Source of the DNA: an uncultured Arenimonas sp.
GTDB lineage: Bacteria > Pseudomonadota > Gammaproteobacteria > Xanthomonadales > Xanthomonadaceae
DNA: 38,931 bases
Assembly (NCBI GenBank): GCA_946480565.1
Contig: CAMLKR010000008.1
Location: forward strand, 1 to 38,931
Reading direction: 5' to 3'
The notes beneath the pieces are model-generated. The model did no database searches. It was not told where the DNA came from and worked only from the letters and a program-made list of their open reading frames with translations. This document shows positions 1 through 38,931 of this stretch, one piece after another (position 1 is the stretch's first letter; every line of letters begins with the position of its first letter). The position numbers and the translations under genes are program-made.

Positions 1-2149
1 CGGCGATCACGTTCAGGCCCAGGGAATGGCCCATGGTGATGACGGTGGCGGTGATGGCCTCGTCGTCCGGGTCGCGGGTCAGGTCGCCGATGAATTCCTT
101 GTCGATCTTCAGGGTGTCGATCGGCAGGCGCTTCAGGTACACCAGGGACGAATAGCCGGTGCCGAAGTCGTCGATGGCCAGGGTGACGCCCAGCTTGCGC
201 AGCTCGTTGAGCACGGTGGTGGTCTGCTCGGCGTTCTGCATCACCATCGACTCGGTGACTTCAAGCTCGATGCGGTTGGCCGGCACGCCCAGCTCGTGTA
301 TCAGGTTGCGCAGCTGCTCGGGCAGGTTGCCGCGCAGCAGCTGCAGCACCGAGACGTTCACGCCGATCGAGATCTCGTTCAGGCCGTGGCTGCGCCAGCG
401 CTTCAGGGTCTGCAGGGCCTCGCTGAGCACGTAGTCGCCGATCTGCAGGATCAGGCCCGACTCCTCGGCCAACGGGATGAACACGGTGGGATTGATCTCG
501 CCCAGTTCGGCGCTGTGCCAGCGCAGCAGCGACTCCACGCCGGTGATGCGGCCGTCGGCCAGGGCCATGCGCGGCTGGTAGACCAGGCGGAATTCGCCGC
601 GGTCGAGCGCCTTGCGCAGCGAGGCCAGCACGGTGGCGCGCCGGCGCGACTCCGCGTCCATGGTCTCGTTGTAGATCTGGTAGGTGTTCCGGCCTTCGGC
701 CTTGGCCTGGTACATCGCGGTGTCCGCGAACTTCAGCAGGTCGGTCGGCACCAGGGCGTGGTCGGGGTAGAGGCTGATGCCCAGCGAGGGCGTGATCGAC
801 ACGTCGTGGCGTTCGTCCACCTCCAGCGGCATCGAGAACGCGGTGAGGATCTCGCGCGCCATGCGCTCGACCGCCGGGATCGACTCCACATCCTCCAGCA
901 CCACGGTGAACTCGTCGCCACCCAGCCGCGCCACCGTGTCGGAGGCGCCGACCGTGGCCTGCAGGCGGGTGGCCGCGGCCTTGAGCAGGCGGTCGCCGGC
1001 GGCGTGGCCGAGCGAGTCGTTGATGTCCTTGAAGCGGTCGAGGTCGAGGAACAGCACCGCAACCCGCGTTTCCTGCCGGCGCGCGCGGACGATGGCGCGG
1101 CCCAGGCGTTCGCTCAGCAGCGCCCGGTTCGGCAGGCCGGTGAGCGTGTCGTAGTTGGCCAGGTAGCGCAGCTCCTGCTCGGCGCGCTTCTTGTCGGTGA
1201 TGTCGTTGACCACGGCGACGAAGTGGCTGCGCAGGCCCATCGCGTCGCGCACCTCGCTCATCTCGATCCAGCCCAGGAACTCCTCGCCGTCCTTGCGCCG
1301 CTGCCACATCTCGCCGGCCCAGTGGCCGGTGCGCTCGAGCACGTCGCGCACGCGCCGGTAGAACTCGGCGCTGTGCTGGCTGGAGTCGAGCAGGCGGCTG
1401 TTCTGGCCGATCACCTCTTCCTCGCTGTAGCCGGTGATGCGCGAGAAGGCCGGGTTGACCGAGATGAAGCGGAAGTCGAGGTCGATCACCGCCACCGCTT
1501 CGCTCATCGACCGCAGCACCTCTAGCGCGACGCGGCGTTCGCGTTCGGCGCGGCGGATGACGGTGATGTCGCGGGCGGTGCCGGCCATGCGCAGCGGGCT
1601 GCCGCTGGCGTCGCGTTCCACCACCTTGCCGCGCGAACGCACCCAGACCCATTCGCCACGCGCGTTGCGGATGCGGTGCTCGGACTCGAACACGTCGGTG
1701 TGGCCGACGATGTGCTCCTGCAGCAGCTTCTGCACCCGCGGCAGGTCCTCGGGGTGGATCGAATGCGTGCGCCAGTCGTCGGTGCTCAGTTCCTCGCGGC
1801 TGCCCTGGCCCAGCAGCTGGTTGGCGCCGAGCCGGTAGAGGCTGTTGTCGCGGATGTTCCAGTCCCAGAACTCGTCGCCGGAACCCCACAGCGCCAGGTT
1901 CAGGCGTTCCTCGCGTTCGCGGATCTCGCCCAGCAGGGATTTCTCCTGGCGGCGGCGGTGGCTCCAGACCCGCCACAGCAGCCAGCTCAGGAACAGCGCG
2001 AGGGCAAACAGCACGGCCTGCAGCAGCCAGGCGGCGCCCGGCGCGGACACGGGCGCAACCGCCGCGGATGCCGGCGGAACCAGCATGGAAACGACGCAGA
2101 CGCCGAAAACGGCCGCCGGACCCTTGCCCCTGTGTTGCCGCTGCGTCAT
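1..2149 (-). CDS. Membrane-anchored PAS-PAS-GGDEF-EAL cyclic-di-GMP protein (3' end outside window)
   Basis: The reading frame starts at the ATG at 2149-2147 and is still open at the left edge (about 716 codons visible), so the C-terminus is missing. Residues 1-30 are signal-like and about 38-61 form a membrane segment. Two PAS domains follow (about 85-200 and 205-320), each ending in the PAS-typical (A/N)DIT motif, then GGDEF (about 330-490) and EAL. The diguanylate cyclase motif GGDEF is intact at 410-414, but the product-inhibition site RxxD reads GASD (401-404). In the EAL domain the signature reads ESL in VESLLRW, while the DDFGTGYSS loop and the catalytic lysine of LKIDKEF are present. 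By family it makes and/or degrades cyclic-di-GMP in response to a signal sensed by PAS; which activity dominates cannot be read from sequence. A plausible sigma-70 promoter lies at 2192-2220. Confidence 0.93.
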   Translation of the reverse strand, partial: MTQRQHRGKGPAAVFGVCVVSMLVPPASAAVAPVSAPGAAWLLQAVLFALALFLSWLLWRVWSHRRRQEKSLLGEIREREERLNLALWGSGDEFWDWNIRDNSLYRLGANQLLGQGSREELSTDDWRTHSIHPEDLPRVQKLLQEHIVGHTDVFESEHRIRNARGEWVWVRSRGKVVERDASGSPLRMAGTARDITVIRRAERERRVALEVLRSMSEAVAVIDLDFRFISVNPAFSRITGYSEEEVIGQNSRLLDSSQHSAEFYRRVRDVLERTGHWAGEMWQRRKDGEEFLGWIEMSEVRDAMGLRSHFVAVVNDITDKKRAEQELRYLANYDTLTGLPNRALLSERLGRAIVRARRQETRVAVLFLDLDRFKDINDSLGHAAGDRLLKAAATRLQATVGASDTVARLGGDEFTVVLEDVESIPAVERMAREILTAFSMPLEVDERHDVSITPSLGISLYPDHALVPTDLLKFADTAMYQAKAEGRNTYQIYNETMDAESRRRATVLASLRKALDRGEFRLVYQPRMALADGRITGVESLLRWHSAELGEINPTVFIPLAEESGLILQIGDYVLSEALQTLKRWRSHGLNEISIGVNVSVLQLLRGNLPEQLRNLIHELGVPANRIELEVTESMVMQNAEQTTTVLNELRKLGVTLAIDDFGTGYSSLVYLKRLPIDTLKIDKEFIGDLTRDPDDEAITATVITMGHSLGLNVIA

Positions 2150-2191
2150 TAGGCCCGGAGGTCCCCTGATTCGTTCCGTGCTATCCGCCGC

Positions 2192-2220
2192 AGTGTAGGG
2201 TGGCGCTAACAGCCCCACAA
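2192..2220 (-). promoter_or_regulatory. Putative sigma-70 promoter of the GGDEF-EAL gene
   Basis: On the minus strand TTGTGG (2220-2215) and TACACT (2197-2192) are separated by exactly 17 bases. Transcription would begin near 2185 and give a leader of about 36 bases before the ATG at 2149. The -10 is a good match and the -35 a partial one (TTG only). Confidence 0.45.
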
Positions 2221-2253
2221 GCAGCGGTTCCGGGCGACCCGGTCCGGCCTTGC

Positions 2254-2259
2254 TAGAAT
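2254..2259 (+). promoter_or_regulatory. Putative -10 box (TAGAAT) for ygfB-pepP
   Basis: TAGAAT follows GC, as in the CTAGAAT/CTACAAT boxes seen before several other genes in this window. Transcription would begin around 2266, about 20 bases before the ATG at 2285. No convincing -35 hexamer is visible. An in-frame ATG at 2258 lies inside this box, which argues against that upstream start for ygfB. Confidence 0.5.
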
Positions 2260-2284
2260 GCGGCGTCCCCACGGCCCCCACCCC

Positions 2285-2836
2285 ATGTCCGAAGCCCTGC
2301 TGCCCGACCACGCCGAGATCGCCGCCGAACTGCGCGCGCTGGAGGCCGGCCTGGAGCCGTCCGAACTGCACGGCTCCCTCTGCGGCTACCTGTCGGGCGG
2401 CGGCCGCCACGACCGGAGCAACTGGTTCGCCCAGGTGATGTCCGACCCGCTGCTGTCGCCGCCGGAGCCTGAAGGCGCGCTCGACCGCCTCTACGTGGCC
2501 AGCACCCGCCAGCTCGACTCCCCGGATTTCGAGTTCGAACTGCTGCTGCCGCCGGCGGACCGCCCCGTGAGCGAACGCGGCGACGGCCTGCTGGCCTGGG
2601 GCCGCGGTTTCCTGGGCGGTTTCGGCCTGGCCGCCGGCGCCAACCCGCCGCTGTCGGAGGAGTCGCAGGAGGCCTTGGCCGACCTAGCCCGCATCGCCTC
2701 CAGCGACCTGAGCTACGAAGACCCGGAAGCGGACGAGGAAGCGCTGGAGGAAGTGTCCGAATTCGTCCGGGTGGCGGTGATGCTGCTGCACAGCGACTGC
2801 GTGCTGGGCCCGCGCCACCGCCGCAAACTCAACTGA
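2285..2836 (+). CDS. ygfB: YgfB / UPF0149 family protein
   Basis: A 183-residue acidic soluble protein of the YgfB/YecA (UPF0149) family. Visible family features are the N-terminal helix ending in ELHGSLCGYLSGG and the later GRGFLGGFGLA segment. The ATG at 2285 was chosen over an in-frame ATG at 2258 because the latter falls inside the likely -10 box. ygfB next to pepP is a conserved arrangement in gammaproteobacteria (in E. coli ygfB-pepP-ubiH); pepP follows after 8 bases, so the two are probably co-transcribed. In Pseudomonas aeruginosa YgfB has been linked to control of the ampDh3 amidase and beta-lactam resistance; whether that applies here is unknown. No enzymatic motif is recognisable. 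Confidence 0.9.
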   Translation: MSEALLPDHAEIAAELRALEAGLEPSELHGSLCGYLSGGGRHDRSNWFAQVMSDPLLSPPEPEGALDRLYVASTRQLDSPDFEFELLLPPADRPVSERGDGLLAWGRGFLGGFGLAAGANPPLSEESQEALADLARIASSDLSYEDPEADEEALEEVSEFVRVAVMLLHSDCVLGPRHRRKLN

Positions 2837-2844
2837 TCGCCGCC

Positions 2845-4155
2845 ATGGTCAAGCCGGCCGAGTTCGCCCGCCGCCGCAAGCAACTGATGCGCATGGCCGA
2901 TCAGGACGCGATCCTGATCCTGCCCAGCGCGCCGCAGCGCATCCGCAGCCACGACACCCACTACCCCTACCGCCAGGACAGCGACTTCTGGTACCTCAGC
3001 GGCTTCCCCGAGCCCGAGGCGGTGCTGGTGCTGGTGCCGGGCCGCAAGCACGGCGAGACCCTGCTGTTCTGCCGCGAGCGCGATCCCGAACGCGAAGCCT
3101 GGGACGGCCCGCGCGCCGGCCCCGAGGGTGCGGTCGAGGCCTACGGTTTCGACGACGCCTACCCGATCAGCGACCTCGACGAGATCCTGCCCGGCCTGCT
3201 CGAGGGCCGCAGCCGCGTGTATTACCACTTCGGCCGCGACACCGACTTCGACCTGAAGCTGATCGGCTGGGTGAACCGGGTCCGCTCGCAGGTGCGGCAC
3301 GGCGCCCAGCCGCCGCATGAATTCCTCGAGCTCGGGCACCTGCTGCACGAACTGCGCCTGTTCAAGAGCCCGGCCGAGCTGAAACTGATGCGCCGCGCCG
3401 CCGCCATCGCCTGCGAGGCGCAGCTGGCGGCGATGCGCGCCACCCGCCCCGGCGGCCGCGAATACGAGGTCGAGGCCGCGCTGCAGTACGTGTACCGGAG
3501 GAACGACGCCGTGGCCGCCTACGAGCCCATCGTCGGCAGCGGCCCGAACGCCTGCGTGCTGCACTACCGCGCGAACAATGCGCCCACCGCCGCCGGCGAC
3601 CTGCTGCTCTGCGATGCCGGCGCCGAATACGCCGGCTACGCCTCCGACATCACCCGCACCTGGCCGGTGGACGGCCGCTATTCGAAGGAACAGCGCGCCC
3701 TGTACGAGGTGGTGCTGGCGGCCCAGGCCGCGGCGATGGCGCAGGCCCGGCCGGGGCGGTCCTGGATCGCCGGCCACGAGGCCGCGGTGGAGGCCCTGAC
3801 CGACGGCCTATTGTCGCTGGGCCTGCTCAAGGGCACGCTCCGTTCGGCGCTGGCTTCCGGCGCGTACAAGAAGTTCTACATGCACAAGACCGGACACTGG
3901 CTGGGCCTGGACGTGCACGACGTCGGCGAATACAAGCTCGCCGGCGAATTCCGCGAACTGGAGCCGGGCATGGTCTTCACCATCGAGCCCGGCCTGTACA
4001 TCGCGCCCGGCACCAGGGGCGTGCCGGCGAAATGGCAGGGCATCGGCATCCGCATCGAGGACGACGTGCTGGTCACACCCGACGGCCACGAGGTGCTGAC
4101 CGGCGCCGTGCCCCGCGACATCGAGGCGGTGGAAGCCGTGCTCGCCACCCGCTGA
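2845..4155 (+). CDS. pepP: Xaa-Pro aminopeptidase (aminopeptidase P)
   Basis: A 436-residue metallopeptidase that removes the N-terminal residue from peptides whose second residue is proline. The N-terminal creatinase-like domain (about 1-170) is followed by the pita-bread catalytic domain. The five dimetal ligands are all present: D257 in LLCDAGAEY, D268 in SDITRTWP, H351 in KTGHWLGL, E381 in FTIEPGLY and E405 in GIRIEDD. Length matches the E. coli enzyme (about 440). It is cytoplasmic with no signal peptide. It sits 8 bases after ygfB and 10 bases before a secreted hypothetical protein. The ubiH and ubiF/visC genes that follow pepP in many gammaproteobacteria are not here. Confidence 0.97.
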   Translation: MVKPAEFARRRKQLMRMADQDAILILPSAPQRIRSHDTHYPYRQDSDFWYLSGFPEPEAVLVLVPGRKHGETLLFCRERDPEREAWDGPRAGPEGAVEAYGFDDAYPISDLDEILPGLLEGRSRVYYHFGRDTDFDLKLIGWVNRVRSQVRHGAQPPHEFLELGHLLHELRLFKSPAELKLMRRAAAIACEAQLAAMRATRPGGREYEVEAALQYVYRRNDAVAAYEPIVGSGPNACVLHYRANNAPTAAGDLLLCDAGAEYAGYASDITRTWPVDGRYSKEQRALYEVVLAAQAAAMAQARPGRSWIAGHEAAVEALTDGLLSLGLLKGTLRSALASGAYKKFYMHKTGHWLGLDVHDVGEYKLAGEFRELEPGMVFTIEPGLYIAPGTRGVPAKWQGIGIRIEDDVLVTPDGHEVLTGAVPRDIEAVEAVLATR

Positions 4156-4165
4156 AGGAACCCTG

Positions 4166-4789
4166 ATGACCCTTGCCACCCCGATCCGGATCCTGGCCGC
4201 AACCCTGGCCCTCTCGCTGCCCTGGGCGGCCCTCGCGGCCGACACCGAACCCGCGGCGGAAGACGCCGCTCCGGCCATCACGGTGGTGAAGGGCGGCGGC
4301 GTCGCCGAGGTGTACCGGGAGCAGGGCGGCGATTTCGCCGCCTTCGGTCCCGACGGCGGCGCGCCGGAACGCGCCGAAGCCGTGGAGCTGCGCGTGCTGC
4401 GTGCGCTGCGCGCGGCCACGGAACTCGAGCTGGTCGGGCTGGCGACCGCGGCCGGCGAAACCGCCAACCTGTCCTGCGGCAGCGCCTGCGTGGGCGGTTA
4501 TGCGGTCCGCGGGCGCGCGCCGGTGCCGGCGGATTCGCAGGCCGCCGTGCGGGACCTGTTCGCCGCCTGGATCGACGGGCGCGCCGCGAACGCGCCGGCC
4601 TGCGCCGCCACCTATGGCCATGCCCTGAAGTTCGCGCACGACGGCTACCGCTACGAGGTGCTGCTGGCCGCCGATTGCGGCCACTACCGCATCCTGCGCG
4701 GGGGCGTGCCGGTGGCCGAGGGGCGCACCGAGTCGCCCGCCGCGGTGGACGGCCTGGACGCCCTTCTGGGCGGCACGGCTTCGCGCTGA
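4166..4789 (+). CDS. Secreted protein of unknown function
   Basis: A 207-residue protein that I do not recognise. It begins with a clear Sec signal peptide (hydrophobic core about residues 9-22, likely cleavage after ALAA near 24), so the mature protein should be periplasmic or secreted. The mature part contains four cysteines (in the segments SCGSACVGG, PACAATYG and ADCGHYR), possibly two disulfides, and is rich in Ala, Glu and Asp. The ATG at 4166 is preceded by a strong AAGGAA ribosome-binding site overlapping the end of pepP, so it is translated as the third gene of the ygfB-pepP unit. It ends in a GC-rich hairpin shared with holC, which is read from the other strand. Codon use resembles its neighbours, supporting a real gene. 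Confidence 0.75.
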   Translation: MTLATPIRILAATLALSLPWAALAADTEPAAEDAAPAITVVKGGGVAEVYREQGGDFAAFGPDGGAPERAEAVELRVLRALRAATELELVGLATAAGETANLSCGSACVGGYAVRGRAPVPADSQAAVRDLFAAWIDGRAANAPACAATYGHALKFAHDGYRYEVLLAADCGHYRILRGGVPVAEGRTESPAAVDGLDALLGGTASR

Positions 4790-4823
4790 GCGCGCCGCGC
4801 GCCCGTCGCGGGCGCGCCGCTCA
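4787..4823. terminator. Hairpin between convergent genes, possible bidirectional terminator
   Basis: The inner stem is nine perfect GC pairs (4797-4805 with 4809-4817, loop TCG). An outer stem TGAGCG / CGCTCA (4787-4792 with 4818-4823) is separated from it by a four-base bulge on one side. It overlaps the stop codon of the secreted protein and lies just beyond the stop of holC. There is no strong U-tract on either side, so intrinsic termination is uncertain. Confidence 0.5.
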
Positions 4824-4827
4824 CATG

Positions 4828-5256
4828 TCACATGTCGTGTTTCTTCAGCTCCAGGCCGCGCGCCTGGTACTGCTTCCAGCGTTCCCGCAGCGGGCCGCGG
4901 GCCGATTCGTCGGCCGGCACCACCTCCAGCACGCGCTCGAAACCGTCGGGCACCGCCGCGTCGCGCAGGTTCAGCACCAGCGGGCGCAGGGCGGCGTCGT
5001 GTTCGGGCGCGGCGATCAGCACCGGCACCTCGTCCTCGTCCTCGTCGGCGCCGACGATCTGGTGCGGCACGTAGGCGTCCGGGTCGAAGGACCAGAGCAG
5101 GTCGTCCAGCGCTTCGGCCTGGGCGGTCGAGGCGCACAGCACCAGCAGCGGCTGGCCGGCGTCGCTGGCCTTGCGCGCCAGCTCGCACACGAGCAGCAGC
5201 GGTTGCTCGCGGAAACGCGGCTTGGCGATCAGGTAGAAGTCGGCGCGCGCGGCCAT
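4828..5256 (-). CDS. holC: DNA polymerase III chi subunit
   Basis: A 142-residue protein of the HolC family. In the replisome, chi pairs with psi and links the clamp loader to single-strand DNA-binding protein. The N-terminal ADFYLI strand, the LLVLC segment and the LWSFDPDAYVPHQI motif are typical, as is a variable acidic stretch (EDEDE) before the VPVLIA strand. The C-terminus ends in a run of charged residues. holC begins 7 bases after the pepA stop, the same order as in E. coli (pepA-holC-valS), so the two are probably one transcript. Unlike E. coli, valS does not follow; the next gene downstream is convergent. Confidence 0.9.
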   Translation of the reverse strand: MAARADFYLIAKPRFREQPLLLVCELARKASDAGQPLLVLCASTAQAEALDDLLWSFDPDAYVPHQIVGADEDEDEVPVLIAAPEHDAALRPLVLNLRDAAVPDGFERVLEVVPADESARGPLRERWKQYQARGLELKKHDM

Positions 5257-5263
5257 GCGCGGG

Positions 5264-6739
5264 TCAGCCGGCCTGGTCGATCAGCCACTGGGTCAGCAGG
5301 CCGACCGGGCGGCCGGTGGCCAGGCCCTTGCGGCCCTCGCCGTTGCTGACGCCGGCGATGTCCAGATGGGCCCAGCGCTGGCCTTCGGTGAAGCGCGCCA
5401 GGAAGCAGCCGGCGGTGATGGCGCCGGCGTTCTTGCCGCCGATGTTGTAGACGTCGGCGAAGGCGGACTCGAGCTGGGTCTGGTATTCGTCCCACAGCGG
5501 CAGGCGCCAGGCGCGGTCGAATACGGTCTCGCCGGCGGCCAGCAGCTCGTCGGCCAGGTCGTCGTGCTTGCTCATCAGGCCCGAGGCGAACTTGCCCAAG
5601 GCCACCACGCAGGCGCCGGTGAGCGTGGCGACGTCCACGGTGGCCTGCGGCTCGAAGCGCTGCACGTAGGTCAGCGCGTCGCACAGGATCAGGCGGCCTT
5701 CGGCGTCGGTGTTGCCGACCTCGATGGTCTTGCCCGACATCGAGGTCAGGATGTCGCTGGGCCGGTAGGCGTCGGCGTCGGGCATGTTCTCGACCGCCGG
5801 CACCACCGTGACCAGGTTGATCGGCAGCTTCATCTTCGCCACGGCGGCGAAGCTGCCGATGACGGTGGCGGCGCCGCACATGTCGAATTTCATCTCCTCG
5901 ATGCCGCCCTGGACCTTCAGGTTGATGCCGCCGGTGTCGAAGGTGATGCCCTTGCCGACCAGGGCATGCGGCCGGGCCTGGGCCGCGCCGGTGTACTTGA
6001 GCACGATCAGCCGGGGCGCGTTGGCCGAGCCGCGGGCCACCGCCAGCAGCGAGCCCATGCCCAGCTTCTCCATGTCGGCGCGTTCGAGGATTTCGACCTC
6101 GACGTTGGCGTGTTCGGCGGCGATCCGGCGCGCGGTGTCGGCCAGGTAGCCCGGATTGCAGATGTTGGGCGGCAGGTTGCCCAGCTCGCGCGCCAGTTCG
6201 ACGCCGGCGGCGATGGCCACGCCGTGTTCGAACGCGGACTGCTGCGCCTTGTCGCCGAGCAGGGTGAGCGACTTCAGGCCGTCCTCGCCGTCCTTGCGAC
6301 TGCGGGTGGCCGTGTAGCTGTACGCGGCGTGGTCGGCGGCGATCGCGGCCTGGCGCAGGTTCCAGGCGGCGTCGCGGCCGGGTACGGCCAGCTCGGTCAG
6401 GGTGAGCAGGGCGTGGCGGGCAGGGCCGGTCTTGAGCGCGCGCACGGCGTCGGCGACGGCCTTGAGGTACTGCGGCACCGCGAACTTTCCGGCATCGCCC
6501 AGGCCGACCACCAGCACGCGCGGCGCCTTCACGCCGGCGAGGTCCGGGACCAGGGCGGTGCGGCCGGTCTTGCCGGAGAGATCGCCACGGCCGGCCAGCG
6601 CGGCAAGGCGGCCGCCGCTGGCGCGGTCCAGCGCCTGGGCCGAGGCCGGCAGGCTGCCGTCGGCATAGAGGCCGACGACGATGCAGTCGGCATCGGCGGT
6701 AGCGGGGTCGGCTTGGTTCAGGCGAAGTTCGAGGGCCAT
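5264..6739 (-). CDS. pepA: Leucyl aminopeptidase (cytosol aminopeptidase, M17)
   Basis: A 491-residue hexameric dizinc/manganese aminopeptidase that removes N-terminal residues, especially leucine, from peptides. The M17 signature NTDAEGRL is at 343-350. Metal ligands are visible as K263 and D268 ([11 protein letters not shown]), D286 (MKFDMCG), D345 and E347. The ATG at 6739 gives the normal N-terminus; the frame stays open far upstream but that part is antisense to lptF. In E. coli PepA also binds DNA (carAB control, Xer recombination at cer); whether that second role exists here is unknown. pepA is divergent from lptF and followed by holC, a conserved gammaproteobacterial arrangement. A TAGAAT -10 box lies at 6827-6822. 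Confidence 0.97.
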
Positions 6740-6753
6740 GGGTCGTGATTCCG

Positions 6754-6759
6754 TACAAT
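6754..6759 (+). promoter_or_regulatory. Putative -10 box (TACAAT) for lptF-lptG
   Basis: TACAAT on the plus strand, about 100 bases before the lptF ATG. It lies within the likely 5' leader of the divergent pepA transcript. No clear -35 hexamer is visible at the right distance. Confidence 0.4.
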
Positions 6760-6821
6760 CAGGGGGGATTCGGGGTCGGCGCCGCCAGCATAAGGGGCGG
6801 TCGGCCGCGTTGACCCGGACG

Positions 6822-6827
6822 ATTCTA
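6822..6827 (-). promoter_or_regulatory. Putative -10 box (TAGAAT) for pepA-holC
   Basis: Read on the minus strand, GCTAGAAT matches the same box style as before ygfB. Transcription would start near 6815 and leave a leader of about 75 bases before the pepA ATG at 6739. The box lies inside the likely leader of lptF, so the two divergent transcripts would overlap at their 5' ends. Confidence 0.45.
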
Positions 6828-6859
6828 GCAAGCCCACCCCGACCAGGCCGCCCAAACGC

Positions 6860-7942
6860 ATGCTGTTGATCGAGCGATACCTGTTGCGCCAGTTCACCGC
6901 CAGTGTCCTGGCCGTGGCCGTGGTGCTGCTGCTGGTGGGCCTGGGCGGCCTGCTGGTGGACCTGATGTCGGAGATCGCGCGCGGCAAGGTGCCGGCGGCC
7001 CTGCTGCTGTCGCAGCTGGGCCTGCGCTCGATCCAGGTGCTGCCGCTGCTGCTGCCGCTGGCGTTGTTCGTCGGGCTGCTGCTGGTGGTCGGCCGGCTGT
7101 ATGGCGAGAGCGAGATGGCGGTGCTGGCCTCGGTCGGCCTGGGCCCGCAGCGGCTGTGGCGGCCGCTGCTGCTGGTCACCCTGCCGGTGGTGCTGGTGGT
7201 GGCGGCCACCTCGCTGTGGCTGGCGCCCTACGGCGCGCGCGTGGCGCGCGACATGATCGAAACCGCGAACCGGTCCTTCCTGGTCGCGGGCCTCGAGGCC
7301 GGGCGCTTCATGGAATTGCCCGGCCGGAGCGGCATCCTCTACGTCGGTGAACTCAGCAGCGACGGCACCCGGTTCCGCAAGATGTTCGTGCAGTCCGAGC
7401 GCGACGGTCGCCTGGACGTGGTCACCGCGACCGATGGCGAACTGTTCTTCGAGGGCGACACCGGCCGCTTCCTGCGCCTGCGCGACGGTTTCCGGGTCGA
7501 GGGCGTGCCCACCGCCAGGGACTTCCGGATGATGCGTTTCGCCGAGAACGAACTGCGCGTGCCCGACCGCGAGATCGAGGCCGAGACCAATGAACTCGAG
7601 GCCCGCCCGACCCTGGCCCTCGCCGCCCAGACCGACGCCCCGGCGCGCGCCGAGCTGCACTGGCGCCTGGCGACGCCGCTGCTGGCGCTCGCCCTGGGCT
7701 TCCTGGCGCTGCCGCTGGGTCGCGGCGATGCGCGCCAGGCGCGTTATGGCCGCGTGCTCGCCGCGCTGCTGATCTATATCAATGCCATGGTCCTGCTGAT
7801 CCTCGGCAAGGGCTGGCTGGGCACGGGCGTCATCCCGGCCTGGCTGGGCCTGTGGTGGCTGCTGCTGCCGATGGCGCTGCTGGCGGCCTGGCTGTTCCGC
7901 ATCGACGGCCGGCTGCGCCGGCCCCGCCCGGAGCCGGCATGA
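6860..7942 (+). CDS. lptF: LPS export permease LptF
   Basis: A 360-residue inner-membrane protein, one of the two permeases of the LptB2FGC extractor that lifts lipopolysaccharide from the inner membrane to the periplasmic bridge. Three N-terminal membrane segments (about 15-37, 55-78, 97-118) are followed by a periplasmic beta-jellyroll region (about 120-265) and three more segments (about 270-345). The start [12 protein letters not shown] is typical of the family. lptG follows with a 4-base ATGA overlap, as expected for partners made in equal amounts. pepA is divergent upstream, as in E. coli. Confidence 0.96.
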
Positions 7943-9042
7943 GCATCAGCCTGCGGCCGAGGACGGTCGACCTCTATCTGTCCCGCAGCGTGCTGATGGC
8001 GACGCTGGGCGCCTGGCTGGTGCTGGTGGGCTTCGACGTGGTCCTGGCCCTGGTCAACGAGCTCGACGAGATCGGCGAGGGCGGCTACACGCTCAGCCAC
8101 GCCGTGCTTTACGCCGCCTACACGGTGCCGCGCCGGATCTACGAACTGTTCCCGACCTCGGCCCTGATCGGCTGCGTGCTGGGCCTGGGCGGCCTGGCCG
8201 CGCGCTCGGAGCTGACGGCGATGCGCGCGGTCGGCATGTCCAAGCTGCGCATCGGCCTGGGTGCGCTGCTTTCGCTGGCCCTGGTCACCGTGCTGATGGT
8301 CGTGAACGCCGAAACCGCGGCGCCCTATGGCGAGCAGAGCGCGCACGCCGTCGCCAACGCCGCCAAGACTGGCGACGTGGTGATGGCGCGGGTGTCCGGC
8401 CTGTGGGCGCGCGAAGGCAATGTGTTCCTCAACGCCCGCGACGGCGTGCGCCGCCAGGTCGACGGCCAGGAGCGCACCGAACTGCAGGGCGTGCGCCTGT
8501 TCGAATTCGACGCCGACGGAAAGCTGGTGTCGCTGGCCGAGGCCCGCACCGCCGAACACCGCGGCGACGGCTGGGTACTGCGCGACGTCACCCGCTCGGT
8601 GTTCGGCCCGCGTTCCGTGCAGAGCGAGACCCTGGCCGAGCAGCGCTGGGAAACCGGCCTGGACGACCAGGCGCTCGCCGCGGCGGCGGCCCGGCCGCGC
8701 TATCTCAGCAGCGCCGAACTCGACCGCAACATCACCTACATGCAGCGCAACGGCCTGGACCCCAAGGCCTTCGAGAACGCCTACTGGGCGCGCTGGTTCT
8801 ATCCGGTGAACGTGGCGGTGCTGTGCCTGGCGGCGCTGCCCTTCGCCTTCGGTTCGCTGCGCTCGGGCGGCTTCGGCAAGCGCCTGTTCATCGCCATCGT
8901 CATCGGCGTGGCGTATCTGCTCGCGCAGCGCCTGGTGGTCAGCCTGTCGGACGTCTACCGTTTCGACGCGCGCCTGGCCTACCTGCTGCCGCCGGTCGCG
9001 CTGATGGGCCTGTGCTGGGGCGTGTTCGCCCGCCGCGACTAG
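7939..9042 (+). CDS. lptG: LPS export permease LptG
   Basis: A 367-residue inner-membrane protein, partner of LptF in the LPS transporter. It has the same plan: three N-terminal membrane segments, a periplasmic jellyroll (about 125-265) and three C-terminal segments. The ATG at 7939 overlaps the lptF stop (ATGA), which decides the start. An upstream in-frame ATG at 7852 lies inside lptF coding sequence and would add an arginine/proline-rich extension before the true N-terminus. The stop TAG overlaps the stop of the convergent RDD gene within the four bases CTAG at 9039-9042. Confidence 0.95.
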
Positions 9043-9491
9043 GCCTGTGCGGGCTCCAGCCGCACCAGCACGGTGCCGCTGGCCAGATCGTGCCAGGTGC
9101 GGCGTTCGCGTTCGAACAGCGACCACCAGAAGCCCAGGCCGAAGGCCGCCAGCGACAGCGTCGCCACCGCGTAGCGCAGGGCCAGCGCGGCCATGCCGGC
9201 ATGCCGGCCGTCGGCGGTGGTGACCTTCAGGCGCCAGGGCCGCATGCCCAGCGTCTGCCCGCCGCGGCGCCACGACAGCAGCGCGTAGCCGCCGGTCACC
9301 GCCCACAGCAGCAGCAGCTCCAGCCAGGAACCGGGCGATCCCGGCGCCACCGGCACGCCGCCGCGCGCCAGCAGCACCAGGCCGCCGACCGCGAACCACA
9401 GCGCCAGCACCGGGAAAAAGTCGTAGACCAGGGCGAACAGCCGCCAGCCGAGGTGGGCGGGACGGGCGAGGGCAGGGGCAGGCGCATTCAT
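9039..9491 (-). CDS. RDD family membrane protein
   Basis: A 150-residue protein with three to four hydrophobic segments (about 17-45, 55-77, 105-130). The RDD features are visible: the arginine and aspartate of the first helix (WRLFALVYDFF) and the conserved GGQTLGMRPWRLKV segment. RDD proteins are small inner-membrane proteins; some have been proposed as ion or small-molecule transporters, but the role of this one cannot be stated. The ATG at 9491 was chosen because the protein then begins just before the first RDD helix. It is divergent from xerD (45 bases between) and convergent with lptG, overlapping its stop codon. An RDD gene beside lptFG is familiar from Xanthomonadaceae. Confidence 0.85.
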   Translation of the reverse strand: MNAPAPALARPAHLGWRLFALVYDFFPVLALWFAVGGLVLLARGGVPVAPGSPGSWLELLLLWAVTGGYALLSWRRGGQTLGMRPWRLKVTTADGRHAGMAALALRYAVATLSLAAFGLGFWWSLFERERRTWHDLASGTVLVRLEPAQA

Positions 9492-9536
9492 CGCGACAGC
9501 ATAGCGGCGCCCGGCGGCCGCGGCTAAGCTTCGGCC

Positions 9537-10490
9537 ATGCCCGCCCGCCGTCCCGCCGACCGTCGCGCCCGTGCGCAGTCGCTGCCGCCGGCCTCGGCCG
9601 CGGACCAGCACGCGATCGCCGCTTTCCTCGACCGCGCCTGGGCCGAATCCGGGCTCTCGCGCCTCACCCTCGACAGCTACCGCCGCGACCTGGAGGGCCT
9701 GGCACGCTGGCTGGCCGTGACCGGCCGCGGGCTGTCGGGCGTCGACCGCCAGGTGCTGTTCGACTACCTGGCCGCGCGCACCGGCGAGGGTTACGCCGCG
9801 CGCAGCAACGCCCGCCTGCTGTCCTCGCTGCGCGCCTTCTTCGGCCAGCAGCTCCGCCTGGGTCAACGCGACAACGACCCGACCGCCCTGCTCGACCTGC
9901 CCAAGCTGGGCCGTTCGCTGCCCAAGGCCCTGTCGGAAAGCGAGGTCGAGGCCCTGCTGAAGGCTCCGGACATCGAAACCCCCGCCGGCCTGCGCGACCG
10001 TGCGATGGTCGAACTGATGTACGCCACCGGCCTGCGCGTCAGCGAACTGGTGAACCTGCCCGCCACCGGCGTGAACCTGCGCCAGGGCGTGCTGCGGGTG
10101 ATGGGCAAGGGCAGCAAGGAGCGCCTGGTGCCGCTGGGCGAGGAAGCACAGCACTGGCTGGAGCGCTACCTGGCCGAGGCGCGGCCGGTCCTGGCGGGGG
10201 GGCGCGCGGTGGCGCCGCTGTTCCCCGGGCGCGACGGCGGGGCCTTGAGCCGCCAGCAGTTCTGGAACGTGGTCAAGCGCCTGGCCGGGCTTGCGGGCAT
10301 CGATCCGGCGCGGGTCAGCCCGCACGGCCTGCGCCACAGTTTCGCCACCCACCTGCTCAACCACGGCGCCGACCTGCGCGCGCTGCAGATGCTGCTGGGC
10401 CACAGCTCGCTGTCGACCACCCAGATCTACACCCTGGTGGCGCGTGAAGGCCTCAAGCGCCTGCACCAGCAGCACCATCCGCGGGCCTGA
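9537..10490 (+). CDS. xerD: Site-specific tyrosine recombinase XerD
   Basis: A 317-residue recombinase that, with XerC, resolves chromosome dimers at dif under FtsK control. The SAM-like core-binding domain (about 23-108) is followed by the catalytic domain. All six active-site residues are present with the exact spacing of E. coli XerD plus 19: R167 (ATGLRVSEL), K191 (GKGSKER), H263 and R266 (HGLRHSF), H289 (LLGHSS) and Y298 (QIYT). The offset shows an arginine- and alanine-rich N-terminal extension of about 19 residues. No alternative ATG fits a shorter start, so the extension is probably real. dsbC follows, as in E. coli, which supports orthology over a generic integrase. Confidence 0.95.
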
Positions 10491-10506
10491 GCCGCGGCCG
10501 GCGTGG

Positions 10507-10512
10507 CAGAAT
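10507..10512 (+). promoter_or_regulatory. Possible -10 box (CAGAAT) for dsbC
   Basis: TGGCAGAAT lies about 55 bases before the dsbC ATG and 17 bases after the xerD stop. It resembles the TAGAAT boxes elsewhere in the window but is a weaker match. dsbC could equally be read from the xerD transcript. Confidence 0.25.
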
Positions 10513-10568
10513 CGCGAACTTTCCGCCCCGCACGGGGTCGGACCCGCACCGAAGACGAGGACCCCCGA

Positions 10569-11327
10569 ATGCTGCGCCACATCCTTCCCCTGCTGGCCCT
10601 GAGCGCCAGCCTGTCGGCCTGCGGGGCCGAACCGGCGCCGGCCAAGGCCCCGGCCACCGCCGCGGCGCCCGGCGAGGCGGCGGTCCGCGCCGCGCTCGAG
10701 GAACTGCTGCCGGGCGTGAAGCCCTCCCACGTCAAGCCGGCGCCGGTCGCCGGGTTCAGCGAAGTGGGCCTGGATGGCCGCGTGGTCTACGTCAGCAATG
10801 ACGGCAAATACCTGTTCCAGGGCGCCATGGTCGACGTCGCGCGCCGCGAGAACCTGACCCTGGCGGCCGAAGCCGGCCTGCGCAAACAGGCCCTGGCCAC
10901 GGCCGGCAAGGACCGCCGCATCGTCTTCGCCGCCGCCAAGCCCCGGCACACGGTGACCGTGTTCACCGACATCGACTGCGGCTACTGCCGGAAGATGCAT
11001 ACCCAGATCGCCGAGTACAACCGCCTGGGCATCAGCGTCGAATACCTGTTCTACCCGCGCGAGGGCATCGGCTCGGAGTCCTTCGAGAAGGCGGTTTCGG
11101 TCTGGTGCGCGCCCGACCGCCGCCAGGCCATGACCGCCGCCAAGGCCGGCCAGACCCTGCCGCGCGGCAACTGCAGCAACCCGGTGACCATGGACTACGA
11201 CCTGGGCCGCCGGGTCGGCCTGGACGGCACGCCCGCCATCTACAACGCCGACGGCCTGCAGGTGGGTGGATACCTGGCCCCGGCCGAAATGCTGGCCCGG
11301 CTGGACCAGATGGCCGCCAAGCCCTGA
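10569..11327 (+). CDS. dsbC: Thiol:disulfide interchange protein DsbC, with lipobox
   Basis: A 252-residue periplasmic disulfide isomerase. The N-terminal dimerisation domain (about 35-95) precedes the thioredoxin fold. The active site is C137-G-Y-C140, the second structural cysteine pair is probably C180 and C202, and the cis-proline is P222 (GTPAIY). The ATG at 10569 was chosen because an upstream start (10503) would place 22 non-hydrophobic residues before the signal sequence. The signal ends in LSAC (15-18), a lipobox, and is followed by an Ala/Pro linker, so the protein may be a lipoprotein with C18 acylated rather than soluble as in E. coli. DsbC helps fold exoenzymes, which fits the Xps operon nearby. 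xerD precedes it. Confidence 0.92.
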   Translation: MLRHILPLLALSASLSACGAEPAPAKAPATAAAPGEAAVRAALEELLPGVKPSHVKPAPVAGFSEVGLDGRVVYVSNDGKYLFQGAMVDVARRENLTLAAEAGLRKQALATAGKDRRIVFAAAKPRHTVTVFTDIDCGYCRKMHTQIAEYNRLGISVEYLFYPREGIGSESFEKAVSVWCAPDRRQAMTAAKAGQTLPRGNCSNPVTMDYDLGRRVGLDGTPAIYNADGLQVGGYLAPAEMLARLDQMAAKP

Positions 11328-11333
11328 GCCGGG

Positions 11334-11350
11334 CCGGGCCTTGGGCCCGG
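11334..11350 (+). terminator. Hairpin after dsbC
   Basis: CCGGGCC and GGCCCGG form a perfect 7-base-pair stem with a three-base TTG loop, followed by a pyrimidine-rich tail TCTTCCTCT. It is a plausible intrinsic terminator for dsbC and sits 8 bases before the -10 box of purL. Confidence 0.6.
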
Positions 11351-11358
11351 TCTTCCTC

Positions 11359-11364
11359 TACAAT
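11359..11364 (+). promoter_or_regulatory. Putative -10 box (TACAAT) for purL
   Basis: CTACAAT lies 32 bases before the purL ATG, giving a short leader of about 25 bases. The -35 position would fall in the dsbC terminator hairpin. No clear TTGACA-like hexamer is seen. Confidence 0.5.
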
Positions 11365-11396
11365 ACGGCGCTCGTTTCCCACGGAATTGTGCGGAC

Positions 11397-14300
11397 ATGA
11401 TCGTCCTCGAGGGCCTGCCGGCCCTGTCGCCCTTCCGGCGCGACCGCCTGCAGGCCCGCCTGCAGCCTCTCGCCGAAGGCCTCCGGATCACCGGGGCCTG
11501 GCACGTCTACTTCATCGAGCCCGACGCCGGCGCCTCGCCCGACCTGGAGGCCCTGGGCCGCATCCTGGAAGGCTGCACCGCCCGGGAAGCGCCCGGGGCG
11601 GGAGCGCAGTCGCGCTTCGTGGTACCGCGCCTGGGCACGCTGTCGCCCTGGGCCAGCAAGGCCACCGAGATCCTGCGCGGCGCCGGCCTGGCGGTGAAGC
11701 GGGTCGAACGTGGCCTGCGCCTGGACCTGGCCGGCCTGCCGCCCGCCGGCGACGCCGCCTGGCCGAAGCTTGCGCGCGCCCTGCACGACCCGATGACCCA
11801 GTCCCTGCTGGCCGACCGCGACGAAGCCGCGCGCCTGTTCGCCGTTCCGGCGCCCGGCGCGCTCGAGCGCGTGCCCCTGGCCGGCCTGGCGGAAGCCAAT
11901 GGCCGCCTCGGCCTGGCGCTGTCGGACGACGAGATCGACTACCTGCAGCAGCGCTACGCCGAACTCGGCCGCGATCCGTCCGACGCCGAGCTGATGATGT
12001 TCGCGCAGGCCAACTCCGAACACTGCCGGCACAAGATCTTCAACGCCGACTGGACCATCGACGGCGAGCCGCAGCCGCTCTCGCTGTTCAAGATGATCAA
12101 GAACACCCACGCGCAGTCGCCGCAGCTCACGCTGAGCGCGTACAAGGACAACGCCGCCGTGGTCGAAGGCCACCCGGGCGCGCGTTTCCGCGCCGACGCC
12201 AATGGCGAATACGGCCACAGCGCGCCGATGGACTCGGCCTTCTGCATCAAGGTCGAAACCCACAACCATCCGACCGCGATTTCGCCCTTCCCGGGCGCCG
12301 CCACCGGCGCCGGCGGCGAGATCCGCGACGAGGGCGCGACCGGCCGCGGCGGCAAGCCCAAGGCCGGCCTCACCGGTTTCTCGGTATCGCACCTGCGCAT
12401 CCCGTCGCTGCCGCGGCCCTGGGAAGCGGAGCGCCCGCTCAACCCGCGCATGGCCACGGCGCTGGAGATCATGACCGACGGCCCGATCGGCGCCGCGGCC
12501 TTCAACAACGAATTCGGCCGGCCGGCGCTGACCGGCTATTTCCGCAGCTTCGAGCTGCCGACCGACCAGCCCGGCCTCAGCCGCGCCTACGACAAGCCGA
12601 TCATGCTGGCCGGCGGCCTGGGCGCGATCGACCGCGGCCAGGTGAAGAAGCTCGACCTGCGCCCCGGCGACGCGGTGGTGGTGCTGGGTGGCCCGGCGAT
12701 GCTGATCGGCCTGGGCGGCGGCGCCGCCTCGTCGGTGGCTTCGGGCCAGAGTTCGGAAGACCTGGACTTCGCCTCGGTGCAGCGCGACAACGCCGAGATG
12801 CAGCGCCGCTGCCAGGAAGTGATCGACCGCTGCTTCGCCCAGGGCGAACGCAACCCGATCCTGACCGCGCACGACGTCGGCGCCGGCGGCTTGTCCAACG
12901 CCATCCCCGAGCTGCTGCACGACTCCAGCGTCGGCGGCGTGATCGAGATGGCGAAGATCCCCAGCGACGACCCCTCGCTGAGTCCGATGCAGCTTTGGTC
13001 GAACGAGGCCCAGGAGCGCTACGTGCTCGGCGTCGCCGCCGACCGCGTGGCCGACTTCGAGGCCATCTGCCGGCGCGAGCGCGCGGTGTTCGCCGTCGTC
13101 GGCTTCGCCACCGCCGAGGAGCGCCTGGTGCTGAAGGCGCCGGACGGCTCGCTGCCGATCGACCTGCCGATGGACGTGCTGTTCGGCAAGTCGCCCAAGA
13201 TGCACCGCGACACCCAGCGCACGCCGGCGCCGCGCTGGCCGCGCCTGGACACCTCGAAGCTGGACCTGCGCGAAGCCGGCCTGCGCGTGCTCGCGCACCC
13301 GACCGTGGCCGCCAAGAACTTCCTGGTCACCATCGGCGACCGCAGCGTCGGCGGACTGTGCTCGCGCGACCAGATGGTGGGTCCGTGGCAGCTGCCGCTG
13401 GCCGACGTCGCGGTCACGCTGACCGATTTCAACGGCCGCGCCGGCGAAGCCATGGCCGTGGGCGAGCGCACGCCGCTGGCCCTGATCGACGCCGCCGCGT
13501 CCGCGCGCATGGCCGTGGGCGAGGCGATCACCAACCTCGCCGCCGCGCCGGTGGCCTCGCTGTCGGAAGTGAAGCTGTCGGCCAACTGGATGGCCGCGGC
13601 GTCCTTCCCCGGCGAAGACGCGCTGCTGTTCGACGCCGTCAAGGCCGTCGGCATGGAGCTGTGCCCGGAGCTGGACCTCAGCATCCCGGTCGGCAAGGAC
13701 TCGCTGTCGATGCAGGCGCAGTGGCAGGCGCCTGAAGGCCCGCAGAAATCGGTGTCGCCGGTGTCGCTGGTCGTCAGCGCCTTCGCCCGCGTCGCCGACG
13801 CCGGCGCGACCCTGGTGCCGGTGCTCGACCGCAGCGTGGATTCCGAGCTGTGGCTGATCGGCCTGGGCGCCGGCCAGCGCCGCATGGGCGGATCGATGCT
13901 GGCCCAGGTGCACAACGCCTTCGGCGGCCCGAGCCCGGACCTGGACGAACCGCAGCGCCTGCGCGCCTTCTTCGAGTTGATCCAGGCCGCGCGCGCCGAC
14001 GGCCTGCTGCTGGCCTACCACGACCGCTCCGACGGCGGCGCCTTCGCGGCGCTGTGCGAGATGGCCTTCGCCGGCCACTGTGGCCTGGAGCTCAGCCTCG
14101 ACGGCTGGGGCGACGATCCCTTCAGCACCCTGTTCAACGAAGAGCTGGGCGCGGTGGTGCAGATCGCCGCCGAGGACCGCGTGGCCTTCGCCGACTTGGT
14201 GAACCGCCACGACCTGACCCATTGCGCACAGCGCATCGGCAAGCCCAGCACGGCGCCGGTGGTTCGGGTCAGCGAGGGCCGCGAGGTGCTGGCCGAGTGG

Positions 14301-15248
14301 ACCTGGGAGGAGCTGTTCGGGGCCTGGTGGTCGGTGACGCACGCCATCCAGGCGCTGCGCGACGACCCCGCCGGCGCCGACAGCGAGCGCGACGCCCGGC
14401 TGGACTTCGCCGATCCGGGCCTGGTCCCGAAACTCACCTTCGATCCGGCCGATGACATCGCCGCGCCCTGGATCGTCACCGGCGTGCGTCCGCGGGTGGC
14501 GATCCTGCGCGAGCAGGGCGTCAACGGCCAGGTGGAGATGGCGGCGGCGTTCGACCGCGCCGGCTTCACGGCGGTGGACGTGCATATGTCCGACCTGATC
14601 TCCGGCCGCGTCGCCCTGGAATCGTTCAAGGGCCTGGCGGCCTGCGGCGGCTTCAGCTACGGCGACGTGCTGGGCGCCGGCCGCGGCTGGGCCACGTCCA
14701 TCCTGGAGCGGCCGGACCTGCGCGAGCAGTTCGCGCGCTTCTTCGAGCGTTCCGACAGTTTCAGCCTGGGCGTCTGCAACGGCTGCCAGATGTTCGCCCA
14801 GCTCAAGGGCCTGGTGCCCGGCGCCGAGCACTGGCCGCGGTTCCTGCGCAACAAGAGCGAGCAGTACGAAGCGCGCCTGGCCCAGGTACAGGTGCAGGAG
14901 TCGCCCTCGATCCTGTTCGCCGGCATGGCGGGTTCGCGCATCCCGGTGGTGGTCGCGCACGGCGAGGGTTACGCCCGCTTCGATGCGCCGGAGCACGAAT
15001 CGGCGGCCAGGATCGCGCTGCGCTTCGTCGACGGCCACGGCCGGCCGACCGAAGCCTACCCGGCCAATCCGAACGGTTCGCCCGAGGGCATCACTGGCCT
15101 CACCAGCCGCGACGGCCGCGCCACGCTGATGATGCCGCACCCGGAACGGGTGTTCCGCAGCCTGCAGATGAGCTGGCATCCGGCCGAGTGGGGCGAGGAT
15201 TCGCCCTGGCTGCGGATCTTCCGCAACGCCCGCGCCTGGGTCGCCTGA
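11397..15248 (+). CDS. purL: Phosphoribosylformylglycinamidine synthase (large single-chain PurL)
   Basis: A 1283-residue enzyme for the fourth step of purine synthesis: it converts FGAR, glutamine and ATP to FGAM. This is the fused large form found in gammaproteobacteria. It has an N-terminal PurS-like domain, a linker, two AIRS-type synthetase halves (for example the [11 protein letters not shown] and [13 protein letters not shown] segments) and a C-terminal class I glutaminase domain. The glutaminase nucleophile is C1127 in GVCNGCQMF, with catalytic His/Glu in MPHPERVFR near the end. Length matches E. coli PurL (about 1295). It has its own promoter and no close downstream partner. A very long open frame on the opposite strand across this gene is a shadow of its codon bias. 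Confidence 0.98.
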
Positions 15249-15371
15249 CCCGGCGCGGCGGTTAAGCCCCACTGCCGCCGACGTCCAGGCTGTGCAAAGC
15301 CGGCCGTGGCCCGGCGATGGTCGCGGCGGGTGTTTAAGCTTGGCCGGGTGTTCTTCCGGAGACCCTGTCGT

Positions 15372-16007
15372 ATGTTCCGCTGCCTGTTCGCACTGCTGCT
15401 TTGCTTTCCGCTGTCGGCGGCCGCCGACGTACCGATGCCGGATCCCAGCCTGCGCTATGTCGACCGCGACGTGGCGGCCATGGCGATGCATCCGCGCCCC
15501 GGCGACAATGCCGGCTTCCGCCGCCACCTGAATGCCCGGATCCGCAAGGATCCAAATGACAGTGCGGCGCTCCTGCACCGCGCCTATCTGTTCCACGCCA
15601 GCGGCGACATCGAGGAAGGCGACCGCGACTTCAGGCGCGTGCTCGAGCGGGGCGCGGACGATCCGGTCAATGGCCGCCGTGCCCTCTGGTCGCTGGGCTG
15701 GAGCGCGTTCAACCGCGGCCAGCCCGCGCAGGCGGTGGATTATTGGCAGCAGGCCGCCCGGGCGCACGGCGGGCGGCCCTCCTGGTATCCCTATACCGTC
15801 GCCGTGGGTCTGTGGGTCCAGGGCGAACGGGACGCGGCCTTGGCCTGGTACGACAGCGCCGCCCGCAGCCAGCCCGACTGGACGCAGGCCGAGGGCGTCC
15901 AGGCGCGCACACGGCACTGGCGGGCGCCCGAAAGGCAGGCCATCGAGGCGCTTTTCAAGGCATGGTCGGCACGCGCCGCGACCCCGCCCGCGGCCTTCGC
16001 GGACTGA
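15372..16007 (+). CDS. Secreted TPR-like protein of unknown function
   Basis: A 211-residue protein with an N-terminal signal peptide (hydrophobic core about 4-17, likely cleavage after SAAA near 20). The mature part has helix pairs resembling tetratricopeptide repeats: ALLHRAYLFHASGDIEEGDRD (near 70-90), ALWSLGWSAFNRGQPAQAVDY (near 105-125) and a further WVQGERDAALAWYDSA unit. Such proteins are usually periplasmic scaffolds; no catalytic motif is seen. The ATG at 15372 was chosen over an upstream ATG at 15306, which would add 22 arginine-rich residues before the signal; GGAGA upstream could serve as ribosome-binding site. It ends 43 bases before gspE on the same strand, so it might serve or be secreted by the Xps system, but that is inference from position only. 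Confidence 0.75.
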   Translation: MFRCLFALLLCFPLSAAADVPMPDPSLRYVDRDVAAMAMHPRPGDNAGFRRHLNARIRKDPNDSAALLHRAYLFHASGDIEEGDRDFRRVLERGADDPVNGRRALWSLGWSAFNRGQPAQAVDYWQQAARAHGGRPSWYPYTVAVGLWVQGERDAALAWYDSAARSQPDWTQAEGVQARTRHWRAPERQAIEALFKAWSARAATPPAAFAD

Positions 16008-16027
16008 ACCCGCGGCGCGGCGAGACC

Positions 16028-16036
16028 TGTTAAATT
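16028..16036 (+). promoter_or_regulatory. Possible extended -10 element before gspE
   Basis: TGTTAAATT reads as an extended -10 (TG, one base, TAAATT) 14 bases before the gspE ATG. Transcription would begin around 16043 with a very short leader. It is the only AT-rich spot in the 43-base gap between the TPR protein and gspE. Confidence 0.35.
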
Positions 16037-16050
16037 CCGGGCTCCCCGTG

Positions 16051-17775
16051 ATGGAGTCGCCCGTGGCCGCGGCCATTCAGGAAACCACCGAAACCGCCGA
16101 CAGCCGCATCGCCGCGGCCCTGATCGCGCGCGGCCGGCTGAAGGACGCCGACCTGGGCCGCGCCCAGCGCCTGCACGCCGAGGCCGGCGGCTCGTTGTCG
16201 GCTCTGCTGCTGCGCCTGGGCATGGTGTCCGAACGCGACATGGCCGAGGCGGCCGCCGAAGTGCTGGGCCTGCCCCTGCTTTCGGCCAAGGATTGCCCGG
16301 ACGTCCCGCCGGCCGGCGTGCAGCTGTCGCTGCGCTTCCTCAAGCAGCTGTCGGTGTGCCCGGTGGGCGAGGACGAACAGCACGTCGACCTGCTGGTGGC
16401 CGAACCGCAGGATCCCTACGCCGCCGACGCCGTCGCCCTGGCCACCGGCCGCACCGTGCGGGTGAAGGTGGGCCTGCGCGCCGAGATCGCCGACCTGATC
16501 GAGCGCTATTACGGCAGCGGGCGTTCGGCGATGGGCACCATCGTCGAGAACCTCGGCGACGAGAGCGCCGGCGACGAGGCCGACGTCGAACAACTGCGCG
16601 ACCTGGCCTCGGAAGCCCCGGTGATCCGCCTGGTGAACCTGGTGATCCAGCGCGCGGTGGAGCTGCGCGCCTCCGACATCCACATCGAGCCCTTCGAGAG
16701 CCGGCTCAAGGTGCGTTACCGCGTGGACGGCGTGCTGGAAGAGGCCGAATCGCCGCCGGCCAACCTCACCGCCGCGGTGATCTCGCGCATCAAGATCATG
16801 GCCAAGCTCAACATCGCCGAGCGCCGCCTGCCGCAGGACGGCCGCATCATGCTGCGCGTGCAGGGCAAGGAGCTGGACCTGCGCGTCAGCACGGTGCCCA
16901 CCGCCCACGGCGAAAGCGTGGTGATGCGCCTGCTCGACCGCGAGACGGTCGTGTTCGATTTCAAGAAGCTGGGCTTCACCGATGCCTTCCTGCCCCAGTT
17001 CCAGAAAGTGCTGGAGCAACCGCACGGCATCCTGCTGGTCACCGGTCCCACCGGCTCGGGCAAGACCACCACGCTGTACACCGCGCTGAGCAGGCTCAAC
17101 ACGCCGGACGTGAAGATCATCACCGTCGAGGACCCGGTCGAATACCAGATCGAGGGCATCAACCAGATCCAGGCCAAGCCGCAGATCGGGCTGGACTTCG
17201 CCCACGCCCTGCGCAGCATCGTGCGCCAGGACCCGGACATCATCATGATCGGCGAGATGCGCGACCTGGAGACCTGGCGCATCGCCATCCAGTCCGCGCT
17301 CACCGGCCACCTGGTGCTGAGCACGCTGCACACCAACAACGCCGCCGGCGGCATCACCCGCATGATGGACATGGGCGTCGAGGACTACCTGCTCACGTCC
17401 ACGGTGAACGGCATCCTGGCCCAGCGCCTGGTGCGCCGGATCGAGCCGACGCACATGGAGAAGTACGAGGCGCTGCCGGAAGTGGTGGAGGAATTCGGCC
17501 TGCGCCGCTTCCAGCCCGAGGGCACGATCCACCTCTACCGCCCCAGGCCGTCCGCGCTCACGCCCACCGGCTACCTGGGCCGCACCACCATCATGGAATT
17601 CCTGGTGATGGACGACAGCCTGCGCCGGCTGGTGATGCAGCACGCCGGCATGGGCGAGCTGGAGGAGGCCGCGCGCGCCCGCGGCATGCGCACCATGTAC
17701 GAGGACGGGCTGATCAAGGCGATGCAGGGCCTGACCACCATCGAGGAAGTCCTGCGCGTGACGCAGGAAGCCTAG
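16051..17775 (+). CDS. gspE: Type II secretion ATPase GspE (XpsE), without zinc-binding cysteines
   Basis: A 574-residue hexameric ATPase on the cytoplasmic face that powers pseudopilus assembly and docks on GspL through its N-terminal domains (about 20-155). The motor has Walker A GPTGSGKTT (332-340), Asp box ITVEDPVEY (357-365), Walker B IIMIGEMRD (397-405) and His box TGHLVLSTLHTNN (418-430). Most GspE proteins carry a tetracysteine zinc-binding module between about 461 and 508; here that stretch contains no cysteine at all, although the TGYLGRT segment after it is kept. The ATG at 16051 was chosen because earlier in-frame starts lie inside the preceding gene. gspF starts 4 bases after the stop. 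It heads the Xps operon in the order E-F-G-H-I-J-K-L-M-N-D. Confidence 0.96.
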   Translation: MESPVAAAIQETTETADSRIAAALIARGRLKDADLGRAQRLHAEAGGSLSALLLRLGMVSERDMAEAAAEVLGLPLLSAKDCPDVPPAGVQLSLRFLKQLSVCPVGEDEQHVDLLVAEPQDPYAADAVALATGRTVRVKVGLRAEIADLIERYYGSGRSAMGTIVENLGDESAGDEADVEQLRDLASEAPVIRLVNLVIQRAVELRASDIHIEPFESRLKVRYRVDGVLEEAESPPANLTAAVISRIKIMAKLNIAERRLPQDGRIMLRVQGKELDLRVSTVPTAHGESVVMRLLDRETVVFDFKKLGFTDAFLPQFQKVLEQPHGILLVTGPTGSGKTTTLYTALSRLNTPDVKIITVEDPVEYQIEGINQIQAKPQIGLDFAHALRSIVRQDPDIIMIGEMRDLETWRIAIQSALTGHLVLSTLHTNNAAGGITRMMDMGVEDYLLTSTVNGILAQRLVRRIEPTHMEKYEALPEVVEEFGLRRFQPEGTIHLYRPRPSALTPTGYLGRTTIMEFLVMDDSLRRLVMQHAGMGELEEAARARGMRTMYEDGLIKAMQGLTTIEEVLRVTQEA

Positions 17776-17779
17776 GCAC

Positions 17780-18994
17780 ATGGCGCTGTTCCGCTACAAG
17801 GCGCTGTCGGCGACCGGCGAAACCCTGGACGGGCAGATGGAGGCCGCCAGCGCCGAGGAAGTGATCACCCGCCTGCAGGACCAGGGCCACCTGCCGGTCG
17901 AGGCGCGCCGAACGGACACCGGCGGCGGCGAGGGACTGGGCGCGCTGTTCAAGCGCCAGGAGTTCGGCGCCGACCAGACCCTGCAGTTCACCCAGCAGCT
18001 GGCGACCCTGCTCGGCGCCGGCCAGCCGCTGGACCGCGCGCTCGGCATCCTGCTGGAGCTGCCCGACAGCGTGCAGGCGCGGCGCGTGGTCGAACGCATC
18101 CGCGAATCGGTGCGCGGCGGCGCGCCGCTGTCGACCGCGCTGGAGCAGCAGCACGGCATCTTCTCGCGCCTTTACGTGAACCTGGTGCGCGCCGGCGAGG
18201 CCGGCGGCAATCTGCACGAAAGTCTGCGCCGGCTCGCGGACTATCTCGAGCGCAGCGCCGTGCTGCGCTCGCGCCTGGTCAACGCGCTCACCTATCCGGC
18301 CATCCTGCTCACCCTGGTCTGCGCGTCGGTGGTGTTCCTGATGGTGATGGTGGTGCCGCAGTTCCAGTCGCTGTTCGACAGCATGGACGTCGCGCTGCCC
18401 TGGTATACCGCCGCGGTGCTGTCGGCGAGCCTGTTCCTGCGCGACTGGTGGTGGCTGGCCCTGGCCGCGCTGCTGGTGCTGGCCTGGTGGCTGGCGGCGC
18501 GGTTCGCGCAGCCCGCGACCCGGCGCGCGATCGACGAGCGCCTGCTGCGCACCCGTTTCCCCGGCGACCTGCTGGCCAAGCTCGACACCGCGCGCCTGGC
18601 GCGCACGCTCGGCACCCTGGTGCACAACGGCGTACCCCTGCTCACCGCGCTGAACCTCTCGCGCCCGGTGCTGTCCAACCGCGTGCTGGGCGAAGCGGTG
18701 GAGGCTGCCGCCGAAGAAGTGAAGACCGGCAGCGGCCTGGGCTACGCGCTGGGCCGGCAGAAGCGTTTCCCGCGCCTGGCGGTGCACATGGTCCAGGTCG
18801 GCGAGGAGTCGGGCGAGCTCGACACCATGCTGTTCAAGGTCGCCGACACCTTCGACCGCGAATCCGCCGATGCACTCGAGCGCCTGCTGGCCCTGCTCGT
18901 GCCCACCATCATCGTGCTGCTCACCGCCCTGGTCGGCGTCATCGTGCTATCGGTGCTGCTGCCCATCTACGACCTCACCAACGCCATAGGTTGA
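17780..18994 (+). CDS. gspF: Type II secretion inner-membrane platform protein GspF (XpsF)
   Basis: A 404-residue polytopic protein, the core of the inner-membrane assembly platform. Two homologous GspF domains are visible: one around residues 65-190 (FTQQLATLLGAGQPLDRAL), the second around 270-395 (LARTLGTLVHNGVPLLTAL), each followed by a membrane segment. The family motif GEESGELDTML occurs near 337-347. Hydrophobic segments lie at about 170-190, 215-240 and 370-395. Length is normal for GspF. It lies 4 bases after gspE and 5 bases before gspG, so all three are almost certainly co-transcribed and translationally linked. Confidence 0.96.
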   Translation: MALFRYKALSATGETLDGQMEAASAEEVITRLQDQGHLPVEARRTDTGGGEGLGALFKRQEFGADQTLQFTQQLATLLGAGQPLDRALGILLELPDSVQARRVVERIRESVRGGAPLSTALEQQHGIFSRLYVNLVRAGEAGGNLHESLRRLADYLERSAVLRSRLVNALTYPAILLTLVCASVVFLMVMVVPQFQSLFDSMDVALPWYTAAVLSASLFLRDWWWLALAALLVLAWWLAARFAQPATRRAIDERLLRTRFPGDLLAKLDTARLARTLGTLVHNGVPLLTALNLSRPVLSNRVLGEAVEAAAEEVKTGSGLGYALGRQKRFPRLAVHMVQVGEESGELDTMLFKVADTFDRESADALERLLALLVPTIIVLLTALVGVIVLSVLLPIYDLTNAIG

Positions 18995-18999
18995 ACGCC

Positions 19000-19431
19000 A
19001 TGCGACGTCGTTTCCCGAAATCCCCGCTCCCGTCCCGCAAGCAGGCCCGCGGCATGAGCCTGATCGAGATCATCATCGTCATCGTGCTGATCGGATCGGT
19101 GCTGGCCCTGGTCACCAGCCGGATCATGGGCGGCCAGGACCGCGCCAACGTCGGCATCACCAAGACCCAGCTGGTGACGCTCTCGGGCAAGGTCGACCAG
19201 TTCCGCATGGACACCGGCAAGCTGCCGGACAGCCTGGACCAGCTGGTCAGCGCCTCGGGCATGCCGAACTGGCTCGGCCCGTACGCGAAGAAGGAAGAAC
19301 TGAACGATCCCTGGGGCGGCGCGATCCAGTACCGCAAGCCCGGCGAGTCCGGCCCCTACGAACTGGTCAGCCTGGGCGCCGACGGCCAGCCGGGCGGGGA
19401 AAGCGTGAACGCCGACCTGCGCGCCCCCTGA
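19000..19431 (+). CDS. gspG: Major pseudopilin GspG (XpsG)
   Basis: A 143-residue major pseudopilin, the main subunit of the piston-like pseudopilus. The prepilin peptidase site is ARG18|M19SLIE, with the conserved glutamate at +5 of the mature protein (E23), followed by the hydrophobic helix IIIVIVLIGSVLALV. The C-terminal region includes the DPWGGAIQYR motif and the GADGQPGG segment of the calcium-binding loop typical of GspG. The 18-residue leader is basic and longer than usual (classically 6-8), because the first in-frame ATG after gspF is used; an ATG at M19 itself would remove the leader and cannot be the start. The prepilin peptidase (gspO/pilD) is not in this window. Confidence 0.95.
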   Translation: MRRRFPKSPLPSRKQARGMSLIEIIIVIVLIGSVLALVTSRIMGGQDRANVGITKTQLVTLSGKVDQFRMDTGKLPDSLDQLVSASGMPNWLGPYAKKEELNDPWGGAIQYRKPGESGPYELVSLGADGQPGGESVNADLRAP

Positions 19432-19450
19432 GGCCGCGCGGCGACCGGCC

Positions 19451-19906
19451 ATGAAGACCGCGCGCGGCCTGTCGCTGGTCGAGGTGCTGGTGGTGGTGGC
19501 CCTGATCGCGGTGATCGCCGGGATGGCCGCCGCCGTGATGGGTCGCGCGCTGCCCGGCCAGCAGCTGCGCGGCGCGGCCCGCGAGGTCGCCGGCCAGCTG
19601 CGCTGGACCCGCGCCCAGGCCATCGCCACCGGGCGTGAGCAGACCTTCTCGATGGACGTGATCGGCAAGCGCTGGACGGCGGCCGGGCAGCGCGAGGGCG
19701 AACTGCCCGGGGAGATCGAGCTGGTGGCCACCACCGCGCGCCAGCCGCAGGGCGAGGACCGCACCGCGGTCGTGCGCTTCTTCCCCGAGGGCGCCGCCAC
19801 CGGTGGACGCTTCGTGCTCAAGCGCGGCGATGCCGCCTGGCGCATCGACGTGGCCTGGCTCACCGGCGAAGTCACGCTGAGCCGCGGCGAGGGCCCGCCG
19901 CCGTGA
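19451..19906 (+). CDS. gspH: Minor pseudopilin GspH (XpsH)
   Basis: A 151-residue minor pseudopilin. The prepilin peptidase site is MKTARG6|L7SLVE with the +5 glutamate at E11, followed by a 20-residue hydrophobic helix. The segment LRWTRAQAIATGREQTFSMD is typical of the GspH globular domain. GspH links the GspI-J-K tip to the GspG shaft. It starts 19 bases after gspG, the widest gap inside the cluster, and its stop overlaps the GTG start of gspI. Confidence 0.92.
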   Translation: MKTARGLSLVEVLVVVALIAVIAGMAAAVMGRALPGQQLRGAAREVAGQLRWTRAQAIATGREQTFSMDVIGKRWTAAGQREGELPGEIELVATTARQPQGEDRTAVVRFFPEGAATGGRFVLKRGDAAWRIDVAWLTGEVTLSRGEGPPP

Positions 19907-20382
19907 GGCGCGCCGTACACCGCGGCGCGGCCCGCCAGCGCGGCTTCAGCCTGCTGGAGGTGATGCTGGCCTTCGCCCTGCTGGCCGTGGCCCTGGGCAT
20001 CCTGATCGCGATCCTGGGCGGCGGACTGAACCAGGTGCGCAACGCCAGCGACGCCACCGAGGCGACCCTGCACGCGCAATCGGTGCTGGACGAGCTGGGC
20101 GTGCTGGCGCCGATCGAACCCGGTCGCCAGCAGGGCGAGAGCGAGGACGGCCGCTACCGCTGGACGCTGGAGATCACCGAGGTCGATGATCCGGTGCCGC
20201 CCGAACCGACGGATCCGGCGATCGAGCCGCTGGAATCCGTGGGCCTTCAGCCGGTGGGCGTGCCGGTGCTCTACCGCGTGCAGCTGGACATCGGCTGGGG
20301 CGAGGACGACTACGCGCGCAGCCTGCGCTTCGCGACCCTGCGCGCGCGCCTGCCGGCCCAGCCCGCGGGAGCGCTGCCGTGA
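19903..20382 (+). CDS. gspI: Minor pseudopilin GspI (XpsI), GTG start
   Basis: A 159-residue minor pseudopilin that forms the tip complex with GspJ and GspK. The peptidase site is RQRG14|F15SLLE with the +5 glutamate at E19. The helix VMLAFALLAVALGILIAIL follows. GspI is normally about 120-130 residues; this one has an extra Pro/Glu-rich loop (about 95-125, DPVPPEPTDPAIEPLE). The start is GTG overlapping the gspH stop as GTGA; no ATG fits the leader. Confidence 0.9.
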   Translation: MRRAVHRGAARQRGFSLLEVMLAFALLAVALGILIAILGGGLNQVRNASDATEATLHAQSVLDELGVLAPIEPGRQQGESEDGRYRWTLEITEVDDPVPPEPTDPAIEPLESVGLQPVGVPVLYRVQLDIGWGEDDYARSLRFATLRARLPAQPAGALP

Positions 20383-21047
20383 AGCGCGCGCGCGGCTTCA
20401 CCCTGGTCGAAGTGCTGCTGGCCACGGCGCTGCTGGCCGCGGGGCTGACGCTGGCCTTCGCGGCGCTGCTGAACGCCACCCGCGCTACCGAACGCGCCGA
20501 GGCCATGGCCCAACGCCAGGAACGGCTGCGCGCGGTGCAGGGATTCCTGCGCCGGCAGCTGAACGGCGCCCTGGCCATGCCCTTCGAATACGACGAGGGC
20601 ACCGGCGAGTCGAAGATGTTCGAGGCAGACGAACGCCTGCTGCGTTTCGTCGCGCCGATGCCGGGCTATCTGTCGCGCGGCGGCCCCTACCTGCAGACCT
20701 TCCGCCTGGTGCCCGGCCGCGAGGGCCTGCGGCTGGAGTTCGAGCACCAGCTGCTGACGCCGGAAGGCCCGATCGAGGCCGAGCGCGAGCCCGAGGTGCT
20801 GATGGAGGGTATCGCCGAAGGCGCCTTCGCCCTGCGTACGCTCGATCCGCAGGGCGAGCTGGGCGGCTGGGAAAGCCGCTGGGAGGATCCCGCGACGATG
20901 CCGCGCCTGGTGCGGCTGGAGCTGCGGTTGCGCGATCCCGCCGCGAACTGGCCGACCCTGGTCGCGGCGCCGCGCCTGGGCGGCGCCGTCGCACAGGGCA
21001 TGGCGGTGCCCGGCCCGACGCCCGACCCCGAGGACGGACAGCAGTGA
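20379..21047 (+). CDS. gspJ: Minor pseudopilin GspJ (XpsJ), GTG start
   Basis: A 222-residue minor pseudopilin of the tip complex. The peptidase site is MKRARG6|F7TLVE with the +5 glutamate at E11, then a hydrophobic helix (VLLATALLAAGLTLAFAAL). The globular part contains VRLELRLRDPAANWP, in the position of the last strand of GspJ proteins. The start is GTG overlapping the gspI stop (GTGA). The last 30 residues are Pro/Ala-rich and probably disordered. GspK follows with another GTGA overlap. Confidence 0.92.
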   Translation: MKRARGFTLVEVLLATALLAAGLTLAFAALLNATRATERAEAMAQRQERLRAVQGFLRRQLNGALAMPFEYDEGTGESKMFEADERLLRFVAPMPGYLSRGGPYLQTFRLVPGREGLRLEFEHQLLTPEGPIEAEREPEVLMEGIAEGAFALRTLDPQGELGGWESRWEDPATMPRLVRLELRLRDPAANWPTLVAAPRLGGAVAQGMAVPGPTPDPEDGQQ

Positions 21048-21925
21048 ACGCGCGCGCGCGTGGCGCCGCCCTGCTGCTGGTGCTCTGGCTGCTGATGCTG
21101 CTGGCCGGCCTGGTGGCGGTGTTCGCGCTCTCGGCCCGCACCGAGGCGCTGCAGGGCAGCGCGCTGCGCGTGCAGGTGGCCGGCCGCCAGGCCGCCGAGG
21201 CCGGCATCGAGCTGGCGGCGCTGCGTCTGTCGGCGACGGACCCGCGCCAGCGCTGGGTGCCCGACGCGCGCCCCAACCCGTTTCCGTTCGACGACTACCG
21301 CATCGAGGTGCGGGTGCAGGACGAGGCCGGCAAGTTCGACCTCAACGTCGCCGATCCGCGCCAGCTGGCGGCGCTGATGGTCGCCCTGGGCATCGAGGAG
21401 GGGCGCGCCCGCACCCTGGCCGGCACCATCCAGGACTGGCGCGACCTCGACGACCTGCTGGCGATCGAAGGCGGCGCCGAGGACCGCGACTACGCCGCCG
21501 CCGGGCTTCCCTACGGCGCCAGGGACCAGCCTTTCACCACGCTGTCGGAGCTGCAGCAGCTGCTGGGCATGGACGAGGCGACGTACCGGCTGCTGGTGCC
21601 GCACGTCACCGTGTTCACCGCGCGGCCGACGCCGGACCCGGCCTTCGCGCAGCCGCCGGTGCTGCAGGCGATGGGGCTGGCGCCGGCGCAGGCGGCCCAG
21701 CTGGTGGCCGCGCGCGAAGCCTGGCGGCCAGGCCTTCCGCCGCCGGTGATGCCCGACGGCAGCGCCCTCGCCGTGGTGGGGTCCGGCACGTATAGTGTCG
21801 CCAGCCGCGCCACCCGCCCGGACGGCTCGCAGGTCGAAGTCACCGCCACGCTGCGCATCGGCGCCGGCAGCGTCTTCGGCCAGTTGTATGCCCCGCTGGC
21901 CTGGCGGGCGGGAGAACCCGACTGA
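21044..21925 (+). CDS. gspK: Minor pseudopilin GspK (XpsK), GTG start
   Basis: A 293-residue protein, the largest minor pseudopilin, thought to cap the pseudopilus tip. The leader is MNARARG7|A8ALLL; the +5 glutamate found in other pseudopilins is absent, which is normal for GspK and marks it as the first subunit. After the helix come EAGIELAALRL and the core DEAGKFDLNVADPRQ and DWRDLDDL segments with acidic residues of the calcium sites. The start is GTG overlapping the gspJ stop (GTGA). gspL starts one base before the end (TGATG). Confidence 0.93.
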   Translation: MNARARGAALLLVLWLLMLLAGLVAVFALSARTEALQGSALRVQVAGRQAAEAGIELAALRLSATDPRQRWVPDARPNPFPFDDYRIEVRVQDEAGKFDLNVADPRQLAALMVALGIEEGRARTLAGTIQDWRDLDDLLAIEGGAEDRDYAAAGLPYGARDQPFTTLSELQQLLGMDEATYRLLVPHVTVFTARPTPDPAFAQPPVLQAMGLAPAQAAQLVAAREAWRPGLPPPVMPDGSALAVVGSGTYSVASRATRPDGSQVEVTATLRIGAGSVFGQLYAPLAWRAGEPD

Positions 21926-23058
21926 TGCCCGCCGCCGATCGTTTTTCCGCCCTGGTCGAACCCCTGAGACTGCGCCTGGCCGCGAGCCCGCTGCCGCGCT
22001 GGTCGCGCGAGGCCGTGCAGGCGGTGCTGGACCTGCTGCCGGCGCGCTGGCGCGACTGGATCGCCGGCGACGAACAGCGGCTCTACCTGCTGCGGCAGGA
22101 CGACGCCCTGCGCCTGGTCGCCAGCGGCCGCGGCGGCGATCGCGACCTCGGATCGCTGCCGCTGGAGGAGTCGGTGTTGGCCTCGGTGCGTCGCCGGCTG
22201 GAAGAATCCGCGATCCCGGCCTGGCTGTTGCTGCCGGCCTCGAACGTGCTGCGCCGCAACCTCAGCCTGCCCAGCGCCGCCGAGCCGCGCCTGCGCGAGG
22301 TGCTGGCGTTCGAACTCGACCGGCAGACGCCCTTCGCTGCCGACCAGGTGAGCCACCAGGGCCGCGTGCTTGCCCGCGATCCCGCCACCCAGCAGATGCA
22401 GGTGGAGCTGCTGGTGCTGCCGCGTGCGCGCCTGGACGCCGAGCTGCAGGCGCTGGGCCCGCTGGCCCAGGGCCTGGCCGGCGTGGATGCGGTGGAACCC
22501 GATGGCCGCCGCCTGGGCCTGAACCTGCTGCCGGAAGCCCGCCGCGAGCAGCAGCGCGACCCGGTGCGCCGGCTCAATGCCGCGCTCGCCCTGGTCGCGG
22601 CGGTTGCGCTCGGCGGCGCCCTGCTGCTGATGCTGCACAACCGCGGCGAACGGCTGGAGGACCTGCGCCGCCAGGTCGCCGAGGCCAACGACCAGGCGCG
22701 CCAGGCGCGCCTGCTGCGCAACCAGCTGCAGGTGTCGGCCCAGGCCGCCAACTTCCTGGCCACCACGCGCGCCGGCCGCCCGACCATGCTCGAACTGCTC
22801 GACGACCTGAGCCGCCGCATCCCCGACGACACCGCGCTCGACAAACTGGCGGTGAACGAGGGCAAGCTGGTGATGGTCGGCCAGAGCCGCGCCGCGCCGG
22901 CCCTGGTCGGCCTGCTGCAGGCCTCGCCGCTGCTTTCCGGCCCGGCGCTGTCCGGAGCCGTGCAGGCCGATCCGCGCAGCGGCCGCGACCGTTTCACCCT
23001 GACCGCCGACGTGGTCGAACAGTCCCCGCGGGAGGCCGGCGATGAAGCCCGTCCCTGA
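21925..23058 (+). CDS. gspL: Type II secretion protein GspL (XpsL)
   Basis: A 377-residue bitopic inner-membrane protein that couples GspE to the platform. The cytoplasmic actin-like region (about 45-205) contains the REVLAFELDRQTPFAADQV segment found in GspL and PilM/PilN-like proteins. One membrane segment lies at about 217-237, followed by a predicted coiled coil (about 240-275) and a small ferredoxin-like periplasmic domain. The ATG overlaps the gspK stop as TGATG. Its end overlaps the start of gspM by 17 bases, and a GGGAGG ribosome-binding site for gspM lies inside it. GspL and GspM work as a pair. Confidence 0.92.
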   Translation: MPAADRFSALVEPLRLRLAASPLPRWSREAVQAVLDLLPARWRDWIAGDEQRLYLLRQDDALRLVASGRGGDRDLGSLPLEESVLASVRRRLEESAIPAWLLLPASNVLRRNLSLPSAAEPRLREVLAFELDRQTPFAADQVSHQGRVLARDPATQQMQVELLVLPRARLDAELQALGPLAQGLAGVDAVEPDGRRLGLNLLPEARREQQRDPVRRLNAALALVAAVALGGALLLMLHNRGERLEDLRRQVAEANDQARQARLLRNQLQVSAQAANFLATTRAGRPTMLELLDDLSRRIPDDTALDKLAVNEGKLVMVGQSRAAPALVGLLQASPLLSGPALSGAVQADPRSGRDRFTLTADVVEQSPREAGDEARP

Positions 23059-23635
23059 GCGCGTGCGCGTGCTGGCGATCGCCGCCGCGGTCGGCGCCGT
23101 GGTCTACCTGGTCGCGCTGCACTGGTGGTTCACCGCGCCGATGCTGGCCATGGGCGACCAGATCGCCGCGCTGCGCGACGAAGAGCTGGCGCTGCGCATG
23201 GAGATCGCCCAGCGCCCCGAGCTCGAGCGCGAGCTGGCGCGGGTGCGCGAGTTCGAGGCCGGCAACCCCGGGTTCCTGCCCGAGGCCAACCGCCAGCTCG
23301 CCACCGCGGCCCTGGTGCAGCGGCTGGAGTCGGTGGTCAGCCAGGCCAGCCCTCAGGCCTCGCGCTGCCAGATCACCGCGCGCACGCCCTCGGAAACCCG
23401 GGCCGAGGAGCCGTTCGAACGCGCCACCGTGCAGGTGCGCCTGCGCTGCGGCATGGCCGAGCTGGGCGCGGTGCTGCATGCGCTGGAAAGCGGCAGCCCG
23501 CAGCTTTTCGTCGACAACCTGGACCTGCTGTCCCGGCGCAGCTACCTCGGCACCGGCCTGGAGGGCGGCGCGATGGACGTCAGCTTCGACCTCTACGGCT
23601 ACCTGAAGTCCTCGCCCGCCGGAGCCGCGCCGTGA
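23042..23635 (+). CDS. gspM: Type II secretion protein GspM (XpsM)
   Basis: A 197-residue bitopic inner-membrane protein: a short cytoplasmic tail, one membrane segment (about 10-30), a helical coiled-coil region (about 37-70) and a C-terminal ferredoxin-like domain. It resembles the Xanthomonas-type GspM. The ATG at 23042 follows a GGGAGG ribosome-binding site inside gspL at good spacing. Two cysteines (in SRCQIT and LRCGMA) could form a periplasmic disulfide. GspM stabilises GspL and links it to the HR-domain protein, here gspN. Confidence 0.9.
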   Translation: MKPVPERVRVLAIAAAVGAVVYLVALHWWFTAPMLAMGDQIAALRDEELALRMEIAQRPELERELARVREFEAGNPGFLPEANRQLATAALVQRLESVVSQASPQASRCQITARTPSETRAEEPFERATVQVRLRCGMAELGAVLHALESGSPQLFVDNLDLLSRRSYLGTGLEGGAMDVSFDLYGYLKSSPAGAAP

Positions 23636-24381
23636 TCGCCGCGCTGCGCCCGGCCGGAGCCCTGCTGGCCGCGCTGGCGATATGGTCGCTGGCCCTGCTG
23701 GTGCTGGCGGTGGCCGGCCTGGGCGCACGCGTCGGCCCGCACCCGGCCAACGCCGCACTGGCGCCGCCGCTGCCGAAGGTGTCGCTGGCGCCCGCCGATT
23801 CCCGGCTCGGTCCGCCCTCCGATTATCTGGAAGTCGGCAGCCGTCCGCTGCTCAGTGCCGACCGCCGGCCGCCGCCGGTGACCGACACCGGCGACGGCGG
23901 CAGCGACGCGCCGCTGGACGTGGTGCTGACCAGCGTGCTGATCGCCGGCGACCTGAAGCTGGCCATCGTGCAGAAGCAGGGCGATCCCGCCAGCCTGCGC
24001 GTGCGCCTGGGCGAACCGGTCGCCGGCACCAGCTGGCGCCTGGTCGACCTGCAGCCGCGCCGCGCGGTGTTCGAAGGCCCGCAGGGCCGGCGCGAGCTGG
24101 AGCTGCGGGTGTTTGACGGCGCCGGCGGCGCCACCGTGGTGTCGGGAACGCCGCGCCCGCCGACCGCGGCCGGCGGGCCCACCCCCGGCGCGCCGGGCGG
24201 CGCCGCGCCGCCGCCCCAGGCCGTGGCGGCCCAGCCGGCGCCGGCCCCGGCCGCGGATTCCGAGCCCGCCGCGGAGATGACCCAGGAACAGCAGGTCGAG
24301 GCGATCCGTCGCCGCATCGAGGCGCGCCGCGCCCAGATGCGCGCCGAGAACGCGCGACGCGACAGCCAACAGGTAGAGTGA
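23632..24381 (+). CDS. gspN: Xanthomonas-type GspN (XpsN), GspC-like HR domain, GTG start
   Basis: A 249-residue protein with one N-terminal membrane segment (about 8-32). Next comes a short motif SRPLLSADRRP (70-80), then a compact beta domain (about 96-162): VLTSVLIAGDLKLAIVQ, RVRLGEPVAGTSWRLVDLQPRRAVF, RRELELRVF. This pattern resembles the HR domain of GspC/PulC, which binds the secretin. The rest is a Pro/Ala-rich linker and a charged C-terminal helix (about 210-249). No separate gspC exists in this cluster, so this protein probably does the GspC job, as reported for XpsN in Xanthomonas campestris. The start is GTG overlapping the gspM stop (GTGA). gspD follows after 4 bases. Confidence 0.88.
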   Translation: MIAALRPAGALLAALAIWSLALLVLAVAGLGARVGPHPANAALAPPLPKVSLAPADSRLGPPSDYLEVGSRPLLSADRRPPPVTDTGDGGSDAPLDVVLTSVLIAGDLKLAIVQKQGDPASLRVRLGEPVAGTSWRLVDLQPRRAVFEGPQGRRELELRVFDGAGGATVVSGTPRPPTAAGGPTPGAPGGAAPPPQAVAAQPAPAPAADSEPAAEMTQEQQVEAIRRRIEARRAQMRAENARRDSQQVE

Positions 24382-24385
24382 CCGC

Positions 24386-26566
24386 ATGAATCTTGCCCTT
24401 CGTCCCCGACTGCTGGCCGCGACCGTGCTGCTGGTGTTCCTGTCCGGCTGCGTCACCGCGCCCAGCCCGGTGCTCAGCCGCGGCGGCGACCCCCTGGCCG
24501 GGCGCGCCCCGGCCCAGGCGCCGGCCGACGACAGCCGGGCCAGCGCCGGCCCCGAGGCCGCCGCCGCCGGCGAGGCCTCCGGGGTCCGCCTGGTCCCGGG
24601 CAGCGGCCGCGTCATCGACCAGCGGGTCGCCGCGCAGCCGGCGCCGTCGCTGGACATGCCGGGCGAGGCCACCTTCAACTTCGAGGGCGAGCCGGTGCAC
24701 GCGGTGGTCAAGGCCATCCTGGGCGACCTGCTGCAGCAGAACTACGTCATCGCCCCGAACGTGCAGGGCCAGGTGACCCTGGCGACGCCGCGTCCGGTGA
24801 ATGCCGCCCAGGCGCTGAGCCTGCTCGAGATGGTGCTGGGCTGGAACAACGCCCGCCTGGTCTGGTCCGACGGCCGCTACAACGTACTGCCGACCGAGCA
24901 GGCGATCGCCGGCAACCTTTCGCCGCGCACCGGCAGCGCCGCCGACGCCCGCGGCTACGAGGTGCGCGCGGTGCCGCTGCAGTTCATCTCGGCCAGCGAG
25001 ATGAAGAAGGTGCTCGAGCCCTACGCCCGCCCGAACGCCGTGGTCAACGTCGACAACGCCCGCAACCTGATCACCCTGGCCGGCACCCGCGCCGAGCTGC
25101 AGAACTACCTGCGCACCGTCCAGATCTTCGACGTGGACTGGCTGGCGGGCATGTCGGTGGGCGTGTTCCCGCTGCAGTCGGGCGACGCCGCCAAGATCGT
25201 CGACTCGCTCGAGGGCGTCTTCGGCGAAGGCGGCAGCACGCCGGTGTCGGGCATGTTCCGGTTCATGCCGCTGGAAGGGCAGAACGCGGTGCTGGTGATC
25301 ACGCCGCAGGCCCGGTACCTGCGCGAGGTCGAGACCTGGATCGAGCGCCTGGACGCCGGCGGCGGCGAAGGCGCGCGGCTCTACACCTACGAAGTGCTTT
25401 ACATGAAGGCCGTGGACCTGGCCGACCAGCTCGGCGAGGTCTTCGGCAACACCAGCTCCGGCGGCCGCGAGGACAACGCCGCGCCGCCGTCGCTGATGCC
25501 CGGCCTGGAGCCGGTGCAGATCCGCTCCATCGACACCCCCGCGCCCGACGCCGCCGACCCCAAGGCGCGCGCCGAAAGCGCCGCCCGCGAGGCGGCCGGC
25601 GTGTCCGCCCGCGGCGGCGAGGGCATCTCGCTGGGCGACAGCGGCGACGTCTCGATCAGCGCGGTCGAGGAATCCAACGCCCTGCTGGTGCGGGCCACGC
25701 CCGGCCAGTGGGAGTCGATCCGGCGTGCGATCGAGCGCCTGGACACGATGCCGCTGCAGGTCCACATCGAGGCGCAGATCATCGAGGTCCAGCTGCAGGG
25801 CCAGCTGAGCTACGGCGTGAACTGGTTCTTCGAGAACGCGGTGGTGGACGAGGCCGAACTGCCCAGCGCGCTGGGCCGCAACATCTGGGGCGACATCGCC
25901 GGCAGCGCCGGTTCCGGCGGCCTGGGCTGGACCTTCCTGGGCCGCAACGCCGCCGCGGTGATCACCGCGCTCGACGACGTCTCCGACGTGCGCGTGCTGT
26001 CCACGCCCTCGGTGGTGGTGCGCAACAACGCCGAGGCCAAGCTCGACGTCGGCACCAAGATCCCGGTCAACAGCACCAGCTTCAACCCGATCGTCGGCGA
26101 CCCGGGTTCGGGCAACGGCACCTTCACCCAGGTGCAGTACCTCGACACCGGCGTGATCCTGACCGTGACCCCGCGCATCAGCCGCGACGGCACCGTGTTC
26201 ATGGAGATCGAGCAGGAGGTCAGTTCGCCGGGCGACACCCCGGACGACAACGGCAACCTGCCGATCAACAAGCGCAACCTGACCACCGAGGCGGCGATCC
26301 AGAGCGGCGAGACGGTGATGCTGGCCGGCCTGATCTCCGACAGCACGCTCGACGGCAGCGTCGGCGTGCCGGGCCTGAGCCGCCTGCCGGTGATCGGCGC
26401 GCTGTTCGGCAAGAAGACCCAGAACTCGCTGCGCACCGAGGTGGTGATCCTGGTCACCCCGCGGGTGATCCGCGACCCGGCCGAGGCGCGCAGGCTGACC
26501 GACGAATACGGCGAACGTTTCCGCGCGCTCGAGCCGCTGCGCAAGACGGAAGCCGACGCCCGCTGA
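24386..26566 (+). CDS. gspD: Type II secretion secretin GspD (XpsD), lipoprotein
   Basis: A 726-residue outer-membrane secretin that forms the exit pore. The signal ends in the lipobox LSGC with C22, so it should be a lipoprotein. The N0 domain is at about 87-175, N1 about 190-265, N2 about 268-335, N3 about 335-460, and the secretin core about 470-700, with the GVPGLSRLPVIGALF and EVVILVTPRVI signatures near its end. N3 contains a large insertion (about 355-425) rich in Ala, Gly, Pro, Glu and Asp with no predicted structure. The ATG at 24386 follows the gspN stop by 4 bases. The gene ends one base before the wzm ATG, which ties the secretion operon to the glycan genes downstream. Confidence 0.97.
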   Translation: MNLALRPRLLAATVLLVFLSGCVTAPSPVLSRGGDPLAGRAPAQAPADDSRASAGPEAAAAGEASGVRLVPGSGRVIDQRVAAQPAPSLDMPGEATFNFEGEPVHAVVKAILGDLLQQNYVIAPNVQGQVTLATPRPVNAAQALSLLEMVLGWNNARLVWSDGRYNVLPTEQAIAGNLSPRTGSAADARGYEVRAVPLQFISASEMKKVLEPYARPNAVVNVDNARNLITLAGTRAELQNYLRTVQIFDVDWLAGMSVGVFPLQSGDAAKIVDSLEGVFGEGGSTPVSGMFRFMPLEGQNAVLVITPQARYLREVETWIERLDAGGGEGARLYTYEVLYMKAVDLADQLGEVFGNTSSGGREDNAAPPSLMPGLEPVQIRSIDTPAPDAADPKARAESAAREAAGVSARGGEGISLGDSGDVSISAVEESNALLVRATPGQWESIRRAIERLDTMPLQVHIEAQIIEVQLQGQLSYGVNWFFENAVVDEAELPSALGRNIWGDIAGSAGSGGLGWTFLGRNAAAVITALDDVSDVRVLSTPSVVVRNNAEAKLDVGTKIPVNSTSFNPIVGDPGSGNGTFTQVQYLDTGVILTVTPRISRDGTVFMEIEQEVSSPGDTPDDNGNLPINKRNLTTEAAIQSGETVMLAGLISDSTLDGSVGVPGLSRLPVIGALFGKKTQNSLRTEVVILVTPRVIRDPAEARRLTDEYGERFRALEPLRKTEADAR

Positions 26567-26567
26567 C

Positions 26568-27338
26568 ATGGGCCCGGCCGTACCCGCCGTCTTCCGCGAA
26601 CTGCTGCGTCGCGAGCTCGAGGAACGCTACCGGGGCAGCCTGCTGGGCGTGGCCTGGCTGGTGCTGCTGCCGCTGCTGCAGCTGGCGGTGCTGGCCTGGG
26701 TCTTCGGCCAGCTGCTGCCGGCGCGGGCGCACGGCGGCCAGCTGCCGTATGCCGCCTTCCTGGCGCTGGGCCTGTGGCCCTGGAACCTGTTCGCCAACGC
26801 CGCCAACCGCGGCGTCACCGCGCTCACCGACAACGCCGCGCTGATCGGCAAGGTCGCGGTGCCGCACCGGCTCTACGCCGACGTGCGGGTGGCGGCCAGC
26901 GTGGTGCTGGACCTGTCCGGCTTCGCCCTGGTGCTGGCGGCGCTGTGGGCGCTGGACGTCGACCTGCGCCTGGCCGGGCTGCCCGCGGCGCTGGCGGCGC
27001 TGGCCGTGATCGGCATGTTCGCCCTGGCCGCGGCCCGGCTGCTGGCGGTGCTGCAGGTGTTCCTGCGCGATATCGCCACCTTGGTCGGCCAGCTGCTGGT
27101 GCTGTTCTTCTTCCTGACCCCGGTGCTCTACGACCGCAGCCTGCTGCCGGCCGCGGCGTCGCACTGGCTGGTGTTCAACCCGCTGGTGGTGCCGGTGGAA
27201 AGCGTGCGCCACGCGCTCGGCGGCACGCCGGTGGCCTGGCCCGCGCTGGCGCTCAGCGCCGTGCTGGCGGCCGTGCTGCTGGTGCTGGCGACGGCCTTCT
27301 TCCGCGCCGCGCGCAGCCACCTGGAGGATTTCCTGTGA
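26568..27338 (+). CDS. wzm: Polysaccharide ABC exporter permease (Wzm)
   Basis: A 256-residue inner-membrane ABC-2 type permease with six hydrophobic segments. Family features are the N-terminal LLRRELEERYRGSLLGVAWLVLLPLLQL and the LFFFLTPVLYDRSLLP loop before FNPLVVPVESVR. Wzm pairs with Wzt to move a lipid-linked O-antigen or other polysaccharide across the inner membrane. It starts one base after the gspD stop and is followed by wzt with a GTGA overlap. Teichoic-acid and capsule exporters share the fold; the Wzt C-terminal domain downstream favours the O-antigen type. Confidence 0.93.
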   Translation: MGPAVPAVFRELLRRELEERYRGSLLGVAWLVLLPLLQLAVLAWVFGQLLPARAHGGQLPYAAFLALGLWPWNLFANAANRGVTALTDNAALIGKVAVPHRLYADVRVAASVVLDLSGFALVLAALWALDVDLRLAGLPAALAALAVIGMFALAAARLLAVLQVFLRDIATLVGQLLVLFFFLTPVLYDRSLLPAAASHWLVFNPLVVPVESVRHALGGTPVAWPALALSAVLAAVLLVLATAFFRAARSHLEDFL

Positions 27339-28525
27339 GCGCCGGACCGCTGGTCCGGGTTGCCGGCCTGGGTAAACGTTATCCGGTGCTCGGCCACCGC
27401 GGCGACCGGATCAACGCGCTCTGGGACGTGGTGCGCGGCCGGCCGCCGCGGCGGGTGGTCAGCGTGCTCGAGGGCATTGACTTCGAGGTGCATCCGGGCG
27501 AGTCGCTGGCGGTGATCGGCGAGAACGGCGCCGGCAAGTCGACCCTGCTCAAGCTGCTGACCGGCGTGCTGACGCCCAGCGCCGGCACGGTGCAGACCCG
27601 CGGCCGAATCGGCGCGCTGCTGGAGCTGGGCGCGGGCTTCCACCCCGAACTTAGCGGCCGCGACAACGTGCGGCTGTCGGCAGCCCTGCACGGCCTGGAT
27701 GCGGCCACGCTGGCGGCGAAGCTGCCCGAGATCGAGGCCTTCGCCGACATCGGCGCCTACCTCGACGAGCCGGTGAAGCACTATTCCTCCGGCATGGTGG
27801 TGCGCCTGGGTTTCGCGGTGATCGCCGCGGTGCGGCCGCAGCTCCTGATCACCGACGAAGTCCTGGCGGTGGGCGACGAGAACTTCCAGCGCAAGTGCAT
27901 CCGCTGGCTCGACGATTACCTGGCCGGCGGCGGCACCCTGCTGCTGGTCTCGCACAGCCTCTACCACGTGCAGAAACTGTGCCGGCGCGCGCTCTGGCTG
28001 CACGAGGGCAGGGTGGCGGCGCTGGGCGACGTGTTCGAGGTCAGCCAGCGCTACCTCGCGGCGCAGGAAGCGCGCCAGGCCGGGGAGGCCGTCACGACGT
28101 CGACCACGGGCCTGCCGGAGTTCGCGGTCGAGTCGGTCACGGTCAACGGCATCGCCGGCCGTGGGGCGATCGCGGTCCCGGCCGGCGGACGCCTGCTGCA
28201 GGAGGTGGTGCTGCACAGCCGCGACGGCCGCGCGCCGGTGATGCTCAACGGCTGGGTGCGCGGCGACGGCACGCCGGTGTACGGCGTCAGCTCGGAGATG
28301 GACGGCGTGGCCGCCGAGGCCCTGGGCGACGGCCGGTTCCGCTTCCGCCTGTGCTTCGAGCCGCTGACCCTGCTGCCGGGCAGCTACCGGCTGCGCACCC
28401 ATGCGCTCGACCCCGAGGGCCTGCGCCTGTTCGACACGCTCGACCGCGAAGTCGAGGTCGGCGGCCAGGCCCGGGAATACGGCCTGGTGCGGCTGCCGCA
28501 CCGCTGGCTGGAGCCCGGCGCATGA
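27335..28525 (+). CDS. wzt: Polysaccharide ABC exporter ATPase with carbohydrate-binding domain (Wzt), GTG start
   Basis: A 396-residue ATPase. The nucleotide-binding domain (about 5-245) has Walker A GENGAGKST (62-70), the degenerate signature YSSGM (150-154) usual for Wzt, Walker B LLITDEVLAVGD (170-181, catalytic E175) and switch H207. The C-terminal region (about 260-396) is a Wzt_C-type beta domain with motifs such as LLPGSYRLRTHALDPEGLRLFD. In the E. coli O9a system this domain recognises the methylated end of the finished chain before export. The start is GTG overlapping the wzm stop (GTGA), and the next gene overlaps as ATGA. A methyltransferase two genes downstream could make the chain end that it reads. 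Confidence 0.93.
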   Translation: MSAGPLVRVAGLGKRYPVLGHRGDRINALWDVVRGRPPRRVVSVLEGIDFEVHPGESLAVIGENGAGKSTLLKLLTGVLTPSAGTVQTRGRIGALLELGAGFHPELSGRDNVRLSAALHGLDAATLAAKLPEIEAFADIGAYLDEPVKHYSSGMVVRLGFAVIAAVRPQLLITDEVLAVGDENFQRKCIRWLDDYLAGGGTLLLVSHSLYHVQKLCRRALWLHEGRVAALGDVFEVSQRYLAAQEARQAGEAVTTSTTGLPEFAVESVTVNGIAGRGAIAVPAGGRLLQEVVLHSRDGRAPVMLNGWVRGDGTPVYGVSSEMDGVAAEALGDGRFRFRLCFEPLTLLPGSYRLRTHALDPEGLRLFDTLDREVEVGGQAREYGLVRLPHRWLEPGA

Positions 28526-29379
28526 GCCCGCTGCCGACCGTGGTGGTGCCGGTCTACAACGCGCTCGAGGAGCTCGACGCCTGCCTGGCCTCGCTCGACC
28601 GCAGCCTGCCGGCGGGAAGCGCCGTGCTGCTGGCCGACGACGCCTCGACCGACCCGCGCATCGAGCCGATGGCCCGCGGCTGGTGCGAACGCAGCGCCCT
28701 GGCCGCGCGCTATGTCCGCCGCGACCGCAACCTGGGTTTCCCGGCCAACTGCAACGCCGCCTTCGCCGACACCGGCGACGCCGACCTGGTGCTGCTCAAC
28801 TCCGACACCATCGCCACGCCGGGCTGGCTGGCCCAGATCGCGCGCTGCGCCGCCAGCGACCCGCGCATCGCCACCATCACGCCCTGGTCGAACAACGCCG
28901 AGATCTGCTCCTTCCCGCGTTTCTGCGAGGACAACCCGGTGCCCGAACATCCCGAGGCGGTGGCCGAAGCCGCCGCCGGGCTGCACCCGCCGGAGTATCC
29001 CGAGCTGCCGACCGCCGTCGGTTTCTGCATGTTCCTGCGCCGCGCGGCGCTGGAGCAGCTGGGCGGTTTCGACGCCGCCACCTTCGGCCAGGGGTATGGC
29101 GAAGAGAACGACTTCTGCCTGCGCGCCGCGGCCATGGGCTGGCGCAACGTGCTGTGCGAGACCGCCTACGTGGTTCACCGCGGCGGCGCCTCGTTCGGGC
29201 CGCTGGGGCTGGCGCCCAACGGCGACAACCTGGCGCGGCTGCTGGCGCGCTGGCCGGACTACAACGAACGGGTGGCGCGCTTCATCATGGCCGACCCGCT
29301 GCGGGCGCTGCGCGGCCGGCTGCAGGAGCGCATCGAGGCGCTGGCGCGCTCGGGCCCGCAGCGCGACCTGTTCGGCTAG
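28522..29379 (+). CDS. GT2-family glycosyltransferase
   Basis: A 285-residue cytoplasmic GT-A glycosyltransferase. It begins TVVVPVYNALEEL with the nucleotide-sugar binding DDAS (39-42) and NSDT (93-96) in the DXD position. GEENDFCLRA (about 195-205) supplies the catalytic base region. The sugar and acceptor cannot be read from sequence; rhamnosyl- or mannosyltransferases of O-antigen clusters are the closest type I recognise. A short charged helix ends the protein. The ATG overlaps the wzt stop (ATGA). Confidence 0.88.
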   Translation: MSPLPTVVVPVYNALEELDACLASLDRSLPAGSAVLLADDASTDPRIEPMARGWCERSALAARYVRRDRNLGFPANCNAAFADTGDADLVLLNSDTIATPGWLAQIARCAASDPRIATITPWSNNAEICSFPRFCEDNPVPEHPEAVAEAAAGLHPPEYPELPTAVGFCMFLRRAALEQLGGFDAATFGQGYGEENDFCLRAAAMGWRNVLCETAYVVHRGGASFGPLGLAPNGDNLARLLARWPDYNERVARFIMADPLRALRGRLQERIEALARSGPQRDLFG

Positions 29380-29388
29380 CATTCGCGC

Positions 29389-30228
29389 ATGGCCGACCCG
29401 ATCCTGCCCTTCACCGGCGAGCGCTACACGCCCGAGCGCGACCGCGAGATCGCCTACGAGCACTGGCACCGCTACGCCCTCGCGCGCGCGCTGGCGCCGG
29501 GCAGGCGCGTGCTCGACGCCGCCTGCGGCGAGGGTTACGGCAGCGCGCTGCTGGCCCGCGCCGGTGGCCAGGTGCTGGGCGTGGACATCGACCCAGGGGC
29601 GGTGGCGCATGCACGCGCGCGTTATGCCGGCCTGGCGGGGCTGCGCTTCGACACCGGCGACGCCACCGCGCTGGACGCGCTTCCCGACGCCGGTTTCGAC
29701 CTGATCGTCAGCTTCGAGACGCTGGAGCACGTGCAGGCGCAGGAGCGCCTGCTCGACGGCTTCGTGAGGCTGCTGGCGCCGGGTGGCCTGCTGCTGGTCT
29801 CCACGCCGGACAAGCACACCTACACCGACCTGAGCGGCGAACGGAACCCGCACCATGTGCGCGAGCTGTACCGCGATGAGTTCGAGGCATTGCTGGCGGC
29901 GCGTTTCCCGGCGCGGCGGCTGTACGCGCAGAAGCTGCTGTTCCAGTCGGTGCTCTGGACGCTGGACGATGCGCCGGGCGCCACCCTGTCCCTGACCCAG
30001 GACGGGCCGGGCATCCGCGACGGCCTGGCCTATGCGCCGATGTATTACCTGGCCGCCTGCGCCCGGGACCCGCGCGACCTGCCGCCGCTGCCGGCGCTGT
30101 CGCTGTTCGGCGACGCGGCCGAATCGGTCTACGCCGATTACCGCGACGAGGTGCGCCGAAACCGCGCCGCGGCCGCCCACATCGCCCACCTCGAAGCCGA
30201 GCTGGCCCGCCTGCGGGGCGAGCGGTGA
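29389..30228 (+). CDS. SAM-dependent methyltransferase with C-terminal helix
   Basis: A 279-residue class I methyltransferase. The SAM-binding motif I is VLDAACGEGYG (41-51), followed by VDID (65-68) whose aspartate binds the ribose, and DLIVSFETLEHV (104-115) as motif post-I/II. The start MADPILPFTGERYTPE is common in glycan-cluster methyltransferases. The last 34 residues (about 246-279, with regular Ala/Leu/Glu/Arg spacing) look like a short coiled coil. It lies between two glycosyltransferases in the Wzm/Wzt module, so the likely substrate is a sugar of the exported glycan or its chain end. It starts 9 bases after the preceding gene and overlaps the next (GTGA). Confidence 0.87.
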   Translation: MADPILPFTGERYTPERDREIAYEHWHRYALARALAPGRRVLDAACGEGYGSALLARAGGQVLGVDIDPGAVAHARARYAGLAGLRFDTGDATALDALPDAGFDLIVSFETLEHVQAQERLLDGFVRLLAPGGLLLVSTPDKHTYTDLSGERNPHHVRELYRDEFEALLAARFPARRLYAQKLLFQSVLWTLDDAPGATLSLTQDGPGIRDGLAYAPMYYLAACARDPRDLPPLPALSLFGDAAESVYADYRDEVRRNRAAAAHIAHLEAELARLRGER

Positions 30229-31133
30229 GCCACGTCACCACCCACGACTTCCCGGTGATCGGCGACACCGGGCAGCGCGATTTCAACGCCCGCGACATCG
30301 GCGTGGTGGTCGTCAGCCATGCCAGCGCCGCCACCCTCGAGGCCTGCCTGTTCCGCCTGCTGGCCGCGCGCGACGTGGCGCGGGTGGTGGTCATCGACAA
30401 CGCCTCGGGCGACGACAGTGCCGCCCGCGCCGAGCGCATGGCGACGCGCGACCCGCGCCTGACCGTGGTGCGAAATGCCGACAACCGCGGCTTCGCGGCC
30501 GCCTGCAACCAGGGCGCGACGGCGATGTCGCAGTCCTGGGTGGCCTTCGTGAACCCGGACGCCTACGTCGAGCGCGACACGCTGTCGCGCCTGGTGGCGC
30601 ATGCGCGCACGCGGCCGGGCGCCGGCCTGCTCGGCGTGGAGCTGGCGGACGAGGCCGGCGCGGTCGACCCGGCCTCGCGCCGCGCCGATCCGTCGCTGCG
30701 TGGCCAGCTGCTGGGCCTGGGCAACCGCGACGACCTTTACCTGGGCCGCGACCCGGCCCAGGTCCTGCAGGCGGTGGATGCGGTGTCGGGCGCGCTGATG
30801 CTCATGCCGCTGGGGCTGTTCGTGCGGCTGGAGGGTTTCGACGAAGGCTACCGCCTGCACGCCGAGGACCTGGACCTGTGCCGGCGCGTGCGCGCCGCGG
30901 GTTACGAGGTGGTCGTGGCCAACGACCTGCGCGTGGTGCACGTGCGCGGCGTGTCCAGCCGGCGCCGGCCGTTCTGGGTCGAATGGCAGAAACACCGCGG
31001 CCTATGGCGCTACTTCCGCAAGTTCGAGGCGGCCGACACGCCGGCCTGGCAGCGTCCGCTGCTGTGGCTGGCCGTATGGGCGCACTACGCCCTCGCCGCC
31101 CCCCGCGCCTGGTGGCGCACCCGCCAAAACTGA
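30225..31133 (+). CDS. GT2-family glycosyltransferase (rhamnosyltransferase-like), GTG start
   Basis: A 302-residue GT-A glycosyltransferase of the type found in WbbL-like rhamnosyltransferases. Motifs are DIGVVVVSHASA (24-35), VIDNASGDDS (56-65), RNADNRGFAAACNQG (83-97), NPDAY (110-114) in the DXD position, and AEDLDLCRRVR (about 208-218) for the base. A hydrophobic stretch near the C-terminus (WQRPLLWLAVWAHYALAA) may sit on the membrane. The first 22 residues precede the domain and are poorly conserved-looking. The start is GTG overlapping the methyltransferase stop. It is the last gene of the long operon; its stop codon touches the palindrome at 31133-31196. Confidence 0.87.
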   Translation: MSHVTTHDFPVIGDTGQRDFNARDIGVVVVSHASAATLEACLFRLLAARDVARVVVIDNASGDDSAARAERMATRDPRLTVVRNADNRGFAAACNQGATAMSQSWVAFVNPDAYVERDTLSRLVAHARTRPGAGLLGVELADEAGAVDPASRRADPSLRGQLLGLGNRDDLYLGRDPAQVLQAVDAVSGALMLMPLGLFVRLEGFDEGYRLHAEDLDLCRRVRAAGYEVVVANDLRVVHVRGVSSRRRPFWVEWQKHRGLWRYFRKFEAADTPAWQRPLLWLAVWAHYALAAPRAWWRTRQN

Positions 31134-31196
31134 TCCGGGGTCAGAGTGCATTTATCTTCGGTCCGGACCGAAAATAAATGCACTCTGACCCCGGAT
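31133..31196. repeat. 64-bp near-perfect palindrome (element 1), probable mobile palindromic element and bidirectional terminator
   Basis: Two 32-base arms meet with no loop (centre GGTCC/GGACC) and differ at one position. The outer part is ATCCGGGGTCAG and the inner part GTGCATTTAT. It fills the gap between two convergent genes: it begins at the last base of the GT2 stop codon and ends 6 bases from the ettA stop. A transcript would fold into a very stable hairpin, so termination in both directions is plausible. Two related elements lie at 32988-33076 and 34515-34593. The type resembles repeats mobilised by REP-associated tyrosine transposases, but no transposase is in the window. Confidence 0.88.
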
Positions 31197-31202
31197 TTAG
31201 GC

Positions 31203-32864
<1,662 letters not shown>

Positions 32865-32974
32865 TGCACGCTCTCTCTGGCGCAGGGCGCGGCCGCGCGG
32901 TGGAACGGCGGGGCCGGGCAGGGTGGGGCCGCGCGCGAAGGGCGTGCAGCCGGTCCGGAATCGGAGGGTGCCCA

Positions 32975-32980
32975 AGTATA
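32975..32980 (-). promoter_or_regulatory. Putative -10 box (TATACT) for ettA
   Basis: TATACT on the minus strand is the best -10 match in the region and would give a leader of about 105 bases. The -35 region (about 32997-33003) falls inside the left arm of palindromic element 2, which contributes CTGACC. Confidence 0.5.
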
Positions 32981-32987
32981 CCGGGTC

Positions 32988-33076
32988 AAATCCGGGGTCA
33001 GAGTCGATTTATCTCTGGCGACCAAGGCCCCGGGGGGCCGGCATCCGGAAGATAAATCGACTCTGACCCCGGATTT
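32988..33076. repeat. 89-bp inverted repeat (element 2)
   Basis: Perfect 27-base arms (32988-33014 and 33050-33076) enclose 35 bases that contain their own small hairpin (GGCCCC GG GGGGCC). The arm begins AAATCCGGGGTCAGAG like element 1, then reads TCGATTTATCT where element 1 has TGCATTTATCT; the change is mirrored on the other arm. It lies between the divergent genes ettA and creD and reaches into the likely -35 region of ettA. Confidence 0.88.
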
Positions 33077-33174
33077 CTGCTGCCCGCGAAATGCCAGAGG
33101 TCCGCCTCCGGGCCGCCCGCTGCACGGGGTCTGATGCCCCTGCCGCGCTGGGCGGCGTTTTGGGGAACGGCGCC

Positions 33175-34503
33175 ATGCGCATCGGATTCAAACTGGCCCT
33201 GGTCGGCTTCCTGCTGCTGTTGCTGCTGATCCCGCTGGCCATGCTCGGCGGGCTGGTGGAGGAGCGGCAGGCGCGCGGCCAGGAGGTGGCGGCCGACATC
33301 GCCCGCTCCGCAGCCGGCCCGCAGGACCTGGTGGGCCCGCTGCTGCTGGTCGAGGCACGCAAGCTCACCGAGAGGAAGCGCGTGGTCAGCCGCGATGGCC
33401 ACCTGAGCCAGGAAACCGAGCAGGCCAGCGAAACCCTGCACTACCTGGTCAGTCCGGAAACCCTGGTCGCCGACAACCGCCTGCGCATCGAGCGCCGCGG
33501 CCGCAGCCTGTTCACGGTGCCGCTGTACCACGGCCGCATCGGACTTAAGGGCCGATTCCTGCACCGCCCGCCGCCGGCCGACGGCGCAGTGCTGCGCCCG
33601 GTGCGGGCCTGGCTGGTGCTGGGCCTGGGCGACAACCGCGGCGTGCGCGCCCTGGCCATAACGGTCGATGGCCGTCCGGTCGGCGCCGACCCCGGCACCC
33701 GCATCGCCTGGCTGCCCGAGGGCCTCAGCGCGCCGGTGCCGCTGGCCGCGCTCGACCGCCCGCTGGACTTCGACGTTGCCCTGGACCTCACCGGCACCGG
33801 CCACCTGGGCTGGCTGCCGGTGGGCGCCGAGACCACGGTCACGGCCAGTGCGCCTTGGCCGCACCCGGCCTTCGAGGGCCGGCACCTGCCGGAAACCCCG
33901 GCCGTGGACGCCAGCGGCTTCAGCGCCCGCTGGGCCGTGTCGCGGCTGTCGAGCCGGGTGCAGCAGGTGCTGGCGGGCTGCCCGCCGACCGACAGCGACT
34001 GCCCGGGCCTGGCCGAGGGCCGCTTCAGCGTGCGCCTGGTCGATGCGGTAGACCGCTACCTGATGACCGACCGCGCCATCAAATACGCCCTGCTGTTCCT
34101 GGCCCTGGTGTTCGGCGCGGTCTTCCTGGTCGAGGCCCTGGCCGCGCGGCCGGTGCACTTCGTCCAGTACGGCCTGACCGGCCTGGCCATGGCCATGTTC
34201 TACCTGCTGCTGCTGTCGCTGTCCGAGCACATCGGCTTCGGCCCGGCCTATGCCATCGCCGCCGCGGCCTGCAGCGCCCTGATCGGCCACTACCTGGCCG
34301 CGGTGCTGGGCGGCGGGAGGCGCGGGCTGGCCTTCGGGCTGGGCCTGGCCACGCTGTACGGCCTGCTCTACGTGCTGCTGCGTTCGGAAGACCACGCCCT
34401 GCTGGTCGGCGCCGGCGCGCTGTTCGCGGCCCTGGCCGCGGTGATGGCCCTGACGCGGCGGGTGGACTGGAACCGCCTGGGCGGCGGGACGGGTCCCGGG
34501 TAA
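33175..34503 (+). CDS. creD: CreD family inner-membrane protein
   Basis: A 442-residue membrane protein. One membrane segment at about 5-25 is followed by a large periplasmic domain (about 30-300) and four to five C-terminal segments (from about 303). The N-terminal segment with LLLLLLIPLAMLGGLVEER followed by the R-x-x-A-x-x-(D/E)-I-A-R-S-like stretch, and the C-terminal VFLVEALAARPVHFVQYGLTGLAM, are family hallmarks. CreD is controlled by CreBC in E. coli and linked to envelope integrity and beta-lactam response (CreD/BlrD) in other gammaproteobacteria; its molecular job is unknown. The ATG at 33175 follows GGGGAA; an upstream ATG at 33091 adds 28 residues before the membrane segment. No creB or creC is nearby. 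It is bracketed by elements 2 and 3. Confidence 0.92.
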   Translation: MRIGFKLALVGFLLLLLLIPLAMLGGLVEERQARGQEVAADIARSAAGPQDLVGPLLLVEARKLTERKRVVSRDGHLSQETEQASETLHYLVSPETLVADNRLRIERRGRSLFTVPLYHGRIGLKGRFLHRPPPADGAVLRPVRAWLVLGLGDNRGVRALAITVDGRPVGADPGTRIAWLPEGLSAPVPLAALDRPLDFDVALDLTGTGHLGWLPVGAETTVTASAPWPHPAFEGRHLPETPAVDASGFSARWAVSRLSSRVQQVLAGCPPTDSDCPGLAEGRFSVRLVDAVDRYLMTDRAIKYALLFLALVFGAVFLVEALAARPVHFVQYGLTGLAMAMFYLLLLSLSEHIGFGPAYAIAAAACSALIGHYLAAVLGGGRRGLAFGLGLATLYGLLYVLLRSEDHALLVGAGALFAALAAVMALTRRVDWNRLGGGTGPG

Positions 34504-34514
34504 GCCGCGAAAAG

Positions 34515-34593
34515 GGGGGCAGGTTCACTTTCCCCGAGCCGGGGTCCGGGCAGTCACGGTGGGCCTTTGCCCGGGGAAAGTGAACCTGACCCC
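34515..34593. repeat. 79-bp inverted repeat (element 3)
   Basis: Arms of 22 bases (34515-34536 and 34572-34593, one mismatch) enclose 35 bases, the same interior length as element 2. The right arm read in reverse gives GGGGTCAGGTTCACTTTCC: the outer GGGGTCAG is shared with elements 1 and 2, while the inner part is different. It begins 11 bases after the creD stop and ends 11 bases before the likely -10 box of glyA. Confidence 0.85.
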
Positions 34594-34604
34594 GGTTCCG
34601 GGGC

Positions 34605-34610
34605 TACAAT
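34605..34610 (+). promoter_or_regulatory. Putative -10 box (TACAAT) for glyA-nrdR-ribD
   Basis: GCTACAAT lies 34 bases before the glyA ATG. The -35 region (about 34582-34588) falls inside the right arm of element 3, where the sequence is GAACCTG. Confidence 0.5.
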
Positions 34611-34644
34611 TTCGGGCCCCACGCCGCCCAGGAAACCCGCGCCG

Positions 34645-35895
34645 ATGTTCGCCAAGGATATGCAGATTGCCGGTTACGACGACGTCCTGGCCCAGGCCAT
34701 GGCGCACGAGCGCCAGCGCCAGGAAGACCACGTCGAACTGATCGCCTCGGAGAACTACGCCAGCCCGCGCGTGCTCGAAGCCCAGGGCAGCGTGCTGACC
34801 AACAAATACGCCGAGGGTTACCCCGGCAAGCGTTATTACGGCGGCTGCGAATTCGTCGACGTGGCCGAGAAGCTGGCCATCGAGCGCGTGAAGCAGCTGT
34901 TCGGCGCCCACTACGCCAACGTGCAGCCGCACTCGGGTTCGCAGGCCAATGCCGCCGTCTACCTGGCCCTGCTGCAGCCGGGCGACACCATCCTGGGCAT
35001 GTCGCTGGCCCACGGCGGCCACCTGACCCACGGCGCCAAGGTCAACTTCAGCGGCAAGCTCTTCAACGCCGTGCAGTACGGCGTGAACGAAGCCGGCCTG
35101 ATCGACTACGACGAAGTGCAGCGCCTGGCCACCGAGCACAAGCCGAAGATGCTCATCGCCGGCTTCAGCGCCTATTCGCAGGTGATCGACTGGGAGCGCA
35201 TGGCGAAGATCGCGCAGTCGGTCGGGGCCTACTTCTTCGTGGACATGGCCCACGTGGCCGGCCTGGTCGCCGCCGGCGTGTATCCGAACCCGGTGCCCTA
35301 CGCCGACGTCGTCACCTCGACCACGCACAAGACCCTGCGCGGCCCGCGCGGCGGCATCATCCTGGCGCGCGCCAACGAGGAGCTGGAGAAGAAGTTCCAG
35401 TCGCTGGTCTTCCCCGGCACCCAGGGCGGCCCCCTGATGCACGTGATCGCCGCCAAGGCGGTCGCGTTCAAGGAAGCGCTGGAGCCGGCTTTCACCGACT
35501 ACCAGAAGCAGGTCGTGAAAAACGCCCAGGCCATGGCCAAGACGATGATGTCGCGCGGCTACAAGATCGTCTCGGGCGGCACGGAAAACCACCTGATGCT
35601 GATCGACCTGATCGGCCGCGACGTGACCGGCAAGGACGCCGAGGCCGCGCTCGGCGCCGCCCACATCACCGTCAACAAGAACGCCGTGCCCGGCGACCCG
35701 CGTTCGCCCTTCGTCACCTCGGGCCTGCGCATCGGCACCCCGGCCGTCACCACCCGCGGCTACAAGGAGCCGGAGTGCGTGGCGCTGGCGAACTGGATCT
35801 GCGACGTGCTCGACGCCCCCACAGACGAGAACGTGATCGCCGGCGTGCGCGACAACGTCACCAAGCAGTGCCGCGCGTTCCCGGTGTACGGATAA
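34645..35895 (+). CDS. glyA: Serine hydroxymethyltransferase
   Basis: A 416-residue PLP enzyme that interconverts serine and glycine while charging tetrahydrofolate with a one-carbon unit. The PLP lysine is K229 in [14 protein letters not shown], at the same number as in E. coli GlyA. Other family segments are [13 protein letters not shown] (29-41), [11 protein letters not shown] and [15 protein letters not shown]. The ATG at 34645 gives the normal N-terminus MFAKDMQI; an open frame back to 34567 lies in the repeat element and promoter. nrdR follows after 9 bases, an arrangement common in this family. One-carbon units from here feed purine synthesis (purL is in the same window but not linked). 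Confidence 0.98.
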
Positions 35896-35904
35896 CAGGA
35901 CCGG

Positions 35905-36423
35905 ATGCACTGCCCCTTCTGCCAGCACGAAGACACCCGCGTGATCGACTCGCGCGTGTCCGAGGATGGGTCGACCATCCGGCGCCGGCGCGAGTGCGAG
36001 CATTGCGGCGAACGTTTCAACACCTTCGAAACCGCCGAACTCAAGCTGCCGGCCATCGTCAAGAGCGACGGCCGCCGCGAGGCCTTCGACGAGCGCAAGC
36101 TGCGGGTCAGCTTCGACCGCGCGCTGCAGAAGCGGCCGGTTTCGGCCGAACAGATCGACGACGCGGTGCGTTCGGTCATCCACTCCCTGCGCCTGAGCGG
36201 CGAGCGCGAACTGCCCTCGCTGCGCGTGGGCGAGTTCGTGATGGCCGAACTGAAGAAACTCGACCAGGTCGCCTACGTGCGCTTCGCCTCGGTCTACCGA
36301 AAGTTCGAGGACGTGCAGGCCTTCCGCGAAGAGATCGAGCGCCTGGAGCGCGACCTGCCCGGCCTCGAGGGCCTGCAGCTGCCCCTGCTGGACGTGCCGG
36401 CCCCCGACAAGGCCAGGCGCTGA
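35905..36423 (+). CDS. nrdR: Transcriptional repressor NrdR
   Basis: A 172-residue regulator of ribonucleotide reductase genes. The N-terminal zinc ribbon uses C3, C6, C31 and C34 (MHCPFC and CEHCGERF). The ATP-cone domain (about 49-139) begins with the [22 protein letters not shown] segment and senses dATP/ATP, so that NrdR represses nrd genes when dATP is high. Length is slightly above the usual 150-160 because of a C-terminal tail rich in Leu, Pro and Asp. Position between glyA and the rib genes is typical of gammaproteobacteria (nrdR-ribD). I saw no NrdR-box pair inside the window, and no nrd gene is present. Confidence 0.97.
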
Positions 36424-36428
36424 GCCCC

Positions 36429-36893
36429 GTGGACATCCGCTGCCTGGCCGACCACCCCGGCCACGTGCCGGTGCTGGCGCGCTGGCACCACGCGCAGTGG
36501 GCCCATCTCTACGACGGCTGGACGCTCGAAGTCGCCGAGGCGGAGCTGCGCGACCACGCCACCCGCCGCACCATGCCCACCACCCTGATCGCGATCGAGG
36601 GCGATGAACTGCTGGGTTCGGTCAGCCTGGTCGAAGAAGACGCACCCGAACTGCGCGACCACGGCGACGCCTGGCTGGCCAGCCTGTACGTGCGCCCGGA
36701 GGCCCGCGGCCGCGGCCTGGGCGCGCTGCTGGCCCGGGCCCTGGTCGCCTTCGCCGCCGACCAGGGCGTTGAACGCCTGTGGCTGTTCACCCCCGAACAT
36801 GAACGTTTCTACCGCCGGCTGGGCTGGCGCAGCGACGGCACCGCCACCCTGCGCGGCACGCCGGTGCATTTGATGGATATCCTTCCCGCATGA
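36429..36893 (+). CDS. GNAT family N-acetyltransferase, GTG start
   Basis: A 154-residue acetyltransferase of the GNAT fold. The acetyl-CoA binding motif A is VRPEARGRGLGALL (about 93-106), preceded by the beta strand AWLASLYV; the final part EHERFYRRLGWR is the usual C-terminal substrate and CoA region. The substrate is unknown. The start is taken as GTG at 36429, 5 bases after the nrdR stop; no ATG gives a full first strand. It overlaps ribD by 4 bases (ATGA), so it is an inserted member of the nrdR-rib operon. It has no known role in riboflavin synthesis. Confidence 0.85.
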   Translation: MDIRCLADHPGHVPVLARWHHAQWAHLYDGWTLEVAEAELRDHATRRTMPTTLIAIEGDELLGSVSLVEEDAPELRDHGDAWLASLYVRPEARGRGLGALLARALVAFAADQGVERLWLFTPEHERFYRRLGWRSDGTATLRGTPVHLMDILPA

Positions 36894-37975
36894 GCTTCAC
36901 CGCCGTCGACCACGCCCACATGGCCCGCGCGCTCCAGCTGGCGGAGCGGGCGGCGTTCACCACCAAGCCCAATCCGATGGTAGGTTGCGTGATCGCCGAC
37001 GGCGAACGGGTGCTGGGCGAAGGCTGGCACGAACGTGCCGGCGAGCCGCATGCCGAAGTGCATGCACTGCGCGCCGCCGGTTCGCGCGCGCAGGGCGCCA
37101 CCGCCTACGTCACGCTGGAGCCGTGTTCGCACCACGGCCGCACCGGGCCCTGCGCCGATGCGCTGGTGGGCGCAGGCGTCACCCGCGTGGTCGCCGCCAG
37201 CCGCGATCCCTTCTACCAGGTGGCGGGGCAGGGCTTCGCCAAGCTCACCGCGGCCGGCATCACGGTCGAACACGGGCTGATGGAGACGGCGGCGCGGCAT
37301 CTGAACCGCGGGTTTTTCTCGCGCATCGAACGCGGCCGGCCCTGGGTGCGGGTGAAGCTGGGCATGAGCCTGGACGGCCGCACCGCGCTGGCCAGCGGCG
37401 AATCGAAGTGGATCACCTCGGACGCCTCGCGCGCCGACGTGATGCGCTGGCGCGCGCGCTCCGGCGCGATCCTGACCGGCATCGGCACCGTGCTGGCCGA
37501 TGATCCGAAACTCACTGTGCGCCTGCCCGGGGGCGAGGCCTTCGTGCCGCCGCTGCGCGTGGTGCTGGACGAACGCGGGCGCCTGCCGGCGACGTCCGCG
37601 CTGCTGACCGACGGCGCCGCGCCCACGCTGGCCGTGCATGCCGACGACGTGGTGCCCGACTACGGCGACGAGGTCAGCGCCTTCGCGGTGCGCCGCGGCG
37701 GCCTGGGCCTGGACCTCAACGCCGTGCTGTCGCAGCTGGCCCAGCGCGGCGTCAACGAGCTGCAGGTCGAGACCGGCGCCACGCTGTCGGGCGCCTTGCT
37801 CAGCGCCGGCCTGGTCGACGAGCTGCTGCTCTACGTCGCGCCGGTGCTGCTTGGCGAACGCGGCCGCCCCCTGTTCGCCGGCATCGACCCGGCGACGATG
37901 TCGGAGCGGCTGGGCCTGCGGTTGCTGGAGACGCGGCAGGTGGGGCCGGATCTGCGGCTGCTGCTGGCGGCGTAA
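36890..37975 (+). CDS. ribD: Bifunctional riboflavin deaminase/reductase RibD
   Basis: A 361-residue enzyme catalysing two steps of riboflavin synthesis: deamination of the pyrimidine made from GTP, then NADPH reduction of its ribose. The N-terminal cytidine-deaminase-like domain (about 1-145) has zinc ligands H54 (PHAEVHAL, with catalytic E56), C79 and C88 ([12 protein letters not shown]). The C-terminal reductase domain (about 147-361) starts [17 protein letters not shown] and includes [20 protein letters not shown]. Both halves are full length. The ATG overlaps the GNAT stop. ribE follows after 116 bases with its own likely promoter. Confidence 0.97.
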
Positions 37976-38043
37976 ACGCATCACTGCAAGCCAGCGTTCC
38001 ACCCTTGGCTGGGCGAGACCACGGCCTGAGCACACCCAAGGCT

Positions 38044-38049
38044 TACAAT
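38044..38049 (+). promoter_or_regulatory. Putative -10 box (TACAAT) for ribE-ribB
   Basis: CTTACAAT lies 43 bases before the ribE ATG inside the 116-base gap after ribD. It suggests that ribE and ribB can be transcribed apart from ribD. The gap is too short and lacks the conserved helices for an FMN riboswitch. Confidence 0.45.
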
Positions 38050-38091
38050 GGGCGCCCCGCCGCCGTCCCGGCCGGCCCCGAGCCTCACTCC

Positions 38092-38697
38092 ATGTTCACA
38101 GGCCTGATCCAATCCGTCGGCCGCCTGGTCGCCCGCGAGTCGCGCGGCGGCGACCAGCGGTTGAAATTCTCCTGGGGCACGATGCCCGCGCACGACATCG
38201 CGCTGGGCGAGTCGATCGCGGTCAGCGGCTGCTGCCTGACGGTGGTCGAATTCGACGCCGCGGGCTGGGCCGCCGACGTGTCGAACGAGACGCTGGCCCT
38301 GACCACGCTCGGTTCGCTCGAAGAGGGCAGTGCGGTGAACCTGGAACGTTCGCTGTTGCCGACGGATCGCCTCGGTGGCCATCTGGTGTCCGGCCATGTC
38401 GATGCCGTCGGCAAGGTCGACAAGGTCTGGGACGACGGCCGCAGCCAGCGCTGGCGCTTCAGCGCGCCGGCGTCGGTGCTGCGCTACGTGGCGGTGAAAG
38501 GCTCGATCGCGGTGGACGGCACCAGCCTCACCGTCAATGCCGTCGATGCCGGCGGCTTCGAGGTGAACCTGGTGCCGCACACCGTCGCCCACACCGCCTT
38601 CGGCGAAACCGCGGTCGGCGCCGCGGTCAATCTCGAGGTCGACACCGTCGCCCGCTACGTCGAGCGCCTGCTGGCGGCTCGCGAGGAAAACGCATGA
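38092..38697 (+). CDS. ribE: Riboflavin synthase, alpha chain
   Basis: A 201-residue enzyme that disproportionates two lumazine molecules to riboflavin and the pyrimidine precursor. It consists of two lumazine-binding repeats: the first from [12 protein letters not shown] with [16 protein letters not shown] segment ([11 protein letters not shown]), the second from [15 protein letters not shown] with [13 protein letters not shown]. The ATG at 38092 gives the invariant MFTG start; an ATG at 38005 upstream adds 29 unrelated residues. Named ribC in E. coli and ribE in Bacillus-style nomenclature. It overlaps ribB by 4 bases (ATGA). Confidence 0.97.
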
Positions 38698-38931
38698 GCT
38701 TCGCCACCGTTCCCGAACTGCTGGAAGAGATCCGCCAGGGCCGCATGGTGGTCATCGTCGACGACGAGGACCGCGAGAACGAGGGCGACCTGATCATGGC
38801 CGCCGAACTGGTGCGGCCCGGCGACATCAACTTCATGGTCACGCATGCGCGCGGCCTGGTCTGCCTGTCGCTGACCCGCGAGCGCTGCCGCCAGCTGGGC
38901 CTGGGCCCGATGGTGCGCGACAACAACTCGC
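38694..38931 (+). CDS. ribB: 3,4-dihydroxy-2-butanone-4-phosphate synthase RibB or RibBA, 5' part
   Basis: The first 79 codons of the enzyme that makes the four-carbon unit of riboflavin from ribulose 5-phosphate. The acidic active-site loop [12 protein letters not shown] and the [22 protein letters not shown] segment are clear. The gene runs off the right edge, so it cannot be told whether it is RibB alone or the fused RibBA with a GTP cyclohydrolase II (or degenerate) domain, which is common in Xanthomonadaceae. It overlaps ribE by 4 bases (ATGA). Confidence 0.95.

Follow-up and report, generated by a model that had tools for sequence, protein, structure and literature searches.

Solitary palindromes resembling the TIRs of RAYT-type Y1 transposases in an Arenimonas-like stretch of DNA and its relatives

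TIRYTs and TIRtrons were named by Di Nocera (2013; PMC3733652), who gave the GGGGWSAS motif and reported TIR families; in S. maltophilia K279a, two TIR families match two TIRYT genes. The accessible text of the same paper describes intragenic GTAG/CGTC REPs in replication, repair and RNA helicase genes as well as Rickettsia palindromic elements that are read through inside genes, gives no known transposase for the CGTC repeats and makes no mention of intragenic TIRs. According to the available part of Quentin (2018; PMC6006769), TIRYTs fall mostly (20 of the 26 published) in TnpA-Y1 subclass 2.1, which is equated with RAYT group 1 of Bertels 2017 and is marked by the motifs NHVH, W[EQ], YI[ED]LNP and SS and by a C-terminal helix-turn-helix; no REP-like sequences are reported there in the neighbourhood of subclass 2.1 genes. 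REPINs have a spacer conserved in length and pairing, common compensatory changes, invariant 16-mer ends and a GI spacing of 71 bp (Bertels & Rainey 2011; PMC3116915). Class switching has been described for REPs, whose abundance depends on the matching transposase and of which orphan classes remain after its loss (Nunvar 2013; PMC3686654), and a study of TnpAREP recognition from 2021 (PMC8266576) reports transposase groups that co-evolved with their REPs. TIR families, compensatory changes in REPINs and intragenic REPs are already published. We did not find in print the covariation of TIR arms with their transposase, a comparison of slots, or an in-frame long TIR class; among the titles listed by a literature search on in-frame palindromes and HrpA, none was on intragenic TIRs, with subscription literature mostly outside its coverage, and the papers listed for the arm string held nothing useful.

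Here we describe three inverted repeats, E1, E2 and E3, in a window of 38,931 bases (the whole stretch of DNA that was analysed), which are very probably non-autonomous, REPIN-like solitary palindromes built from the TIRs of TIRYTs, i.e. of RAYT-type Y1 transposases. They resemble the TIRtron/TIRYT system in that a Y1 transposase is flanked by long TIRs in relatives, GGGGTCAG fits GGGGWSAS and solitary TIR families occur; beyond the TIRtrons in the accessible text of PMC3733652, the present data add the tracking of inner module and TIRYT over 53 loci, the comparison of slots and a fixed-length, partly in-frame class.

The three inverted repeats of the window

The window is Arenimonas-like, and a CreD search gave seven loci, the nearest ones in Arenimonas. 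Four inverted repeats in it combine perfect arms of 13 nt or more with a spacer below 120 nt, and three of these are E1-E3; arm complementarity and folding against shuffles confirmed the three long inverted repeats where the original prediction had placed them. E1 (31133..31196, no strand assigned) is a palindrome of subtype GGGGTCAG-AGTGCATTTATC that measures 56 nt from GGGG to CCCC. Its left arm (31133..31164, plus strand) carries GGGGTCAG at 31137-31144 and its right arm (31165..31196, minus strand) carries CTGACCCC at 31185-31192; the arms are 32 nt long and 97% complementary, with a spacer of 0. E2 (32988..33076, likewise unstranded; subtype GGGGTCAG-AGTCGATTTATC) measures 77 nt from GGGG to CCCC, belongs to the long class described below and has 27-nt arms (32988..33014, plus strand; 33050..33076, minus strand) that are 100% complementary across a spacer of 35 nt. 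E3 (34514..34593, unstranded; subtype GTTCACTTTCC) is a palindrome between creD and glyA, whose core arms (34520..34536, plus strand; 34572..34588, minus strand) are perfect over 17 nt and whose extended arms (34503-34539 and 34569-34605) reach 84%. RNA folding compared with 200 shuffles on both strands gave z values of about -13 for E1, about -9 for E2 and about -5 and -4 for E3, for the minus strand of which one of the 200 shuffles folded equally well.

The outer module GGGGTCAG had been described for each element. E1 and E2 carry it on either arm; in E3 it is intact on the right arm only, while the degenerate left arm reads GGGGGGCAG. The GGGGWSAS motif is likewise present twice in E1 and in E2, once per arm, and on the right arm alone in E3. 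E1 (GTGCATTT) and E2 (GTCGATTT) do show the claimed GC-to-CG difference on both arms, but it is not established as a compensated mutation of one element because E1 and E2 are different subtypes. There was no GTAG-type tetranucleotide at the hairpin foot at the arm ends of E1-E3, and the window gave no Rfam match, no tRNA gene and no identified TIRYT gene.

The neighbouring genes are those for a glycosyltransferase and for an ABC-F protein with two ABC_tran domains, presumably EttA-like, together with creD and glyA. E2 is intergenic and upstream of both the EttA-like gene and creD, while E1 is located between the convergent 3' ends of the glycosyltransferase and EttA-like genes. Convergent stop codons around E1 speak for an alternative explanation, namely that selection retains the hairpins chiefly for a function as bidirectional terminators or as structures at mRNA 3' ends, that their mobility is old or incidental and that matched changes are ordinary compensation. 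We consider this unlikely; a simple scan for intrinsic terminators (stem then T-run, loops 3-8) called 0 sites in 30900-34800, and so none at E1-E3.

Palindromes and transposases in relatives

Genome-wide counts refer to relatives of the window, not to its own genome. Searching them with the outer module yielded the further copies that had been anticipated: the exact pattern GGGGTCAG(20-50)CTGACCCC was found 18 times in A. terrae, 3 times in A. daejeonensis, 15 times in ULC165bin1 and 0 times in A. donghaensis, with 0 matches to the reversed control pattern in any of the four, and A. terrae has 17 further palindromes at spacers 49-79. Over 27 genomes of the genus, 173 palindromes were counted at spacers 18-48 and 96 at spacers 49-79. 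Flank columns in relatives read AAATCC or AAAACA, with no GTAG-type tetranucleotide.

In A. terrae (L008), arms GGGGTCAGAGTGCATTTATCTT and GGGGTCAGAGTGTATTTATCTT enclose an open frame of 293 codons that contains a Y1_Tnp domain; GGGGTCAGAGTGCATTTATCTT is the arm of E1, and the flanking arms match E1 within one base. The best PDB match to the predicted structure of this TIRYT (mean pLDDT 90) is 4ER8 (E 2e-8), in which the E. coli REP transposase is bound to a REP hairpin, while a sequence search of the PDB gave no match. The predicted link to a REP-associated tyrosine transposase is upheld. NHVH and W[EQ]G were present in 26 of 26 TIRYT proteins checked, the Y motif, with the pattern used, in 24 of 26, and S140 and S141 are invariant. 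The C-terminus of the A. terrae protein has no Pfam HTH, and its model places helices at 167-179, 185-196 and 203-212. The TIRYTs studied here thus share the NHVH, W[EQ], YIELNP and SS motifs of subclass 2.1 but differ from its description in the available part of PMC6006769 in that multi-copy palindromes match their arms. An arm-loop-arm layout is also MITE-like, and one might think of MITEs belonging to a conventional, TIR-bearing DDE transposase. What lies between such arms is, however, a Y1 transposase gene, and no target-site duplication was seen in aligned slots, which makes this explanation hardly credible.

The survey of Lysobacteraceae comprised 91 TIRYT loci (30 from the homologue search, 60 further ones and L011), for which mostly full-length ones were picked, so that broken or short loci are under-represented. 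Flanking inverted repeats scored above all 50 shuffles at 74 of the 91, and at 17 no flanking repeat exceeded all shuffles. A G-rich outer motif stood on both arms at 54 loci and exact GGGGTCAG on both at 33; other TIRYTs have GGGGACGG, GGGGCCAG or GGTGTCAG in its place. The outer module is therefore not the invariant part, as it varies between TIRYTs: from the predicted design of a fixed outer and an exchangeable inner part, only the latter was retained, the inner module varying with the transposase. Arms ACCAGGTTCATTTTC flank locus L092, and no TIRYT with the arms of E2 was found among the 91 loci.

Overall, palindromes and TIRYTs tended to occur together. In a draw of 198 Lysobacteraceae genomes from a larger group, 49 had palindromes at spacers 18-48 (418 in total, compared with 7 control matches) and 73 had a homologue of the A. 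terrae transposase (E <= 1e-20). Both were present in 33 genomes, the TIRYT alone in 40, the palindrome alone in 16 and neither in 109, corresponding to 33/73 versus 16/125 (odds ratio 5.6, p = 9e-7, ignoring the kinship of genomes). Of the 73 TIRYT-positive genomes, 40 thus lacked exact-pattern palindromes, and three of the 16 with palindromes and no TIRYT carried 21-28 copies.

The inner module (positions 9-18 counted from GGGG) tracks the TIRYT lineage in relatives. Its distance correlated with TIRYT protein distance over 53 loci, L076 being left out (rho 0.54, permutation maximum 0.20, 0/2000), and similarly within the exact-GGGGTCAG subset (rho 0.545, n = 32, permutation maximum 0.29); the relation was weaker for the outer module (rho 0.32, permutation maximum 0.30). 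On a likelihood tree, eight TIR classes needed 14 changes compared with a shuffled mean of 33.4 (0/200 as low). The GTTCAC and GTC classes each formed one clade with support 100/100, and the AGTSS class was scattered (5 changes vs 5.8 when shuffled). For palindromes taken from 18 genomes, of which the 16 with a resolved TIRYT were used, the distance of those listed was 0.212 to the TIRYT arms of their own genome and 0.456 to those of others (0/20000 permutations as low). In 13 of these 16 genomes the palindromes were nearer to their own arms, the exceptions G012, G032 and G072 having palindromes unlike the arms of the resident TIRYT. E1 resembles the arms around the A. terrae TIRYT, and E3 those of the GTTCAC TIRYT clade; since inner modules and palindromes follow the TIRYT lineage, the most fitting reading of E1-E3 is that they are copies of three different TIR subtypes. 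The tie between repeat and transposase is like the co-evolution of RAYTs and REPs (PMC3686654, PMC8266576, in the parts available), which concerns GTAG REPs and not TIRs.

A terminator does not need arms that follow a transposase lineage. The idea that the hairpins persist as 3'-end structures gains from A. terrae, where 26 of 36 arm sides adjoin the end of an open frame (at least one side in 16 of 18 elements) compared with 80 of 360 random flank positions, and loses from G105, where 10 of 20 elements have no adjoining gene end. Under the preferred reading as TIR copies, a TIRYT would recognise the folded single strand via the type-specific arm and move the palindrome. Both arms would arrive together in each copy, and subtypes would therefore breed true; hairpins beside stop codons may double as putative 3' RNA structures. 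Movement, recognition and host role are what we infer from these comparisons.

Joint change of the arms and homologous slots

The two arms were compared in 123 palindromes from seven genomes, with partial copy sets for G105, G074, G131, G150 and G199. At positions 9-16, the match to an element's own arm beat every partner shuffle in G105, G074, G004, G001 and G150, and did not in G131, which is nearly invariant there, or in G199, with 7 copies. Joint rather than independent variation of the arms, as originally proposed, was seen at positions 9-20, where 138 changes were matched, 68 affected one arm and 20 affected both arms without matching (G004 and G001 restricted to one type each). Much of the matched change is inheritance of subtypes. 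Evidence from orthologous sites is thin: the only matched stem change seen is one T.A/C.G change between A. terrae and A. daejeonensis, which would also suit compensation in a terminator stem and is accompanied by one unmatched difference. E1 and its A. terrae counterpart were rejected as proof of compensation, their paired change being the central loop dinucleotide, accompanied by one unmatched base.

Matched arms could also have come from template switching or fold-back repair within the palindrome, and not from selection or copying by transposition. In the long GTTCACT type (26 of the 52 long elements chosen), positions 9-16 were all but invariant. Positions 17-22 were copy-specific yet complementary (0.96-0.65 with the own arm compared with 0.32-0.51 with the arms of other copies), and pairing beyond position 22 was near chance. 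Similarly, at positions 17-20 of G131, the own-arm match was 0.87 compared with a shuffled mean of 0.30 and maximum of 0.53. Repair of this kind accords with these values; however, the 68 one-arm differences persist, unmatched differences also occur between orthologous copies, and the tie to TIRYT lineage is left unexplained. As the source of the matched arms in general we think it improbable. For the TIR copies that we favour, the copy-specific pairing next to the interior may reflect either repair that copied one arm onto the other or selection that maintains some 22 bp of stem.

Sites without an element were found in relatives, as had been foreseen, and homologous slots were mostly without a TIR palindrome or had another subtype. 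The E1 slot of A. terrae (L004) has a palindrome of the same subtype, and in its E2 slot the arms are identical over at least 25 bp around a different interior. Other TIR-type palindromes were found at the E1 slot in 2 of 11 genomes, and palindromes of other subtypes at the E2 slot in 6 of 18 (one of GGGGTCAG type, four of ACCAGG/ACCGGG type and one short); the E3 slot had none of TIR type in 6 of 6 relatives examined. For six element sites of A. terrae, 69 homologous sequences from 12 genomes were examined (5 without a right-hand anchor). Nine had TIR-type palindromes (one uncertain), only one of them of the A. terrae subtype, nine had GTAG-type REP doublets, and the remainder had none or short hairpins. 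By informal comparison, slot reuse looks high relative to genome-wide copy numbers. No target-site duplication or exact junction was definable in the aligned slots.

Interiors and in-frame copies of the long class

Elements with spacers 49-79 form a long class in which 56 of the 75 copies listed measured 71-77 nt, with a mode of 74 (65-95 permitted). Its layout of invariant outer arms, about six copy-specific complementary pairs and an unpaired interior recalls REPINs as the available part of PMC3116915 presents them, i.e. as two inverted copies whose ends are invariant, with a near-constant length and a spacer that pairs. It has the differences that the GTAG tag is absent here and that the arms are TIRs of another RAYT class. 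A 640-kb G202 contig contains 25 exact copies of the 16-nt arm, 0 with one mismatch and one with two, a distribution that counts against mere retention as terminators; with three and four mismatches there were 10 and 40 matches, compared with 4 and 39 in one shuffle. Ageing alone hardly explains such uniform arms around varied interiors.

Interiors can be inherited: two G105 elements are identical, and several G074 elements share interiors. The best similarity between interiors within G202 was 0.26 compared with 0.04 in shuffles; it was also above shuffles, less so, in G001, G106, G199, G214 and G131, and not above them in G150. Part of this similarity arises because the cut included the pairing ends. 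Three origins or roles of the interior were rejected. A remnant of the empty slot was not recognised, as 0 of 14 comparisons stood out from 300 shuffles (in the lowest, 36 of 300 were as good). Capture from elsewhere in the genome found no second full-length copy for 15 long G202 elements in 794 kb, roughly a quarter of the genome. Other matches to these interiors were mostly 12-18 nt long, up to 25 nt at 88%, and a single 29-nt match at 93% was part of a terminator-like hairpin. A self-folding unit was not apparent either (mean z -0.28, n = 52).

Open frames were more frequent in long-element interiors than in shuffled ones (2.85 of 6 vs 2.39 of 6, sd 0.13, n = 52). We tested 30 elements for read-through (20 fetched long ones, 7 from G202 and the 3 of the window), and ten were located inside genes in frame, flanked on either side by sequence whose third positions look coding, by a simple third-position rule and crude gene calls; these ten elements also weigh against a role as terminators. 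None of E1, E2 and E3 was in frame in a gene. Among the host genes identified, HrpA was found two times in G202; another encodes a helicase that carries a Helicase_C_2 domain and that we take to be DinG-like. HrpA has two length-variable positions in 118 of 121 proteins (the query and the 120 top-ranking of 7,997 hits), and simple arm-peptide motifs were recognised there in 17 of 118 and 12 of 118. Intragenic REPs and Rickettsia elements are likewise palindromes read through in genes, many of them for helicases or repair, but the REPs in the accessible text of PMC3733652 are GTAG- or CGTC-tagged, whereas the elements here are TIRs.

A more speculative extension, which we regard as quite improbable as a whole, is that each move of a long-class element would pass on nothing but its 16-nt type-specific arms, while the adjoining 6 bp of stem and the interior of about 30 nt would be renewed at near-constant total length (mode 74 nt). 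Since some frames run through the arms without a stop, conserved proteins, HrpA among them, would thus gain in-frame loops of some 23-43 residues from a RAYT group 1 transposase, with the same gene positions reused by different arm types across species.

These palindromes tie a little-studied transposase class to multi-copy repeats. With transposase lineage on one side and some 10 nt of arm on the other, a specificity code becomes readable, and recognition by RAYT group 1 is therefore testable. Lastly, the in-frame copies suggest that such repeats may add peptides to helicases at reused positions.

Palindromes within an HrpA helicase gene

A single HrpA helicase gene of one Lysobacteraceae relative (genome G202; protein P0001) contained two palindromes of the long class, both in frame, at positions 1793-1882 and 2899-2984 of locus L342 (contig C14, 341793-341882 and 342899-342984, respectively). 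Comparison of HrpA proteins showed that both positions are occupied by peptides of different arm types in other Lysobacteraceae. The peptides at the same two positions in P0115, P0080, P0067 and P0079 (for example VIPAKAGIH...SRLRGND and LKKGGRGDL) presumably resemble the products of other palindromic repeat families.

Interiors, nesting and a probable tandem repeat

Elsewhere in G202, the palindrome arms of two elements (C14:591029-591109 and C24:34316-34380) enclosed terminator-like hairpins as interiors, with AAAAGGGCCCGC...GCGGGCCCTTTT and similar sequences. A GTTCAC-type palindrome was nested within a second palindrome of the type GGGGACGGGTGCA(A/T)T in G131 (loci L235 and L236). Partial outer modules such as AAAAACAGGGG repeatedly adjoined intact elements, as seen in the element flanks of G105 (loci L239, L241 and L252), and this recurrence looks as if elements had inserted at the ends of other elements. 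On contig C2 of G002 (348-7474), GGGGTCAG was spaced at multiples of 339 bases, which suggests a tandem repeat without relation to the palindromes.

Repeats flanking Y1 genes

Three genomes (G101, G166 and G182) carried 21-28 palindromes each, and a homologue of the A. terrae transposase, the TIRYT query, was not found in them at E <= 1e-20. Their Y1 genes were flanked mostly by REP-like repeats rather than by GGGGTCAG arms. Every repeat adjoining the Y1 gene was a complete GGGGTCAG palindrome at two other loci (G074 L181 and G127 L183), an arrangement also reported for one S. maltophilia TIR family (Di Nocera 2013, PMC3733652).
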